From assembly GCA_021789895.1 (NCBI GenBank), contig JAJYIU010000022.1, positions 1 through 64,000 on the forward strand: a stretch of 64,000 nt of DNA, in the 5' to 3' direction. The notes beneath the pieces are model-generated. The model was not told the DNA's origin, made no database searches, and saw nothing but the letters and a program-made list of their open reading frames with translations. A program made the position numbers and the translations under genes. The stretch comes from Acidobacteriota bacterium (GTDB taxonomy: Bacteria; Acidobacteriota; Terriglobia; Terriglobales; SCQP01). Shown here piece by piece: positions 1 through 64,000 of this stretch. Within the stretch, counting starts at the first letter, position 1; each line of letters starts with the position of its first letter.

Positions 1-84
1 CGCCCCCAGCACAATCCGGCGCCCATTCTGGACGGCCAACCTCAACTGCTAGCACCGTCAGCGTTTGCCTTTTCCCTGGGATTT

Positions 85-339
85 TCAGCACCTGTCCAGC
101 CTGAGCCGGCTATATTGGACAGCAGTGGAATCTGATAGGTATTTTGGTATATTTGGTCTAATATTATTTTTTGACCAAAATTCTATCAAATCATGATAAA
201 TATTGTTATATAAAAAATCTATGCCTTTATATTGTGTGCGCTTATAATAGGTTATGAAACCAAAAGTAGAAATAGCTACTATAGTAATTGTGCCTAAAAA
301 ACCAACCAAGATACAAACTGCCCAAATGTTAATATGCAT
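85..339 (-). CDS. Small AT-rich hypothetical membrane protein
   Basis: An 84-residue frame begins with a hydrophobic stretch (about residues 4-30) that would make one N-terminal membrane anchor, followed by a polar tail rich in Tyr, Asn and Lys. I recognise no family. It starts 13 nt after the stop of the 64-residue gene on the same strand, so the two could be co-transcribed. Its DNA is clearly richer in A and T than the rest of the window, which fits recent acquisition or weak selection. No clear ribosome site precedes the ATG. The last residues run into GC-rich DNA near position 118, so the C-terminus may be a chance extension. It could be a spurious frame in AT-rich DNA. Confidence 0.33.
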   Translation of the reverse strand: MHINIWAVCILVGFLGTITIVAISTFGFITYYKRTQYKGIDFLYNNIYHDLIEFWSKNNIRPNIPKYLSDSTAVQYSRLRLDRC

Positions 340-352
340 AATATTTCTATTC

Positions 353-547
353 TTATGAACGCACCTTTGCCTGTCTCTTCCGTTGCGCCGCTGCGCTCCT
401 CGCTCTTCCCTTTGCCGACATCCGGCCTCGTTTTCTGCCGCGTATTGAAAAGCCGTTCAGGGAATGGAGTGCATTGATTACAGATTCAAGTCTGTCGCTT
501 TCAGCTTCGAGTTCATGGATGGCTTTGTTAATTGAATTCAAAGGCAT
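353..547 (-). CDS. Short protein with basic Arg/Lys/Ala-rich C-terminus
   Basis: This 64-residue protein has an N-terminal predicted helix (about residues 3-30, rich in Glu, Leu and Ile) and a very basic tail from about residue 36, with the pattern GRMSAKGRARSAAAQRKRQ. Tails of this shape (S-A-x-x-R-x-R-x-A-x-A-Q-R-x-R-x-A-K) recur in short hypothetical proteins that I associate with acidobacteria and planctomycetes; they look suited to binding nucleic acid. That role is inference. The helix could support a dimer. The gene precedes the 84-residue membrane gene on the same strand. Start chosen at the only ATG that gives the full helix. Confidence 0.5.
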   Translation of the reverse strand: MPLNSINKAIHELEAESDRLESVINALHSLNGFSIRGRKRGRMSAKGRARSAAAQRKRQAKVRS

Positions 548-880
548 GCTCCAGCTGATACTTGTCGATCACACATTGACGCACTCACTCTACAACAAAT
601 ATCCGCCTTGTCAAGTTGTTTCATTTCTGATCATTTAAAATATTCATCAGTTTTTCCATGTTCTCTTAATGTGGATTTCTGAATCCCTTTCTCAGATAGA
701 TCAATCCCCGCACGCTCTCCCCCCTCTCCGCCGTCTTCCCGCAAAGTTCACAACAGTTGCCCCGTGTGTGCTCGATCTCCGTTTCCTGCTGCTCATAGAA
801 GGGCAGAACGCGATCGTTCAGCACATCCACTGTGATCGGTTTTTGAGTCGGGTAAACCCAAAAAATCCTACCACTCGGAA

Positions 881-1109
881 GCCCATGAGCACCGCTCAGG
901 CAGTTGGCTCCGGTCGGGCTCCGCCCTCCCTTCGCCAACCGCCTGCTCAGCCCTCAAACTGTCCGCTCATCTCCCGCTAAGTTCACTTGAGCATCGCTCA
1001 GGAAGCCCATGAGCATCGCTCAGGCAGTTGGCTCCGGTCGGGTTCCGCCCTCCCTTCGCTAACCATCTGCTCAGCACTCAAAATGTCCGCTCATCTCCCG
1101 CTAAGTTCG
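881..1109. repeat. Direct repeat, two ~105-bp copies, period 124 bp
   Basis: Copy 1 spans 881-985 and copy 2 spans 1005-1109. Both begin with GCCCATGAGCA and end with CTCATCTCCCGCTAAGTTC. They differ at only a few positions. The internal block GCTCCGGTCGGG followed by CTCCGCCCTCCCTTCGC is GC-rich. A 16-base word at the end of each copy (GCGGGAGATGAGCGGA on the minus strand) occurs again at 21508-21523 on the plus strand, so this is part of a dispersed family rather than a purely local duplication. Confidence 0.8.
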
Positions 1110-1192
1110 AATTATGGGAGGTAGCGGGCTGGACGGCAGGAACTCCGGCCTTCCCACTCGCACCCGGCCCCGAAATGCGTCCAATCACCCAG

Positions 1193-1298
1193 TGCCGTTT
1201 GGTGCCGTTTCAGTGCCGTTTCAAAATCGAAAACGGCACCGAGGCATATTGCTGAATCTAGATGGTTTAAGTCTATTTTTCGCCCTCGGGTGCCGTTT
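1193..1298. repeat. TGCCGTTT iterons with one inverted copy
   Basis: The octamer TGCCGTTT occurs at 1193-1200, 1203-1210, 1214-1221 and 1291-1298. Its reverse complement AAACGGCA lies at 1231-1238. The first three copies are spaced 10-11 bp, about one helical turn, and the inverted copy can pair with any of them. No neighbouring gene explains the cluster. It might bind a protein or be simple slippage. Confidence 0.6.
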
Positions 1299-1724
1299 TG
1301 CAAAAAATATTATAGAGGGATGTTTTCAACGGTCTCATTTTGTCTCTTTTTTGCTTCTCCGCGCGGCTTATCTCCATCCATTCAATGGACTTACGCCATG
1401 AAAGCAATGTGTACACGTGTCTCTTTTGCGATGGCGTTTCCGGCCGGCCGGAGCGTGCCGGTCAGCGGCGAGATGCGGGGATTGAAAACTCGCCAATGCT
1501 CCAGCACGCCCGGCAAGGCTTTTTTACAAAACTGGACCGGAACGCTCCACTATTTTTGAATGTTGCAATGATCCAATTGCTTTTCCTGCGTTGTGTCTTG
1601 CCGGCGTCGCTGAATTCCGCTCGCGGCGCCCCGCTTTGCTAATAGCATTCCGAAACGAAGCCCAATGACGGCTTATCGCCCGCTGTTTTGCCGTTGCCCT
1701 CCAAAAAAACAATGCTAAGCGCGG

Positions 1725-2657
1725 TCATTTGATAAAAGTTCCGTTTTCGAGTTCGCGCCAGGCCTGGCGGAGCTCTTCGCGTGTGTTCATCACGATCGGG
1801 CCGTACCAGGCAATCGGCTCTTCCAGCGGCTTGCCCGACACCAGCAGGAATCGCATCCCCTCGTCGCCGGCCTCGACCATGATTTCATCGCCGCGGTCGA
1901 ATAGCACCAGCGAACGGTTGCCGGCCGCGCCGGCCGTGTCCGGCGCCGTCGCATCGTTTGGATTCGTTTTCGCGCCGCTGGTTTGTTCCACGGCTTCGGT
2001 CAGCACCGGGCGCGGAGCGGAGGCGTCGCGAAAGCGTCCGGCGCCGGCGAAAACGTAGGCGAAGGCGTGGCGCGTGGTTTCCACCGGGATGCGGCGACGC
2101 TTGCCCGGCGGCAGCGAAATGTCCAGGTAGGTAGGCTCGGCGGCAATCTGGTCCACCGGCCCTTTTTGTCCCCAGAACTCGCCGGCGATAATCCGCGCCG
2201 TGGCGCCGTCGTCTTCGGTCACGCTGGGGATCTCCGCCGCCTGTATCTCCTGGTAGCGCGGCGCGGTCATCTTCAATGCGGATGGCAGGTTGGCCCAAAG
2301 CTGGAAGCCGTGCATGCGCCCGCCGCCGTCGCCCTTGGGCATCTCCTGGTGCAGTATGCCGCGGCCGGCGGTCATCCACTGCACGTCGCCGGCGGCAATG
2401 GTGCCGGCGTGTCCCATGCTGTCGCCGTGCGCGACCGTGCCGGCCAGCACGTAGGTGATGGTCTCGATGCCGCGATGCGGATGCCAGGGAAAGCCGGCGA
2501 GGTAATCTTCGGGGCGCTCGTTGCGAAAATCGTCGAGCAGCAGGAAAGGGTCGTATTCGCCGGTCTGGCCGAAGCCGAAAGCGCGTCGCAGCTTGACGCC
2601 GGCGCCTTCGAGCGTAGGCTGGGCTTCGACCACGCGCTTGATGGGACGTAGAGACAT
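1725..2657 (-). CDS. Pirin family protein
   Basis: The 310-residue product has the bicupin layout of pirins. The N-terminal cupin contains the metal-binding pattern HPHRGIETITY and, further on, a His-Gln-Glu (HQE), matching the His-His-His-Glu iron site of the family. Pirins act as metal-dependent quercetinases or redox-sensing cofactors; which applies here cannot be told. A linker rich in Ala, Thr and Asn (about residues 215-245) splits the C-terminal cupin. The start is fixed at 2657 because GGAGGA lies a few bases upstream; a longer frame to 2747 has no such site. The neighbour, an MFS transporter, is divergent. Confidence 0.9.
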   Translation of the reverse strand: MSLRPIKRVVEAQPTLEGAGVKLRRAFGFGQTGEYDPFLLLDDFRNERPEDYLAGFPWHPHRGIETITYVLAGTVAHGDSMGHAGTIAAGDVQWMTAGRGILHQEMPKGDGGGRMHGFQLWANLPSALKMTAPRYQEIQAAEIPSVTEDDGATARIIAGEFWGQKGPVDQIAAEPTYLDISLPPGKRRRIPVETTRHAFAYVFAGAGRFRDASAPRPVLTEAVEQTSGAKTNPNDATAPDTAGAAGNRSLVLFDRGDEIMVEAGDEGMRFLLVSGKPLEEPIAWYGPIVMNTREELRQAWRELENGTFIK

Positions 2658-2785
2658 CGGAAGTCCTCCGGGGCCCGTTGATTGTCCGGGAATCCAATTC
2701 GATGCGGTGAGAGGCCGGAAAGATTCAGCCCCGGCATTGAGCGTCAATGGCCGTGCCGGATAGCATTTCTATCTGGAAACGGGCG

Positions 2786-2816
2786 CCACGCGGTGCGTGA
2801 ATGGTGGCCGTGCCGC
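2786..2816. repeat. REP-like dispersed palindromic element, copy 1
   Basis: These 31 bp match 25505-25535 at 28 positions. The core is CCACGC, a GGT loop and GCGTG, followed by a shared GGCCGTGCCGC tail. It sits in the intergenic space between pirin and the MFS gene, just upstream of the MFS start. Confidence 0.6.
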
Positions 2817-2826
2817 TTTAATATAG

Positions 2827-4128
2827 GTGGACATGAATGCCGCAGAGCCAGGCCGGGCGGCCGCCCCTCCGCTGCGATGGCGCCGCACTACGCCGCCGCA
2901 GCGCGCGGTGCTGCTCGCCGCCGCCCTGGGCTGGATGCTCGACGCCTTCGACGTCATGCTCTACGCCCTGGTGCTGGCCGAGTTGATGCGCCATTTCGGC
3001 ATGCGCGCGGCCACTGCCGGATTGCTCAATACTCTGACGCTCGCCGCCTCCGCCCTCGGCAGCCTGCTTTTCGGCTATTGGGCCGATCGCCGCGGCCGGC
3101 GGCGCATGCTCGAACTCAGCATCCTGACCTACTCGGTTTGCTCCTTCCTGTGCGGCCTCGCGCCTACGCTGCTTTGGCTCGGCGTCTGCCGCTTCCTGCT
3201 CGGGTTGGGCATGGGCGGGGAATGGAATACCGGCGCGGCGCTGGTGGCGGAAACCTGGCCGGCGGCCTGGCGGGGCCGCGCCCTGGGCATGGTGCAAAGC
3301 AGTTGGGCGGTCGGCTACGCCCTCGCCGCCGCTGCCGCCGGGCTGGCGCTGCCGCTGTGGGGCTGGCGCGGAGTGTTTTTTCTGGGCGTGCTGCCCGCGC
3401 TGGCGGTGTTCTGGATTCGCCGCCATGCCCCCGAATCCCCCGCCTGGCTGGCGGCCAACCGCCCGCCTGCGCCGGAAGCCATCGCCGCCTCCCGGCCGCA
3501 GCCGGCGAGCCGCCATCGCCTCGTGGCTATGGGCCTGCGGCTGCGCGGGCACTATGGCGACCTTGCCGCCCTGCTCGGAATGAATACTTTCGGCATGTTC
3601 GCCTGGTGGGGGCTGTTTACCTGGATGCCCGCCTTTCTGGAATTGCCGGCGGCGCGCGGCGGCCGCGGCTTCAGCCTGATCTCGACCGTGGGCCTGCTGG
3701 TGGTGCTCAACCTGGCCGGCATGCTGCCCGGCTATCTGCTGTTTGGCTGGTTTGCCGACCGCGTGGGCAGAAAAAAAACGCTGCTGGTCTATCTGCTTTG
3801 CGCCGCCGCAATGGCGCCCGCCTTCGCGCTGGCCCGCGGCGAAGCGGCTATGCTCGCCGCCGGCGTGCTGTTGGCGTTTTTCGGCACCGGATTCTTTACC
3901 GGCTCCGCTATCGTCGGCAGCGAATTGTTTCCCACCGCAGCCCGCGCCACCGCCCTGGGCGCTACCTACAACGTCGCCCGCGGCTTGAGCGCGCTGGCGC
4001 CGTTGCTCATCGGCGGCTGGGCGGGAAAAAAAGGCTTGGGCGCGGCCCTGTCTGTCTGCGGCCTGGCCTACCTGCTGGCGGCGCTGTGCGTCCTGCCGCT
4101 GCCGGAAACCCGCGGCCGGGCGCTGTAA
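2827..4128 (+). CDS. MFS transporter, metabolite:H+ symporter type
   Basis: The 433-residue protein has about 12 hydrophobic segments in two blocks of six. The loop after segment 2 carries the major-facilitator signature (GYWADRRGRRRM), repeated in weaker form after segment 8 (GWFADRVGRKKT). The stretch GLGMGGEWNTGA in segment 4-5 is typical of the sugar-acid/aromatic-acid:H+ symporter branch (NanT, ShiA, PcaK relatives). Substrate unknown. The frame opens with GTG at 2827; an ATG at 2833 is equally possible, since an AGGTGG lies too close to either. Single gene, with pirin divergent and lexA 214 bp downstream. Confidence 0.88.
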   Translation: MDMNAAEPGRAAAPPLRWRRTTPPQRAVLLAAALGWMLDAFDVMLYALVLAELMRHFGMRAATAGLLNTLTLAASALGSLLFGYWADRRGRRRMLELSILTYSVCSFLCGLAPTLLWLGVCRFLLGLGMGGEWNTGAALVAETWPAAWRGRALGMVQSSWAVGYALAAAAAGLALPLWGWRGVFFLGVLPALAVFWIRRHAPESPAWLAANRPPAPEAIAASRPQPASRHRLVAMGLRLRGHYGDLAALLGMNTFGMFAWWGLFTWMPAFLELPAARGGRGFSLISTVGLLVVLNLAGMLPGYLLFGWFADRVGRKKTLLVYLLCAAAMAPAFALARGEAAMLAAGVLLAFFGTGFFTGSAIVGSELFPTAARATALGATYNVARGLSALAPLLIGGWAGKKGLGAALSVCGLAYLLAALCVLPLPETRGRAL

Positions 4129-4342
4129 AAACGATCTATTCGAATTGCATGGCGGCGATGCCAAACCATGCGCTTGGTCAACGGCTCATCGGAGCGATGC
4201 CATTCTCCGGTTGGCCGTCATGGGACGGCAGCGGCATGGGAGCCGTCAAGGTTAGAGCACAGCCGGCTGAGTGCTTCGAAGGTTTTTCCCCTTGCCTTTT
4301 CGTCTTTTCTTCGCCTAGGCTGGCGGCGACGGCATTTTTGCC

Positions 4343-4966
4343 ATGTCCAACCTGCTGACCCCGCGCCAGAAGGATGTATTGGATTACCTCAAGTATTTTC
4401 TGCGCCGGCGCGGCTACGCCCCCAGCCTGGAAGAAATCGGCCGCGGGCTGCGGCTGCGCTCGCTGGCGACCGTGCATAAGCATCTGCGCTCGCTCGAAAC
4501 CAAAGGCTACCTGCGCCGCAATCCCGGCCAGTACCGCTCGCTGGAGCTGACGCCGCTGCGGCGCGGGCCGGAAGAGAACGGCGCCGGCGCGCAGTTGGTG
4601 CTCGCCGGCCGCATCGCCGCCGGCCAGCCGCTCGAAGCCATCCCGCGCCAGGAGCTGATTTCGCTGGCGGCCATCACTCGCGGCCGCGATTGTTTCGTGC
4701 TCGAAGTGCGCGGCGACAGCATGGTGGATGCGCATATCCTCGACGGCGACTATATCGTGGTCGAGCCGGTGGCGAAGGCGCGCAATGGCGATATCGTCGT
4801 GGCGCTGATTGACGCCGAGGAAGCCACGCTCAAGACCTGGTACCGGGAAGAGGATGGCACGATCCGTCTGCAGCCGGCCAATCCGCGGCTGCAGCCGATC
4901 CGGCTGGAGCCCGGACGGGTGCAGGTGCAGGGCCGGGTGCGCGGGGTCCTGCGCCGGTATAGATGA
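4343..4966 (+). CDS. lexA: LexA repressor
   Basis: SOS-response repressor and self-cleaving serine protease, 207 residues, a normal length. The N-terminal winged helix (about 1-70) reads LTPRQKDVLDYLKYF and is followed by the recognition region. The cleavage site is Ala93-Gly94 (IAAGQP). The catalytic Ser126 lies in VRGDSMVD and Lys164 in ATLKTW. All functional residues are present. I could not find a convincing SOS palindrome in the 214 bp upstream, so autoregulation is not demonstrated. The gene ends 16 bp before the end of the convergent modC. Confidence 0.95.
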   Translation: MSNLLTPRQKDVLDYLKYFLRRRGYAPSLEEIGRGLRLRSLATVHKHLRSLETKGYLRRNPGQYRSLELTPLRRGPEENGAGAQLVLAGRIAAGQPLEAIPRQELISLAAITRGRDCFVLEVRGDSMVDAHILDGDYIVVEPVAKARNGDIVVALIDAEEATLKTWYREEDGTIRLQPANPRLQPIRLEPGRVQVQGRVRGVLRRYR

Positions 4967-4982
4967 ATCGGCGATCGGCCTT

Positions 4983-5654
4983 TCAGCGATGTGGCCGCGA
5001 GGGGCTGCAAGCAGTGAGAGGCTGCTCCGCGGCAATGCGGCCGCGGTCGAGCAGCAGGGCGCGGGTGGCGACGAGGGCGAGCTCATCCGGGCGGGGGTCG
5101 GCGGCGAGAATCGTCCAATCCCAGCGCCGCTGCCATTCGCGCAGGGCGAGGGCGAGCGCCTGGGCGCGGGCGGCGTCCTGATCGGCGAAAGGCTCGTCCA
5201 GCAGCAGCAGTTGCGGGCGGCGGGCGAGCATCCGCGCCAGCGCCACCCGCCGCATTTCGCCGCCGGAGACTTCCAGCGCCGGGGCGCGCCAGATCGCATC
5301 GAGCTCCAGGCGCGCGCGCAGCTCTGCAATCCATTCCGCCTCGCGGCGCTGTTGCGCCCGGTCGAGGCCGAAAAGCACGTTGGCGGCGACGTCGAGGTGC
5401 GGAAACAGGCGCTCGTTTTGCCCCAGCCAGCCGAGCGCGCGGCGCGCCAGCGGCAGCGGCGGAGGAAATTGCGTGATCCCTTGCCAGCGTATGTAGCCGC
5501 GGTCGGGCTGTTCCAGGCCGGCCAGACAGGCCAGCACCGTGCTTTTGCCCGCGCCCGAGGCGCCCAGAATGGCCAGGCTGCCGCCGCGGGGACAGCTCAG
5601 TTCGACTTCCAGTACGAAGCCGCGGCGGCGTTTTTCGATGCGGGCTTCGAGCAT
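4983..5654 (-). CDS. modC: Molybdate/tungstate ABC transporter ATP-binding protein
   Basis: A 223-residue ABC ATPase, last gene of the metal-uptake operon. Walker A is GASGAGKST, the Q-loop glutamine is in WLGQN, the signature is VSGGEMRRVALAR, and Walker B is LLLLDEP. The switch histidine normally found after the D-loop is missing: the region reads ILAADPRPDE where relatives have a His. It lacks the C-terminal TOBE/Mop regulatory domain of long ModC proteins; a TOBE domain is supplied instead by the first gene of the operon. It begins 18 bp after modB. Substrate is inferred from the operon. Confidence 0.85.
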   Translation of the reverse strand: MLEARIEKRRRGFVLEVELSCPRGGSLAILGASGAGKSTVLACLAGLEQPDRGYIRWQGITQFPPPLPLARRALGWLGQNERLFPHLDVAANVLFGLDRAQQRREAEWIAELRARLELDAIWRAPALEVSGGEMRRVALARMLARRPQLLLLDEPFADQDAARAQALALALREWQRRWDWTILAADPRPDELALVATRALLLDRGRIAAEQPLTACSPSRPHR

Positions 5655-5672
5655 GCTCTCCTTACGGCAACG

Positions 5673-6470
5673 TCAGGCCGATTGGCGGCGCGCGGCCAGC
5701 AGTTGCAGCAGCCAGGGCAGCGGCAGCGCGGTCAGCAGAAAAATCACCAGCAGCGGCATCACTGCCGGCATCCCGGCATCCTGCAAATTGATCCAAATCT
5801 GCACCGGCATGCCGGCGGGGTAGTAGGCGGTGACCAGCACCGCGCCCAACTCGCCCAGGGCGCGCACCCAGGCCAGGCTGAGCGCCGCCGCCAGGCCGAG
5901 GCGGGCGAGCGGAAACGTGACCCGGCGGAAGACCTGCGCCGGAGACTGGCCGAGCAGCGCGGCGGTGGCTTCGAGCTCGCGCGGGACGGCGGCCAGGGCG
6001 GCGCGGGCGGCGATGATGTAATAGCCGATGCTGACGTAAAACTGCGTGGCGATGAAGGCCGGCACGCTGTTGGACATCGGCACGCCCCAGCGCAGCAGCC
6101 ATTGTCCCAGCCGCAGGTTGGGGCCGAAGGCGAGCGATAGCAGAATGCCCAGCGCCAGCGGCGGCAGCAGTACGGAAATCAGGATCGGCGCTTCCCAAAG
6201 CAAGCGCTCGCGGCCGCGGCAGCGGGCGAGATAGCCGGCCACGGGCGTGCCCAGGGCGGCGACCAGCAGCATCGCTGCCGCGGTCCAGCCCAGCGAGACT
6301 TCCACCGCCGCGGCGGTGGAATGCGGCACCGGGCCGCCCCATAGCCAGCGCCCGACCGGGACGATCAATCCGGCAAAGGGATAAAGCAGCAGCAGCGAAA
6401 AAGCCGCCAGGCCGGCGCGCGCCGCCCAACGCCGGGCAGGCAGCAGGCTCGCAGCGGCCGCGGCGCTCAT
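5673..6470 (-). CDS. modB: Molybdate/tungstate ABC transporter permease
   Basis: The 265-residue inner-membrane protein has about six hydrophobic segments. It carries the EAA loop that docks onto the ATPase (ELEATAALLGQSPAQVFRRV), with the conserved Gly followed by the usual spacing. The start ATG overlaps the modA stop codon by ATGA, so the two are translationally coupled. The family (ModB/WtpB/CysU-like) moves tetrahedral oxyanions; molybdate or tungstate is preferred here because of the ModA/WtpA-like partner. Confidence 0.88.
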   Translation of the reverse strand: MSAAAAASLLPARRWAARAGLAAFSLLLLYPFAGLIVPVGRWLWGGPVPHSTAAAVEVSLGWTAAAMLLVAALGTPVAGYLARCRGRERLLWEAPILISVLLPPLALGILLSLAFGPNLRLGQWLLRWGVPMSNSVPAFIATQFYVSIGYYIIAARAALAAVPRELEATAALLGQSPAQVFRRVTFPLARLGLAAALSLAWVRALGELGAVLVTAYYPAGMPVQIWINLQDAGMPAVMPLLVIFLLTALPLPWLLQLLAARRQSA

Positions 6471-7438
6471 CGCGCTGCCGCCGGCGAGAAAATGGCGGAA
6501 CGCTCCGGCCGGCGCAGCGCGGCGTCGCCGTGCGCCGCCAGCCGGGCGTCCGGCGGCGGCGGCTGGAACCCGAAGCGCGCCATGATCGCTTGCGCTGCCG
6601 GCCCGCGCAGCCAGGCCAGGAAGCGCCCGGCGCGGCGCGGATGCGGCGCCGCGCGCAATTGCGCGGCATAGAAGACGAGCGGCTCGGCGTGGTAAACGCG
6701 CCCGGCGAGGCGCAGCGCGGCCGATTCGTATTCCCGCGCATGGGCGGGGTCGCCCAGGTTGATCGCGGGCGGCAGGCTGACGAAGGGCAGGTGAAAGGCG
6801 ATCGGCTGAAAGCGGTAAGCCGAGCTGGCGTCAAGCTGTCCGCTTTGCAGCCGCGCCATGATTTCGGCTTCGGGAAAAATCTGCCGCGGGTTGATGGCCG
6901 GGCCCAGAATGCGCCGCGGCAGGCCGGGGTCGTGCCGCCGCCGCGCTTCCAGCTTCATTACGATCAGGATATTGCGTCCTTGCGGGTCGGTGAGCGGGTT
7001 GGTGCGGCCAAATCGGAATCCGGGAGCGGCAAGCACCTGCCTCCAGGCGGGAGCGCCGGCGCGGCCGGCGCGCGCCAGTTGGGCGGCGAAGCGCCCGGAG
7101 GGGTTGTAGGCGATTACCATCTCGGTGCGCGCGATGGCGGTGGCGCTGCCCGCTTTGCCCGCTTGGAACAGTATCCGCATCGGCCCGGCCGTCACGGAAA
7201 TAAACACATCCGGGCGCAGGCTGCCGGCGGCAATCAGATGGGCAAGGCCGTAGGCGCCCTGGGCGCGTCCGCGGATTTCCAGGCCGAGCGCTTGCGCCGC
7301 CGCCGGCTTCAGGCCGCGGTCCACCAGCGGCCCCATCGAGCCGGCGTAGTCAACTTCAACCGGGCGTGATTGGGCGTTCAGGCCGGCCGCTAGCAAGAAC
7401 AGCAGCGGCAGCAGGCGCGATGTGTGGCGAAGCGGCAT
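6467..7438 (-). CDS. Molybdate/tungstate-type periplasmic binding protein
   Basis: The 323-residue protein begins with a signal peptide (RLLPLLFLLAAGLNA) and continues with YAGSMGPLV, the typical opening of WtpA/ModA-type binding proteins, where the Ser contacts the oxyanion. The later RTNPLTDPQGRN block matches the conserved GR-x-DP-x-x-DP-x-G region of the archaeal-type WtpA branch. It should capture molybdate or tungstate in the periplasm and pass it to ModB. ATG at 7438 is chosen; an in-frame TTG at 7447 would overlap the upstream gene. The C-terminal tail of about 40 residues is Ala/Arg-rich and unusual. Confidence 0.8.
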   Translation of the reverse strand: MPLRHTSRLLPLLFLLAAGLNAQSRPVEVDYAGSMGPLVDRGLKPAAAQALGLEIRGRAQGAYGLAHLIAAGSLRPDVFISVTAGPMRILFQAGKAGSATAIARTEMVIAYNPSGRFAAQLARAGRAGAPAWRQVLAAPGFRFGRTNPLTDPQGRNILIVMKLEARRRHDPGLPRRILGPAINPRQIFPEAEIMARLQSGQLDASSAYRFQPIAFHLPFVSLPPAINLGDPAHAREYESAALRLAGRVYHAEPLVFYAAQLRAAPHPRRAGRFLAWLRGPAAQAIMARFGFQPPPPDARLAAHGDAALRRPERSAIFSPAAAR

Positions 7439-7443
7439 AAGAA

Positions 7444-8367
7444 TCAAAAAGGCAGGCGGAAAGAAAAGATCAGGTTATGGTAGTTGGCCGGAAAGGAGGA
7501 GAGGGGGATTTGCTCGCCTGCGCCGAAAGTGAAAGCCAGATCGCCATGCAGCCGGTAAGGTCCGAGCACCAGACCGGGAGTGATCCAGGTTCCGGTATGG
7601 CCGGGCAGGCTGCCGCCCGCCAGCCAGGTGGCGTTGTACTCCAGCTCAGGCCAGAAGTGGCGCGGCAAACGGTATTGCAGCGCGGTGTTGAGCGTAATCT
7701 GGCGGTTGGGAGGGTAGATCGGGTTCATGCCAACGGGCGTGTAGGCATGCTGGCCGGTCAAAAAACCGAAGCTGAAGGCCTGCTGTAGATCGAAGCGCCC
7801 GTAACCTTTTCCCCAGCCGAAACCCGGCGCAATCTGTCCGGTGCCGCCATGGATCGAGTGGCTGGCGCTGAAAAACGCGGTGGCGACATAATTGCCGGCC
7901 TTCTCGGGAGCGGCCGCCAGGCGGTATTTCAGCAATCCGCCGTAAGCCCCCCAACTGCATTGATGGGAGATGCAACTCAGGTTGGGCTGGAACACAATCG
8001 CTTCCATCGAGGGCGCGGGAATCAGCTCCAATCCTTTCCCGCCGCCCCATTGCCAGCCCACCATTCCACCGGAAAATTCCTGTTCAGCATCGAAGCGGTA
8101 CTCCTGCTCGAGCAGCGGGGTGAGGGTGACCAACGGGGTGATCCAGTGCGGCTGGCGGTTGCGCGTGCGGTGGGTCATGCGCAGCCAGACGCTATGCGGC
8201 TTGCGCGCGGCTGAAGCTGCGGCCCTGGACTTGGTTTTAGGTTTTGCGGCCCCGCCCCGGGCAACGAGCAATAAACTAAGGAATAGGCCGGCAGCGGCGG
8301 TGTTTCGCAACGATGAAGCCGGGCGGTTCGCACGCAGCGCCGGAGAATGAAAATTTGAGCTGGGCAT
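7444..8367 (-). CDS. Putative outer-membrane beta-barrel in the metal-uptake operon
   Basis: The 307-residue protein has an N-terminal hydrophobic signal (about residues 22-38) and then many short alternating segments rich in Gly, Tyr, Phe and Trp. It ends in Phe (IFSFRLPF), the usual last residue of outer-membrane barrels recognised by BamA. Two Cys (CISHQC) could form a loop disulphide. I know no named family. It lies between the HTH-TOBE regulator (36 bp upstream) and the binding protein (stop 5 bp before the chosen start), so it probably serves the same uptake system, perhaps as an oxyanion channel. That role is inference. Confidence 0.65.
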   Translation of the reverse strand: MPSSNFHSPALRANRPASSLRNTAAAGLFLSLLLVARGGAAKPKTKSRAAASAARKPHSVWLRMTHRTRNRQPHWITPLVTLTPLLEQEYRFDAEQEFSGGMVGWQWGGGKGLELIPAPSMEAIVFQPNLSCISHQCSWGAYGGLLKYRLAAAPEKAGNYVATAFFSASHSIHGGTGQIAPGFGWGKGYGRFDLQQAFSFGFLTGQHAYTPVGMNPIYPPNRQITLNTALQYRLPRHFWPELEYNATWLAGGSLPGHTGTWITPGLVLGPYRLHGDLAFTFGAGEQIPLSSFPANYHNLIFSFRLPF

Positions 8368-8403
8368 GGTGATAGTGGGCGAGGTTGAAAGGCGGGGCTG
8401 TCG

Positions 8404-8781
8404 TCAGCGCATGATCATGACTTCGGTGGCCTTGATGAGCGCGATCGCCGGCAAGCCCGGTTCCAGGCCCAGTTCGTCGGCGGCTTCGCGGGTGATGACA
8501 GCCTTGATTTTCTGATCGCCAATCGCCAGCGTGACCGCCGCCAGCAGGCCTTCGCGCCGCACTTCGGCGACGACGCCGCGCAACTGGTTCCGTCCGCTGA
8601 TTTGGTGCTGCGCCGCCGGCGTGGGCGCCTGAGCACGCAGGCGATCCAGCTCGGCTTCGCTGATGCGGTAATGACCGCCGGGCGTGCGCGTCGCCTTGAG
8701 CTTGCCGCTATAAATCCAATGCTTGAGGGTTGGGTAGGAGATTCCCAGCTCATGTGCGGCTTCACTCGGTTTTCTCATCAT
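8404..8781 (-). CDS. HTH-TOBE molybdenum-responsive regulator
   Basis: This 125-residue protein joins an excisionase/MerR-like DNA-binding helix-turn-helix (KPSEAAHELGISYPTLKHWI, then a GGHYRIS wing) to a C-terminal TOBE/Mop domain (about residues 55-120, starting GRNQLRG and containing VTREAADELGL). Mop domains bind molybdate or tungstate, so the protein probably senses the metal and controls this operon, a shortened alternative to ModE. It is first in the operon. ATG codons at 8778, 8781 and 8811 are possible; 8781 places the HTH at the usual distance from the N-terminus. A tandem heptamer (GCATAGAATC, GCATAGAATC) sits at 8799-8815. Confidence 0.82.
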   Translation of the reverse strand: MMRKPSEAAHELGISYPTLKHWIYSGKLKATRTPGGHYRISEAELDRLRAQAPTPAAQHQISGRNQLRGVVAEVRREGLLAAVTLAIGDQKIKAVITREAADELGLEPGLPAIALIKATEVMIMR

Positions 8782-8855
8782 AATATTGTGAAGATTAGCA
8801 TAGAATCGCATAGAATCGTTAAATTTAAAGTTGATAGTAGCAGGCTAAATATTTT

Positions 8856-8876
8856 ATTGACAATAACTCACTCAGA
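8856..8876 (+). promoter_or_regulatory. Degenerate HAIR (HspR operator) over the dnaK -35
   Basis: The HspR operator consensus is CTTGAGT-N7-ACTCAAG. Here ATTGACA, seven bases and ACTCAGA match at nine of fourteen positions with exactly the right spacer. The left arm coincides with the -35 hexamer of the dnaK promoter. hspR is encoded in the same operon, which makes autoregulation plausible. Confidence 0.5.
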
Positions 8877-8886
8877 TTTATATACT
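8857..8886 (+). promoter_or_regulatory. Sigma-70-type promoter for dnaK
   Basis: TTGACA at 8857-8862, an 18-bp spacer, and TATACT at 8881-8886. This is about 55 bp upstream of the dnaK ATG in a short AT-rich gap between the divergent metal-uptake and heat-shock operons. Confidence 0.7.
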
Positions 8887-8941
8887 GGCTAAAGCCTGTA
8901 GCCGAGCGAAAAATGGCGGCAGGCGGGGAGAAGAACGCCCT

Positions 8942-10894
8942 ATGGGCAAGATTATTGGCATTGATCTGGGCACCACCAATAGCGTGGTCGCGGTGATGGA
9001 AAATGGGGAACCGAAAGTGATTGCCAACTCCGAAGGCGGGCGCACCACCCCCTCCGTCGTCGCTTTCACCAAAACCGGCGAGCGGCTGGTCGGCCAGGTG
9101 GCCAAGCGCCAGGCGATTACCAACCCGGAAAACACGATTTATTCGATCAAGCGCTTCATGGGCCGCCGTTACGACGAGGTGACGGAAGAGATGAAAATGG
9201 TGCCCTACAAGGTGCAGCAGCAGGGCGATCATGTGGTCGTGGCGGCGGGAGGGAAGACGTACACTCCGCCGGAGATTTCTTCCTACATTCTGACCAAGCT
9301 GAAACAGGCGGCGGAGGACTATTTGGGCGGGGCCGTGAGCGAGGCGGTGATCACCGTGCCGGCCTACTTCAACGATGCGCAGCGCCAGGCGACCAAGGAT
9401 GCCGGGCGGATTGCCGGGCTGGACGTGAAGCGCATCGTGAACGAGCCGACGGCGGCGGCGTTGGCCTACGGCCTGGACAAGAAGAAAGACGAGACCATCG
9501 CCATCTACGATTTTGGCGGCGGCACCTTCGATATTTCGATCCTGGAAGTCGGCGAAGGCGTGGTCGAGGTGAAGTCCACGAATGGCGACACCCACCTTGG
9601 CGGCGACAATCTCGACCAGCGGCTGGTGGATTGGCTGGTGGACGAGTTCAAGAAAGAAGAAGGGATTGACCTGCGCGGCCGCGGCAACGAAATGGCCATG
9701 CAGCGGCTGAAAGACGCGGCGGAGAAGGCGAAGATGGAGCTCTCCACCACGATGGAAACGGAGATCAATCTGCCCTTCATCACCGCCGATGCGAGCGGGC
9801 CCAAGCACCTGGTGAAGAAGCTTTCGCGGGCCCAGTTCGAGCGCATGGTGGAAGACATCCTGCAGCGCTCGATCGGCCCCTGCAAGCAGGCGATTTCGGA
9901 CGCCGGGGTTACGGCGGACAAGATCAACGAGGTGGTGCTGGTGGGTGGCATGACGCGCATGCCGCGCATACAGCAACTGGTCAAGGAACTGTTCGGCAAG
10001 GAGCCGCACAAAGGCGTCAACCCCGACGAAGTGGTGGCGGTGGGCGCGGCCGTGCAGGCCGGCGTGCTCTCGGGCGAGGTTAAAGACCTGCTGCTGCTCG
10101 ATGTGACGCCGCTGTCGCTGGGCATTGAGACCATGGGCGGGGTCTGCACGCGCCTGATCGAGCGCAACACCACTATCCCCACGCGCAAAAGCGAGGTGTT
10201 CTCGACCGCGTCGGACAATCAAACCTCGGTCGAGGTGCACGTGCTCCAGGGCGAGCGCCCGATGGCGGGCCAGAACCGCACCCTGGGGAAATTCCACCTG
10301 GTGGGCATTCCGCCGGCCCCGCGCGGCATACCGCAGATCGAGGTGACCTTCGACATTGACGCCAACGGCATCGTGAACGTGAGCGCCAAGGACCGGGGCA
10401 CGGGCAAGGAGCAGAAGATCACGATTACCGCCTCCAGCGGGCTGTCGAAGGAAGAAGTGGAGCGGATGACGCGCGAGGCCGAATCGCACGCGGATGAAGA
10501 CAAGCGCAAGCGCGAGGAAGTGGAAGTGCGCAATGCGCTCGATAGCCTGGTCTATTCGACCGAAAAGACGCTGGCCGAGAACCGCGACAAGCTGGCGGCG
10601 GGCGATGCGCAGGCGCTCGATGCGGCGCTGGCGGAAGCCAAGCGGGCGCTCGAAGGCGGCGACGCCAACGCGCTGCGCTCGGCGCAGAACGACCTGACCA
10701 AGGCGGCGCATAAGCTGGCGGAGGCGATGTACCGCCAGGCCGGCGCTCCGCCCAGCGGCGCGGCCGGAGCCGGCGGCGAGGCCGGCGGCGCGGCCGCCGA
10801 GCCGGCGGGCGAGCCGGCGGCGGGCGGCCAGACGGGCAAGCCCGGCGATGTGATCGACGCCGAATACGTGGACGTCGAAAACGAGAAAAAGTAA
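8942..10894 (+). CDS. dnaK: Chaperone DnaK (Hsp70)
   Basis: A full-length, 650-residue Hsp70. The nucleotide-binding domain starts with [15 protein letters not shown] and includes the phosphate loop [11 protein letters not shown]. The substrate-binding domain follows at about 385-500, then a helical lid and a Gly/Ala-rich disordered linker. The C-terminus ends DAEYVDVE, close to the usual EEVKD-like tail. It folds and refolds proteins with DnaJ (next gene) and GrpE, which is not in the window. GGGGAG lies about 11 bp before the ATG. Likely repressed by HspR from the same operon. Confidence 0.98.
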
Positions 10895-10972
10895 TCCGCG
10901 CGATGCGGGTTAAGATGAACCGGGCTGGGCGGCGGCGCGATCGGCGCTGCCCTCGGCCCCGGAAATTGCTCT

Positions 10973-12136
10973 ATGCCGGCCAGCGCGCAAAAAGACTATT
11001 ACGCCACTCTCGGGGTCAAGCACAGCGCCAGCGCCGAGGAGATACGCAAGGCGTACCGGCGCCTCGCCCGCAAATTTCATCCCGACGTCAATCCCGGCAA
11101 CAAGAGCGCCGAAGAACGCTTCAAGGATTTGCAGGAAGCCTATGACGTTTTGAGTGACGCGAAAAAACGCGATTTCTACGATCGCGCCGGCTTCTATTCC
11201 GACCAGGCGTTCCAGCAGGGGGCGGAAGCGTATGCCCCGCCGCCGCCGGGCGGAGGCGGGCAGGGGCCGGTTCCGAACTTCGATTTTTCCGGCTTTGATT
11301 TCGAGGCCGAGCCGGGGGCTGAGCGGCGGGGCGGTTTTCGCGATCTGTTCGGCAACCTGTTCAACCGCCATGCCGCAACCGCCGAAACCGCCGGCAGCGA
11401 CCTGGAATACCAGGCGACGATCGGTTTCTGGGAAGCGATCCGGGGGGCGGTGCTGCGGCTGCCGGTGCCGCGGATGGAAGCCTGCCCGCAATGCCACGGC
11501 AGCGGCAGCGGCGGCCGGGGCGGGGTTTGCCAGGAGTGCCAGGGGAAGGGCCAGGTGACGCAGCAGGTGGGCGGCATGCGCTTCAACCTGCGCTGCCCGC
11601 AATGCCAGGGGACGGGCAAGCAGGGGTCCGCCTGCCCGCGCTGCCACGGCCAGGGGCGGGTGCGGATCGAAGACATGCTGGAAGTGCGCATCAAACCGGG
11701 CACGCGCGAGGGGGCGCGGCTGCGCATCGCGGGCAAGGGCAACTGGGGCTCGCAAAGCTATGGGGACCTCTACGTGGTGCTGCATATCCAGCCGCACCGG
11801 CTGTTCCGGCGCGAGGGCGACGACATACACCTGCATGTGCCGATTACTCTGAGCGAGGCGGCGCTGGGCGCCAAAATTGAGGTGCCGACGATTGACGGGC
11901 AGGCGCTGTTGAAAATTCCTCCGGGCACGCAGAATGGCCAGCGCTTCCGGCTGCGCGAGCGCGGCGTGGTTTCGGCGCAGCGGGAAGGCGCGCGCGGCGA
12001 TGAATATGTCGAGGTGCGGGTCGTGGTGCCGCGCCCGGCGGATGAGCGCAGCAAGGAGCTGTTGCGCGAGCTGGCGCGGCTGAATCCGGAAGATCCGCGC
12101 GCCGGCCTCGAGCGCGAAGCGCAAGCGGGAAGCTGA
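10973..12136 (+). CDS. dnaJ: Chaperone DnaJ (Hsp40), zinc-finger type
   Basis: Co-chaperone that delivers substrates to DnaK and stimulates its ATPase. The J-domain spans about residues 7-72 with HPD at 36-38. Instead of a clear Gly/Phe linker there is a Pro/Gly and Asp/Phe-rich segment (about 88-125). The zinc-binding region has eight Cys in four CxxC pairs (171/174, 186/189, 208/211, 221/224). Two C-terminal beta domains follow. The length of 387 residues is standard. It lies 78 bp after dnaK and 13 bp before hspR. Confidence 0.95.
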
Positions 12137-12149
12137 ACGGGTTGCAGCC

Positions 12150-12527
12150 ATGGTGAAAAAACGCGGACGTGCGGCCTTCATGATCTCGGCAGTGGCCGAG
12201 CAGTACGGCATCCATCCGCAAACGCTGAGGCTGTATGAGCGCGAAGGCCTGTTGAAACCCTCGCGCACCGAGGGCAATACCCGGCTTTATACCGAAGAGG
12301 ACCTGGAACGGCTGGAGGTCATCCTGGCGCTCACCCGCGATCTGGGCGTGAATCTGGCCGGGGTGGAGATTGTGCTCAATATGCGCCAGCGCATGCAGCA
12401 GATGCAGTCCCAGATGCAGGAATTCGTTGATTACGTCCAGCATGAGCTGCTGGCGCGTTATCCGGCCGCGGCGGTGGGCAAGGAGGCGCTGATGCCGCTG
12501 CGCCGTCCCCGCCGCAATCATCCCTGA
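12150..12527 (+). CDS. hspR: Heat-shock repressor HspR (MerR family)
   Basis: The 125-residue protein has a MerR winged helix with ISAVAEQYGIHPQTLRLYE and the wing RTEGNTRLYTEEDLERL, then LGVNLAGVEIVL, the hallmark of HspR. A Met/Gln-rich coiled coil (RQRMQQMQSQMQEF) follows for dimerisation. HspR uses DnaK as co-repressor and binds HAIR palindromes; a degenerate one lies in the dnaK promoter at 8856-8876. The gene order dnaK-dnaJ-hspR matches the actinobacterial pattern, minus grpE. It starts 13 bp after dnaJ. Confidence 0.92.
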   Translation: MVKKRGRAAFMISAVAEQYGIHPQTLRLYEREGLLKPSRTEGNTRLYTEEDLERLEVILALTRDLGVNLAGVEIVLNMRQRMQQMQSQMQEFVDYVQHELLARYPAAAVGKEALMPLRRPRRNHP

Positions 12528-12622
12528 AACGCCGGCCGGCGCGCCGCTTGCGCCGCTGGCTTGGCGATGCAATCCCGCCAGCCGTTGCAGCCGGAGCAGA
12601 TTGCAGAAAGATTCCCCCGCGC

Positions 12623-13180
12623 ATGCCGACTGCGCCGCAACTGCATAAGACATCTGAAGTCCGCCGCCTGCGCTTGCCCCGCGGCGGCTCCCCGCTCGAA
12701 CGCGCGCTGGCCTGGGGTGCAATGCTCGGGCCGGTGGGCTTGATTGGCTGGGGCCCGGGCACCTGGGCATCGCTGCTGACGGCCGTACTATGGCGGCTTT
12801 GCATCGAGCATGGGCCCGCGAGCTTGCTGCCGCATGGCCGTCTGCTGGCGATCGCTCTCGCCGGCATCGTTTTTGTCCTGGGCGTTCCGGCGGCGGCCGC
12901 CGCCGCCCGTTGTTTGCGGTCTCCGGATCCGGCCGGCGTGGTGGTGGATGAAGCGGCCGGTCAACTGCTCGCCTTCGCTTTCGTCGTGCCGGTAAGCTGG
13001 GGCTGGATGCTGGCCGGACTGGCTTTTTTCCGCTTGTTCGATATTGCCAAGCCGTTTCCCATCCGCCGGCTGGAACGCTTGCCGGGCGGCTGGGGCATTA
13101 TGGCCGATGACCTGCTCGCCGGCTTTTATGCCGCGCTGGCGCTGGAATTGATGCAGTTGGCGGTCAACGGGCTGCGGTAG
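12623..13180 (+). CDS. pgpA: Phosphatidylglycerophosphatase A
   Basis: Dephosphorylates phosphatidylglycerol phosphate in the inner membrane. The 185-residue product shows the family motifs in order: GWGPGTWASL, VVVDEAAGQLLA, FFRLFDIAKPFPIRRLE and GIMADDLLAGFYA. The acidic residues in DE and DD are expected to hold the metal. About four hydrophobic segments. ATG at 12623 is preferred over an in-frame start at 12548, because the extra 25 residues are not family-like. It follows hspR by about 95 bp on the same strand and may share its transcript. Confidence 0.92.
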   Translation: MPTAPQLHKTSEVRRLRLPRGGSPLERALAWGAMLGPVGLIGWGPGTWASLLTAVLWRLCIEHGPASLLPHGRLLAIALAGIVFVLGVPAAAAAARCLRSPDPAGVVVDEAAGQLLAFAFVVPVSWGWMLAGLAFFRLFDIAKPFPIRRLERLPGGWGIMADDLLAGFYAALALELMQLAVNGLR

Positions 13181-13651
13181 GCGCTATCAAAAACTAATCC
13201 GCCCCGGCAACAGAGTAGAAAGAAAAGGTTGCCTGAGGAACCAGGTAATTTATTAGCTGATGAGTTTCACTGGCCGGCCGGCCGGTAGGGATTCCCTTAT
13301 TTTTTAGGTGTTTTTTTAAAGTGAGCTAACTTCCGACTTGTGCAAAACGCATAAACACTGCGTCATTGTTGGCCGGAACAAAACTAGCGTCAACCCAATT
13401 TCGGCTATGTTGGTATAAAGCACGGAAAATGAATTACTTAGGCTTGCGCTGCGGCCGGGCGCCGCCACCGGCGCGGAGGCGCTCAGACCGCCGCGCAAGC
13501 GGTCGCAACGGGCTGCGTTTCCACAGGTTTTCCACAGATTGATGAATGCCCGGTTACCGATAAACCCTGAATCGGGGCATTCGCGGGTGAGCGCCTCAAT
13601 TGTGGTGCAGGCCAGGGGTCGAGCCGGGTCCGAAGGCGATCGGCCGAGGGC
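13181..13651. other. 470-bp intergenic region between convergent operons
   Basis: No convincing gene. The left part is AT-richer, with a GC palindrome (CCGGCCGGCCGG, about 13273-13284) followed downstream by T-runs, possibly a terminator for pgpA. The right part has two tandem DnaA-box-like words (13517-13536). Both flanking genes point into this region. Confidence 0.5.
13517..13536 (+). promoter_or_regulatory. Two tandem DnaA-box-like sites
   Basis: GTTTCCACA at 13517-13525 has one mismatch to TTWTNCACA, and TTTTCCACA at 13528-13536 matches it fully. The copies are 11 bp apart, one helical turn. No dnaA, dnaN or AT-rich unwinding element is nearby, so this is not a supported origin. Confidence 0.3.
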
Positions 13652-14824
13652 TTATTGTCCATTGAGCGAGATGTGCACCAGCACCTTGCCGCCCTGCCGG
13701 CTGCGCGCCTGCGCCAGCGCTCCGCCAAAATCGGAGAGCGAAAAGCGATGGGTGATCATCAGCGTCGGATCGAGCAGGCCGGCGGCGATCATGCGGATCA
13801 CATTGGGATAGGTGCCATAGCCGGTATTGCCCATGGCGCCGATGAGCTTGGCTTTTTTCACCTGATAATTTTCCGGAAATACCGGCGGGCGCTTGTCATC
13901 GCGGCCGATGATCACCATCTGCCCGCCATTGGCCGAGCACTGCTCCATTGCAGGCAGGCTGCGGCTGAAATCGCCGGCGGCTTCGACTTGCACATCGGCG
14001 CCGGCGCCGCCGGTTTCGCGCAGCACGACCGCGTGTGGCGCCTCGCCCTCGACCGGAAATGCCGCATTGGCGCCGTAAGCCAGCGCCAGCTCGCGGCGCG
14101 CCGCCTGGTGTTCGAAGACCAGGATGCGCGCGGCGCCGGTGGCGCGCAGCAATCCGATTGTGGCCAGGCCGATGGCGCCGGCGCCATAAACCACGGCCCA
14201 GGCCCCGGGCTTGATCCGCGCGGCGCATTCGAACAGGGCATTGTAGGCGACCGTGAAGGGTTCGATGACGGCGCCGGCTTCGAGTACGCGCCGACGGTCG
14301 TTGCCGAAGCGCGGAAGCAGCGAGTTGATCTTCCAGCAATTGGCTTCCGGAACCCGCAGCAGCTCGGCCATGCCGCCATTCATGGTAAAGCCCACGTCTT
14401 CCAGGCTCTCGCACTGGTTGGGAAAGCCGCGGCGGCAAGCTTCGCAGCGGCCGCAGACCACCATATCGTCGAGGCAGACCAGGTCGCCGGGCTGTAGATG
14501 GCGGACCTGCGCTCCGATGGCGGCGATCTCGCCGGCGACTTCGTGCCCGGGGACGCTGGGGAAACGGGCCATGCCGGGATAGCGCATGTAGCCTTCGGCG
14601 TCGGTCTCGAAAAAGTGCAGGTCGGAACCGCAAAGCCCGGCGGCGGCTACCTTGACCAGCACGTCGGTGGGGCCGCAGGCGGGCGCATCCAGTTGGCGCA
14701 ATTCGAAGCGCGGATGGCGCCAGACGTTGGAGCTCAGGCGGGCCATGCGGGTGCGTTCCTCCTCCGGGCTGAGGGCGTAATCGGGACGCGGCGACCATTC
14801 CGCTAAAATGACGGCTGCTTGCAT
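13652..14824 (-). CDS. Zinc-dependent dehydrogenase, scyllo-inosose 3-dehydrogenase-like
   Basis: A 390-residue medium-chain alcohol dehydrogenase. Catalytic zinc ligands are in LCGSDLHFFE and GHEVAGE. The structural zinc has four Cys in CGRCEACRRGFPNQC. The NAD-binding Rossmann motif is YGAGAIGLATIG. The N-terminal extension and the DAEGYMRYPG block closely resemble the Thermotoga inositol-catabolism enzyme that acts on scyllo-inosose, which also carries W-x-PRP and VWR-P near the N-terminus. Substrate is therefore likely an inositol or polyol, but this is judged from memory. AAAGGAA lies before the ATG. Last gene of a five-gene minus-strand run. Confidence 0.8.
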   Translation of the reverse strand: MQAAVILAEWSPRPDYALSPEEERTRMARLSSNVWRHPRFELRQLDAPACGPTDVLVKVAAAGLCGSDLHFFETDAEGYMRYPGMARFPSVPGHEVAGEIAAIGAQVRHLQPGDLVCLDDMVVCGRCEACRRGFPNQCESLEDVGFTMNGGMAELLRVPEANCWKINSLLPRFGNDRRRVLEAGAVIEPFTVAYNALFECAARIKPGAWAVVYGAGAIGLATIGLLRATGAARILVFEHQAARRELALAYGANAAFPVEGEAPHAVVLRETGGAGADVQVEAAGDFSRSLPAMEQCSANGGQMVIIGRDDKRPPVFPENYQVKKAKLIGAMGNTGYGTYPNVIRMIAAGLLDPTLMITHRFSLSDFGGALAQARSRQGGKVLVHISLNGQ

Positions 14825-14884
14825 GGAAGTTCCTTTACAGGGCGAAGCGCGGCTGCGACGGCGCCGGGTAGGACCGGGGCGAGA

Positions 14885-16090
14885 CTAGCGCCGCGGCGCA
14901 AGCCGCCGAAGGCGCGCGACGGCGGCGTCGAGCGTGGCGTCTTGCTTTGGGAAACAGAAGCGGATCTGGGACTGACCCAGCCGCGGGTCATGATAAAAAC
15001 TGGAGCCGGGGACGCCGGCGACGCCGGTCTCGCGCACCAGCCGGCGGGCGAAGGCGGTGTCGGCGCCATCGCCGGGCTCGGCAAAGCGCTCGATCCCGGC
15101 GATAACGTAATAGGCGCCTTCCGGCAGTTGGCAGTTGAAGCCGGCCGCCTGCAGCGGCGGCACCAGCCGTGCGCGGCGGGCGGCGTACTCGCCGGCCAGT
15201 CGGCGGCAATATTCGTCGCCGTGGTCAATGGCGTGCGCCGCCCCGATCTGCAGCGGCGCGGGGGCGCCCACGGTCAAAAAGTCGTGCACTTTGCGAATGC
15301 CGTTGGCCAGCGCCTCGGGCGCCAGCGCCCAGCCGATGCGCCAGCCGGTGACGCTGAACGTCTTGGAGACGCCGCTGATGGTGATGGTGCGTTCCTGCAT
15401 CCCGTCCAAGGTGGCGATGGGCAGGTGCTGGCGGCCGTCGTAAAGGATGTGCTCGTAAATCTCGTCGGTGATCGCGAGCGCGTCCCAGCGCACGCAAAGG
15501 TCGCGGATATATTCCAGTTCGGCGCGGGTGAATACCTTGCCGGTGGGGTTGTTGGGGGTGTTGATGATGATGGCGCGGGTGCGGGCATTGAAGGCGGCCG
15601 CCAGCTCGTCGCGATCGAAGCTCCAGCCCGCGGGCGAGGGGCGCAGCGGCACGAACCGCGGCTGGGCGCCGCTGAGGATGGAGTCGGGCCCGTAGTTCTC
15701 GTAAAACGGCTCGAAGATGACCGTTTCGTCGCCGGGGTTGAGCACCGCAATCAAAGTCGAGATCATCGCCTCGGTAGCGCCGCAGCAGACGGTGACGTGA
15801 CGGTCGGGCTCGACCGGCATGTGGTAGATGCGCTGGTATTTGGCGGCAATGGCCTGCCGCAGGGCGGGATCGCCCCAGGTCACCGAGTACTGGTTGACGT
15901 CCTCGCGGATGGCCTGAATGGCGGCTTCCTTGATGAAATCGGGAGCGGCGAAATCGGGAAAGCCCTGGGCCAGGTTGATGGCGTCATGCTCCATCGCCAG
16001 CCGGGTCATTTCCCGGATGACGCTTTCGGTAAAGTTTTCGACGCGATGGGAAACGCCGTGGCGGGTCGAAGCGATGGTGGTGGCGGACAA
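14885..16090 (-). CDS. Class I/II PLP aminotransferase, kynurenine/methionine type
   Basis: A 401-residue fold-type I aminotransferase. The PLP lysine is in SGVSKTFSVTGWRIG. NTPNNPTGKVF and the terminal Arg in QIRFCF mark the class. The opening NLAQGFPDF is typical of the kynurenine--oxoglutarate and methionine aminotransferase branch. It transfers amino groups between an aromatic or sulphur amino acid and a keto acid. The start is a TTG at 16090, because GGAAGGAG lies 7 bp upstream; a long frame reaching 16495 merely overlaps the preceding gene. 29 bp separate it from the hydrolase gene upstream. Confidence 0.88.
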   Translation of the reverse strand: MSATTIASTRHGVSHRVENFTESVIREMTRLAMEHDAINLAQGFPDFAAPDFIKEAAIQAIREDVNQYSVTWGDPALRQAIAAKYQRIYHMPVEPDRHVTVCCGATEAMISTLIAVLNPGDETVIFEPFYENYGPDSILSGAQPRFVPLRPSPAGWSFDRDELAAAFNARTRAIIINTPNNPTGKVFTRAELEYIRDLCVRWDALAITDEIYEHILYDGRQHLPIATLDGMQERTITISGVSKTFSVTGWRIGWALAPEALANGIRKVHDFLTVGAPAPLQIGAAHAIDHGDEYCRRLAGEYAARRARLVPPLQAAGFNCQLPEGAYYVIAGIERFAEPGDGADTAFARRLVRETGVAGVPGSSFYHDPRLGQSQIRFCFPKQDATLDAAVARLRRLAPRR

Positions 16091-16119
16091 GGCAAAACTC
16101 CTTCCGGCGGCGGCACCGA

Positions 16120-16956
16120 TCAGGCGCTGCCGGTGGCGCCGGCGTTGGTGAGCGCCAGGCCGCCGTCTTCGCCGGCTTCGGCGGCCTCGCCGGTTTGAGA
16201 AAAGGGATCGTCGTGGCCGGGAATGACCACGCCTTCGAAGCGCAGGATGCGATCGCGGCTGCGCGCCGCCAGCCGCTGTTTCCAGGGCGGCATGTCCTGC
16301 TGGTTGGCGGTGTCTTCGGCGAAGGGGCGGGCATCGCCGGCGATCAGGTAATCGCCGTCGCGTCCTTCGACCACCAGGGAAATGTGGCCGGGAGTATGCC
16401 CGGGGGTGGGAATCACGCGCAAGCCGGAAAACGGCAGCGCATGTTCTTCCAGCCAGCGGTAGCGCTCGCGCGGGCCCAGCACCGCCGGATCCCACATCCA
16501 GCGCAGCAGTTGCAGCAGCCGCGCTTGGTCCATGCGGTCGAATTCATCATCGCCGGCTTCCGGATAAAACTGGCGAAAGACCTCGCGCCGGGTCTCGCCC
16601 GAACAGACCGAATTGTAGATGTTCACCGCCCAGTCATAATCGTTGCGGGAGCCATAGAACTGTGCCCGTGGGAAGAGGAAATTGCCGCCGCAGTGGTCGA
16701 GATGGTAATGCGTATTGATCACCGCGCCGACCTCGTCCGGAGTGATGCTGGCGGCGGCCAGCCCATCCAGCAGCAGGGAATCGTGCTGCGGAAACCCGGT
16801 GTCGATGACGATATGTTCGCGCCCGCGCGTAATCAGCACCGAGCAGGCCTGCAAGGGCAGTCCCGGCATCAGGATGCGCAGGTTCCAGCGGCCGCGGCGG
16901 GCGGCGGCGGGCGCGGCGCCGCGCCGGCGCCGGGCGGGAGTGCGCACCGGGCTCAT
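16120..16956 (-). CDS. Metallo-beta-lactamase-fold hydrolase, lactonase-like
   Basis: The 278-residue protein contains the zinc pattern THYHLDHCGG, then TPGHTPGH, AGDARPF and IPGHDDP, giving the full set of His/Asp ligands for two metals. The spacing and the RGREHIVIDTG opening resemble N-acyl homoserine lactonases (AttM/AhlD group), so a lactone or ester is a reasonable substrate class, unproven. Its ATG overlaps the histidine-kinase stop codon by ATGA, so it is translationally coupled to a two-component system. The N-terminal 25 residues are Arg-rich and no signal peptide is seen. Confidence 0.82.
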   Translation of the reverse strand: MSPVRTPARRRRGAAPAAARRGRWNLRILMPGLPLQACSVLITRGREHIVIDTGFPQHDSLLLDGLAAASITPDEVGAVINTHYHLDHCGGNFLFPRAQFYGSRNDYDWAVNIYNSVCSGETRREVFRQFYPEAGDDEFDRMDQARLLQLLRWMWDPAVLGPRERYRWLEEHALPFSGLRVIPTPGHTPGHISLVVEGRDGDYLIAGDARPFAEDTANQQDMPPWKQRLAARSRDRILRFEGVVIPGHDDPFSQTGEAAEAGEDGGLALTNAGATGSA

Positions 16957-18404
16957 GCCGCCCCCGCCAGCGGCAGCCGCACCAGGAAGCTGCTGCCTTC
17001 GCCCGGCACGCTGCAGACTTCGACCGAGCCGCCATGAATTTCCGCCACCCACTTCACGATCGGTAGGCCCAGGCCGCAGCCATCGGCCCGCCCATCGCGA
17101 GTTCGCGATTTATCGGCGCGGTAGAAGCGCTCGAAAATGTGCGGCAGGTCTTCGGCGCTGATGCCGATGCCGCTGTCGCGCACCTGCACCTGCGCGGCGC
17201 TGTTGCGCCGCTCCACCCGCACCTCGACCCAGCCACCGGCGGGGGTGTATTTCAGCGCGTTGTCTATCAGGTTCAGCATCATCTGCCGCAGCCGCAGCCC
17301 ATCCGCGCGCACCGGCACCGGGGCGGCGGTGTACGTGCGCAACTGCAGCTCCCGCGCCGAGGCCACCACTTGCATCTGCTCGACCAGGTCGCGGACCAGC
17401 TCGTTAAGATCCATGGACTCCATGCGCGGCTGATATTCGCCCGCGTCCGCCTGCGCCAGCACCAGCAGGTTGCGGATCATGCGGTTGAGGCGGTCGATTT
17501 CTTCCAGGTTGCTTTCCAGCACCCGGCGGTACTCGGCCATGGACGATTGGCTGACCAGCGCCAGCTCGGTTTCGCCCTGCATGGCCTGCAGCGGAGTGCG
17601 CAGCTCATGGCTGACGTTGGCGGAAAACTCGCGCATGCGCTGGAACGATTCTTCCAGCCGCGAGAACATCGCGTTGAAGGTCGCGGCCAGCTCGTCCAAC
17701 TCGTCGCCGCGGCCGCGGGTAGGGAGGCGGCGGCCGAGGTTGGTGGCGGTGATGGACTGGGCCGCGTGGGTCATATCCGCTACCGGCTTGAGAGTGCGCG
17801 CCGCCATCACCCAGCCGCCGGCGGCGCTGAAGGCGATGGTGACCGGCAACAGCATCAGCAACACCCATAAAAAGGTGTCGAGGGCGTCGTTGATCGGCTT
17901 CAGGCGGGTGCCGATCTGCAGCAGGTAGGGATGCCCCTGGGGGCCGTAAATGACGGCGTTGGCGAAGCGGATTTCCTCGGCCCGGGGCGCGCCCCAGGTG
18001 TAAAACGTCGCCCGCTCGGCCAGAATGCGCTTCAGTTGGCTGGGACGCAGGGAAAAGCCCAGCACCGTGAGCACCGGGGATTGCTTGATCAGTTCGCCCT
18101 GGGCATCGGAGATTTGCGCAATGCGAAAGATGGTGTTGAGCGAATTGTTCTGATCGGCGGCGCCGGCATTGAAGGCCAGCACCGGCTTGTGGTGCTCGAT
18201 CTGCACGTATTGCTTGACGCGGTTGGCCTCGTCCTGCAGCTCGTTGTCGATGTTCCAGTAAATGATGAAGTGCAGTATGCCGAACAGCAGGCCGGCGGCG
18301 ATCAGCAGAATGACGCTGAACAGGACAGTGTATTGAAAGGTCAACTGGCCGCGGATGGTCGCGGGCTTCCAGCGCGGCCAGCGCAGCCGGCGCTCGCCGC
18401 TCAC
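16953..18404 (-). CDS. Sensor histidine kinase, OmpR-partner type
   Basis: The 483-residue inner-membrane kinase has two membrane segments (about 26-50 and 178-202) flanking a periplasmic sensor of about 125 residues. A HAMP linker (about 200-254) and the dimerisation/phosphoacceptor domain follow, with His266 in SANVSHELRTPLQ. The ATPase domain carries the N-box MLNLIDNALKYTP, DSGIGI, the FERFYR region and GCGLGL. All catalytic boxes are intact. It starts with GTG, overlapping the response-regulator stop by GTGA. The signal sensed is unknown. Confidence 0.92.
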   Translation of the reverse strand: MSGERRLRWPRWKPATIRGQLTFQYTVLFSVILLIAAGLLFGILHFIIYWNIDNELQDEANRVKQYVQIEHHKPVLAFNAGAADQNNSLNTIFRIAQISDAQGELIKQSPVLTVLGFSLRPSQLKRILAERATFYTWGAPRAEEIRFANAVIYGPQGHPYLLQIGTRLKPINDALDTFLWVLLMLLPVTIAFSAAGGWVMAARTLKPVADMTHAAQSITATNLGRRLPTRGRGDELDELAATFNAMFSRLEESFQRMREFSANVSHELRTPLQAMQGETELALVSQSSMAEYRRVLESNLEEIDRLNRMIRNLLVLAQADAGEYQPRMESMDLNELVRDLVEQMQVVASARELQLRTYTAAPVPVRADGLRLRQMMLNLIDNALKYTPAGGWVEVRVERRNSAAQVQVRDSGIGISAEDLPHIFERFYRADKSRTRDGRADGCGLGLPIVKWVAEIHGGSVEVCSVPGEGSSFLVRLPLAGAA

Positions 18405-19081
18405 TGCACCACCTCGTGCTTCAGCATGTAGCCGACGCCGCGCACGCTCTGGATCAGCTTGGGGTCGCGGTCCTTGTCGATTTTGTTGCGCAAATAGCTG
18501 ATATAGACGTCAATGACATTGGTGAAGCTGTCGAAGCTGGCGTCCCAGACGTGCTCGGCAATCATGGTGCGGGTCACCACCTGATTGGCGTTGCGCATCA
18601 GGTATTCGAGCAGCATGAATTCCTTGTTGGAAAGCTCCAGCTCGTTGTCGCCGCGCCAGGCGCGATGGCGGGTAGGGTCGAGCACGAGGTCGGCAACGCG
18701 GAGCTGCAGGTTCAGCTCCCGCCATTCGCGCCGCAGCAGCGCCCGCACCCGCGCCTTCAGCTCAGCGAAGGCGAAGGGCTTGATCAGGTAATCGTCGCTG
18801 CCGATTTCCAGGCCGCGCACCCGGTCTTCGACCGTGGTCTTGGCGGTCAGGATCAGGATGGGCACGTTCGGGTTTTTCTTGCGCACCGTCGCCAGCACGG
18901 ACAGCCCCGGAACTTTGGGGAGCATCAGATCGAGAATAATAAGGTCGTACTCGCCCGATTCGGCCAGGTAGAGCGCCTCTTCGCCATCCGCGGCCAGATC
19001 CACGGCAAAGTGGTCCTGCTGCAGTCCCTTTTTGATGAACTGGGCCACCTTGAATTCGTCTTCGACCAGCAGGATTCGCAT
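18401..19081 (-). CDS. OmpR-family response regulator
   Basis: The 226-residue protein has a receiver domain with Asp7/Asp8-type acidic residues (LLVEDE), the phosphoacceptor Asp51 in LIILDLMLP, and the conserved Lys in YLIKPFAF. A winged-helix output domain follows and ends in RNKIDKDRDPKLIQSVRG, typical of OmpR/PhoB. It is the first gene of the five-gene run and probably controls it. The start is the ATG at 19081 directly before RILLVEDE; the longer frame upstream has no family support. The partner kinase overlaps it by 4 bp. Confidence 0.93.
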   Translation of the reverse strand: MRILLVEDEFKVAQFIKKGLQQDHFAVDLAADGEEALYLAESGEYDLIILDLMLPKVPGLSVLATVRKKNPNVPILILTAKTTVEDRVRGLEIGSDDYLIKPFAFAELKARVRALLRREWRELNLQLRVADLVLDPTRHRAWRGDNELELSNKEFMLLEYLMRNANQVVTRTMIAEHVWDASFDSFTNVIDVYISYLRNKIDKDRDPKLIQSVRGVGYMLKHEVVQ

Positions 19082-19271
19082 ACAATTCGGCTTGGCCGGC
19101 GCCCGCCGGCATGAATAGTCTGCGGGGCGCGGGTTAAAATCCAATTAAGCGCAGATTAAAAAATTTTCATCCTTGCCGCCGCGGCGGAGGGCCAAACGCA
19201 CGACTCCCTATTATAATAATGAATGGCTGGGCTCACCGGCAGTCAAGCGATTCCGGCATCGCCCCGTGGCC

Positions 19272-20351
19272 ATGCAAATACGCGATTTCTGTCGTCCCAT
19301 GCCGGTATCACGCCGTCCCCTAGCCTCCACCGCCCCCGCGGCTCCTTCCCGTCCGCAAGGTCTGGCGCCGGAAGGTCTGGCGCCGGCTCGCGCCGCAGGC
19401 TGGCTTGTCCTGCTGGCGGCGCTGCTCGTCCCCCTGGCCGCTGCCGCGTCCCCCTTGGCCCAGGCGCGGCAGTGGGTGGAATGGGGCGACTGGATCCAGG
19501 CGCGCTCGCTGCTCGACGCCGCATTGAAAAGCACGCCGAACGACCCGAAACTGCTGGCGTACGATGCCCATGTCCTGCTGGCCTTTCAGGAAAATAAGCA
19601 GGCGGTCAAGCTCGCCCGCCAGGCGGTCAAACTCGATGCCCGCTGCGGCTCTTGCCATCTTTTTCTCGCCGAAGGCTTGGGGCAGCAGGCCAAGGGAGTG
19701 AGCCGCTTTCGCGCCCTGTTTAAGCTGCACCACATCCTCAAGCACCTGAAACTCGCCTTGCAGCTCTCGCCCAACGACCCCGACGTGTATTGGGGGTTTA
19801 TCAATTACTACCTGCAGGTTCCCCCGGCGGCCGGCGGCGGCGCGGCCAAGGCCTATGCCTATGTTCGCCAATTGGCGCAATACGATGCCGTGGATGGCGC
19901 CCTGGCGATGGGCGAAGTCGAGGTCGCCGGCGGGCATCCGGAGCGGGCCATGCAGGTTTACCGCCAGTCCGCCGCGGCTCATCCCAACGATCCGCGCGCC
20001 TTATTCGCGGTCGGCGAGGCGCTGTTCCGGCAGGGAGATTTTGCCGCCGCCCTGGACTGGCTGCAGCGCGCCCGCCGGCTCGCTCCCCAATCGGCTTTTT
20101 ATACCGGCTACGAAGCGGCCGCACTGGTGCACTTGAGCCGGCAAATCCAGGCGTGGCGGCTGATCCGCGCCTATGAAACCCGGCCGCAGCGCAGCCAACT
20201 GCCGGAATTCCTCGTGGCCCAAGCGCTGAAAGCCGTTGGCCAGAATTTTCCCTGGGCGCGCCAACTGCTCGAAAGTTACCTGGCCGTGCCGCATGAACCC
20301 AACCAACCCTCGCATCGGGTCGCCCGCTCCCTGCTGGCATCCCTGGGCTGA
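19272..20351 (+). CDS. Exported TPR-repeat protein
   Basis: The 359-residue product has an N-terminal hydrophobic segment (WLVLLAALLVPLAAAASP), a probable signal peptide, followed by helical tetratricopeptide-like repeats over most of its length (for example DPRALFAVGEALFRQGDFAAALDWLQRA). Two Cys in DARCGSCHLFLA form a CxxC-like pair, unusual in a TPR protein. TPRs are scaffolds for protein contacts, and no partner is evident. The start could also be the ATG at 19299. It is divergent from the response regulator, with 190 bp between them. Confidence 0.75.
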   Translation: MQIRDFCRPMPVSRRPLASTAPAAPSRPQGLAPEGLAPARAAGWLVLLAALLVPLAAAASPLAQARQWVEWGDWIQARSLLDAALKSTPNDPKLLAYDAHVLLAFQENKQAVKLARQAVKLDARCGSCHLFLAEGLGQQAKGVSRFRALFKLHHILKHLKLALQLSPNDPDVYWGFINYYLQVPPAAGGGAAKAYAYVRQLAQYDAVDGALAMGEVEVAGGHPERAMQVYRQSAAAHPNDPRALFAVGEALFRQGDFAAALDWLQRARRLAPQSAFYTGYEAAALVHLSRQIQAWRLIRAYETRPQRSQLPEFLVAQALKAVGQNFPWARQLLESYLAVPHEPNQPSHRVARSLLASLG

Positions 20352-20434
20352 AAGCTGCCCGGTCCGCGCGATTCGCCCGCGTTGAGGTGAGCTAGGCCCG
20401 AGGCGCGCAACGGGAACCCCTATACTGGGATGCC

Positions 20435-21397
20435 ATGCAGACGGAATCGCCATGCTTGCCGCCCTTGCGCCTGCGCCCGTTGTTTATTCCGCGCGTCTGG
20501 GGCGTGCGCGAGCTGGCGCCGTTCTACGATGGGCGCGGCCGGGAACCCGAGCCGATCGGCGAGACCTGGCTGACCGCCAACGATTGCCTCATCGAGCCCG
20601 AGGGTGAACCCCTGCGGCAGCGGCTGGCCCGCGAGGGCAGGCGCCTGACGGGCGCGGCGGACGTCGGCGAATTTCCCCTGCTGGTCAAGTTTCTGTTTCC
20701 CGCCGACCGGCTCTCCGTCCAGGTGCACCCCACCGACGAATATGCTATGCGCCGCGGCCTGGGACGTGGCAAAACGGAGATGTGGCACGTGGTGGCCGCG
20801 CAGCCCGGCGCCCGGCTGGGCGTCAACTTGCGGCCCGGCATCGCGATGGCCGAATTTGCCGCTGCCTGCCGCGTCGGGCGCGGGGCGGAATGCCTCGATT
20901 GGCAGCCTGCTCAAACCGGCGATACCTTTTATATCCCCGCCGGCACGATCCATGCCATCGGTCCCGGAATGGTCTTGTGCGAGGTCCAGCAGCAGTCGGA
21001 TAACACCTTTCGTCTCGACGACTATGGCCGCCTCGGACTCGACGGCCGCCCGCGAGCGCTTCATTGGGAAGATGGTTTTACCGTTGCCCGCCCGCATGCC
21101 GGCGGCGGTAAGCTCAACCGCCGGCCGCAGCGGGCCGGCTTGCTTTGCAGTAGTCCATATTTCCGAGTGGAAAAGTTCAGCCTGGAACGCGATGCGCTGC
21201 CGCTGGACGCGGGAACAATGCATGTAATCGCCGCGCTCGATCCGGGTTTGAGGCTCGAGCGCGCCGCAACGTATGGAACCGAGCCGGGCCTGGACCTGCC
21301 GCCGGCCACTTGCGCGATCGTGCCCGCCGCCAGCGCAATATGGCAACTGGCCGGACGCGGCGCCGGGCTCGATATCACGCTCCCCATCTACCGATAG
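20435..21397 (+). CDS. manA: Mannose-6-phosphate isomerase, short class I type
   Basis: Interconverts mannose-6-phosphate and fructose-6-phosphate with zinc. The 320-residue cupin shows FLFPADRLSVQVHPTD, KTEMWHVV and GDTFYIPAGTIHAIG, with Gln, His, Glu and His in the expected metal-binding positions. The length fits the short form (about 315 residues) seen in Bacillus and many environmental bacteria. It supplies GDP-mannose for glycans or permits mannose use. 83 bp follow the TPR gene on the same strand. Confidence 0.9.
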   Translation: MQTESPCLPPLRLRPLFIPRVWGVRELAPFYDGRGREPEPIGETWLTANDCLIEPEGEPLRQRLAREGRRLTGAADVGEFPLLVKFLFPADRLSVQVHPTDEYAMRRGLGRGKTEMWHVVAAQPGARLGVNLRPGIAMAEFAAACRVGRGAECLDWQPAQTGDTFYIPAGTIHAIGPGMVLCEVQQQSDNTFRLDDYGRLGLDGRPRALHWEDGFTVARPHAGGGKLNRRPQRAGLLCSSPYFRVEKFSLERDALPLDAGTMHVIAALDPGLRLERAATYGTEPGLDLPPATCAIVPAASAIWQLAGRGAGLDITLPIYR

Positions 21398-21507
21398 TTT
21401 GCGGGTATTCCGCTTTGCCCGGGAGATGTGCTGGCCCGCGCCCATCGTTTCATTACTGGCATCGCCCTCCCCTGCCGGTGTGGTGTTCGCTTGATTGTAT
21501 TGAACGG

Positions 21508-21523
21508 GCGGGAGATGAGCGGA
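21508..21523 (+). repeat. Third copy of a 16-base dispersed word
   Basis: GCGGGAGATGAGCGGA here is identical to the minus-strand sequence at the end of both long repeats at 881-985 and 1005-1109. It lies in the gap between manA and tRNA-Glu. Confidence 0.5.
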
Positions 21524-21618
21524 GAATTTCTGGATCGTAGTGGCGAATATGCGTGGGCAATTTAGCGCCGGCAGTATTCGATGGCTGCAACCGAAGCGCC
21601 TGAATAAAAAATGCTATT

Positions 21619-21624
21619 TATAAT
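21619..21624 (+). promoter_or_regulatory. -10 element of tRNA-Glu promoter
   Basis: A perfect TATAAT lies 21 bp before the tRNA. No good -35 hexamer is seen at the matching distance. Confidence 0.5.
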
Positions 21625-21644
21625 GGAGTAGTTTAGCCGCGCGT

Positions 21645-21721
21645 GGCGCCATCGTCTAGCGGCCCAGGACGTCGCCCTCTCAAGGCGAAGATCGCGGGTT
21701 CGAATCCCGCTGGCGCTACCA
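21645..21721 (+). tRNA. tRNA-Glu (anticodon CTC)
   Basis: A complete cloverleaf can be drawn. The acceptor arm is GGCGCCA against TGGCGCT with a first-pair G-U wobble. The D-arm includes TCTAGCGGCCCAGGA, as in other tRNA-Glu genes. The anticodon stem TCGCC/GGCGA encloses the loop CTCTCAA with CTC at 21679-21681. The T-arm is GCGGG-TTCGAAT-CCCGC. CCA is encoded. A run of T follows at once, a likely terminator. Confidence 0.95.
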
Positions 21722-21900
21722 ATCTTTTTTTGAACCCATCAGCAATCTATTTTTCTCCGGCGGGCTGCGCCGGCCGGTAGTGGCGCAGAGCTGCGTCGCC
21801 GGTAGCTGGCTGCCTGCGTGTTTTCAGCCGCTGTTGCGGCATTTCACCCACTTTAGAGCTATATAAAAACCTGCGCTGCGCGCCGAAATCGCGGCCGTGG

Positions 21901-22710
21901 CTAGCTGCCCTTGAGCGCTTCCAATTCCCGTGGTTTCATTAACAGAAAGCCGTTCCCGCGCCGGCGCAGAATTCCCTGGCGGCGTAAATCGGAGAAGATG
22001 CGGCTGACCGTTTCGCGCGTGGTGCCGATACTTTCGGCAATATCTTCCTGCGTCACCGGGAAGGAAACCAGGGTTCCCTGGGTGCTTTCCTGGCCGTGTT
22101 CGGCGGCGCGCGTCAAAAGCAGTTCCGCCAGCCGCGACACGACATGGCGGTGCAAGGCCAACATGCGCGCATGCTCCCAGGATTTTTGCAATTGGATCGC
22201 CAGCGCCTCGATCACCACCCGGTAACTGTTGGGATGTTCCGTCAGAAAATTCAGGAATTGCACTCGCGGGATGAAAGTGATCTGGCTGGGCAGCAGGGTT
22301 TCGGCGCTGACCGGATAGGGGCTGCCGGTCAGGCTGCTGCTGATGCCCAGCACTTCGCCCTGGCCCACCCGCCGCAGGATGACCGTGCCCCCCTGCTGCG
22401 AATTCGCGAAGGTTTTAATCTCGCCCGAGCATACGACATAAATGCCGCGCGTCGCCTCGCCTTCGAAAAACAACACCACCCCGCGTGGATACCAGGCAAT
22501 CTGGCGGATTTCCTGGAGTTTAGTCATTTCTTTTTTATCGAAGCGGCCCAAAAAGCAGTTTTGCGCGCGGGGACAACTGCTGCAGAGCGGAATCGGGATG
22601 TGGCTGCCCGGCCAGACGCCGACATGCCCATTCCCCGGCGGCAATTCCATCCGGTTGGTCTTTTTCTGCTCCATCAGGCGTCCCTTTTTCCTCTTGGCCG
22701 TGCGGGGCAT
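21901..22710 (-). CDS. FNR/CRP-family regulator with likely Fe-S cluster
   Basis: The 269-residue regulator has an N-terminal CSSCPRAQNC motif (Cys43, 46 and 52; C-x2-C-x5-C), the FNR spacing, plus Cys94 in YVVCSGEI, which can complete a [4Fe-4S] oxygen sensor. A cyclic-nucleotide-type beta barrel and dimer helix follow. The HTH reads VTQEDIAESIGTTRETVSRI; the ExxSR pattern is the one that reads TTGAT half-sites. It would switch genes on oxygen supply. ATG at 22710 has GAGGAG just upstream; 22674 is an alternative. It is divergent from the Rieske/cytochrome b pair. Confidence 0.88.
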   Translation of the reverse strand: MPRTAKRKKGRLMEQKKTNRMELPPGNGHVGVWPGSHIPIPLCSSCPRAQNCFLGRFDKKEMTKLQEIRQIAWYPRGVVLFFEGEATRGIYVVCSGEIKTFANSQQGGTVILRRVGQGEVLGISSSLTGSPYPVSAETLLPSQITFIPRVQFLNFLTEHPNSYRVVIEALAIQLQKSWEHARMLALHRHVVSRLAELLLTRAAEHGQESTQGTLVSFPVTQEDIAESIGTTRETVSRIFSDLRRQGILRRRGNGFLLMKPRELEALKGS

Positions 22711-22788
22711 ACGCTCCTCGCGGCCGTGATGTAGATGCTTTTGTGCCTGCATGTGTTTAACCAAACCGACGGAATTGATCAAAACCAC

Positions 22789-23221
22789 TACTCAACTTGA
22801 CGGCGGTCACATTGCGCCGCCCTGCCTGCCCGATTCCGCTGCCTGGCCGCCGGCGGCGGAGCCTCGCCATGCGCCGGGGGACGGCTGGTTCGGGCAGGGA
22901 AGCGGCCCGTGCTCAGCCCCCTTCTATTGCATCCTCGCCGGCGCGCGCCGTCGTTGATCAGGGTTACGGCTGCAAGTGATATGGGTCACCTGGGCGAGCT
23001 TCTCCCGTTGTCTGCAGTCACCGCCATGGCCATGCCCGGTCACAGCGTGGGCGCGAGCGGAGGGCATAGGCTGGATTTGAAGTCGCACGGGCGCAGCATC
23101 GCAGCGCGGCGCCAAATGGCAGCCGCGATCTCCCGCGCAGGCTCCTCGGTTTGGATGGCCGCCCGCGGCTCGAGTCCTCCCGCCTGCGGCCATCCACCGG
23201 GAGAAACGAGAGGACTTTCCT
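22789..23221. other. Divergent regulatory region, fnr-like gene and bc genes
   Basis: This 430-bp gap has no gene. On the left, AATTGATCAAAA (about 22773-22784) combines two overlapping FNR half-sites but lacks the normal 4-bp spacer. A promoter-like pair lies at 22954-22982. AGAGGA with a 7-bp gap precedes the Rieske ATG. Confidence 0.5.
22954..22982 (+). promoter_or_regulatory. Candidate sigma-70 promoter for the Rieske operon
   Basis: TTGATC at 22954-22959, a 17-bp spacer and TGATAT at 22977-22982. It would give a leader of about 230 bases before the Rieske start. Each hexamer has mismatches to consensus, so support is moderate. Confidence 0.35.
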
Positions 23222-23899
23222 ATGATTCCCGGGGATTCGTCTCCCACTCCGCAAAACCTCGAAACCGAAACCGCCGACCGTAGCCGGCGGCGCGCCGCGG
23301 CCTGGATGTTGGGCGCGGCCTCGGGTCTGCTCGCCGGCCTGATGGGTTTCCCCCTGCTGCGTTTTTTCCTCTTTCCGCTGCGCGCGGAAGCGTCGAAAGG
23401 GAAACCGCGCGACCTGGCAATGATGGCGGCGCCCGAAGGACGGCTGCAAAACGTCTGGCTGCGGCTGCGTCAGCCCTGGTCCGTGGGCGGGGGTGGCGGC
23501 GCCCCGGCTTCAGGACAGGTCTGGACCGACCTCGGCCCGCTGGACCGCTTCCGCGGGCTGAATGCGCCCAAAAGTATGGTAATCAAGCTGGAAACTACCA
23601 ACGGCTGGCAGACCAGCCTCAGCCGCAAGCTGATTTACATCACCCGCAGCGCGCGCGGGCGGTTGCAGGTGCTGTCAGCGGTCTGTCCTCACCTGGGCTG
23701 CACGGTAGATTGGGAGCCGGCGCGCAACGATTTCCACTGCCCTTGCCATAACAGCGTCTTCGCGCCCGACGGCAATTACATTTCCGGTCCCGCCCCGCGC
23801 GGCATGGATAGCTTGCCGATCCGCGTGGTTCAGGGCCGGCTGCAGGTGCGGTATCTATACTTCCGCAACCTGCTGGCTCAAAAGGTGGAGCTGAGCTAA
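23222..23899 (+). CDS. Rieske iron-sulphur subunit of cytochrome bc complex
   Basis: The 225-residue subunit has an N-terminal membrane anchor (about 26-53) and a C-terminal Rieske fold. Cluster ligands are in CPHLGCT and CPCHNS, two Cys and two His. It carries electrons from quinol to cytochrome c inside the bc1/b6f-type complex on the periplasmic side. The anchor is preceded by RSRRRAAAW, compatible with twin-arginine export. AGAGGA lies 7 bp before the ATG. Its stop overlaps the cytochrome b start by one base (TAATG). Confidence 0.92.
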   Translation: MIPGDSSPTPQNLETETADRSRRRAAAWMLGAASGLLAGLMGFPLLRFFLFPLRAEASKGKPRDLAMMAAPEGRLQNVWLRLRQPWSVGGGGGAPASGQVWTDLGPLDRFRGLNAPKSMVIKLETTNGWQTSLSRKLIYITRSARGRLQVLSAVCPHLGCTVDWEPARNDFHCPCHNSVFAPDGNYISGPAPRGMDSLPIRVVQGRLQVRYLYFRNLLAQKVELS

Positions 23900-25392
23900 T
23901 GTCCATGCGCGCCCAACCGCTTGCCCCCGCTCCGGTTAAAGACATTCCGCCTGCGTCCGCCGCCGATTGGCTCGATGCGCGCACCGGCTGGCGCGGCCTG
24001 TTGCGCGAGGCGCTGGAGGAACGCATCCCCGGCGGCGCCCGCTGGGCCTATGTGTTTGGTTCCGCCCTGCTGTTCCTGCTGCTCTCGCAGATCGTAACCG
24101 GGGTCTTCCTGACGTTTTATTACGTGCCTTCCGCCGATCACGCGCATACCACCGTGGCCTACATCACCAAGGTGGTTGCCGATGGCGCCTTCCTGCGCAG
24201 CCTGCATGCCTGGGGTGCCAGTTTAATGGTGATCCTGATCGCTATCCACGTCACTCAAGTAGTGATCTACGGCTCCTACAAGGGAAAGCGGGAACTGCTT
24301 TGGCTTTCCGGGGGCGGCTTGATGGCTCTGGTGCTGGGGATGGCGTTTACCGGTTATTTATTGCCCTGGGATGAGCGCGCCTATTTCGCCACCGCCGTCG
24401 GCACCAATGCCATCAGCGAGATTCCCGGCATCGGCAACACGCTCAAGCTGATCTTGCGGGCCGGGCCGGGCATGGGCACCCTGACCATCTCCCGGTTTTT
24501 TACGCTGCATGTTTTCATGATTCCGGCGGCGCTGCTATTGTTTGTGGGCTTGCACCTGTTCCTGTTCCGCAAGGCCGGCCCGGCCGGCCCGCCCTCTGCC
24601 GATCCGGTGCAGCCGGCGGGGCGCTCGGAGAAGTTCTATCCGCGTCAACTGATGATGGACGCCGGCTTTGCGCTGCTGCTGATCGCCGCATTGGCGCTGC
24701 TGGCCGTGCTGCTGCCCAAGACCCTGGGGCCGCGCGCCAATCCCGCCGACACCCAGTTTATTCCGCGCCCGGAATGGTATTACCGGCCGCTGTTCCAGTG
24801 GCTGAAATACTGGGAAGGTTCGCGGGTGATCACCGGCTTGCTGGTGATTCCCGGCTTGCTGGCGGCATTATTCCTGGGGTTGCCGTTCCTGGATCGCCGC
24901 GCTGAGCGCCGGCCTTGGCGCCGCCCGCTGGTGGTGGGGTTGTTTCTGGCATTGCTGGGCGGCCTGATTGGCCTCGGTGTGGCCAGCTATCGCGCCGATG
25001 CGAGTGATCCGGCCACTGCCGCGCAACTCGCCCGCCAGACGCAGCAGGAACGGGATTATATGCACCAGCCCTTCGCTCCCAGCCGCGGCGGCAGCGCGCT
25101 GCCAGCGGCGCCTTCCGCCGCCGCGCTCGCTCCGGCTCAGGCGGCGGCCCTCGCGGCCGGCAAAAAAGTGTATGCCGCGCAGGCGTGCATCGCCTGCCAT
25201 GGCCCCGACGGCGCCGGTACTCCCATGGCCCCCAAACTGGCCGGCATTCACGCCAAATACAGCCCCGCCCAACTCAGCCAATTGATCGCTCATCCCACCC
25301 CCGCGATGACTTCCCGGGGCATGCCGCCGCACTTTACGCTTTCACCCGCCGATTTGAATAACCTCGTCGCCTATCTTGAACATTTGCCCTAA
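23899..25392 (+). CDS. Cytochrome b fused to a C-terminal cytochrome c domain
   Basis: The 497-residue protein joins a cytochrome b core to a haem c domain. Haem b ligands are His103/His117 and His204/His219. The quinol-site motif PEWY is at 291-294. After about eight membrane segments, a linker leads to a haem c site CIACH (430-434), with a candidate Met ligand in RGMPP. The protein thus carries three haems and combines cytochrome b with the electron exit cytochrome, replacing a separate c1 subunit. Together with the preceding Rieske gene it forms a complete two-gene quinol-oxidising complex. Confidence 0.92.
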   Translation: MSMRAQPLAPAPVKDIPPASAADWLDARTGWRGLLREALEERIPGGARWAYVFGSALLFLLLSQIVTGVFLTFYYVPSADHAHTTVAYITKVVADGAFLRSLHAWGASLMVILIAIHVTQVVIYGSYKGKRELLWLSGGGLMALVLGMAFTGYLLPWDERAYFATAVGTNAISEIPGIGNTLKLILRAGPGMGTLTISRFFTLHVFMIPAALLLFVGLHLFLFRKAGPAGPPSADPVQPAGRSEKFYPRQLMMDAGFALLLIAALALLAVLLPKTLGPRANPADTQFIPRPEWYYRPLFQWLKYWEGSRVITGLLVIPGLLAALFLGLPFLDRRAERRPWRRPLVVGLFLALLGGLIGLGVASYRADASDPATAAQLARQTQQERDYMHQPFAPSRGGSALPAAPSAAALAPAQAAALAAGKKVYAAQACIACHGPDGAGTPMAPKLAGIHAKYSPAQLSQLIAHPTPAMTSRGMPPHFTLSPADLNNLVAYLEHLP

Positions 25393-25500
25393 AGAGGGGC
25401 CGGTGGATGGGCGAAGTCCTGCCGCCTCGCCGATGAGAACAATTCGCAATGTGTCCGGTTCAGCCGGGCCCTTGCGATAGCGTTAGCGCCTAAGCTTCGG

Positions 25501-25535
25501 CCACCCACGCGGTGCGTGGGTGGCGGCCGTGCCGC
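25501..25535. repeat. REP-like palindromic element, copy 2
   Basis: Arms CCACCCACGC and GCGTGGGTGG surround a 3-bp loop at 25501-25523, a perfect 10-bp stem. The GGCCGTGCCGC tail follows, as in the copy at 2786-2816. It sits in the 289-bp gap after the cytochrome b gene and could also stabilise the 3' end of that transcript. Confidence 0.7.
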
Positions 25536-25681
25536 CCGGAACATCGCCGTATCGGCATCAACCCCGCCTGGCGGGCCCGGGAGGAAAGCGCCACCGGGCG
25601 TCTGGAAATCGCTTGGCTTTTTAATTAATCCATGCACTAATGTCTTGTCCCCCGGTGCGCCTCGGCGCCTGAAATTCTCTT

Positions 25682-27841
25682 ATGCCACGTTGCCGAAGCA
25701 TGGCCGCCAGGCTGGCGATGGCCGTGATCGCCGCCGCTGCGGCCGCTGCCGCCCAGGCGCCATTGACCAGCACCGCCGCAATCCGCGGGTTGAGCGGAGA
25801 ACGAGCGGCTCGCCATTTGCCGGTGCGGCTGACGGCCATGGTCCTGGCCTACAATCCCAAAGGATCGAACGGCCGTCCCGAGTTAGTGGTATATCAAAAT
25901 AAAACCGGCCTGCGCGCCCGCCTGAATGCGCCCATCTCCGGTTTGATGCCGGGCACGATGGTGGATATCTGGGGCGTGACCGGCTATCGCAACCTGCATC
26001 CCATCCTGTTGGCGAGCGGCTTGCGGCGGAAGGGAATAGCGCCCTTGCCGCCGGCCAGCTTGGTTTCTTTGGTCGATCTGCATTACGGCTCGATGGATAG
26101 TCAATGGGTGCGGGTGCAGGGCGTGGCAGATCGCTTCGATCTGGTTCCGGGCGGCGCCATCATTGAGCTGGTCAAGCGCAATGATTATATCCAGTTACAT
26201 GTGGCCGGCGTTTTGCCAAAAGCGAATTGGCTGGGGGCCAAGTTGAATGTTCGCGGCGCTGTCTTGAACAGTTGGCGCCGGGCCTTCTGGAGTACGGAAT
26301 TATTTTCAACCGGGCCGGAGATATCCATCCTCCACCCGGGTCCTGCGCACCCGTTTGCCCTGCCGCTGACGCCGCTCGGGGCAATGGATTTGCAATTGCG
26401 CGCGTTTCCACAAATGGTGCATGTTCGCGGCATCGTAACCGTGCAACAGCCCTGGGGCGCGCTGACGATTCAAGACCAGGATCGCGGTCTTTATGCGACC
26501 GGCCGCCATTTACCCCAATTGCGATTATGCCAACAGGTGGATCTGGCCGGATTTCCCACCCGCAGCGGGCAGACGGTCATTTTGCAAAGCATCCAGGCGC
26601 GGGCCGGGCCCGATCGAGCCTGTCCCACTCCCATCCCGTTGGGAGCGGGTGACCGGCTGGATGCGGCCTTGTATGATCGCCGGGTGAAAATTTCGGGTCG
26701 GCTCGAAGCCATCCATGTCAGGCCCAAGCAGCGGGAACAATCGCTCACGCTGCGGTCCGGCGATCGCATGTTTTATGTGGATTTCGCCTGGCCCGGCGCC
26801 GGCGCCTGGGCGGGTGAATTGCGGCCGGGCATGAAGCTACGGGTGGTGGGCGCCTTCTATGCCACCATCTACGCCGGCGCTCCCGACCTGGGAGTTTATC
26901 CCGCCTCGCCTGCCGATATACAAATACTGGCCTATCCGACTTGGTGGACCGGGCAGCGGCTGCGCTGGTTGCTTTGGCTGATTCTGGCGGCGTTGTCGCT
27001 GGCGCTGGCCGGGGCGCTGGTTTTCAAGCTGCAGACGCGCAAAATCGCCCGCCTGGTCGAAATCCGCACGCAGGAGCAGCGCGAACTGGAACGAAAACTG
27101 CAGCAGTCGCGCCAACTGGAGGCCCTGGGGCGTCTGACCGCCGGCGTGGCGCATGACTTCAACAACATGCTGACCATCATTCTCGGCCGCACCGAACTGC
27201 TGCTCTCGCATCCGCGCGATGCTGATTCGCAGCAGCAGTTGCAGATCATTGCCGAATCCAGCCAGCGCGCCGCGCGCCTCACCCGCCAATTGCTGGCGTA
27301 TGGCCGCCGCCAGGCGTTTCGCCTGGAATGCGTGGATTTGAATGTCGTAGTATCCGGCCTGCAGGAAATGCTCTGCGCTCTGCTGGGTGATAATATCCAC
27401 ATTCGATTCCAGCTCGCCAGCCGGCTCGACTGCGTCATGCTGGATAGCAGCCAGTTCAGCCAGGTGATCATGAACTTGGCCGCCAATGCTCGCGATGCCA
27501 TGCCGCAGGGCGGGCAGTTTGAAATCACCACCGATAATTGCATGCTGACGGCGGCGGACGCGGCGCTTTACGGTGCGCTGCCGCCGGGCAAATACGTCCG
27601 CCTGCAAGTGCGCGATACCGGAGTCGGCATGCCGCCGCAGGTGCGCGATCACGTCTTCGAGCCGTTCTTTAGCACCAAGTCTGACGGCCAGGGCACGGGT
27701 TTGGGCCTGGCCTCTGCCTACGGAATCATTACCCAGTCGCAAGGCGGAATTCGGGTTGAGAGCGAGCCGGGGCGCGGTACGGTGTTCTTTATCGTGCTGC
27801 CGTGCGCCGGCGCCCTCCAAGCGGCCAAGGCTAACGCTTAG
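25682..27841 (+). CDS. Sensor histidine kinase with OB-like periplasmic repeats
   Basis: The 719-residue kinase begins with a signal peptide (AMAVIAAAAAAAAQA). About 400 periplasmic residues contain several repeats of the type V-x-V-x-G-(I/V)-x plus G-x-x-V-D-x-x-G that look like OB folds. One membrane segment (about 423-447) and a short coiled coil lead to the phosphoacceptor His491 in GVAHDFNNML. The ATPase boxes NLAANARDAMP, DTGVGM and GTGLGLA are intact, in the NtrB-like subgroup. No receiver domain is attached and no regulator lies beside it. It is convergent with the CheB-CheR gene. The ligand may be a glycan or peptide, which is only a guess. Confidence 0.82.
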   Translation: MPRCRSMAARLAMAVIAAAAAAAAQAPLTSTAAIRGLSGERAARHLPVRLTAMVLAYNPKGSNGRPELVVYQNKTGLRARLNAPISGLMPGTMVDIWGVTGYRNLHPILLASGLRRKGIAPLPPASLVSLVDLHYGSMDSQWVRVQGVADRFDLVPGGAIIELVKRNDYIQLHVAGVLPKANWLGAKLNVRGAVLNSWRRAFWSTELFSTGPEISILHPGPAHPFALPLTPLGAMDLQLRAFPQMVHVRGIVTVQQPWGALTIQDQDRGLYATGRHLPQLRLCQQVDLAGFPTRSGQTVILQSIQARAGPDRACPTPIPLGAGDRLDAALYDRRVKISGRLEAIHVRPKQREQSLTLRSGDRMFYVDFAWPGAGAWAGELRPGMKLRVVGAFYATIYAGAPDLGVYPASPADIQILAYPTWWTGQRLRWLLWLILAALSLALAGALVFKLQTRKIARLVEIRTQEQRELERKLQQSRQLEALGRLTAGVAHDFNNMLTIILGRTELLLSHPRDADSQQQLQIIAESSQRAARLTRQLLAYGRRQAFRLECVDLNVVVSGLQEMLCALLGDNIHIRFQLASRLDCVMLDSSQFSQVIMNLAANARDAMPQGGQFEITTDNCMLTAADAALYGALPPGKYVRLQVRDTGVGMPPQVRDHVFEPFFSTKSDGQGTGLGLASAYGIITQSQGGIRVESEPGRGTVFFIVLPCAGALQAAKANA

Positions 27842-27876
27842 CCCGCAGGCTGGCCGCCCCCAGCCGGCCGGGACGC

Positions 27877-30800
27877 TCAAGCCTGCGCCAGTTGGGCGGC
27901 TTCTCCAGTCGCGGCGCTGGGCAGAAAAATGATGAACACGCGTCCCCGGCTGGGGACGCTTTGGCAGATCCGCAGCCGGATCGAGCCGCGGTACTTTTCC
28001 ACGATCTGCCGCGTCAGCCACAGCCGCACGCCCGCTGCCTGAGCGCCGGAATTGGTGAGCGCCGGCTCGAAGATTCGGGTCGTGGATTCGTTATAGGGGG
28101 TGGAAGCGCTGTCGGCAATGCGAATGCGGATGCCGATGCGGGTCGGATTGGTCCAGTCCCGCCCATCCCGCACCTGCAGGTGCATGCTGCCGCGCTCCTC
28201 CAGCAGCCGTTCTTCCGCCGCAAGCAGATTGATCATCGCCTGCGTCAACTCGTCCGGGGATGCGAGCACCGTACGCTCGCCGCCGAAATCGCGTTTCACA
28301 TCGATTCGGCGGCTGGCATAGCGGTTGGCCATCAGCCCCAGGGCCCGCACCAGCGCGTCCGCCGGACGCATTTCCATCGCCGGCGCGCGCGCCTGATAGA
28401 GCGAAAGGATCTCGCGAATGATCTGGGTGAGCTGCGAAAGCTCGTGCCGCATGATCTCGACGTAGTTCCAGGCCTTCTGATCGGCCGAGCCGATGCGTTC
28501 GCCCAGCAGGAAAAGACTTTGGGTCAGCGCATTCAACGGGCTGTTGATCTCATGCGCCAGGATCGTGGTCAGCGAGCCGGCCGCCCAGATCCGTTCGGCG
28601 GCGAGCATCGAGCGCATCGTCTCCTCGCGCTCGGTCACGTCGGTCAGCATGATCAGCACCAGGCTGGTCGGCTGCGACACCCACAGCCTCTGCGCGTGCA
28701 TTTCCAGCTTGCGCCAGCCTTGAGGCGAGGGCTGCTCCAGCTCCAGTTTCTCCACCGGCTCGCCGTTCTGTACGCGCTGCAAGGCTTCGCGCACCGCTGG
28801 CGTGCTGGCGCGGCTGCCGACGGTTTCCCAGAAGCTGCGGCCGCGTGAGGCGCGCCCGAACAGGCGGTCGCAGGCTTCGTTGGCAGCCACGATCTGGATG
28901 CTTTCGTTGACCACCAGCAGCGGCTCGGCCATCGTGTTGATGATGGCTTCGGTGAGGTTCAGCGCATGCTGCAGCCGGTCTTGTTCGCGCTTGAGCACGT
29001 CCACGTCGAGTAAGCTGAGCACCATCCCTTCGATGCTGTTTTCGCTGGTGCGGTAGGGCGCCAGGTGCAACCGCATCCAGCGTCCCTCGTTGTTGCGCAC
29101 TTCGATTTCCTGCGGCTCGCCATTGGTCAGCACCGCCACCGCCATCCGGTTCAGGTCGGGCATTTCCAGATTGGGCCGCAAGTCGGTTATCCGGCGGCCG
29201 GTATCGGAGGAGATAAGGCGAAATACCCGCTCCGCCGCCGGCGTGGCACGGCGCACCCGCAGTTCGCGGTCGAGCATGAGGATGGGAATTTCCACCGCGT
29301 TCAGCAGGTTGAGCAGATCGTTATTGGTCTGATGCTGCTCGATCACCCGCTGGCGCAGTTCTTCGTTGACGGTGTTGAGCTCTTCGTTGGTGGACTGCAG
29401 TTCTTCCTTTGAAGTTTCCAGCTCCTCGTTGGTGCTTTGTAGCTCTTCGTTGGCCGAGGCGATTTCCTCGTTCGCCGCCTGGAACTCCTGGCGCGAGGAT
29501 TCCTGCTCTTCGATCAGCGAGCGCATGGTTTCCTGGGCGGCCTCCAGGCTCAGGCGCAGCCGGTTCAGCTCGCGCCGGTTCGCGGAAGGTTCGCGCCCCC
29601 GGGCGCGGTCGGGCTTGACCGGCTCCGGCAGGTCGCGGAAGAGCACCAGGAACAGCGGGCGGCGCGCGTGCTCCGCCTTCAGCGGCAGCACTTCCAGGGT
29701 GAAATGCTTTTCCTGGCCGCGGCGGTTGAGCTGCAAATCCGGCTGCACCACCAGCATCTGCGAGCTGTTGGCTTTGCGCACCGCGCGGCGGATATAGGCG
29801 GCCAGCTCGCCCGGCACCATCTTCAGCAGGTTCATGCTCGCCGGTCCCGCCGCCGGTGAAAGATAATCCTTGGTTTCGCCGCGGATGTGCAGGATTTCGA
29901 ATTGCGCGTCCACAATCACGCCCGGCGGAGAATAATTCTCCAGCACCGTGCGGTCGGCTTCCTGCAGCACCTGATCGGTGCTGGCCGGCGTGCGCGCTTT
30001 TGCCGGGACGAAGGCGTGTTCGGCATGGAAGGGGCGGCCGGCGTGCAGGCCGGCGATGGAGCCGGCGGAGTTGGTGCGGGTATAAACCTTGAACTTGCGG
30101 TCCAGCGGCGTGAACAAGCCCGGGACCGCGTTGGCGCTTTCCGAGGTGCCCAGCAGCAGTATCCCATTCGGCCGCAGCGCATAGTGCAACAGCGGAAAAA
30201 TCCGCTGCTGCAGTTCCGGCTCCATGTAAATCAGCACGTTGCGGCAACTGATCAGGTCAAGATGAGAAAACGGCGGTTCGCGCAGGAGATTGTGCCGCGC
30301 GAAAATGCAGGCGTCCCGGATGAGCTTGCTGATGCGGTAGCCGTGATCTTCCTTGATAAAATAATGCTCCAGACGCTGCGGGCTGACATATTGGGTGATA
30401 TCCGGTGGGAAACGCCCCTGGCGCGCCCGCGCGATGGCGGTCTCGCTCAAATCGGTGCCGAAAAACTGTAAGGCCAGGTGCTGCCGGGTTTCAGCCAGGT
30501 ACTCGAACCAACATATGGCCAGCGAATAAGTTTCCTCGCCGCCCGAACAGCCCAGCGACCAGACCCGGATCGGCTGGCCCGCCGGATGCCCGGCCAAGAT
30601 GCGCGGAAAGGCCTCCCGTTTGAGGACCTCGAATGCTTCCGGGTCGCGAAAAAAGTGCGTCGTCGGAATCAGTAGATCGTCGGCTAGCCGCTTGGCTTCT
30701 TCCGGCGAGCCCTGCAGCAGGCGAATGTACTCGTTTAACTTTTCGAGCTTCAGCAGCGCCATGCGCCGCGAGATGCGCCGGCGGATGGTGCTGGAGCGGT

Positions 30801-31587
30801 ACTGTGTGAAATCAATGCCGGTATCGTGCCGCACCATGTGCAGAATGGCTTGCTGCGGCTTGGAGGCGGCTACATCCTCCGCCACTTGATGCGCCGGCGC
30901 GGATAGCGATTCCGGCGTCAGCGCCAGATGCGGATGGCGGGCGATGCGCGCCAGCTCTTTGGCAATCTCCGCCGGTTCGAGCACGAAATCGACGCAGCCG
31001 CTGGCGATGGCGTTGCGCGGCATATCGTCGAATTGCGCTGAAAAGACGTTTTGCACGAAGGTAATGCCGCCCTCGCCCTTGATCGTCTGCAGTCCCAGCG
31101 TGCCGTCCGCCGCCGTGCCGGAAAGCACCACCCCGATCGCCGCTTGCTGGCGCTCTTCCGCCAGCGAGTTCATAAAAATATCAATCGGCATGTAATTCCC
31201 GCTGCCGCGCTCCCACAGCCGCAGCCGGCCCTTGGCCAGGCGCATGATTTTGTTGGCCGGCAGCAGGTAGACGCGATTCGGCTGCGGCGCCGTGCCGTCG
31301 TTCGGCTCTTCCACCCCCATCGAAGTGGTGCGCTGCAGCAGTTCGGGCAGCATGCTTTCATGCGTGGGATCGAGATGCTGGATCAGCACGTAAGCCATGC
31401 CGGTATCCGGCGGGAGCGCGCTTAAAAGCTGCTTAAACGCCTGCAGCCCGCCCGCCGAGGCGCCGATCGCCACGATCGGCGGCTCCGTTTGCGGCCGGAC
31501 GCGCGGGGCAGCTTTCCGCGCTTCCGCCGCGGGGGAATTTTTTTCTGGATTTTGTTTTTTCGGCCGGCGAGCGCGTTGGGTATCCAT
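27877..31587 (-). CDS. CheB-CheR-PAS-kinase fusion sensor
   Basis: A 1236-residue soluble protein. The CheB methylesterase domain (about 37-220) has the triad Ser44 (GASAGG), His71 (QHLDP) and Asp161 (AADGTLG). The CheR methyltransferase (about 240-500) has the SAM site WSLGCSGGEETYSLA. A coiled coil with NEELQSTNEELE repeats follows, then two PAS domains, and a histidine-kinase dimerisation domain with His1012 (ILAHEINSPLN). The C-terminal ATPase domain is degenerate: the N-box reads INLLAAEERLL and the Gly-rich box is GAQAAGVRLWL. No receiver domain. ATG at 31587 is used; a TTG at 31611 is weaker. Confidence 0.85.
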   Translation of the reverse strand: MDTQRARRPKKQNPEKNSPAAEARKAAPRVRPQTEPPIVAIGASAGGLQAFKQLLSALPPDTGMAYVLIQHLDPTHESMLPELLQRTTSMGVEEPNDGTAPQPNRVYLLPANKIMRLAKGRLRLWERGSGNYMPIDIFMNSLAEERQQAAIGVVLSGTAADGTLGLQTIKGEGGITFVQNVFSAQFDDMPRNAIASGCVDFVLEPAEIAKELARIARHPHLALTPESLSAPAHQVAEDVAASKPQQAILHMVRHDTGIDFTQYRSSTIRRRISRRMALLKLEKLNEYIRLLQGSPEEAKRLADDLLIPTTHFFRDPEAFEVLKREAFPRILAGHPAGQPIRVWSLGCSGGEETYSLAICWFEYLAETRQHLALQFFGTDLSETAIARARQGRFPPDITQYVSPQRLEHYFIKEDHGYRISKLIRDACIFARHNLLREPPFSHLDLISCRNVLIYMEPELQQRIFPLLHYALRPNGILLLGTSESANAVPGLFTPLDRKFKVYTRTNSAGSIAGLHAGRPFHAEHAFVPAKARTPASTDQVLQEADRTVLENYSPPGVIVDAQFEILHIRGETKDYLSPAAGPASMNLLKMVPGELAAYIRRAVRKANSSQMLVVQPDLQLNRRGQEKHFTLEVLPLKAEHARRPLFLVLFRDLPEPVKPDRARGREPSANRRELNRLRLSLEAAQETMRSLIEEQESSRQEFQAANEEIASANEELQSTNEELETSKEELQSTNEELNTVNEELRQRVIEQHQTNNDLLNLLNAVEIPILMLDRELRVRRATPAAERVFRLISSDTGRRITDLRPNLEMPDLNRMAVAVLTNGEPQEIEVRNNEGRWMRLHLAPYRTSENSIEGMVLSLLDVDVLKREQDRLQHALNLTEAIINTMAEPLLVVNESIQIVAANEACDRLFGRASRGRSFWETVGSRASTPAVREALQRVQNGEPVEKLELEQPSPQGWRKLEMHAQRLWVSQPTSLVLIMLTDVTEREETMRSMLAAERIWAAGSLTTILAHEINSPLNALTQSLFLLGERIGSADQKAWNYVEIMRHELSQLTQIIREILSLYQARAPAMEMRPADALVRALGLMANRYASRRIDVKRDFGGERTVLASPDELTQAMINLLAAEERLLEERGSMHLQVRDGRDWTNPTRIGIRIRIADSASTPYNESTTRIFEPALTNSGAQAAGVRLWLTRQIVEKYRGSIRLRICQSVPSRGRVFIIFLPSAATGEAAQLAQA

Positions 31588-31827
31588 TTTCGGCCGCCTG
31601 TTTTTCCTCAACCACCCTTCAGCAAATCTATCATCGGCCGTACCGGCTCCGGGTTCAAGTTCGAAGCGATTGCTCGTGATAGACCCGTTTTTTCCATTTT
31701 TTACCCGGTTATGAACGATACCCTGCCGTATCGGCCCGGTTTCGAGGGTGGCTTAGCGGCGGCGGAAGCCCGGCGCTGGCAGGGAGTGATTCAAGGGAAA
31801 GCCCGGCCGCGATACCGTTCCGGAAGT

Positions 31828-32733
31828 TTATATCAAGGCCGCCGAGCCGGCCATGCTGGCTTCCGCCGCCTGGCTGGGGGCGTCCTCGCCGGTTGCGATC
31901 CGCCAGCGGCTGCGCTCTTTCATCAGCCGCTTGACCAGTGCGGTGTGCAGCGCATGGCCGGCCTTGTCGGCATGAACCCGCCCCCGCATCGGCATGCCCA
32001 GCAGCGCCAGGTCGCCGATCAGGTCGAGCATTTTATGGCGCACAAACTCATCCGCGTAGCGCAGCGGGCCGTTGACCACCCGCCGGTCATCGAGTACGAC
32101 GGCATTCTCGAACCCGCCGCCGCGAATCAGGCCCTGGCGGCGCATCGCCTCGACGTCGCGCAGAAAACCGAAGGTGCGCGCCGGCGCCAGCTCGCGGCGA
32201 AAGCTCTCGCGCGTCAGGTCCAGCTCGAAGCGTTGCCGCCCGATGGCCGGATGCGGAAAATTGATCTCATAGCACAATTGCCAGCCTCGCCCCGGATAGA
32301 CGCCGATGAATTTGCCGCCTTCCGATAACTCCAGCGGTTCGACGATTTCGAGGTAGGCGCGCGGCCGGCGCTGCGGCCGCGGCAGCGCGCGGTCGAGCAT
32401 TTCCACGTACGGCTGCGCGCTGCCGTCCAGGATGGGCAGCTCCAGATTGTCAATCTCGGCCGTGATGTTGTCGATTTCGCAGCCAATCAGGGCCGCCAGC
32501 AGATGCTCCGTCGTCGAGATGAACACGCCCTTTTTCATCAGGCTGGTGGCATAGCTGACGCGGGCGATATTGGCGGCTGCGGCTTCGACGCGGTAGCCTT
32601 CCAGATCGCTGCGCCGGAACTCGATCCCCTGGTTGGGGGCCCCCGGCCGCAGGCGCAGCTTGACCGGCGAACCGCTGTGCAGTCCGATCCCGCTGGTTTC
32701 GATCGCATGCCGGATGGTGGTTTGCCGAGGCAT
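31828..32733 (-). CDS. lpxC: UDP-3-O-acyl-N-acetylglucosamine deacetylase
   Basis: Catalyses the committed, zinc-dependent step of lipid A synthesis in the cytoplasm. The 301-residue protein shows STTEHLLAAL, DGSAQPY, the zinc-binding VRHKMLDLIGDLALLG and DKAGHALHTAL with the catalytic His. Length and motif order are normal. It shows that the cell has a lipid A outer membrane. It stands alone, with the amidohydrolase gene upstream on the same strand 209 bp away. Confidence 0.96.
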   Translation of the reverse strand: MPRQTTIRHAIETSGIGLHSGSPVKLRLRPGAPNQGIEFRRSDLEGYRVEAAAANIARVSYATSLMKKGVFISTTEHLLAALIGCEIDNITAEIDNLELPILDGSAQPYVEMLDRALPRPQRRPRAYLEIVEPLELSEGGKFIGVYPGRGWQLCYEINFPHPAIGRQRFELDLTRESFRRELAPARTFGFLRDVEAMRRQGLIRGGGFENAVVLDDRRVVNGPLRYADEFVRHKMLDLIGDLALLGMPMRGRVHADKAGHALHTALVKRLMKERSRWRIATGEDAPSQAAEASMAGSAALI

Positions 32734-32942
32734 TCCTGTACATCATGCCACGAACTTAGAATTCACAATAAACTCAATCTATTCTTTTAGTTGCAATTCG
32801 CAGCCGGAAGTAAAACTGTGGCTATATAGCAACACCGGCATCGGACTTTATGGGAAATTAACCACGGCTAGCCGTCGCCAGTGGCAGCCGCCCGGGCGGC
32901 AAAACAGCGTCGCCCGCCGGCGCTGTTGGTTTTGCCCGCCGC

Positions 32943-34427
32943 TCAGTGCAGGCCCGCTTGGCCGCTCACCGATTGAATCAAGCGCTGTGAGTCATAGCCG
33001 ATGCCGGCTTTAAACACCAGCACCGGATGCTCGATCGCGCGTATATCGGCCGCCGGATTGCCGCGCACGATCAGCAGATCGGCCCGCTTGCCGGCCGCCA
33101 GCGTGCCGATCTGGCGCAGGCGCCCCAGGTAAAGGGCGCCGTTGTAGGTGGCGATATGAATCGCTTCCAGCGGAGTAAAACCCGCCTGCACCAGCAATTC
33201 CAGCTCGCGCTGATCGCCGAAGCCGGCCAGGTCGCCGCCGTAGCCGGTGGGGTCTTCGCCGGCCAGCAGCAGGCCGCCGGCGCGTACAAAGTTGCGCTCG
33301 AAGGCCATTTCTTGTTTCAACAGTCCCGGCCATAGCGAATGCGCCGCCGTTTGAGCGATCCGCGCCCGGGTGGTGAGATAGGAGAGGCGCAGTTCCGGCA
33401 GCAGCGCCCGGAGCGAAGGCGCTTCGAAGCGCATGGATGGCCGGTTGGGGACAAAAGTTTCAAAGACCGGCAGGGTCGAGGTTACGGCCACGTGCCGCCG
33501 CACCAGCGCCTGAATAGTGCGCTGGATGCGCGGCCCGCCGGCGTGCATGCCGGCCAGCGTCTTTTCGGTCAGCAACTGCGAGGGGCAGAGATCGGGCCGC
33601 TTGCCCGGATCGAATTCGGTATCCACCAGCAGTCCATGTTCGAGATCGTCAATGCCGAGCCGGGCGGCTTCGCGAAAGCCCACGGCGCAGAGATGGCCGG
33701 TGATTTTAAAACCGTGCGCATGCGCCGCCTGGATCGCCGCCGCCAGTTCAGCGCGGGTGATATGCATGTAAGCCTTGAACGAGGTCGCTCCCTCGGTTGC
33801 CCAATAGTTGACGGTGCGGCGGGCGTCCGCGGGCCCGCTCAGCTCGTGCATCTGCGGGGTATAGGCGCCGCGGCCCTCCAGATAGGGCCCGGTGATGTCG
33901 AAATCCGGGCCGGGCATGCGCCCGGCGTCAATCATCCGTTTTAGGGCGAGATCGGTGTAAGGCTCGATTGAGCCGGTGGTGCGCGCGGTGGTGACGCCGC
34001 AGGCGAGGTAGAGGCGGGGAAAGCTGTAGCCCATTTCACCGTAAAAGGGCGGGCTTCCGCCATTGGGATAAAACAGGTGCTCATGCATCAGCACCAGTCC
34101 CGGCAAGACGGTGTCGCCGGGCAGCTTCAGCACTTGTGCCCCGGCGGGGATGGCCACCTGGCCGTCGGCGCCGAGCGCGGCCAGGCGGCCATGCTCGATC
34201 AGTATGGTTTGGCCGGCGCGCGCCGCCGCTCCGGTGCCGTCAATGACCCGGATGCCGGTTAAGGCGACCACCGGCGCATCAACGCGCACATACGGGCGAA
34301 TCCCGGCCGGGAGGGCAGCGGCGGCAGGCTGGGCGCGCCGTTGCGCGCCGGCGGAAACGGCGGCCGCTGCCGCAAGTATGACGATGAAAAGCCGGCGATT
34401 GCATGAACCCGTGGAAGTTCGCATCAT
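32943..34427 (-). CDS. Exported metal-dependent amidohydrolase
   Basis: The 494-residue protein has a signal peptide (LFIVILAAAAAVSAGA) and an amidohydrolase fold of the imidazolonepropionase/prolidase-like group. Metal-site features are LVLMHEHLF, a mid-chain Lys (ATSFKAYMH), HGFKITGHL and DLEHGLLVD, with a late Asp in LLAGEDPTGYG. The C-terminal AAGKRADLLIVRGNP is the class hallmark. It probably hydrolyses a C-N bond in the periplasm; the substrate is unknown. GGAG lies 5 bp before the first of two ATG codons. Confidence 0.85.
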   Translation of the reverse strand: MMRTSTGSCNRRLFIVILAAAAAVSAGAQRRAQPAAAALPAGIRPYVRVDAPVVALTGIRVIDGTGAAARAGQTILIEHGRLAALGADGQVAIPAGAQVLKLPGDTVLPGLVLMHEHLFYPNGGSPPFYGEMGYSFPRLYLACGVTTARTTGSIEPYTDLALKRMIDAGRMPGPDFDITGPYLEGRGAYTPQMHELSGPADARRTVNYWATEGATSFKAYMHITRAELAAAIQAAHAHGFKITGHLCAVGFREAARLGIDDLEHGLLVDTEFDPGKRPDLCPSQLLTEKTLAGMHAGGPRIQRTIQALVRRHVAVTSTLPVFETFVPNRPSMRFEAPSLRALLPELRLSYLTTRARIAQTAAHSLWPGLLKQEMAFERNFVRAGGLLLAGEDPTGYGGDLAGFGDQRELELLVQAGFTPLEAIHIATYNGALYLGRLRQIGTLAAGKRADLLIVRGNPAADIRAIEHPVLVFKAGIGYDSQRLIQSVSGQAGLH

Positions 34428-34548
34428 CGCGTCTCCGTAGATTGCGGCGATGAAATCTTGCGCCGCGGCTGCCCGAAATCGCCTTAACTTAGCACAAAAG
34501 CCGGCCGCCTCCGCCGGCGGCGGCCCGTGGCTACACTAAAATGCAGAC

Positions 34549-36501
34549 ATGCCCGCAGGCGGCACAACAGCGTCGTTTTACGATTTTTTTGGGCCCCGCG
34601 GCCGGCTTGCCCAGGTCTATCCCGGCTACGAGTTTCGCCGCGGGCAAATGGAGATGGCCGAGGCGATTGCGGTCGCGCTGGCCGAACGCCGTCATCTGGT
34701 GGTCGAGGCCGGCACCGGCACGGGCAAAACGCTGGCCTACCTGGCGCCGATTTTGCGCAGCGGCCGGCGGGTGCTGATTTCCACCGGCACGCGCAATCTG
34801 CAAGAACAGCTCGTCTTTAAAGACATTCCCTGGCTGGAGCGCGCCCTGGGACAGAAAATCCATGCGGTGCTGGTTAAAGGACGCGGCAATTACGCCTGCC
34901 GCTGGAAAATCCAGGAATTGGAGCGGCAGCCGGCGCTGCTCGAGCTCGATGAACTGGGCTGGTACGGGCGCATACGCGAATGGGCGGCGAGCTCCGGTAC
35001 CGGAGACCGCGTCGAGCTGGATTTTCTCCCCGAAAACGCGCGTCTCTGGGACCGCCTCAATGCCCGGCGGGAGACCTGCGCCGGCCAGAAATGCCCGCTG
35101 TACGACGATTGCTTTCTCACCCGACTGCGCCAGCAGGCGGCGCAGGCCGAGCTGGTGGTGGTCAATCATCATCTCTTCTTTGCCGACCTGACGCTGAAGC
35201 AGCGCGATCTGCCGGGCGTGCTGCCCCCCTACGAGGCGGTGCTGTTCGACGAGGCGCACGAGTTGGAGGAGATCGCCGGCCAGTACTTTGGCCTGGGGCT
35301 GAGCAATTTTCAGATTGACGACTTTTGCCGCGATCTGGAGCCGGCGCTGCGCCAGCGCGAGCGCTGGGCCGAAGCTGCCGGCGCGGTGGCGAAGCTGCGC
35401 ACCGCATCGGCGCAGTGGCTGGAGGCGCTGGCGGAAAAAGATGGCCGCCACCGCTTCGAGCGCCGCGCAGAATTTCTGGAACGCCATGCCGCCGCCTGCC
35501 GCCGCTCGCGCCGCGCCCTGGCCGCACTGGATGGGCTGCTTCAGATTGCCGCCGATCCCGACCTGCGGACGCTGGCCGAGCGCTGCGCCGGCTTGGCCGC
35601 GCGCATGGAATTCCTGCTTGAAGGCGACGATCCGGGCATGGTGTATTGGTGGGAGCGCCGGGGCCGCGGCATCTATTTGCAGGCCACCCCGATTGACGTC
35701 GCGCCCTACCTGCGCGAGTCGCTGCTGGCGGCGGTGAATACGGTCGTGCTCACCAGCGCCACGCTGGCCGTGGACCGCGGCTTTGACTACATCCGCGGCC
35801 GGCTGGGCCTGGATGCCGCCCGCGAGTGCCTGGTCGAATCTCCCTTCGATGCCGCCCGCCAGGCGCTGCTCTACTTGCCGCCCGAACTGCCCGACCCGCG
35901 CGATCCGGAATTCGCCCCGGCGGCGATGGCTGAATTGGAGGCGCTGCTGGAGGCCTCCCGCGGCCGCGCCTTTTTGCTCTTCACCAGCCACGAGCAGATG
36001 CGGCGCTTCCACCAGCACCTGGCGCCGCGGCTGGGCTTTCCCTGCCTGCTCCAGGGCGAGGCGCCGCGCCACCTGCTGCTCGAGCGCTTTCGCCAAACCC
36101 CCGAGGCGGTGCTCTTCGCCACCAGCAGCTTCTGGCAGGGCGTGGACGTGCAGGGCGAGCAGTTGAGCTGCGTGGTGATTGACCGCCTGCCCTTCGCCTC
36201 GCCCGGCGATCCGGTGACCGAGGCCCGCATCGAAGCCCTGCGCCGGCAGGGCCGGAATCCCTTTGTCGAATTTCAGGTGCCGGATGCCGTGCTGGCGCTA
36301 AAGCAGGGGTTTGGACGGCTGCTGCGCTCGCGCCGCGACCGCGGCGTGCTTGCCTTGCTCGATGTACGCATTCGCCAGGCCGCCTACGGCCGCCGCTTTC
36401 TCGCATCCCTGCCGCCCTACCGCCTCACTCATTCCCTCGACGAGGTGCGCCAGTTCTTCGCCGCGCCGCAAACGCAGCCCGAAAACTCAGCCGCCCGGTA
36501 A
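34549..36501 (+). CDS. ATP-dependent DNA helicase, DinG/YoaA (XPD-like) family
   Basis: A 650-residue superfamily-2 helicase. Walker A is GTGTGKT (55-61) and the DEAH box is at 234-237. Four Cys (117, 177, 182, 188) match the [4Fe-4S] domain of XPD-type helicases. Motif VI is in KQGFGRLLRSRRDRG. It should unwind forks, R-loops or D-loops 5' to 3'. It has no N-terminal exonuclease domain, so YoaA-like rather than Gram-positive DinG. Single gene, divergent from the amidohydrolase. Confidence 0.92.
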   Translation: MPAGGTTASFYDFFGPRGRLAQVYPGYEFRRGQMEMAEAIAVALAERRHLVVEAGTGTGKTLAYLAPILRSGRRVLISTGTRNLQEQLVFKDIPWLERALGQKIHAVLVKGRGNYACRWKIQELERQPALLELDELGWYGRIREWAASSGTGDRVELDFLPENARLWDRLNARRETCAGQKCPLYDDCFLTRLRQQAAQAELVVVNHHLFFADLTLKQRDLPGVLPPYEAVLFDEAHELEEIAGQYFGLGLSNFQIDDFCRDLEPALRQRERWAEAAGAVAKLRTASAQWLEALAEKDGRHRFERRAEFLERHAAACRRSRRALAALDGLLQIAADPDLRTLAERCAGLAARMEFLLEGDDPGMVYWWERRGRGIYLQATPIDVAPYLRESLLAAVNTVVLTSATLAVDRGFDYIRGRLGLDAARECLVESPFDAARQALLYLPPELPDPRDPEFAPAAMAELEALLEASRGRAFLLFTSHEQMRRFHQHLAPRLGFPCLLQGEAPRHLLLERFRQTPEAVLFATSSFWQGVDVQGEQLSCVVIDRLPFASPGDPVTEARIEALRRQGRNPFVEFQVPDAVLALKQGFGRLLRSRRDRGVLALLDVRIRQAAYGRRFLASLPPYRLTHSLDEVRQFFAAPQTQPENSAAR

Positions 36502-36553
36502 GCTCGGCGCCGGCAGCCCGTCCGAAATCAGTTTTGGATCGAGCGCCGGCTTC

Positions 36554-37654
36554 TTATTTTTCCGGTTTGAGCGAGACCAGCTCATCTTCTTTCCAGGTGA
36601 AGACCAGGCGCTTGCGCCCGGCGGCGAGCCGGCGCTGCAGGGCATAGCCGGCCAGCATGGGCAGCGAGACCGAAGGCTCGACAAAGCACATGGCGGTGGT
36701 GGCCTGGGCGCGAATCTTGCCCCAGCTCACCGCCTCCTTCAAGGTGCTGCCCGAGAGCCCGCCCCAATGCGGGTTGTCGGCGGTCAACTGCACCGCGTAG
36801 CTGTGCCCGCGTTCTTCCTCGAAGATGTAGGCCATCACCACGGAATCGTTGATATAGTTCTTCGGCACGCCGCCCGCAATATAGATGGCGGCGGTTTTTT
36901 TCGATTTCACCACGATCTGGGTGAGCTCGTAATTGTCGCGGATCGAATCAATCGCCAGCCGCGGCCGGCCGGCGCGCCGGGCGCGGTAATAGTGGTGGGT
37001 CAGGCCGATGCCGAGGGAGGAGTCGTTGATGGCGGGGGCGAACATCGGCACGCCGCGTTCGTAGGCGCAGCGGACGATGGACTGCGGATCGTCGAGCTTG
37101 GCGGCGAGGTGATCCAGGAACGCTCGGGAAGAGAGATTGCCCGGGGGCAGCTCGTCGGCCATATGTCCGACCCAGGAGTCGGTGGCGATGAATTTTTCCT
37201 CGTCCACGTAGGTGTCGTAGATGCGATCGATCAGCAGCCGGTGCAGCCGGTCGTCGTCGGCGGCGGGGTCGCCGGCATAATGGCCCCCGCCGCGCGCCTG
37301 GTAGATGTCCTGGTAGAGAATGGCGCCGGTGGAGACGATGACGTCAATGTAGCCGCCGGCCACCAGATCGCGCAGCACCTTGCGCAGGCCGGCGGCGATC
37401 AGCGGCCCGGCGAGGCCCAGCATCACCGTCGGCCGGTCGCGGTCGGCATAGAGATTGCGCAGCACTTCGGCGCAGAGGCCCAGATTGCGCGCCTGCACCG
37501 AGGCCCCGCGCATGGCTTCCACCAGGTCGGCCACGCTCGCGATGCGGTCGAAATCGGGCGGCGCGATGCGGGTTTTCAGCAGGCGGCGTTTGGCGCGGGC
37601 ATCAATCCGCCCCGCGCCGGGGATTTTGATGGAATGGGGTTTGGCTGGGGCCAC
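36554..37654 (-). CDS. Deoxyhypusine-synthase-like protein
   Basis: The 366-residue protein belongs to the deoxyhypusine synthase fold. The sequence STLKEAVSWGKIRAQA carries Lys313 at the position of the catalytic lysine that takes the butylamine group from spermidine. IVSTGAILYQDIYQ and FAPAINDSSLG match NAD- and substrate-binding parts. Bacteria lack eIF5A, so the acceptor must differ; homospermidine formation or modification of another protein or amine is possible. The start is GTG at 37654 because GAGGAG lies 6 bp upstream. It is convergent with the helicase gene. Confidence 0.85.
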   Translation of the reverse strand: MAPAKPHSIKIPGAGRIDARAKRRLLKTRIAPPDFDRIASVADLVEAMRGASVQARNLGLCAEVLRNLYADRDRPTVMLGLAGPLIAAGLRKVLRDLVAGGYIDVIVSTGAILYQDIYQARGGGHYAGDPAADDDRLHRLLIDRIYDTYVDEEKFIATDSWVGHMADELPPGNLSSRAFLDHLAAKLDDPQSIVRCAYERGVPMFAPAINDSSLGIGLTHHYYRARRAGRPRLAIDSIRDNYELTQIVVKSKKTAAIYIAGGVPKNYINDSVVMAYIFEEERGHSYAVQLTADNPHWGGLSGSTLKEAVSWGKIRAQATTAMCFVEPSVSLPMLAGYALQRRLAAGRKRLVFTWKEDELVSLKPEK

Positions 37655-37816
37655 GAACGCTCCTCGTTGCTGCCGGATCAAAGTTGAGTCTAGCCGATAA
37701 CGCCGATTGCTAAGCAACCCGCCGGCGCAAAATGTGCCGAAAAAGCGCCGCCGCGGCGGGAAGCCGGCGGCAAGCAGGCGCGTCCGCCGCCGGGTCGGGC
37801 TTCACTGCGGACGTGG

Positions 37817-38557
37817 CTAGCGATGCCGGTGGCGTTCGCGCTGGCGGTAGATTTCGAGCATCTGGCCGCGGTTGGGCGGGTAAAGTTTTTCCAGGGCGCG
37901 CAGCCGTTGCTGCATCGGGTCGGGCGGCAGCGGCGGCTGTTCGTCGCTGCCGTCGAACAAGTCTTCGTAATATATGTCCATGAACAGCGCGCCCATATAG
38001 AGCCCGAGCGAGTCGGTTTCGGCGGTGCGCAGGTAATTCTGCCAAGCCTCGCCCTCGCGCTGCGGCGCGCCCTCGCCGCCTTTCACCTGCCGGCGCCAGT
38101 CCCAGGCGTCGGGCGTAACTTCGCCCGCCGGGGTCTGCGGCCATTGCTCGGCGAGCAGTTGCTGAAAATCGTCGCGCGGCGGCGGCTGCATGGCGGCAAT
38201 GTAGGCAATCTTGTCGTAAAACTCCATTGCCAGGCCGTAGAGATCCTGGGCGAAAAATTCGTAGCTGATGATCGCCAGGGCGCCCTGGTTGCGGAAATCG
38301 AGATGGTGGCAGAGCTCGGTGCGCTCCTCCTCCGCGGCCTTGGGCTCGAGGGCGATGCTGACGCCGCGGCGCTGCTTCACCAGCCAGGGAACGAAATAGA
38401 CTGCGCATTGGCCCAGGCGCGGCACCAGCGCGGCCGGCACCGTGCCCACCAGGCGCTCCAGCGGCAGCCAGTCCGGTTCCTTGCCCGCCAGCCCGAAGGT
38501 GAGGCCGTTTTCGCCGGTGCGCGCCGCTTGCGAGCGCAGCATCTGCTCCACTGTCAT
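37817..38557 (-). CDS. Hypothetical soluble protein
   Basis: The 246-residue protein is not one I recognise. It has no signal peptide or membrane segment. The middle contains an aromatic-rich stretch (ISYEFFAQDLYGLAMEFYDK) and a Pro-rich linker, and the C-terminus is basic (RQRERHRHR). Composition and codon use look like real genes in this window, which supports coding. ATG at 38557 is taken, although no good ribosome site precedes it. It is divergent from the beta-helix gene and upstream of the deoxyhypusine-synthase-like gene on the same strand (162 bp gap). Confidence 0.6.
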   Translation of the reverse strand: MTVEQMLRSQAARTGENGLTFGLAGKEPDWLPLERLVGTVPAALVPRLGQCAVYFVPWLVKQRRGVSIALEPKAAEEERTELCHHLDFRNQGALAIISYEFFAQDLYGLAMEFYDKIAYIAAMQPPPRDDFQQLLAEQWPQTPAGEVTPDAWDWRRQVKGGEGAPQREGEAWQNYLRTAETDSLGLYMGALFMDIYYEDLFDGSDEQPPLPPDPMQQRLRALEKLYPPNRGQMLEIYRQRERHRHR

Positions 38558-38753
38558 ATGCCCAAAGTGTAGCGGAAACGCCGGTGCCGCGCGAAACCCG
38601 CGCCCGCCGCGGTCCTGGATCGCCGCATGGGTGATCAATGCCGGGCCGGGCCGCCCCAACCTGCCGGCCTTTGGAGAGCGATTCGGGCTTGTGCCATGAT
38701 GGCTCCGCGAATAGCGGCGGCCTGCGAATTGACCGTTGGCCAAGGAGAAGACG

Positions 38754-39911
38754 ATGCGTTTGCATTCAAGCTTGAACCGGCGCGAGCTGGCGGGTTGGGG
38801 GTTCTACGGCAGCGGCGCGCTGTGGGGCGCGGCGGTGGGGCTGCCGGCGGCCGGAGCCCGCGGACAGGGCTGGCTGGACGCGCGCAAATTTGGCGCGCGC
38901 GGCGACGGCCGGCACGACGACACGCGCGCGCTGCAACGGGCGCTCGATGCGGCCGGCGAAAACCAGGGCGCAGTCTTCCTGCCGCCGGGAATTTATGTCT
39001 GCGGCCGCCTGCGCTGCCATCCCAATACGGCCCTGGTGGGGATTGCCGCCTGGGATTATCGCGGCCCCGCGGGCTCCGTCCTGCGCCTGGCCGACCGCCA
39101 GGCCGCCTGCCTGCTCGACATTACCCGCGCGCATGGGCTGACGCTGTCCGGGCTGGCCCTCGACGGCGGCGGCTTGGGCAGCCAGATCCACGGCATCTGG
39201 CTGAATAATCCCCACTACCTGCGCGAAGACAGTTTTCGCATCGAAGGCTGCCAGATCGCCCGATTCAGCGGCGACGGGGTGAACCTGACCCGCGCCTGGG
39301 CGTTTTCAATCCGGCACTCGATGCTCGCCTATAACGCCGGCGACGGCCTGAGCCTGCGGGGATGGGACGGCTTTCTGCTGGATAACTGGTTTTCCGGCAA
39401 CCGCCGGGCCGGGTTTGCCGCGCGCGAGGAAAACGCCTCCGTCACCTTCACCGCCAACCGGGTCGAGTGGAACCACGAAGAGAATCTGCTCATCGCCGGC
39501 GGGGATGGCTACCAGATCACCGGCAATTTTTTCGATCGCGCCGGCACCTGCGGGGTGGCGCTGCGAGCGCGCGGCCGGGTGCCTTGCAGCCAGATGACGC
39601 TGACCGGCAATTTTTTGAAACGCAGCGGCAAGCGGGCGCCGGAGGGGAGCAACGATTCCGCGCAATTGCTGATCCAGCAAGGCCGCGGTATCGCTTGCAC
39701 CGGCAACAACCTGGAAGCCGGCCGCGACGATCGCGCCACCGGCCGCTGGAGCCCTTCCTTCGGCATCGTGTACGCAGGCTTGCGGGATTGCGTCATCCAA
39801 AATAATGTCCTTTATAAAGCCGCGCTGCGGCGGCTGATCGTCAATGCCGGCGGGCAGGGCGAAGGCAACGTGATCGGCCCTAATCCCGGGCGGCTGCTGC
39901 ATCAGAGTTGA
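38754..39911 (+). CDS. Exported right-handed beta-helix protein, pectate-lyase-like
   Basis: The 385-residue protein starts with a signal of Tat appearance (LNRRELAGWGFYGSGALWG). Next comes ARKFGARGDGRHDDTRALQRAL, the opening of the pectate-lyase/epimerase superfamily (PF12708-like). Repeated short strands with Asn and Gly turns (for example ITGNFF, LTGNFL, CTGNNL, IQNNVL) build a right-handed beta-helix. It may cleave or bind a polysaccharide; the active site is not identified. GGAG with a 6-bp gap precedes the ATG. Single gene. Confidence 0.8.
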   Translation: MRLHSSLNRRELAGWGFYGSGALWGAAVGLPAAGARGQGWLDARKFGARGDGRHDDTRALQRALDAAGENQGAVFLPPGIYVCGRLRCHPNTALVGIAAWDYRGPAGSVLRLADRQAACLLDITRAHGLTLSGLALDGGGLGSQIHGIWLNNPHYLREDSFRIEGCQIARFSGDGVNLTRAWAFSIRHSMLAYNAGDGLSLRGWDGFLLDNWFSGNRRAGFAAREENASVTFTANRVEWNHEENLLIAGGDGYQITGNFFDRAGTCGVALRARGRVPCSQMTLTGNFLKRSGKRAPEGSNDSAQLLIQQGRGIACTGNNLEAGRDDRATGRWSPSFGIVYAGLRDCVIQNNVLYKAALRRLIVNAGGQGEGNVIGPNPGRLLHQS

Positions 39912-40021
39912 TTGCGCTATCGCCGCAGCCTAATTTTTGCCCGTTTAAGTGTGGCGATCGGCCGGTTTTTCTTGTCACCTTTTATCGCTGTAGAGCAGCC
40001 TATTGCCTGCTTGACTAAATA

Positions 40022-40252
40022 GACTCGGGTTTTTCCGTCAACCCCAGGCGATTGCGCCGTGGTTTGTTAGATAACGGCTACTTGGAACTGCCCCTGACGG
40101 GCGAGCGCACCCTGGCCATTGACACGCTGCCGGCGCTCCACCGCGACCCGTTTGATCGCATATTGATCGCGCAGGCGATGGCGGAGGGGATCTTGCTGCT
40201 CACGGCAGATCCCGTAGTCGCGCAATATCCCGCTCCCATTCGCCTGGTCTGA
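40022..40252 (+). pseudogene. Truncated VapC (PIN domain) toxin remnant
   Basis: From 40022 the frame reads the C-terminal half of a PIN-domain toxin: LRRGLLDNGYLELPLTG, then LPALHRDPFDRILIAQA and LLTADPVVAQY. These are the conserved end motifs of VapC proteins. The N-terminal half with the first catalytic Asp (usually LLDTH) is absent: a stop lies directly upstream at 40016-40018 and the preceding DNA shows no PIN sequence. No vapB antitoxin is adjacent. It is probably a dead remnant; a TTG at 40052 could still start a 66-residue peptide. Confidence 0.7.
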
Positions 40253-40301
40253 GGCGCTCCGTGTGCGCGCCTTCGCCACCGCGCGGGTTATGATGCTGCC
40301 G

Positions 40302-42272
40302 ATGCGGATTGCGATCGACACCGGCGGCACCTTCACCGACTGTCTGCGGGAGCAGGATGGAAAGCTCGAGGCCTTGAAGCTGGCTTCGACCCCGGACGAT
40401 CCCGCCCGGGCGATGCTGGCGGCGCTGCAGCGGCTCGGCGCCGCCGCGGATTGCGAAATTCGGCATGGGACCACGGTGGGCACCAACACCCTGCTGGAGC
40501 GCAGCGGGGCGCGGGTGGCGCTGGTGACGACGGCCGGGTTCGAAGACGTGATCGAGATCGGGCGCCAGGCGCGGCGGCGGCTTTACGACTGGCTGGCGCC
40601 GGCCGAGCCGCCGCTGGTCGGCCGCCGGCTGCGGCTGGGCGTGAAGGAGCGGGTGGATGGCCGCGGGCGAGTGCTGACGCCGCTGCGTCCGGAGGAGCTG
40701 CGGCGGCTGGCGGCGCGGCTGAAGGCGCTGGCTCCGGAAAGCATTGCCGTCTCGTTGCTCTATTCCTTCGCCCATCCCGCGCACGAGCGCGCGATTGCCG
40801 CCGCGCTGGCCGGGCTTGATCTGCCGCTTTCGCTGTCGCACCGGATACTGCCCGAGTTTCGCGAATACGAGCGCACGGCGGCGACGGTGATCAACGCTTA
40901 TCTGGCGCCGCGCATGCAGCGCTACCTGCGCCGGCTGGAAGCGGCGGTGGGGCGCGGCTGGCCGCAGGCGCGGCTGCAGGTGATGCAATCGGCGGGCGGC
41001 ATCCTTTCCGCCGCCGCGGCGGCGCGCGAGCCCGTGCGCACGCTTCTCTCCGGCCCCGCTGGCGGGGTGTTGGGCGCCTGGCAGGCGGCGCGCGGCGCGG
41101 GCGTCGGCCCGGTGTTGAGTTTCGACATGGGCGGCACCTCGACCGACGTGGCGCTGATCGCGGCGCCGGGCCCGCGTCCGGCGATGGAGAGCGAGGTCGC
41201 GGGGCTGCCGGTCGCGGTGCCGATGCTGGAGATTCACACCGTCGGCGCCGGCGGCGGCTCCATCGCCTGGCGCGACCGCGGCGGCGCCTGGCAGGTCGGC
41301 CCGCGCTCGGCCGGGGCGATGCCGGGGCCGATCGCCTATGGCCGCGGCGGCGAGGCATTGACCGTCACCGACGCCCAACTGCTGCTCGGGCGCCTGCCGG
41401 CGCGGCTGGCTTCGGGGCTGGCGCTGGACGCCGGGCGGGTGGCCGAGGCCTTCGCCCGCGCGGCGCGGCTCGAGCGGCGATCGCCGGAAACCCTGGCCGC
41501 CGGCCTGCTGCGCCTGGCCGAGGCGCGAATGGAAAAGGCGCTGCGGGTGGTTTCGCTCGAGCGCGGGCGCGACCCGCGCGAGTTCACGCTGGCCGCCTTC
41601 GGCGGCGCCGGGCCGCTGCATGCCTGCGCGCTGGCCGAAGCGCTGGGCATGCGGCGGGTATTGGTGCCGCGGCTCTGCGGCCTGCTTTCCGCCTACGGGC
41701 TGTTGGGGGCGGATGCGGTGCGGGACGAATCGCGCACGGTGATGCTGCCGCCCGAGCCGCGCTTGCTGGAGCCGCATTTTCGCGCCTTGGAACGCGCCGG
41801 ACGCGCCGCGCTGCGCCGCGAGGGGCTGGCGCCGGGCGCGGCGCTGGCGCTGCGCTCGCTCGACCTGCGCTACCGCGGCCAGGGCTACGAGCTCAACCTC
41901 GACTGGAGCGCCGGTTTTGCCGCCGCGTTTCATCGCGCCCACCGCCGCCGCTATGGCTATGCCGACCCCGGCCGCGCGATCGAGGTGGTGGGGGTGCGGC
42001 TGCGTCTGGTGGCGGCGGCGCCGCCGCTGCCGGTTGTGCGCCTGGCCGCCGCCGGACGTGGCGCGGCGGCGCCGCCGGCGCCGCTGGAGCGCAGGCGTAT
42101 TTTTTTCGAGCGCGGCTGGCGTCAGGCGCCGGTGTATATGCGCGACGCTCTGCGCGCCGGGCAGCGTTTTTCCGGCCCGGCGCTGGTCACCGAATACAGC
42201 GCCACCACGTTGGTCGCGCCCGGATGGCGCGGGCGCGTCAATTCGCGCGGCGACCTGCTGCTGGAGCGGTAA
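40302..42272 (+). CDS. hyuA: Hydantoinase/oxoprolinase subunit A
   Basis: ATP-dependent hydantoin or 5-oxoproline ring opening. The 656-residue subunit starts with RIAIDTGGTFTDCL, the ATP-binding hallmark of HyuA/5-oxoprolinase, and continues with HGTTVGTNTLLER, SGPAGGVLGA and DMGGTSTDV, a second phosphate loop. The C-terminus is about 20% shorter than the fused eukaryotic enzyme. ATG at 40302 matches the usual N-terminus; ATG codons at 40290 and 40293 are in frame. Its partner hyuB lies about 2.7 kb away on the opposite strand. Confidence 0.9.
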   Translation: MRIAIDTGGTFTDCLREQDGKLEALKLASTPDDPARAMLAALQRLGAAADCEIRHGTTVGTNTLLERSGARVALVTTAGFEDVIEIGRQARRRLYDWLAPAEPPLVGRRLRLGVKERVDGRGRVLTPLRPEELRRLAARLKALAPESIAVSLLYSFAHPAHERAIAAALAGLDLPLSLSHRILPEFREYERTAATVINAYLAPRMQRYLRRLEAAVGRGWPQARLQVMQSAGGILSAAAAAREPVRTLLSGPAGGVLGAWQAARGAGVGPVLSFDMGGTSTDVALIAAPGPRPAMESEVAGLPVAVPMLEIHTVGAGGGSIAWRDRGGAWQVGPRSAGAMPGPIAYGRGGEALTVTDAQLLLGRLPARLASGLALDAGRVAEAFARAARLERRSPETLAAGLLRLAEARMEKALRVVSLERGRDPREFTLAAFGGAGPLHACALAEALGMRRVLVPRLCGLLSAYGLLGADAVRDESRTVMLPPEPRLLEPHFRALERAGRAALRREGLAPGAALALRSLDLRYRGQGYELNLDWSAGFAAAFHRAHRRRYGYADPGRAIEVVGVRLRLVAAAPPLPVVRLAAAGRGAAAPPAPLERRRIFFERGWRQAPVYMRDALRAGQRFSGPALVTEYSATTLVAPGWRGRVNSRGDLLLER

Positions 42273-42289
42273 ACATTACTTAACCGCTC
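42264..42289. terminator. Inverted repeat between convergent hyuA and permease
   Basis: GAGCGGT at 42264-42270 and ACCGCTC at 42283-42289 form a 7-bp stem around a 12-base AT-rich loop. It covers the ends of both convergent genes, so it could act on both strands. There is no strong T-run. Confidence 0.35.
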
Positions 42290-43622
42290 AGCTTTCGGGC
42301 ATTACGGCGGCGGCCGTGCCCGGGCGCCGGCGTGCGGCTGCATACCAGAGCGGCGCGGTCAGGGCCAGGGCCGCGCCGATGAGCAGGAAGCGCGGCGACT
42401 CGAAGGCGGTGTAATAAATCGCCGCCGCCGCGGTTAGCATCGGTACGGCGCAGAGCAGCCACAGGCCGGCGCCGGCAACCGGCGCCCGGAAGGGCCGCGC
42501 GCGCCGCGGCTCGCGCCTTCGCATCCGCAGCAGCACGGCCAGTTCCAGGCCGAGGGCGAGGGTGTAGAGCAGCAGGTCGGCGGTGAGCAGCCGTCCGAAA
42601 GAAGCCAGGGCGAAGAGGCTGTAGAGCAGGGTGGAGAGCCAGAGCGCGGCCCGCGGCACGCCGCGCGCATCGCGCCGCTGCAGCGCCGCCGGCAGGAATT
42701 GATCTTCGGCCAGCGCCACCGGCAACTGCAGCACGTAGAGCACCTGGCTGGTGTACTGCGCCCAGCCGCTGAGCACCGCGGTCAGCGCCATCGTCAATCC
42801 CAGCCAGGGCCCCCAGGCCAGTACGCCTAGCTTGACGAAATAGCCATCCGTCCAATGGGTGGTGGCCGGATCGAGCCGGAGCCCGGCGAGCACCGGGAAG
42901 ACGTAGGCGGCAACGATCAGGGCCAGCGTCGCCAGTAAGGCGCGTGGGTAGGTGCGCTTCGGGTTTTCGACCTCGGGCGCGAAGGTGCCGACGTTATCCC
43001 AGCCGGTGTAGTTCCATATGACCGCCGCCAGCGCCAGGCCCCAAGCCGCGGCGCCCGCCGGCGGACGGACGCCGGCGATCGCTGCCGGCGCGGCCGTATG
43101 GCGCAGCCAGGCGGCGGCCAGGAAGGCTAGAAAGGGCGCCAGGACCAGCGTCATGCTGAGCAATGAATACTGCGCCACCCAGCGCGACCCCAGGGCGTTG
43201 ATCAGTCCCGCGGCCCAGATGAAGCCCAGAATAAAGGTCAGGCGGGCGGCTGGCGCCAGTGGATGGCCGCTGAGCACCGGCCAGAGCTGCGCCAGGATAT
43301 CGCCGCACAGCACCGGGTACAGCGCCATGTCCACGAAGGTGAAGAGCCAGCTCCACCAGCCCTCGATGAAGCCCCAGAACTCTCCCAGCCCGTAGCGCAC
43401 CCAGCGATAATATCCGCCCTCAACCGGCCACATGCCATTGAGCTCGCCCACCGCCAGCGCCACCGGCAGCGACCAGAGCAGGGGAGTGAGCACAATCAGC
43501 AGCAGGCCGATGCGCGCGCCCACCGAGCCGATCACCGGTTCCAGGCCGTAGGCGCCGCCGCTGACGGTAAAAAACGTCAGTGCCGCCAGCCCCCAGAAAC
43601 CGATTTTGCCCCGCCGCCGCAT
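42288..43622 (-). CDS. APC-family amino acid permease
   Basis: The 444-residue inner-membrane protein has about 12 hydrophobic segments. The first carries FTVSGGAYGLEPVIGSVGA, the glycine-rich break that binds the amino-acid backbone in APC transporters. VEGGYYRWVRYGLGEFWGF matches the amino acid/polyamine branch. It imports or exchanges an amino acid or polyamine. Its position between hyuA and hyuB suggests that it may move the product or a hydantoin-related compound. It ends just past the hyuA stop, convergent. Confidence 0.87.
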   Translation of the reverse strand: MRRRGKIGFWGLAALTFFTVSGGAYGLEPVIGSVGARIGLLLIVLTPLLWSLPVALAVGELNGMWPVEGGYYRWVRYGLGEFWGFIEGWWSWLFTFVDMALYPVLCGDILAQLWPVLSGHPLAPAARLTFILGFIWAAGLINALGSRWVAQYSLLSMTLVLAPFLAFLAAAWLRHTAAPAAIAGVRPPAGAAAWGLALAAVIWNYTGWDNVGTFAPEVENPKRTYPRALLATLALIVAAYVFPVLAGLRLDPATTHWTDGYFVKLGVLAWGPWLGLTMALTAVLSGWAQYTSQVLYVLQLPVALAEDQFLPAALQRRDARGVPRAALWLSTLLYSLFALASFGRLLTADLLLYTLALGLELAVLLRMRRREPRRARPFRAPVAGAGLWLLCAVPMLTAAAAIYYTAFESPRFLLIGAALALTAPLWYAAARRRPGTAAAVMPES

Positions 43623-43726
43623 GCATTGATCTTAAAGGGAAGCGCTTGCTTGCGGCACCGGGGAACGGGCTTGAATCCATGCCGCATTTCGCCGGCGGCG
43701 CATGCGGCCAATCTATACACGGCCGG

Positions 43727-43969
43727 CTACTGCGCTTTTCGCGGCTTGGCCGCGGGGTGAACCTTTCGCAGCGCCGTCCCTTTATGGACGGCAATATGAT
43801 CGGTTTTATCGCTTTGAATCATGTACTGCGGCTCTGTCTCGGAGGCGTGGCGCACGTACCCCTTGAACCGTGTGTCCGAAGTAATGATCTTGACGATCGT
43901 TCCGGAAACCCGGCCGGCTTCCGAGTTCCACTGCACGGCATCGCCGATTTTGAATTTTTTTAAAGTCAC
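43727..43969 (-). CDS. DUF2945 / HVA1-type small Tudor-like protein
   Basis: The 80-residue protein fits the DUF2945 family: FKIGDAVQWNSEAGRVSGTI at the start, then ASETEPQYMIQSDKT and HKGTALRKV. This is a small beta-barrel often found with stress genes; the molecular role is not established. It follows the glutaredoxin-like gene by 13 bp on the same strand, so the two are likely co-transcribed. Confidence 0.8.
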   Translation of the reverse strand: MTLKKFKIGDAVQWNSEAGRVSGTIVKIITSDTRFKGYVRHASETEPQYMIQSDKTDHIAVHKGTALRKVHPAAKPRKAQ

Positions 43970-43982
43970 GTTTCAAAATGGA

Positions 43983-44246
43983 TCAAGCATTTAGATGCAA
44001 GGCTTCGGCCAGCTTGCCGGCGTCGAAGGGCGAGGCATGGAAGCTGCGGCCATCCACTTCAAAAGTGGGGGTGCGCCGCTTGCCCTGATTGACGCTTTCA
44101 ACGAAAGCTGCGGCTTGAGGCGAAGCCTCGATATCAATCTCCTCGAAGTCGAGGCCGTGCTGTGTCAGGAAGGCTTTGGCCGCCTGCGAATCCTCGCACC
44201 AGCTCCGGGTATAAATACGGATATGTCGTCCCATTGCTTCGATCAT
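43983..44246 (-). CDS. Glutaredoxin-like protein, monothiol CxxS site
   Basis: An 87-residue thioredoxin-fold protein. IRIYTRSWCEDSQAAKAFL gives a C-x-x-S active site rather than CxxC. RTPTFEVDGR carries the cis-Pro loop that binds glutathione or a related thiol. It may reduce mixed disulphides or handle Fe-S clusters. The start could be ATG 44246 or 44234. It pairs with the DUF2945 gene downstream and is divergent from the redoxin-like gene. Confidence 0.8.
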   Translation of the reverse strand: MIEAMGRHIRIYTRSWCEDSQAAKAFLTQHGLDFEEIDIEASPQAAAFVESVNQGKRRTPTFEVDGRSFHASPFDAGKLAEALHLNA

Positions 44247-44356
44247 AAACCGCCCGGCATTGCAGCATTGCGGCTTCCCCCGGCACGGAAAAATCGTGGA
44301 TCGGAAGTGTTTTCAACTCCCGGGCGAAACCTCGATAATGGAATGAAGAGGTCGGG

Positions 44357-44908
44357 ATGGGTATGTCTCAATCCGAAATCAATGGCGGCGTCCGGGATTC
44401 TCCGCCTGGCGCCCTCGCCACGGGACGAATCCTTCCGGAATTTAGCCTGCCCGCGGTTTCCGGCGGCAGCATTCGAAACTCGGATTACCGCGGCCGCTCC
44501 AACCTGGTGGTAATCGTGGCCGACGATCGGCCGCAGACGTCCGGGTTGATGCAGGCGCTGGCGGATTCGTACGCGCTGATTAAAACCGAAGCGGCGGAAG
44601 TCCTCGCGATCGTGGCGCTATCGCCGGAGCAGGCCAGGGAGCGTTTTGGCAACTTGCCCTATCCCGTGCTCGTGGATGCGGATGGCCGGGTGCAACAGCG
44701 GCTCGGGGCCATCACGGCGCAAGGTCAAGCCGCGGCGGCGCTGTACGTGACCGACGCGTTCGGTGAAATCCAGCTCGTTCACCGCACCCGGGAAGGGCAG
44801 ACCCTGCCGGCAGCATCCGAAGTTGTGACCTTGCTGGAATTCATCAATATCCAGTGCCCGGAGTGCGAGCCGCCCGAGTGGCCATTGATCAAGCCGGATG
44901 AATTTTAA
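44357..44908 (+). CDS. Redoxin-like protein lacking the peroxidatic cysteine
   Basis: The 183-residue protein has the peroxiredoxin-type core: GRILPEFSLPAVSGGSIR, then VVIVADDRPQTSGL where active enzymes have TxxC, and FGNLPYPVLVDADGRV. The peroxidatic Cys is absent, with T/S/G in its place. The only Cys pair is C-terminal, CPEC at 167-170. It may be a redox-inactive binding protein or act through the terminal CxxC. Its start is 110 bp from the divergent glutaredoxin gene, a redox-themed pair. Confidence 0.7.
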   Translation: MGMSQSEINGGVRDSPPGALATGRILPEFSLPAVSGGSIRNSDYRGRSNLVVIVADDRPQTSGLMQALADSYALIKTEAAEVLAIVALSPEQARERFGNLPYPVLVDADGRVQQRLGAITAQGQAAAALYVTDAFGEIQLVHRTREGQTLPAASEVVTLLEFINIQCPECEPPEWPLIKPDEF

Positions 44909-44990
44909 GCGCATGCATGGCGGGGGCCGCCTGCGCCCTCGGCTGCAAGCTGGCTTGAGTTCTTACTATCCGGTCTTGGTTGAATCCGAA

Positions 44991-46589
44991 TTAACGGATT
45001 GACTTTGTTTTTTTTCGCCCGGGCAAACCCCAGCCGCCGCCGCCGGGAGATTCGATGCGCAGGCGGGCGCCGGCGGGCAGGTGCCGTGTGGCTTTGCCGG
45101 GCAGCCGCACGGCTTTGCCGGAGGGCGAGATCGCCAGGGTGCGTCCTTTGCGGCCGGGGCGGCCGCCGGCGAGGCCGTAGGGCGCGGTGATTCGGCGGTC
45201 GGCGAGGATCGTGGCCTGCGCCGGGGCGAGCAGTTCAAGCTCGCGCACCAGGCCATCGCCGCCGCGAAAGCGTCCGGCGCCGCCCGAGCCGCGCCGCAGG
45301 CGGTACTGGCGCAGGCGCAGCGGATAGGCGTACTCCAGCGCTTCGGCGGGCGTGTTCAGGGAGTTGGTCATGTGGGTGTGTACGCCGCCGATGCCGCCGG
45401 AATCAGGGCGGGCGCCCATGCCGCCGGCGATGGTTTCGTAGTAGGCGTAGGGCTCGCCGGTGCGCGGATCGTAGCCGCCGACGGTGAGATTGTTCATCGT
45501 GCCCGAGCTGGCGGCGGGAACCCGGCGCGGGGCGGCGCGGGCCAGTGCGCGCAGCAGCACGTCCACGATGCGCTGCGAGGTTTCGACATTGCCCGCCGCC
45601 ACCGCCGCCGGCCAGCCGGCGTTGAGCAGGCAGCCGCCGGGAGCGCGCACCGCGATCGGGCGCATCAGGCCGGTGGTGGCCGGCGCTTCCTCCGGTAGCA
45701 GGCAGCGAAAGACGTAGAACACCGCCGACCAGGTAATGGCGAAGACGGCGTTGATGCCGCCGGCGGTCTGGGGCGCAGTCCCGGAAAAATCCACCTCGGC
45801 GCGGCGGCGGCGCGGATCGAGCCGCAGCGCCACCCGCAACCGTACCGGGCCGCTGCCGAAGCCATCGTCGTCGAGCGCGTCTTCGGCGCGATAGACGCCG
45901 GCCGGCAGCCGCGCCAGCTCGCTTTCCATCAGCCGGGCGGAGTACGCCAGCAGGGCGCGGGCGTTGGCCGTGAGCCGGGCGCGTCCGTAGCGCGCCGCCA
46001 GCTCGCGCATGCGGGTGATGCCGGTGCGGCAGGCGCCAATTTGCGCGCTTAGATCGCCCTCGCGCTCGGCGGGCGTGCGCACGTTCGCCAGCAGCAGGGC
46101 AAGAATTTCGGGCGCCAGGCGATCGCCGCGCAGCAGCTTGACCGGCGGGATCCGCAAGCCTTCGGCCTGAATCTCGCGGGCCAGCGCCATCGAGCCCGGG
46201 GCGGCGCCGCCGATGTCGGCGTGGTGGGCGCGGGCGGCGACGTAGAAATCCGGCTTCCGGCCGGCGGCGGATACCGGCGCGACCAGGGTCAGGTCGGGAA
46301 GATGCGTGCCTCCGCGGTAAGGATCGTTGAGCAGCACCATGTCGCCGCGGCGCATGGGGCAGTCGCGCAGGGCGGCCGCCACCGACATCGGCATCGAGCC
46401 GAGGTGCACCGGCATGTGGTCTCCCATGGCGATGGCCTCGCCGGCAGCGTCGAAAATGGCGCAGGAGTAATCCCGCCGCTCCTTGATATTGGGGGAAAAG
46501 GCGGTGCGCCGCAGCACCGCGCCCATCTCCTCGGCGACGGAGTGGAAGGCGTGGTGAAACAGGGCGAGTTCGAGTGCGTCGGCCGGCAT
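44991..46589 (-). CDS. hyuB: Hydantoinase/oxoprolinase subunit B
   Basis: The 532-residue partner of HyuA. Family marks include HHAFHSVAEEMGAVLRRTAF, NIKERRDYSCAIFD, DMVLLNDPYRGGTHLPD and a His-rich AARAHHADIGGAAPG, where metal is expected. The C-terminal RGGSGGAGRFRGGDG is typical. It should act with hyuA (40302-42272), but the two are on opposite strands with a permease and redox genes between, so they are not one transcript. Start ATG 46589. Confidence 0.92.
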   Translation of the reverse strand: MPADALELALFHHAFHSVAEEMGAVLRRTAFSPNIKERRDYSCAIFDAAGEAIAMGDHMPVHLGSMPMSVAAALRDCPMRRGDMVLLNDPYRGGTHLPDLTLVAPVSAAGRKPDFYVAARAHHADIGGAAPGSMALAREIQAEGLRIPPVKLLRGDRLAPEILALLLANVRTPAEREGDLSAQIGACRTGITRMRELAARYGRARLTANARALLAYSARLMESELARLPAGVYRAEDALDDDGFGSGPVRLRVALRLDPRRRRAEVDFSGTAPQTAGGINAVFAITWSAVFYVFRCLLPEEAPATTGLMRPIAVRAPGGCLLNAGWPAAVAAGNVETSQRIVDVLLRALARAAPRRVPAASSGTMNNLTVGGYDPRTGEPYAYYETIAGGMGARPDSGGIGGVHTHMTNSLNTPAEALEYAYPLRLRQYRLRRGSGGAGRFRGGDGLVRELELLAPAQATILADRRITAPYGLAGGRPGRKGRTLAISPSGKAVRLPGKATRHLPAGARLRIESPGGGGWGLPGRKKTKSIR

Positions 46590-46664
46590 GCGCGATCGAA
46601 AAGATTATAGCGGGCTCGGGCCGGCGCTTCGGCGCCGGCTTCCAGCGCGGCCGCTGGCGGCGGG

Positions 46665-47861
46665 CTAGAGCTTGCGGGCTACCAGCAAGGTGCGGTCGTC
46701 GTGGTAAGGAGCGGCGCCGCGGAAGGCCTCGCAGGCGGACTGTATGGCCTCAATCACCCGGCGCGGAGAGCTGCCGTGCAGGCTGCGCACGGTTTCGCGC
46801 AGGCGTTCGGCGCCGAATTCTTCGCCGCTTTCGTTGAACAGCTCCGACCAGCCGTCGGTATAGGCGACCAGCAGATCGCCGGAGCGCAGCTCGCAGACGC
46901 CGAGCGGATACTCGGTCTCGGGAGCGAGGCCGAGAAAGACGCCGCCGACGGTCAGTTCTTCGACTTCGTGGGCGCGCACCACCAGCGCCGCGGGGTGCGA
47001 GCAGTTGGTGTAGATGATGCGGCCGGAAATGTCGAGCTCGCCGTAAAACATGGTGACCAGGTTGCGAACTTCGCCCGGCTGCACCAGGCTGCGATTGAGC
47101 AGCCGCATCTTATAAGTCACCTTGTAATGGGTTTCGCTGATCAATCGCAGCGCGGCATGCACGCCGGTAATCAGCACCGCGGCCTCGAAGCCTTTGCCCT
47201 TGGCGTCGGCGATGGCGATGGCGGTGTTGGTGGGGCCGATCGGCATGACCTGAAAATAGTCGCCGCCCACCTCCTCGGCGGGAATCGAAAGCCCGGCGAT
47301 CTCGAAGCCGGGAACTTGCGGCAGCGCCGACTGCAGCAGGCTCAACTGCTGCTCGCGCGCCAGGGTCAGGATTTCGCGCAGGCGCTGGTGCTGCTGGTGG
47401 CGATCCACGAACAGGCGCACCAGGCGGCTGAGCACCTGGAAGGCCGCCTCGCGTTCTTCGCCTTCATCGCCGGCCAGCGAACGGGTCAGCAGCCCGAGCA
47501 CCCGCTGTTGCTTCGGCCCCACCGGCACCAGCAGCAGATCGTACCAGGCCGGGCCGCCTTCGGTTTCGCGCCGCAGCCCGCGCTGCACCCACCAGAGATT
47601 GCCATCCAGCCGCCGCTGCCAGGTGCGAATGGAAAGGTTGAGCTCGAGCCCCGTCCAGGCGGCTTCATCGCTGCTGAAGCTGCGTATGTACCGGGTGCCG
47701 TCGGGTTGGAAAACGGCGGTCGAAGACAGCTCTAGCGGCCCGCCGAGATCGCGCTGCAGCGCTTGCGCTAGCGCCAGGGTGAAGTCGCCGCTGCGATGGT
47801 TGCGGGAAGTGTTCTCGATCAGGTCGAAGAGCTTGCGCTCAAAGTTTTTCGGCAGCGGCAT
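46665..47861 (-). CDS. RsbU/SpoIIE-type PP2C phosphatase with GAF-like sensor
   Basis: The 398-residue protein has an N-terminal sensing region of about 160 residues that looks GAF-like, a short coiled coil (REILTLAREQQLSLLQSALPQ), and a PP2C phosphatase. Metal-site motifs are EEVGGDYFQV, IADAKGKGFEAA, GDLLVAYTDGWSE and DDRTLLV. Such enzymes reset anti-sigma antagonists in stress signalling (partner switching); no kinase or antagonist gene is nearby. ATG at 47861 is used; a GTG at 47885 is possible. Confidence 0.87.
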   Translation of the reverse strand: MPLPKNFERKLFDLIENTSRNHRSGDFTLALAQALQRDLGGPLELSSTAVFQPDGTRYIRSFSSDEAAWTGLELNLSIRTWQRRLDGNLWWVQRGLRRETEGGPAWYDLLLVPVGPKQQRVLGLLTRSLAGDEGEEREAAFQVLSRLVRLFVDRHQQHQRLREILTLAREQQLSLLQSALPQVPGFEIAGLSIPAEEVGGDYFQVMPIGPTNTAIAIADAKGKGFEAAVLITGVHAALRLISETHYKVTYKMRLLNRSLVQPGEVRNLVTMFYGELDISGRIIYTNCSHPAALVVRAHEVEELTVGGVFLGLAPETEYPLGVCELRSGDLLVAYTDGWSELFNESGEEFGAERLRETVRSLHGSSPRRVIEAIQSACEAFRGAAPYHDDRTLLVARKL

Positions 47862-47954
47862 GGCAGTGTCGGCGGACGGAAACACTATGCTAGCAGCAGG
47901 CTGCGAAAAGTTGCTACTTGACAGGGACCGCCGAAGCGTGCCCGGCGCAGGCCG

Positions 47955-48341
47955 CTAGCGGAGAACGTGAATGGGAATGCCTACATGCAGGCTTTCCCAA
48001 ATTCTTTCGGAGGTATACACCGGTGCTCGGAGCGCCAAGCCAAGCGCCAGGCAGGCACGGTCGCCGAGCGATAGCCCGTACGGGCGAGTTTGAGCGGTTA
48101 AATCGCCGGCAATTCTGGCCTGCTCCGCATCGAAAGGCACGATTTCTGCTACCGGGCTGGTGCCATCTTCCCAGGCTTCTCCGGCTGGCCATCCGTGGCT
48201 GACGAGTTTGCTCTGCACTTCCGCCATATTGACGGCGCTCGCCACTGCCCGAGCCAGCAGTTCCGGGTTGAGTTTTTCAACCCCGGGTTTCTGGTGAATG
48301 ATGGTCAGAATTGCAGAGGCGTCCAATACTACTTTATTCAT
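47955..48341 (-). CDS. vapC: VapC-type PIN-domain ribonuclease toxin
   Basis: The 128-residue PIN domain begins with VVLDASAILTII, which gives the first catalytic Asp, then Glu in VNMAEV and Asp in LSLGDRACLA. VYTSER stands where the last acidic position lies. These residues hold Mg for RNA cleavage. It overlaps the end of the antitoxin gene by 8 bp, the usual order antitoxin then toxin. All key residues are present, so it looks functional. Confidence 0.9.
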   Translation of the reverse strand: MNKVVLDASAILTIIHQKPGVEKLNPELLARAVASAVNMAEVQSKLVSHGWPAGEAWEDGTSPVAEIVPFDAEQARIAGDLTAQTRPYGLSLGDRACLALGLALRAPVYTSERIWESLHVGIPIHVLR

Positions 48342-48600
48342 GCTTGGCCGCCTCGCGCCGCTCTGCCAGTAATTCGCGAGCCAGTGAAATGCCAGGCTTC
48401 AGATATCGCCGGGCGCGGTGTTGGGCGCGTTGAATCCGCCGCTCGCGGGTTGTAATTCGCAATTCGCCATCATCCAGAACGCACAATAAGACTTCATCGC
48501 CGGCATGGATCGCTAGTGCCTTGCGCATAGCCGCCGGAATTACTAGGCGTCCATGCTGGCCGATACGAACCCGGGTTTCCGTGGCTGTGTCATGTTTCAT
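48334..48600 (-). CDS. vapB: AbrB/MazE-type antitoxin of vapBC
   Basis: An 88-residue antitoxin. The N-terminal swapped-hairpin fold reads RVRIGQHGRLVIPAAMRKAL with GDEVLLCV, which dimerises and binds its own promoter. The Arg-rich C-terminal half (RRIQRAQHRARRYLK) should wrap the toxin. ATG at 48600 is chosen over a GTG at 48612. The 110 bp upstream are AT-rich and probably hold the operator. It is first in the pair with vapC. Confidence 0.88.
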   Translation of the reverse strand: MKHDTATETRVRIGQHGRLVIPAAMRKALAIHAGDEVLLCVLDDGELRITTRERRIQRAQHRARRYLKPGISLARELLAERREAAKHE

Positions 48601-48728
48601 GATACTTGGCACAATTTTATCATATTGGCAAATAATTGAAATATTCCCAAACGCCGATACGGCAGGTCTTGTATTCTCGCGCCTGCGCGATTTGAGCCCG
48701 ACAGCCTTAAATCGCGTTCACCACCAAT

Positions 48729-51674
48729 TCAGGCAGCGGGCTCGAGCCAGGCGGCGGGCAGGCGCTGCCAGAGCGATGCCGCGTCCAGATACGCCCCGCT
48801 GGCGTCGCGCCGGGCGGAGACGAGTTCTCCGGTAAAGCAGTGCCGCCAGCGCAGCGGAGCGTCGCCAGGCAATCGCAGTCGCAGCGGGGCGGCATCGGCG
48901 GCGAGGTTCCAGAAACCGCGGCTGCAGGAAGGGTAAAAGCGCAGCGGGGCGGCGGCAATCAGCCATTCGACCCCGCGGCGGCGGGCGAAGGCGCAGGCCG
49001 GCATGGCTGCCGGCGTGTCCGGCGGCGCCGCGGTAGATGCAGGTCTTGGGGCGATTTTAAGTGCCGCCGCCGGCGGCATTGCCGCCTCGGGCTGGCAGGG
49101 CAGCGGCAGGTAGTCTCCGTCGAGGCAGAGCTCGGCATGACGGCGGCGAAATTGCAATGCCCGCCAGGTAAGGAACAGCTTGATTTTTCCCGAGGCCCAG
49201 TCGGCCTTCCAGTCCTCGAGCGCGGCGTCCAGGTGGCTCCGTGCGGCGTCGGCGATTTCGGCTAGCCAGCGCCGGCGCAGGTCAAAATCCACCGGGGTGC
49301 GGTTATCCGGATCCACCAGGCGCAGGTCCCAAAGCTCGGCGCCCTGGTAGATGTCGGGCGAGCCGGGAAGGGCGAACCGGAGGGCGAGTTGGGCGAGCGA
49401 GGCGGCGGCGGCAGGGGGGGCCAGGCGGGCGTGGAATTCGGCAAAGTCGTCGAGAAAAGGGCTGGCGGTTTCTTCCGTCAGCGCCCGCCCGACGAATTCA
49501 TCCAGCGCCTGTTCGAACACGGCGTCGGGACGGTTCCAGCGGGTGCGTCCCTTGAGCTCGCGCGCCGCCTTGAGCATATGCGCCCCGATGCGCTCGCGAA
49601 ACTCGCGGCGGTCGAAGGCTTGCGCCGGCCAGGCGGCAACGAGGGTTTGGTAAAAGTAATACTCCAGGTTGGGGCCGGGCAGCGGGGTGCGGGCGGGAAT
49701 CGGCTTCAGCGGGCGGTTGAAGCGGCGCCAGCGGCGGGTGCGCCGCTCCCACTCCTCGGGCATTTCGCTGAGCTGGTTGAGCCGCAGCCGGGCGTCTTCG
49801 GAGCGCTTGGTGTCGTGCGTCGTGGCGGCGTTCCAGCTATGCGGCCAGCGGCGCGCGCGTGCGCCGATGAGGGCGTGGAATTCGCCGGCGCTCAGGCCAT
49901 CGCACGCAGGCTCGCCGCCGACCTCGTTTTGCGACAGCAGGCGGTTATACGTATAAAAGGCCGTGTCTTCGATGCCCTTGGCTTTGACCGCTCCCGTCCA
50001 TTGCTGCCAGCGCTGCAGAGAGAGCAATTCGGCGCGATTGGGCATCGCCGCCTCATCGGTCGCGCCGGCTTCGGGAAGCAGCAGCCGGCGTAAGTAATCG
50101 AGCACGGCGGCCGGCGGCGGGGCGGAGCGCCATTGGGTTTCCGCCGCGTGCCAGGCGCGCTCCCATAATTCCCGGTCGCGCTCGCCGGGCAATAAGTCGG
50201 CGCGGTAACTGCGGTAGGCGGGCAGGGCGATGGTCAGCTCGCGCAGCGCGCGTTCCAGGGCGCGCGGTGCGAGCGCATATCCGCGGCGGGCGGCGAGCGG
50301 CAGCAGGGCGTTGGCCAGGCGTTTCAGTTCGCCGGCGAAGTGGCTCTCGATCACGTCGCGCTGGCGGGCGCGGGCGACGGCGGCAAAGTCGCGGCGTCGG
50401 TGAATGAAGCGATCGTATATTTCGCCCAGCCGCGTCATGCCGCCAGGGTCGAGAAAGAGATCGTTGAGCAGGTTGAGGGTATCGTAACCGCTGGTTCCGT
50501 CCACCGGCCATTCTGCGGGCAGGGTTTCGTCGCGGGCGAGAATTTTTTCTACCACCAGGCTGGCTGGCGGCGCGGCATGGGGTCGGCCGGCGCGCTGTAG
50601 GCGGTTGAGGTAGGCGGCCGGATCGAATAGCCCGTCCACGTGATCAATGCGGAGCCCATCCAGCTCGCCGGCGTCGAGCCAGGCGAGGATGCGCGCGTGA
50701 GTGGCTTCGAACACCGCGGGCAGCTCCTGGCGCACGCCCACCAGGTGGTTGAGGGCGAAAAAGCGGCGATAGTTCACGCGCCGGCCGGCGCCGCGCCAGG
50801 CGAGCAGTCGCCAGGGTTGGGAAGCAAGCAGGCGCAGCCAGGCGCGGCGGCGGGGCAGGTCCGCGCCGCCTTCCTGCGGCCGGTTCCACCAGGCCAGGTG
50901 AGCGGCCAGCCATTCGCGCAGCGGCGCTTCCTCCGCCAGGCGCGCCAGGCGCAGCTTCAGGTCGGCGAAATCCAGGCGCAGCTCGTGGGCGCGGCTGGCA
51001 TCCCAGGCGCCCGCCGGGCGCAGCCGCGCGGCCAGGCGGCGGACGTGTCCAATCAGGCCGGCGAGCGGCGGCGGCGCGGGAGTGCGCAGCAGGTAAGGCA
51101 GCGAGCTCAGGCCCAGCGGGAAGATTTGCGTGTCATAGGCGGCGCGAAATTCGCCCTGCGCGAAGCGCAGTGCGAAGCCGCCGCGCTCGAGCGCCTGTGC
51201 CGCCGTTTCGTCCAGCACCGGCAGTATGATCTTGCCCGCCGGCCCGGAGGCATCGGCGGCGGCCGTTGCGTTGGCCGCCGGCGATTGTCCAGCCGGCCGC
51301 TCGCCGGTCCAGTCAATATCAAACCAGTCGGCATAGGGCGAGGCGGGGCCCAGTTCCAGCAGGTCGCGCCAGTAGGGATTGAGCGGATCGGCCGCCATGT
51401 GGTTGGGCACGATGTCGAGCACCAGGCCGAGCCCGCATTCGCGCAGCCGTTGCGCCAGCGCGGCAAAACCGGCTTCGCCGCCGAGTTCGGGATTCACGCG
51501 GGTCGGGTCGCAGACGTCGTAGCCGTGAGCGCTGCCGGGCAGGGCCGCCAGCAGGGGCGAGGCGTAAAGATGCGTGATCCCCAGCTCGCGGCCGTATGCG
51601 GCCCAGGCGCTCGCGGCGCCGAGCGGAAAGCGGGGTTGGATTTGCAGCCGATAGCTGGCGACCGGCAAGCTCAC
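48729..51674 (-). CDS. treY: Maltooligosyl trehalose synthase
   Basis: Converts the reducing end of maltodextrins to a trehalose bond. This 981-residue GH13 enzyme has ASYRLQIQPRF near the start, DIVPNHMA (about 87-93), the nucleophile Asp344 in LRIDHVDGL and the acid Glu376 in VVEKIL. YNRLLSQNEVGG and KRSEDARLRL are further TreY marks. It starts with GTG overlapping the GH57 stop by GTGA, so the two are coupled. The usual partner treZ, which frees trehalose, is not in the window. Confidence 0.94.
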   Translation of the reverse strand: MSLPVASYRLQIQPRFPLGAASAWAAYGRELGITHLYASPLLAALPGSAHGYDVCDPTRVNPELGGEAGFAALAQRLRECGLGLVLDIVPNHMAADPLNPYWRDLLELGPASPYADWFDIDWTGERPAGQSPAANATAAADASGPAGKIILPVLDETAAQALERGGFALRFAQGEFRAAYDTQIFPLGLSSLPYLLRTPAPPPLAGLIGHVRRLAARLRPAGAWDASRAHELRLDFADLKLRLARLAEEAPLREWLAAHLAWWNRPQEGGADLPRRRAWLRLLASQPWRLLAWRGAGRRVNYRRFFALNHLVGVRQELPAVFEATHARILAWLDAGELDGLRIDHVDGLFDPAAYLNRLQRAGRPHAAPPASLVVEKILARDETLPAEWPVDGTSGYDTLNLLNDLFLDPGGMTRLGEIYDRFIHRRRDFAAVARARQRDVIESHFAGELKRLANALLPLAARRGYALAPRALERALRELTIALPAYRSYRADLLPGERDRELWERAWHAAETQWRSAPPPAAVLDYLRRLLLPEAGATDEAAMPNRAELLSLQRWQQWTGAVKAKGIEDTAFYTYNRLLSQNEVGGEPACDGLSAGEFHALIGARARRWPHSWNAATTHDTKRSEDARLRLNQLSEMPEEWERRTRRWRRFNRPLKPIPARTPLPGPNLEYYFYQTLVAAWPAQAFDRREFRERIGAHMLKAARELKGRTRWNRPDAVFEQALDEFVGRALTEETASPFLDDFAEFHARLAPPAAAASLAQLALRFALPGSPDIYQGAELWDLRLVDPDNRTPVDFDLRRRWLAEIADAARSHLDAALEDWKADWASGKIKLFLTWRALQFRRRHAELCLDGDYLPLPCQPEAAMPPAAALKIAPRPASTAAPPDTPAAMPACAFARRRGVEWLIAAAPLRFYPSCSRGFWNLAADAAPLRLRLPGDAPLRWRHCFTGELVSARRDASGAYLDAASLWQRLPAAWLEPAA

Positions 51675-54115
51675 CGCGGTAGCGTTCCTATCTCCAGGCC
51701 GAAATCCAGCAACTGGCCGAGCTCGCGGCAGGCGGCCAGCCATTCGCCGGCGGCGGCGTCGCCGGCGGCGGAGCGCCCCTGCTGCGACTGCCAGAGCTCC
51801 GGCGTGATGGCCTCGTAGGCTTCGTTTTGGACGCGCCACAGGTCCACGCGGAAAGGAAAATCGCGCGCCAGCGCCAGTTCGGCATTCAGGCGCAGCAGCA
51901 GGTCGCGGTTTCCCGGCTCGCCGCGCAGCTCGGCGGCGCTGTGCTCGAGATGGCGGCGCAGCAGCGGCTCCAGGTGCGGATAGTCCGGGGCAATGCCGGC
52001 GCGCTCGGCTTCTTCGCGCAGCCCGGCGATGCGCGCCAGGTCGAGCCGGGGATGGCGTAATTCATGCGCCAGCGCGGCGGAGAGCGAAAACTCGGCCGCC
52101 AACTGCAGCTCGGCGGGAATCGGGGTTTGCGTTTCGTGCAGGAACAGCAGCAGCGGAACGTGATGTTCGTAGAGCCGCTGGTAGGCGGCGGCGGCTTCGG
52201 CCAGTTCCTGGCGCAGCACGGTTTCCAGTATGGCGTGCCGGTGCTCGCGGAACAGCAGTTTGAGCGAGTTTTCCCGCCAGCCGAAATGGTCTTGCAGGCG
52301 GGCTGTGACCCCGGCCAGATCGCCGGCATGGAACAGCGCCACCCACTCCTCCGCCGGAGGCGGGGCCTCGGCCGGGCACACCCCGCCGGAAAAATTGTGC
52401 AGCCCGCGGTGCAGCAGGCCATAGGCGTAGCGCTGCGATTCCCAGGTGAGGCGCGAGCGCACTTCCAGCAGTCCGGCCGCAAAGCGGGCCTCGCCCGCGC
52501 TCCAGAGCTGGCGGTCGCGGCTGTGCGTCTCGAAGCTGCGCGGCGTCGGCTGCATGCCGGCTCCGGCGGCGGTATGGTTGAGCAGCGCGGTCACGCCGTA
52601 TTGGGCGGCGATCATTTCCGGGCGCAGGCGGGCGGGTTCGATCATCCGGGTGAAGACCTCGCCGGCGTGGCCGAATTCGGGCAGGTTGCTGGGCGCCGCC
52701 TCCAGATCGCGCCGCAGGCCGGCCGTCCAATCCCCCCCGAAGCTCTGTTCGGCGAGTTCGGCGGCGCGCGCGGCATAGGCGATGACCTGGGTGGTTTCGA
52801 GCCCGGAGACTTCGTCGAAGAACCAGCCGCAGCTGGTGTACATCAGCATGGCGTGATGCTGCATCTCCAGCAGTCGCAGCGCGGCGGCGATGTCGCGCTC
52901 ATCCAGCTCGCGGCGCGCCTGGGCGGCAAAATAGGCGCGTACGTTTTCCGGCGATCGGTCGAGCACGACCTGGATGTAGGCGTCGCGCGCCGCCCAGGGA
53001 TCGTGCAGCAGCTCGCCCGCCTGCTCTTCGTAACGGGGGGCGAGCGCGTCGCGCAGCCGGTCGAAAGCCTGGCGCAGCGGTCCGCGCCATTGCTGATGCC
53101 ACTCCGGCTTCGCCCCGCTGTTGCAGCCGCAGTCGGAGCGCCAGCGCTCGATCCCGTGGGCGCAGCTCCAGGAAGTGTCTTCGCGAATGGCGGCCTCGCG
53201 GCGCGGGGGGAAGCGTTCGAGGAATTCGCCGTAGTTGGTCAGTTGCGCTTCCCCGCCGCGCTCGATGCGGTCCAGGCAGTAGGCCAGGGCCATGTCGCCG
53301 AAGGCGTGGTGATGGCCGTAGCTCTCGCCGTCGGTCGCAACCTGTGCCAGTTGGGGAAGAGGCTTGTTGTTCAGCAGCCCGAGCATGCGGTCGGCGAATT
53401 TGCCGCCATCGTTCAGCAGCCCCTCGAAGGCGATGGCGCGCGAGGCAGGGCCGTCGTAGAAAAATACGGCCAGCTCGCGTTTCGAAGGCAGGCGGACGAG
53501 GTAGGCGTGGCGCGGGTCAATGCAGGCGTTGTCCACCGCGCGCCAGACATGGCCCCGGAGGTTGCGCACCTGCGCCGCCTGGTGCGGCGCCAGAATCGTA
53601 AACCGCAGGCCGGCCTCGGCCAGCGCTTCCAGGGTAGCCAGGTTGACGGCAGTTTCCGGCAACCACATGCCTTCCGGCTCGCGCTCGAAAAATTGGCGGA
53701 AGGCGGCAATGCCCCATCGCACCTGGGTGCGCAGGTCGCGCGGGTTGGCAAGCGGCAGGATCATGTGGTTGTAACCCTGCGCCAGCGCGCTGCCGTGCCC
53801 GCCAAAGCGGCGCCGGCTTTCGGCGTCGGCTGCGCGCAGGTCGCGCAGCAGCCCCGGCCGGTGCGCGGCGATCCAGGAAAGCAGAGTGGGCCCGAAATCG
53901 AAGCTGATGCGCGAGTAATTGTTGACGATGCGCCGGATGCGCCCGTGCTCGTCGAGCAGGCGGGAGGCCGCATTGGGGGCATAGCATTCCCGCGTGATGC
54001 GCTCGTTCCAGTCGTGGAAGGGCGCGGCGGAGGGTTGCGCCTCGATGCTCTCCAGCCAGGGGTTCTCGCGTGGAGGCTGATAGAAGTGGCCGTGAATGCA
54101 AACCAATCGGTCCAT
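51671..54115 (-). CDS. GH57 glycoside hydrolase with DUF3536
   Basis: The 814-residue enzyme opens with VCIHGHFYQPPRENPWLE, the GH57 mark. Glu154 in GMWLPETAVN is the likely nucleophile, and Asp in VATDGESYGHH is the likely acid. The C-terminal 400 residues match the DUF3536 layout (for example HHAMLMYTSCGWFFDE). GH57 enzymes cut or rearrange alpha-glucans in the cytoplasm. Coupling to treY suggests that it prepares or trims maltodextrin for trehalose synthesis, or acts on glycogen. It is 36 bp after the ligase-acyltransferase gene. Confidence 0.9.
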   Translation of the reverse strand: MDRLVCIHGHFYQPPRENPWLESIEAQPSAAPFHDWNERITRECYAPNAASRLLDEHGRIRRIVNNYSRISFDFGPTLLSWIAAHRPGLLRDLRAADAESRRRFGGHGSALAQGYNHMILPLANPRDLRTQVRWGIAAFRQFFEREPEGMWLPETAVNLATLEALAEAGLRFTILAPHQAAQVRNLRGHVWRAVDNACIDPRHAYLVRLPSKRELAVFFYDGPASRAIAFEGLLNDGGKFADRMLGLLNNKPLPQLAQVATDGESYGHHHAFGDMALAYCLDRIERGGEAQLTNYGEFLERFPPRREAAIREDTSWSCAHGIERWRSDCGCNSGAKPEWHQQWRGPLRQAFDRLRDALAPRYEEQAGELLHDPWAARDAYIQVVLDRSPENVRAYFAAQARRELDERDIAAALRLLEMQHHAMLMYTSCGWFFDEVSGLETTQVIAYAARAAELAEQSFGGDWTAGLRRDLEAAPSNLPEFGHAGEVFTRMIEPARLRPEMIAAQYGVTALLNHTAAGAGMQPTPRSFETHSRDRQLWSAGEARFAAGLLEVRSRLTWESQRYAYGLLHRGLHNFSGGVCPAEAPPPAEEWVALFHAGDLAGVTARLQDHFGWRENSLKLLFREHRHAILETVLRQELAEAAAAYQRLYEHHVPLLLFLHETQTPIPAELQLAAEFSLSAALAHELRHPRLDLARIAGLREEAERAGIAPDYPHLEPLLRRHLEHSAAELRGEPGNRDLLLRLNAELALARDFPFRVDLWRVQNEAYEAITPELWQSQQGRSAAGDAAAGEWLAACRELGQLLDFGLEIGTLPR

Positions 54116-54151
54116 AGGCGGTTTTGCTTCGCCGCGCCGGTGGCGCGGGCC

Positions 54152-56767
54152 TTAATCCATATGATGGCGGTACCAGGCTTCCAGTTCGGCCGTCAAGGCG
54201 GCCGGCTCGCCGGCCGGCAGGGCGAGCGGCGCGGCCAGGCGCACGCGGGCGCGGCCTCTCCGCGCATGCTCGGCGCCGGTGGGTAGGATTTCGAATAAGC
54301 CGTCCAGCCGGATCGGCGCCACCGGCAGGCGCAGGGCCCGTATAAACATGCCCACCCCGCCCCGAAAGGGCAATAGCCGGCCGTCGCGCGTGCGCGCCCC
54401 CTCGGGAAAGATCAGCGGGCAGTAACCCCGGTCCGCTAGCCGGCCAAAATGGCGTATGGCTTTTTGCACTCCGATGCGGTCGGAAAGCAGTGATGCATTG
54501 AAAAAAGCCTGCGTCAGCCGGAACTGGCGCCCGGCGCGCCAGCGCGCCCGCGCCGAAGCCGAAGCGGAAAAATAATCGCGAAAGTGGTCGGGGCTCATCG
54601 CCGGCGCCAGCCAGGAACGAAAGCGCGCCGGCAGCGCCCGCAAAATCGCCGGCACATCGAGCAGGCTTTGATGATTGGAGATGAACAACACCGGCCGGTT
54701 CACGCCCCGCAACTGCTCGCGTCCTTCAATCTGCAAACGCGCCACGCTGGCGAGAGCGGGAAATATGCCGGCGTACAGCATGGCCGTGCGCAGCGGGCGC
54801 AGCCAGCCGGCCGCCGGCCAGGCGGGATATTGATAGCCTTCCCAGGCTGCGGCCCGCGGCGCGCCGGCGGCAGCGGCGGCTGCAGCCGCGGCGAGTTCGG
54901 AGTCGGCGGCGGTATGGCCGTATGCCGCCGGCTGCTCTAGCGCGGCCGCCAGCTCGCCGAAGCTGCTGATGGCGGCGAGTTCGCTTTCATCCACTCCGCT
55001 GTAGCCCTGCTCTTCCAGCCAGGCCAGCAGCTCGGCGTGATCCAGCGAGGAAAGGCCGAGGTCCTCGCTCAAGCGCGCTTCCGGGCGCAGCCGCTCGGGC
55101 GGCAGGCGCAACTGGTGTAGAAAAAAGCCGCGCCATCCGGGCCCGGCCGTAGGCTCGGAAACCGGGCTGCCGGCCAGCCAGGCCGCGATGGCGGCGCGCT
55201 TCAGCTTGTGCGTCGAGGGCGTGCGCGGCAGTGCCGGGCCGGGCCATACGCTGTAGCCGCGCAGCCGCTGGTGCGTTTCCAGCCGCGCGTTGACCCGCTC
55301 CACTGCGGCCCCCAGCGCCGCCGCGGTCGCCCCCGGCGCGGGGGTGAGCACGGCATGCGGCTGGCTGCGCCCGCCGGCGGCGCTCGCTACCACCGCGCTT
55401 TCCTGCACTTCCGGCTCGGCATCGAGCTGCTGTTCAATATCCTGCGGATAAACGTTCAGGCCTTCGGCGGTGACGATGACGTCTTTTTTCCGCCCCAGCA
55501 GAATGAGATTGCCTTGCTCGTCCAGGCGCCCCAAATCGCCGGTATGCAGCCAGCCGTCGGTGTAGCCGGCGGCGGTGGCGGCGGGATCGCGGAAATAACC
55601 GGGCGAGACGTTGCCGCCGCGCACCAGGATTTCGCCCCCTTCGGCAATCTTGACCTCCACCCCGGCCAGGCGGCGGCCGACCGCGCCGCGCCGGATGCGG
55701 AAAGGATGTGTGATCGCAATCGCGGGCGCGGTTTCGGTGAGGCCGTAGCCTTGAATCACGGCGTAGCCGAGCGCCTGCCACAGCTCTTCGTCCTCCGCCG
55801 GCAAGGCGGCGCCGCCGGCGATGAATGCCCACATCTTCCAGCCCAGTTGACGATGCAGCCGCCGCCACATCCACCAGCGGCGCAGCCAGCCGCGGCCGCG
55901 GGAGCGCCGCAGCACCCAGTCGCGGCGCGCCGGGGCGTCCGCGCCTGCGGACGCATCGAGGCCGGCGAGCGCCCATTGCGAGAACAACTGCAACTGCTGG
56001 GGCACCGCCACCACTGCCGAGACGCGATGCTCGCGTGCCAGCCGCGCCCAGGCGGCCGCGGATTGCGCTTCCGGAAACACCACTGCGCTGGCCAGCAATG
56101 GCGGCACGAACAACGCCATCACCTGCCCGAACAGATGGCTGGGAGGTATCAATTGCAGAAACCGGAGCGGCAAAAAAACGCGTGCCCGCCGCCGGTACTT
56201 CTCCACTTCCTGCGCGATCGGCCGCAAGTTGGCGAGCAGGTTGCCATGCGTGATCATCACCCCTTTGGGATCGGCCGTCGCGCCGGAGGTATAGACGATT
56301 TCGAGTAGGCGATCGGGCGGCGGCGGCGGGCCGGCGGGGAGCGGCGCCAAGGCGGAAGGAAGCTGCAGCATGCTTTCCAGTTCCAGGCGCGGCAATTGCG
56401 GCAGCCGTCCCCCCAGGCGCGCTCGCCGCTCGGCGTCAGCCACCAGCAGATGCGCTTCCGTGCGATGCGCGATGCGCTCGATGTAATCGGCGGAAAAAGC
56501 CGCATCGGCCGGCACGATCACAATTCCGCCGAGCACGGCGCCATAAAACGCGATCGTCCAATCCGCGCCCGGCAGACCCCATAAGAGCAGCCGGGCGCCG
56601 GCCGGCAGCCCGCGGCGCTGGTATTCGGCGCGCGCCGCTTCGGCCGCGGCCAGCAACCTGCCATATCCAAGCACGCGCTGCCGGTATATGCCCCGCTCGA
56701 TCACTGCCGGGCGGCGGCCGTGCCGGACTAGGCCGCGGAGGTAGGAGGGCAGGGATTCCAATTCCAT
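54152..56767 (-). CDS. Acyl-CoA/ACP ligase - ACP - acyltransferase fusion
   Basis: An 871-residue three-part protein. An adenylate-forming ligase (about 1-530) has YTSGATADPKGV, YGLTETAPAI and GYTDGWLHTGDLG. An acyl-carrier-like domain follows at about 545-615, with Ser574 in DLGLSSLDHAEL able to carry phosphopantetheine. A PlsC-type acyltransferase (about 680-871) has NHQSLLD (HX4D) and FPEGARTRDG. It may load a fatty acid, hold it and transfer it to a lipid or glycan acceptor. Ala-rich linkers join the parts. First gene of the operon with GH57 and treY. Confidence 0.85.
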   Translation of the reverse strand: MELESLPSYLRGLVRHGRRPAVIERGIYRQRVLGYGRLLAAAEAARAEYQRRGLPAGARLLLWGLPGADWTIAFYGAVLGGIVIVPADAAFSADYIERIAHRTEAHLLVADAERRARLGGRLPQLPRLELESMLQLPSALAPLPAGPPPPPDRLLEIVYTSGATADPKGVMITHGNLLANLRPIAQEVEKYRRRARVFLPLRFLQLIPPSHLFGQVMALFVPPLLASAVVFPEAQSAAAWARLAREHRVSAVVAVPQQLQLFSQWALAGLDASAGADAPARRDWVLRRSRGRGWLRRWWMWRRLHRQLGWKMWAFIAGGAALPAEDEELWQALGYAVIQGYGLTETAPAIAITHPFRIRRGAVGRRLAGVEVKIAEGGEILVRGGNVSPGYFRDPAATAAGYTDGWLHTGDLGRLDEQGNLILLGRKKDVIVTAEGLNVYPQDIEQQLDAEPEVQESAVVASAAGGRSQPHAVLTPAPGATAAALGAAVERVNARLETHQRLRGYSVWPGPALPRTPSTHKLKRAAIAAWLAGSPVSEPTAGPGWRGFFLHQLRLPPERLRPEARLSEDLGLSSLDHAELLAWLEEQGYSGVDESELAAISSFGELAAALEQPAAYGHTAADSELAAAAAAAAAGAPRAAAWEGYQYPAWPAAGWLRPLRTAMLYAGIFPALASVARLQIEGREQLRGVNRPVLFISNHQSLLDVPAILRALPARFRSWLAPAMSPDHFRDYFSASASARARWRAGRQFRLTQAFFNASLLSDRIGVQKAIRHFGRLADRGYCPLIFPEGARTRDGRLLPFRGGVGMFIRALRLPVAPIRLDGLFEILPTGAEHARRGRARVRLAAPLALPAGEPAALTAELEAWYRHHMD

Positions 56768-56921
56768 CCTGTTGTCTAGTGTAGCTAGAGGCGGGGCTGC
56801 GGCCAGCGGGATTCATGCGGCGCGGCCGTTTTAATCGAAAGCTTTGCTGGATTTGCGGCGGGCGGGGCGAGGGGTTCCTGCCCCGCCGTCAACCGCTCCG
56901 GATCGAAATGAGCGGGTTGGC

Positions 56922-57098
56922 TTAAATCGGCTTTGGATGCCCGCCTCGCGGAGACTGGCCGTGACGCGTCACGAAGTGCAGCACCAGGCTGATGATCCAG
57001 AGCACCAGCAGCGCCCAGATCAACGCGGCGACAAAGTGCGCCACCAGCCCAATGATCCAGAGCACGAACAGCACGATAAACGCCCAGAGGAAAAACAT
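56922..57098 (-). CDS. Small two-helix membrane protein, Lmo0937-like
   Basis: The 58-residue protein is almost all hydrophobic. Two membrane segments (about 2-20 and 22-42) repeat a similar pattern, LFVLWIIGLVAHF and LLVLWIISLVLHF, suggesting internal duplication. The polar C-terminus ends in GGHPKPI. Size and Trp-Ile-Leu pattern resemble the Lmo0937/DUF5670 group of small membrane proteins with unclear stress roles. AAGGAGG with a 6-bp gap before the ATG fixes the start. Confidence 0.75.
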   Translation of the reverse strand: MFFLWAFIVLFVLWIIGLVAHFVAALIWALLVLWIISLVLHFVTRHGQSPRGGHPKPI

Positions 57099-57174
57099 AT
57101 GCGGCCTCCTTAAATATATGGATCGACAGGACGTGTGGCGCGATGTATGCAAGTAAACAGCGCAGGAGAGGAAG

Positions 57175-57255
57175 ATGGAAAAGTTGACTACTTCGGTTCG
57201 TCCCATAACGGGAACTTTTTCTAAATTGATGATTTTAAAGGACGATTTCTATTAA
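57175..57255 (+). CDS. Possible 26-residue peptide with strong ribosome site
   Basis: An ATG preceded at once by AGGAGAGGAAG opens a 26-codon frame (MEKLTTSVRPITGTF and further) ending in TAA. It lies in the AT-rich gap before the repeat-protein gene, so it could be a leader peptide or a small stand-alone gene. It has no known relatives that I recall. A 12-codon frame on the minus strand (57221-57259) behind AGGAGG overlaps it, which lowers confidence in both. Confidence 0.3.
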   Translation: MEKLTTSVRPITGTFSKLMILKDDFY

Positions 57256-57397
57256 ACATGGTGGAACCTCCTAGCACTTCGTATTTTTGTATTGGACTGC
57301 GCCGGAAGTTTGTTGAAAATGAGATGGCACTTTTCTGCTCTTTTTCGGAAAGAGTTGAGGAATCGTGGCAGTTAACACTTCGGATAAGGGATCTCCA

Positions 57398-57847
57398 ATG
57401 AAAAATGGGTTGCGCGCTGCAGTAGTAGTGGTATTGTTCCTATGTGCGGTAGTGGGGCTGGTACGGCTCGGCTCCGGCCATCGGACGGTCTATGCAATGA
57501 CCTCTCTGGCGCCGGCGCCGCAGTTGTCTGGCACCTCTACAGCGCCGTATCCGGGCACCGGAACGTTGAATTTGAGCGGTACCAGCACGGCGCCTTATCC
57601 GGGCACGGGCTTGGTAAGTGCGAATCTGAGCGGTACCAGCACAGCGCCTTATCCGGGCACGGGCTTGGAGAAGGCGAATCTGAGCGGTACCAGCACGGCG
57701 CCTTACCCGGGCACGGGCTTGGAGAAGGCGAATCTGAGCGGTACCAGCACGGCGCCTTACCCGGGCACGGGCTTGGTGAAGGCGAATTTGAGTGGTACCA
57801 GCACGGCGCCTTATCCGGGCACCGGGATGTTGAAGGCCGGTAGGTAG
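57398..57847 (+). CDS. Exported protein made of six LSGTSTAPYPGTG repeats
   Basis: The 149-residue protein has an N-terminal hydrophobic segment (about 7-24), with a possible cleavage after VYA. From residue 43 it consists of six copies of LSGTSTAPYPGTG, the last five spaced 18 residues apart by linkers such as LEKAN. The units are rich in Thr, Ser, Gly and Pro, have no Cys and look disordered or extended, perhaps glycosylated. The copies are nearly identical in DNA too, so the array is young or kept uniform. A GTG start at 57365 is possible. Function unknown. The membrane-protein pair follows 59 bp downstream. Confidence 0.7.
   Translation: MKNGLRAAVVVVLFLCAVVGLVRLGSGHRTVYAMTSLAPAPQLSGTSTAPYPGTGTLNLSGTSTAPYPGTGLVSANLSGTSTAPYPGTGLEKANLSGTSTAPYPGTGLEKANLSGTSTAPYPGTGLVKANLSGTSTAPYPGTGMLKAGR
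57524..57826 (+). repeat. Coding tandem repeat, mostly 54-bp units
   Basis: Six units begin at 57524, 57572, 57626, 57680, 57734 and 57788. The first is 48 bp, the next four are 54 bp, and the last is cut at the core end. Units 3 and 4 are nearly the same base for base. The array could change copy number by slippage. Confidence 0.9.
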
Positions 57848-57906
57848 TCTGGGCTATTTTGCACGCTTCGTGCATAATGGCTCAGGCCGTTGTGCATTGA
57901 GGCGAT

Positions 57907-58665
57907 ATGCATTGGTCGCTTGGATTTCTACTGTTTGCGGCCGGCACGGTAGTGAAGTTTGCCGCGTGCGTCTATGCGTTTATTCGTACGCGGATGAAGT
58001 ATTTGTCAGTAAAAATCTGGTTTGCGCTGCTCTTTGCGCAAGACTTGCTGTATTGGTTTTTCCTGCTTAAATTCGGGCCGAATTCTTATGCCTATGCGGT
58101 CGTTTATTTCTGGGCGGATTTCATTACATTGTTCCTGGGCCTGATCATTGTGATCCGGCTGGCGGAGACTTCTTTCCGCAAGGCGCAGATCCAGATTCCA
58201 TATTTTCGCGCCGGGGCGATGGCCATCCTGGGCGGAATTGGCGTGCTCAGCTTTGTGGCGACATTCCAGAAGTTGGCGGTCGCGCCGCATCATGTGCACG
58301 CTTTGATTGTATTGGGTAATAAACTCGAGCAGAATGCCGCGGCGGCGGGGATGCTGGCTTCAGTCTTGTTGTTCATTGCGCTGACCGTGCTGCTGGTGCC
58401 GGGCGCGCGGGTGCGGAGAATTGTCGCGGGTTTCGCGATTCTGTATAGCTGCTCCGCTCTCCCCATGTCGGCCGTGCAAATATTCGGCTTCCAAATGGCG
58501 AATTTAGTGCCCTGGTTCGCTATGTTTGATTTGGCTTTCCTCGGCTATGCGATCTCCGAGCCGGAAAATCTCGACCAACTGCGCCCGCGCAAGCTGGCGG
58601 CGCGGCGGTTTCAACCCCATCGTTTGGAGCCCGCGCGCGAGTTGCTGGGCAAAGCAGGCGCATGA
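57907..58665 (+). CDS. Seven-helix membrane protein of unknown function
   Basis: The 252-residue protein has about seven hydrophobic segments (near 4-24, 36-56, 62-84, 100-120, 138-160, 166-186 and 192-212) and a basic Pro/Arg tail. No catalytic motif is clear. His-His-x-His (PHHVHA) lies in one loop and might bind metal. GAGG with a short gap precedes the ATG. Its stop overlaps the next start (ATGA), so the two are coupled. It follows the repeat protein on the same strand. Confidence 0.7.
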   Translation: MHWSLGFLLFAAGTVVKFAACVYAFIRTRMKYLSVKIWFALLFAQDLLYWFFLLKFGPNSYAYAVVYFWADFITLFLGLIIVIRLAETSFRKAQIQIPYFRAGAMAILGGIGVLSFVATFQKLAVAPHHVHALIVLGNKLEQNAAAAGMLASVLLFIALTVLLVPGARVRRIVAGFAILYSCSALPMSAVQIFGFQMANLVPWFAMFDLAFLGYAISEPENLDQLRPRKLAARRFQPHRLEPARELLGKAGA

Positions 58666-59069
58666 TGCAGCATCAGGCTTTTGATTGGGTTTCCGTGGCG
58701 ATTTTTGTTGGCTCCGCGCTGGTGTTGCTGGCGGCGATATTGGCTTACGCCTACTCCCACCTGCTCGCCGCGGATGCGGAAAGTCTGGCGCAGTTGCGGG
58801 CCGAGGGCCTGCTGACCGGCGATCCGCAGCGCGACTTCCGCACCCTGAACCAGCTCCTCAGCGGTATCGCGCCGGCGGTTTCGATGCGCACGGAATACTG
58901 GGTGCTGTTCTACGCCGCCGCGGTGCGCCTGACCACCGTCTTTGGCGCCCGCGCCTGGGTCGAGGTGCAGATGCGCCGGCTGGTCTCGCACCAGGCCTTG
59001 CGCTACTGCTACGCGCAGAGCTCGCTCGCCGCCATGAGCGCCTACTCCAGCGACTCCCCCGACTTCTGA
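58662..59069 (+). CDS. Membrane-anchored partner protein, unknown
   Basis: The 135-residue protein has one N-terminal membrane segment (about 11-33, SVAIFVGSALVLLAAILAYA), followed by a soluble helical part with TGDPQRDFRTLNQLLSG. It starts inside the stop of the seven-helix gene (ATGA overlap), so the two are translated together and probably interact. No known family. Confidence 0.65.
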   Translation: MMQHQAFDWVSVAIFVGSALVLLAAILAYAYSHLLAADAESLAQLRAEGLLTGDPQRDFRTLNQLLSGIAPAVSMRTEYWVLFYAAAVRLTTVFGARAWVEVQMRRLVSHQALRYCYAQSSLAAMSAYSSDSPDF

Positions 59070-59162
59070 TCCCGCCGCGCCCGCTATTCGACGGACGCCC
59101 CCCGCACAGTCTGCGAGCGCGGATTCTGAATACGACGCATCCGCCCGCCCTGCGCCTCTCGG

Positions 59163-59582
59163 TTAAAACTGGTAAAAGCTCAGCGCTTCGGAGTGGTTTT
59201 CAACCCAGAGTTTTGCTTCGTGCGTGATGCCGTTGATCTTCACCAGCACCACCAGCCCGCTGGCATGCCCGCCCGGCGGCACCGTGACCGCCTCGATCTT
59301 GTAGCTGCGGATGTACCCCCACTCGCTCTGCGGTCCCCAATCCCGCATGAATGCATTCATCGGATACCGCTGCGGGTCGGCCTGCCAAAGAAAATAAGCT
59401 TCCTGGTAGTTTTTCCGGATCAGCGCGTGCATGAAATGGTTCACCGTGCGCCGCGCCTGAAAATAAGGCCAGTAAAGATAGATCGCGGCCGCGGCCACGA
59501 CGATCACCACCGCGGCTATGATCAGGGTGCGGCGGCGGCGCAGGCGGGCATGGTCAACCGGTTGGGCATCAATCAGAGTCAT
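59163..59582 (-). CDS. Membrane-anchored small protein with NTF2/DUF4878-like domain
   Basis: The 139-residue protein has a membrane anchor at about 19-42 after a basic RRRR. The outer part (FMHALIRKNYQEAYFLWQAD) resembles the start of DUF4878/NTF2-like lipoprotein domains, a small cone fold that often binds ligands. That match is from pattern only. It is convergent with the preceding pair. A BlaI-like palindrome lies about 85 bp upstream of its start. Confidence 0.6.
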   Translation of the reverse strand: MTLIDAQPVDHARLRRRRTLIIAAVVIVVAAAAIYLYWPYFQARRTVNHFMHALIRKNYQEAYFLWQADPQRYPMNAFMRDWGPQSEWGYIRSYKIEAVTVPPGGHASGLVVLVKINGITHEAKLWVENHSEALSFYQF

Positions 59583-59665
59583 GGAGGTAGGCCAGGCAGG
59601 CCGCAGGATTCATGCTAATGGACGCTGGTCGCATGGCGCAAGTTCCCGCTTCCGTCCGCAACTAT

Positions 59666-59675
59666 TACATTTGTA
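59666..59675. promoter_or_regulatory. BlaI/MecI-like TACA-N2-TGTA palindrome
   Basis: TACATTTGTA is a perfect TACA/TGTA inverted repeat with a 2-bp centre, the core of BlaI/MecI operators. It lies upstream of the minus-strand gene ending at 59163, in a 252-bp intergenic gap. No blaI gene is in the window. Confidence 0.35.
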
Positions 59676-59834
59676 GCAACAAGATCATTAGAAATCTTTA
59701 ATGAAAGATGAGACACTCTGCTATTTTCGCTCGCCGTATCTTCGTCGCTTTAAGTTACTGAAACCAAAATGTTTGCAATCTTTTTGACCCACGTTTTCTG
59801 TTGCCACCGTGTCTCTCCCCATCCATACCCGGCT

Positions 59835-60911
59835 TCAGCGCTGGTAGCGGTTGTGAGCGCGCTCGCGCGCCCGCTCTAGCGCCAGCGCGATCATGCGGTC
59901 GAGCAGGCGGGGGTAGGGCAGCCCGGAAACTGCCCAGAGCTTCGGAAACATGCTGATCGGGGTAAAGCCGGGCATGGTGTTGATTTCGTTGACCCAGAGT
60001 TGGGCGCCGCGCCGCGCCAGCAGGAAGTCCACCCGCGCCAGCCCGCTGCAATCCACCGCGCGAAAAGCGCCGATGGCCAACTGTTGTACCCGGCGCCGCA
60101 ACCCCGGAGCGAGCGGCGCGGGAATGCGGTATTGCGTCCCCGTTTCCAGATACTTCGCTTCGTAGTCGTAGAATTCACGCCCGGGCAGGATTTCGCCCGG
60201 CAACGAGGCGCGGGGGTCGTCGTTGCCCAGCACGCTGCATTCGATTTCGCGCGCGTCCACGCCCTGCTCGACTATCAGCTTGGTGTCATAGCGCGCCGCC
60301 AGTTGCAAAGCGCGGCGCAATTGTTCGCGATCGCGCGCTTTGCTGATGCCCACCGAGGAGCCCAGGTTGGCGGGCTTGACGAAAACCGGGTAATCGAGGC
60401 GGCGGACGACCGCCGCCAACACCGATTCGGGCGCGCGCCGCCATTGCCGCCGGCGAAAGCTTAGCCAGGGCACGATCGGCAATCCCGCCTGGACGAAGAG
60501 GCGCTTCATGATCTCTTTGTCCATCCCCACCGCGGAGGCCAGTACGCCCGCGCCGACATAAGGGATGCCGCACAGTTCGAGCAGGCCCTGAATGGTGCCA
60601 TCTTCGCCGAAGGTGCCGTGCAGGATGGGGAGGGCGACATCGGCGCGCAAAATCTCCGCCCGGCGCGCGGCGCCGGCCGGCGCCGGCTCCGGCGGCAACA
60701 GCACCGGCCGGCCTTCGCGCAATACTCGTTCCGGCGAGCGCGCCGCCGCGCCGCCGGCGCTCAGCCAGCGGCCTTCGAGGGTGATGCCGACCGGCACGAT
60801 TTCGTATTTGCGCCGATCCAGGGATTGCAGCACCGAGGCGGCTGAAACCAGCGAGACTTCATGCTCCCCGCTGCGCCCGCCAAACAAAACCGCAACTCGC
60901 AATTTCGCCAT
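59835..60911 (-). CDS. ddl: D-alanine--D-alanine ligase
   Basis: Joins two D-Ala with ATP for the peptidoglycan precursor. The 358-residue ATP-grasp enzyme has [50 protein letters not shown] and [19 protein letters not shown]. The Tyr in the omega-loop region (YEAKYLETG) places it in the D-Ala/D-Ala rather than D-lactate group. Length is normal. AGGGGGAC precedes the ATG. The glycosyltransferase gene lies 65 bp upstream on the same strand. Confidence 0.95.
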
Positions 60912-60976
60912 GTCCCCCTGAGTTTAACAAGTCATCCCGGGCGTATGGACCGGTGGCGGCAAATAAAAACGTAACT

Positions 60977-62638
60977 TTAAAACCCCCGCCGGGTTCGCCA
61001 GATCCACAGCCAATGTCCGCGGTGAACAGCCATCAGGGCATGCAGGCGCCGGGCCAGAAAATATCGCCTCCGGCCATTCGGCGTGAATTCCAGGCTGAAC
61101 CAGTCGGGGCAGGCCGAAGCGTAGCGCCGAAGGCCGCGCCTGGAATAGACTCCCGGAAACCAGAGGTGTAGCACGGGGTGGGTTGGTACGGCCCAACGTA
61201 GCCGGGCGTGGACATCGCCGGCGCCGCGGCCGGTCAGCCAAAATCGTGCCGGCGCCTGCCGGGAAATGCTCCAAAGCACGTAGGGAGTGGTGGCAGCGCC
61301 CAGGTAGCAGGCCGGCGCGGGGGCGAAAGCCGCGCGGTCCAGCCAGCGCGTGGTCAGTTGCGCGATCTGGCGTTCGCGCCGATGCAGGCGGCGAGCGGAG
61401 GAAAATACGTTGCCGCTGGGGTACAGCGTGAGATTGGACGAAGCGGGAATAATCAAAAAATTGAGTGCCAGCAGCGCGGCCGCCAGCGCCGGCAATCGCC
61501 GGCGGCCCCACCCGCCCCCGGCTTCCGCTGCGGGCCAAAGCCAGATCAGGGAATAAAGCGCGACATGGCGGCAATTGTTGCCGCGCACCAGCAGCCAGAA
61601 AACATAAGGCGGCAGGCTGAAAGCCAGCGCCGGCGGGAGCCAATGCGCCGCCCAGGTTCGCCCCCGCCGGCGTAGGCCGTACAACAGGCCGGCGAGAATG
61701 GCGGGCCAGACCAGCACTCCGGGCGCGGTCAACACCGGCAGCAGTTGTTTGCCCCAATTCACGCGGCCCAGGTAGCCGGCGATGGCGCGCCAGCTTTGGC
61801 TTTGCGACTGGCGCCAGGAAGTGTGCAAGAGCGCCGCGCGCCCGAAAAAAAACAGCAGCGACGCGGCCGCGCCCAGCAGCCAGCCTTCGCGGCTGCGGCG
61901 CAGCCATGCCCACACCCGGTGCCGGCGGGCATCGGAGTCGCCGCCGGAAGGGCGTACGCCGGAATCTTCGCCGTAGATCTGGCCGGGTTGCCGGCTTCGG
62001 CTGCGCGCCGCCAACACCGGAAAGATCAACAGCGCCAGAACGCCATCGGCGCGCAACAGCAGCGACGCGGCGAGCAATAAAAGCGAGGCCAGCAGCCATA
62101 AATAGCGATAGCGCACGAGTGGGAAGCGGGCCGCGGCAGCAGCGGTCCGGGGTTGCGGGTAAGCCGCCACGAAGCTCAGCATGGCCGCCAGGAATAGGGC
62201 CATCGCCGGTCCCTGCGGATGCGGCTCAAGGCCCAGCCACCAGACCGCCGGACCGAGTAAAAAGACGATTCCTGACCAGAACGCAGCCGCCGGCAAGGTC
62301 AGCCGCTTGCCGAGTTCCCAGATGAACCAGGCGGTGAGCAGCGCTGCGGCCAGGCTGAACAGGTTCAGCCGCCAGCTCAGTTGGACAATGTCCTGCGAGC
62401 CCGCGTTCAGTCGCGCCGCCAGCCAATAATAGCCGGGCGAAAAAACGCGATCGTAAACCTGCGGCGCGGAAGCCCCGAAGCGCGACCACTGCCGTCCGCC
62501 GAGGACGAACCAGGCGGAATCCGGCTCGCCCGGCCAGGCCGACAGCAGCGGCAGGCGCGTCACGCATACCACCGCGGCCAGAGCGGCGCCGCCCGCCCAG
62601 GCCGGCAGGTGCAGCTTGAACGCATGCCGCGTACGCAT
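60977..62638 (-). CDS. GT-C fold membrane glycosyltransferase
   Basis: The 553-residue protein has about 10-12 hydrophobic segments and a short N-terminal loop with PGEPDSAWFVLGGRQW, in the place where GT-C (GT39/GT87-like) enzymes have their catalytic acidic residues. The FSPGYYWLAARLNAG block is typical of dolichyl- or undecaprenyl-phosphate mannosyltransferase-like proteins. It probably moves a sugar from a polyprenyl carrier outside the inner membrane. The C-terminal part is basic. GGAAGG lies before the ATG. Upstream of ddl on the same strand. Confidence 0.75.
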   Translation of the reverse strand: MRTRHAFKLHLPAWAGGAALAAVVCVTRLPLLSAWPGEPDSAWFVLGGRQWSRFGASAPQVYDRVFSPGYYWLAARLNAGSQDIVQLSWRLNLFSLAAALLTAWFIWELGKRLTLPAAAFWSGIVFLLGPAVWWLGLEPHPQGPAMALFLAAMLSFVAAYPQPRTAAAAARFPLVRYRYLWLLASLLLLAASLLLRADGVLALLIFPVLAARSRSRQPGQIYGEDSGVRPSGGDSDARRHRVWAWLRRSREGWLLGAAASLLFFFGRAALLHTSWRQSQSQSWRAIAGYLGRVNWGKQLLPVLTAPGVLVWPAILAGLLYGLRRRGRTWAAHWLPPALAFSLPPYVFWLLVRGNNCRHVALYSLIWLWPAAEAGGGWGRRRLPALAAALLALNFLIIPASSNLTLYPSGNVFSSARRLHRRERQIAQLTTRWLDRAAFAPAPACYLGAATTPYVLWSISRQAPARFWLTGRGAGDVHARLRWAVPTHPVLHLWFPGVYSRRGLRRYASACPDWFSLEFTPNGRRRYFLARRLHALMAVHRGHWLWIWRTRRGF

Positions 62639-62894
62639 GTTGCATTGCCTTCCAGCGCTCTACTGCATCGAGATGCCGGGCGCCGGCCAGGCTGCCGTCC
62701 CGCGGCGATGGGGCCGTGCGGCCCATATTGCCCGCCCCCCGCCCGTCTCCCAGGTTATTCAAAAAAGCCACTACGCGTAAGTTAGAAAGCTACTACGGTG
62801 AATGACATTGAATCCTAGGAAGTTCGCACGATGACTGAGATTGCCATTCCTCACTTACTCTTTTCCGAGCCACTTCGGGAAAGAGGGGAATGCT

Positions 62895-64000
62895 TTGAGA
62901 TTTTTAGTGTTTTTTTTGGGGTCGTTGGTATTCATGGCCGGCTGCAGCGGGAACAAGACGCTCGTACCGAGCGTGATTCTCAGCCCAAGCCTGGCCAATC
63001 TGATGCCCGGCCAGACACAAGACTTTACCGCCGTCGTGCGCGGCGAAGCCGGCGCCGGCATAGCCTGGCGGGCTACCGGGGGCGTCATCAGCGACACGGG
63101 CATCTTCACCGCCGGCAATAATACCGGCAGCTATAGCGTGACCGCCATCAGCACCGCCGACACCGCGGCTTACGCTGTTGCCAAGGTCAATATCAACAAG
63201 CACGTCAACATCACAATTTCGCCCTCCAGCGCCACCCTGGCGCCGGGAAAGACGCAGCAATTCACCGCGAGCGCATCGGGCGGACCGGACTCCACCGTGA
63301 CCTGGTCGGCCACCGGCGGCACGATTACGTCCTCCGGTCTCTATACCGCCGGCGGCGCCGCGGGAAAATTCAGCGTCACCGCCACCAGCACGCTGAATCC
63401 CAGCGTATCCAGCAGCGTTCCGGTGACGATTCAGTCCGCGCCGGCGATCAGCATCAGCATCGCTCCGGGCAGCGCCAGCCTGAACCCGGGCCAGACGCAG
63501 CAATTCAGCGCCAGCGTGGCGAATTCCAGCAATACCGGCGTGACCTGGCAAGCGACCGGAGGCACGATCACTTCCTCCGGCCTCTATACCGCCGGTGGCA
63601 CGGCCGGCGCCTATGCCGTTACCGCGACCAGCGTGGCCGATACGAGTAAAAGCGCCAGCGCTACGGTCAGCATCGCCGCCGTCACCACCACGTCCACGCG
63701 GCTCTTTCCCTCCTCCGGAGCCAACTGGCTGTATTCGGCCCCCTCTGGCACCCCGATCAACATCTCCAACGTAACCTCGGGGATGACGTTCAACATCAAT
63801 GCCCACGACGGCGGCTATGATTACCCCGTCCAGGATGCCGACGGCTCCAACGGCTGCACCACTTTCACCGATGTCGGCAGCTACAATTTCAACGATACCT
63901 ATTGCGTGCCCAATCCCACCGGCGGCTTCCAGCCGTCGTGGGGAGTGGACCACCACCTGATCGTGCTGAATAAAAATACCGGCGTCTATTACGATTTCTG
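62895..64000 (+). CDS. Ig-like-repeat lipoprotein, cut by the window edge
   Basis: The frame is open from 62895 to the end of the window (368 codons read). A lipobox, LVFMAGC, ends the signal peptide. Three bacterial Ig-like (Big2-type) repeats of about 80 residues follow, each with P-G-(Q/K)-T-Q-x-F and W-x-A-T-G-G-x-I. From about residue 270 a new region begins (RLFPSSGANWLYSAPSGTP) that lies partly outside the window. Likely a cell-surface protein with a C-terminal functional domain. TTG at 62895 is favoured because AGAGGGG lies about 7 bp before it; ATG 62934 is the alternative. Confidence 0.78.
   Translation, partial: MRFLVFFLGSLVFMAGCSGNKTLVPSVILSPSLANLMPGQTQDFTAVVRGEAGAGIAWRATGGVISDTGIFTAGNNTGSYSVTAISTADTAAYAVAKVNINKHVNITISPSSATLAPGKTQQFTASASGGPDSTVTWSATGGTITSSGLYTAGGAAGKFSVTATSTLNPSVSSSVPVTIQSAPAISISIAPGSASLNPGQTQQFSASVANSSNTGVTWQATGGTITSSGLYTAGGTAGAYAVTATSVADTSKSASATVSIAAVTTTSTRLFPSSGANWLYSAPSGTPINISNVTSGMTFNINAHDGGYDYPVQDADGSNGCTTFTDVGSYNFNDTYCVPNPTGGFQPSWGVDHHLIVLNKNTGVYYDF

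Follow-up and report, generated by a model that had tools for sequence, protein, structure and literature searches.

The window, that is, the whole 64,000-nucleotide stretch of acidobacterial DNA analysed here, contains a gene for a putative secreted-peptide precursor built of a hydrophobic leader, six identical cores and variable linkers. It stands first in a cassette of three genes, the others encoding a predicted seven-transmembrane (7-TM) protein and a one-TM protein (Table 1). The cassette recurs in the host's family and across the phylum, and its cores are under strong purifying selection. In our preferred reading, to which we give a little more than an even chance, the gene encodes a multi-core prepropeptide whose peptide would be released and sensed by a cognate receptor-like 7-TM protein with its one-TM partner.

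Table 1. Features of the three-gene cassette in the window
Feature	Position	Strand	Remarks
Multi-core secreted-peptide precursor (putative)	57398..57847	+	149 aa, ATG start, open ORF; homologs known
Leader MKNGLRAAVVVVLFLCAVVGLVRLGSGHRTVYAMTSLAPAPQ, residues 1-42	57398..57523	+	MKNGLR followed by a hydrophobic stretch
Core 1 LSGTSTAPYPGTG	57524..57562	+	
Core 2 LSGTSTAPYPGTG	57572..57610	+	
Core 3 LSGTSTAPYPGTG	57626..57664	+	
Core 4 LSGTSTAPYPGTG	57680..57718	+	
Core 5 LSGTSTAPYPGTG	57734..57772	+	
Core 6 LSGTSTAPYPGTG	57788..57826	+	
RNA hairpin, precursor stop to 7-TM start	57860..57911	+	-31.4 kcal/mol, z -4.25; covers likely 7-TM ribosome site
Seven-TM protein	57907..58665	+	252 aa; N-out/C-in, GPCR-like fold (predicted)
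One-TM protein	58662..59069	+	135 aa; one N-terminal TM helix, domain presumed cytoplasmic; 4 bp overlap with 7-TM gene

The array formed by the precursor gene is the strongest tandem repeat that Tandem Repeats Finder recognised in the window (54-bp unit, 5.0 copies, 93% match, score 440); a separate 124-bp tandem duplication (1.9 copies, 93% match) lies at 877-1108. The six 13-residue cores, LSGTSTAPYPGTG, are identical as protein, and the variation among them is silent, touching 9 of the 13 codon columns and 13 of the 39 nucleotide positions with no net amino-acid change; the serine codon, for instance, is TCT in the first copy and AGC in the others. Because the variation is exclusively silent, the reading frame is fixed and a chance or non-coding repeat is excluded as the origin of the array. 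Since the period is divisible by three, the antisense and +2 frames are open as well, but a reading in either is ruled out by the codon-position pattern. This pattern points to selection acting on every copy. The initial annotation had described an exported protein with six 13-residue cores and no known family, which agrees with a 149-aa frame that carries six cores behind a hydrophobic leader and has no Pfam or NCBIfam match above threshold. The 18-residue period that it gave is correct from the second interval onwards, the first interval being 16 residues, and its statement that the DNA copies are nearly identical goes too far in view of the variable core positions.

The leader is recognisably common to 12 precursors of the host's family, the cores differing, and between the window and its relative G001 the first 24 leader residues give pN 0.057 and pS 0.667. 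A possible signal-peptidase site, VYA/M, was placed by eye after residue 33. For a signal peptide, the distance from the hydrophobic core to this possible site is large, and the leader could accordingly remain as a membrane anchor; all homologs have a hydrophobic leader. The linkers between the window cores (TLN, LVSAN, LEKAN, LEKAN, LVKAN) vary in length and amino acids and are unconstrained (pN 0.139, pS 0.167). Lysine or arginine is present in many linkers, though not in every one, and those of the window hold no dibasic KR, RR, KK or RK site. No protease gene is encoded within the three-gene cassette.

Protein and genome searches showed that 12 of the host family's 14 genomes have a short leader-bearing gene with Pro/Gly cores immediately ahead of the same pair of membrane genes; in G010 and G011 (86% and 82% complete) there was no 7-TM match, and of the two cassettes in G004 one has its precursor while in the other the contig stops short of it. 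The relatives come from bacterial genome assemblies; the nearest relative locus, L006, is syntenic with the window over several genes, and the 7-TM proteins of the window and G001 are 71% identical. Core copy numbers across the family's species are 10, 7, 7, 6, 5, 3, 2 and 1, with a repeat unit of 12-18 residues, and the single-core precursors (G002, G005, G007) are 47-52 aa long. The cores themselves differ widely, among them LNNSSAPFPGSG (five copies), LTGTSAPFPGT (three), SGTG(L/F)PIPGSG (seven), NGIGDPPPMG (seven), NGLGDPPPMG (ten), (S/N)DGSTLPPPPG, a single SAP(I/V)PG(S/T) and others. The search of acidobacterial relatives proposed in the initial annotation has thus found homologous genes, and the suspected link to the neighbouring membrane pair recurs across the phylum. 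Divergently from the precursor, a small membrane protein with weak similarity to DUF5670 (E 0.016) is encoded at 56922-57206 on the minus strand, and is syntenic in L006 (5534-5821).

Across seven arrays of the family, the cores contain 49 variable codon columns, only 2 of which change the amino acid; the pooled core pN/pS, computed over six arrays of the host's family and L156 from another, is 0.033. DNA-identical cores were seen in G001 only. Within arrays such as G008 and G012 the copies have diverged strongly at silent positions (pS 0.6-0.7) and yet are alike as protein, which means that the sameness of the arrays is not just a product of recent slippage. Copy number does differ between species, as the length variation envisaged in the initial annotation would have it. 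The congeneric G009 and G012, whose 7-TM proteins are 92% identical, have isoleucine in 7 of 7 and leucine in 10 of 10 copies, respectively, at core residue 3, while silent distances, with codon 3 left out, are 3.3 and 4.0 within the arrays and 3.5 between them. A swap in all copies, together with about equal silent distances within and between arrays, argues that all copies track one peptide sequence, which changes as a set. Gene conversion among cores may contribute, silent diversity being still present.

The AlphaFold2 model of the 7-TM protein, of moderate confidence (pLDDT 74.8), has seven helices. Lysine and arginine number about 3 in loops 1, 3 and 5 versus about 1 in loops 2, 4 and 6, from which these positively charged loops are predicted to lie inside, with the N-terminus out and the C-terminus in. 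Every one of the top 50 VIA-align rows was a 7-TM fold of receptor type or a designed GPCR-like one, with Z from 14.6 to 11.2 over about 193-225 residues (best 14.6 over 208), values to be read against the program's own warning that unrelated helical bundles can reach a Z of about 13. With Foldseek, a first model built from 9 sequences had given weak, mixed matches including zinc transporters, and with the model from a deeper alignment most of the rows were GPCRs or rhodopsins; the best match, at E 0.078, is not significant. A PDB sequence search gave no match above threshold. A GPCR-like fold is likely on the basis of these models, without any claim of shared descent with GPCRs, and since the bacterial GPCR-like folds YqfA and YhhN have been suggested to act as enzymes (PMC4602095), such a fold is not in itself proof of a receptor. 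An alignment of 18 sequences shows no variation at Y63, Y67 and G166 and very little at S60; of these, S60, Y63 and Y67 sit close to where helix 3 begins, on the predicted outward-facing side. The aligned sequences share no invariant catalytic-type Asp/His set or protease-like residues. Neither membrane protein has a Pfam or NCBIfam domain above cut-off, hence no kinase domain in the 7-TM partner.

At 39 of the 61 loci where this could be tested, a one-TM gene of similar kind stands downstream of the 7-TM gene, in 36 cases overlapping it or lying within 10 bp. Lone one-TM paralogs also occur downstream of an apparent TPR-type gene, with neither 7-TM gene nor peptide, at L060 (2420-2794) and, on the reverse strand, at L061 and L062. 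The hairpin between precursor and 7-TM gene, which may lower 7-TM output relative to peptide, has counterparts of diverged sequence in G001 (z -3.68) and G008 (z -5.89); strong intergenic hairpins were also found, by mononucleotide shuffles, at several distant loci and are absent from many. At the paralogous or related order loci L130, L131, L132 and L144, a hairpin of the GAGTGGCTGG...CCACTC type recurs between the peptide and 7-TM genes.

Beyond the host's family, the 7-TM profiles were extended stepwise into other acidobacterial families and then into sampled genomes of the order, 97 of 120 of which contain the 7-TM family, with up to 9 matches per genome; elsewhere in the phylum the family is sparse. 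The A1 profile has almost no matches beyond the host's family, and a search with the A4-type profile did not recover the window protein. The kinship of the subfamilies therefore rests not on direct pairwise similarity but on successive profile steps (from A1 to G431 at E 1e-6, on to A3 and finally to A4) and on the common cassette order. Where the upstream sequence was long enough to judge, an automatic rule recognised a leader-bearing Pro/Cys peptide ORF upstream at 71 of 97 7-TM loci; among 152 control genes, drawn from the window and about ten stretches belonging to this genome set, 3 had one (Fisher p 5e-36, a nominal value, the automatic rule having been written after examples were seen and related loci being non-independent). 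As the loci were picked via the 7-TM protein alone, this enrichment test is not circular. The rule misses true cases (the window, G002, G003, G007) and takes in at least one doubtful one (L078).

At least two cysteines are present in 59 of these 71 ORFs. The upstream genes of the wider family are short, and their products begin with a hydrophobic segment and end in a Pro/Cys tail, as in MKKIIRVLIASLLLAGSLSVYSLA-DGGGPVPCSPTAKQCA, where the dash marks the expected cut site; most are one-core precursors of 40-75 aa with an apparently ordinary Sec signal peptide, and many cores are poor in serine and threonine. In many one-core precursors the core directly follows a signal-peptidase-like site, which suggests a mature peptide of roughly 15-25 residues. 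Where a genome carries many paralogous cassettes, most of these differ in their peptide. Multiplication has also taken other routes: L156 has a separate intragenic array, KDGGSPP(P/S)MCIPG(A/V)NC in three copies with lysine before each core, and whole-gene tandem copies of the peptide, often two or three in one genus, occur at L123, L124, L126, L162 and L164-L166. A recognised peptide is absent at about a quarter of the 7-TM loci. Order-wide 7-TM relatives at L112, L114, L115, L117, L118, L120, L157 and L158, often with longer predicted N-termini, have no recognisable upstream peptide and are possibly a subfamily with another partner.

A mechanism can be proposed in which the precursor would be exported via the general Sec route and cut in its linkers, many of which hold K or R, to yield free identical cores; the released peptide would then be sensed by the co-encoded N-out 7-TM protein, which would relay the signal through its one-TM partner. 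Tandem cores, like whole-gene tandem copies in other lineages, would raise the yield of peptide. This scheme accounts for the conserved leader, the identical cores, the free linkers, copy-number variation by several routes, species-specific cores and the linkage to the 7-TM gene. The cassette is not flanked by a gene for a kinase, cyclase or regulator. The signalling role of the cassette is a hypothesis that we rate at about an even chance.

The main rival, which we consider unlikely, is that a bacteriocin-like peptide harms related bacteria and that the 7-TM/one-TM pair provides immunity to the producer. It would explain most features that signalling explains, and fits with small secreted-type Pro/Cys peptides adjoining membrane genes, with cores that vary between species and with several paralogous cassettes in a genome. 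However, a 7-TM family present in 97 of 120 genomes of the order is more widespread than is usual for bacteriocin loci, the cores are under strong purifying selection, and the cassette lacks an ABC exporter and has no match to the PADLOC anti-phage defence models up to E 0.1. That the membrane pair instead processes, exports or anchors a peptide acting elsewhere is quite improbable. The tight gene linkage would suit such a role, as would the contrast between nearly identical first 24 leader residues in the window and G001 and 71% identity in the 7-TM protein, as for a recognised leader, but most precursors have an apparent Sec-like signal peptide and the 7-TM protein has no invariant protease-like residues. 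The initial annotation had likewise suggested that the pair could be export or anchor machinery; its features fit better with a 7-TM protein of receptor-like build (N-out and GPCR-like by prediction) and a one-TM partner. A structural accessory subunit bound to the 7-TM/one-TM complex, for which the size of the one-core forms (matching known membrane-complex subunits) and the frequent co-occurrence of peptide and 7-TM gene could be cited, is very improbable, as up to 10 cores per gene and two or three whole-gene copies misfit a fixed stoichiometry. Processing and structural roles explain less than signalling does. Least probable of all is the surface, matrix or O-glycosylated repeat protein first proposed for this gene, since the Ser/Thr/Pro-rich repeats and variable copy number that suggest it are set against single-core relatives of 47-52 aa, mostly one-core wider-family precursors of 40-75 aa with Cys/Pro cores often poor in Ser/Thr, and conservation of the core rather than of bulk.

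We regard the three-gene cassette as a new gene system, none of its genes fitting a Pfam or NCBIfam family; no prior description of a peptide/7-TM cassette was found in the open-access literature, and we know of no signalling peptide system of such build in Gram-negative bacteria. Extended to the phylum, the signalling reading becomes more tentative, at slightly less than an even chance: Acidobacteriota would have a widespread, undescribed peptide communication system in which N-out, GPCR-like seven-helix receptors sense the short secreted Pro/Cys or Pro/Gly peptides encoded beside them; some species would have more than one cognate pair in a genome, and peptide dosage would be raised via tandem cores or genes. 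If true, a major soil phylum would have a cell-cell language, with ready-made cognate peptide/receptor pairs, and fungal pheromone/7-TM signalling would have a bacterial counterpart. Should the function be another, three uncharacterised gene families are still joined here by strong linkage.

In the Gram-positive quorum-sensing systems ComC/ComD and Agr, a secreted peptide is encoded beside its membrane receptor. The acidobacterial cassette likewise places a peptide gene next to a membrane-protein gene, but in a different phylum, with a 7-TM protein that has no kinase domain and with no ABC exporter, AgrB-type gene or response regulator. Cyanobactins, as multi-core RiPPs, combine a leader and several cores in one precursor, as does the window gene, whose leader, however, is an export-type hydrophobic segment and whose cassette includes no modifying enzyme. 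With YqfA and YhhN (PMC4602095) the cassette protein shares a predicted seven-TM, GPCR-like topology; unlike them, it has no Pfam match or invariant catalytic set and is linked to a peptide gene. A parallel in build comes from fungi, where alpha-pheromones act on a 7-TM receptor. Kex2-processed repeat proteins (KEPs) and alpha-pheromone precursors combine an export leader, tandem near-identical cores, variable linkers and cores that are highly diverse among species (PMC7329392). With six tandem 13-residue repeats the window gene resembles KEPs, for which at least three repeats of at least 8 residues are required, but it is not classed as one because the defining dibasic sites are absent; it also differs from KEP and alpha-pheromone precursors in being bacterial and in adjoining its 7-TM gene, and no sequence homology is claimed. 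By analogy, the best reading is that the precursor would work as fungal pheromone precursors do.
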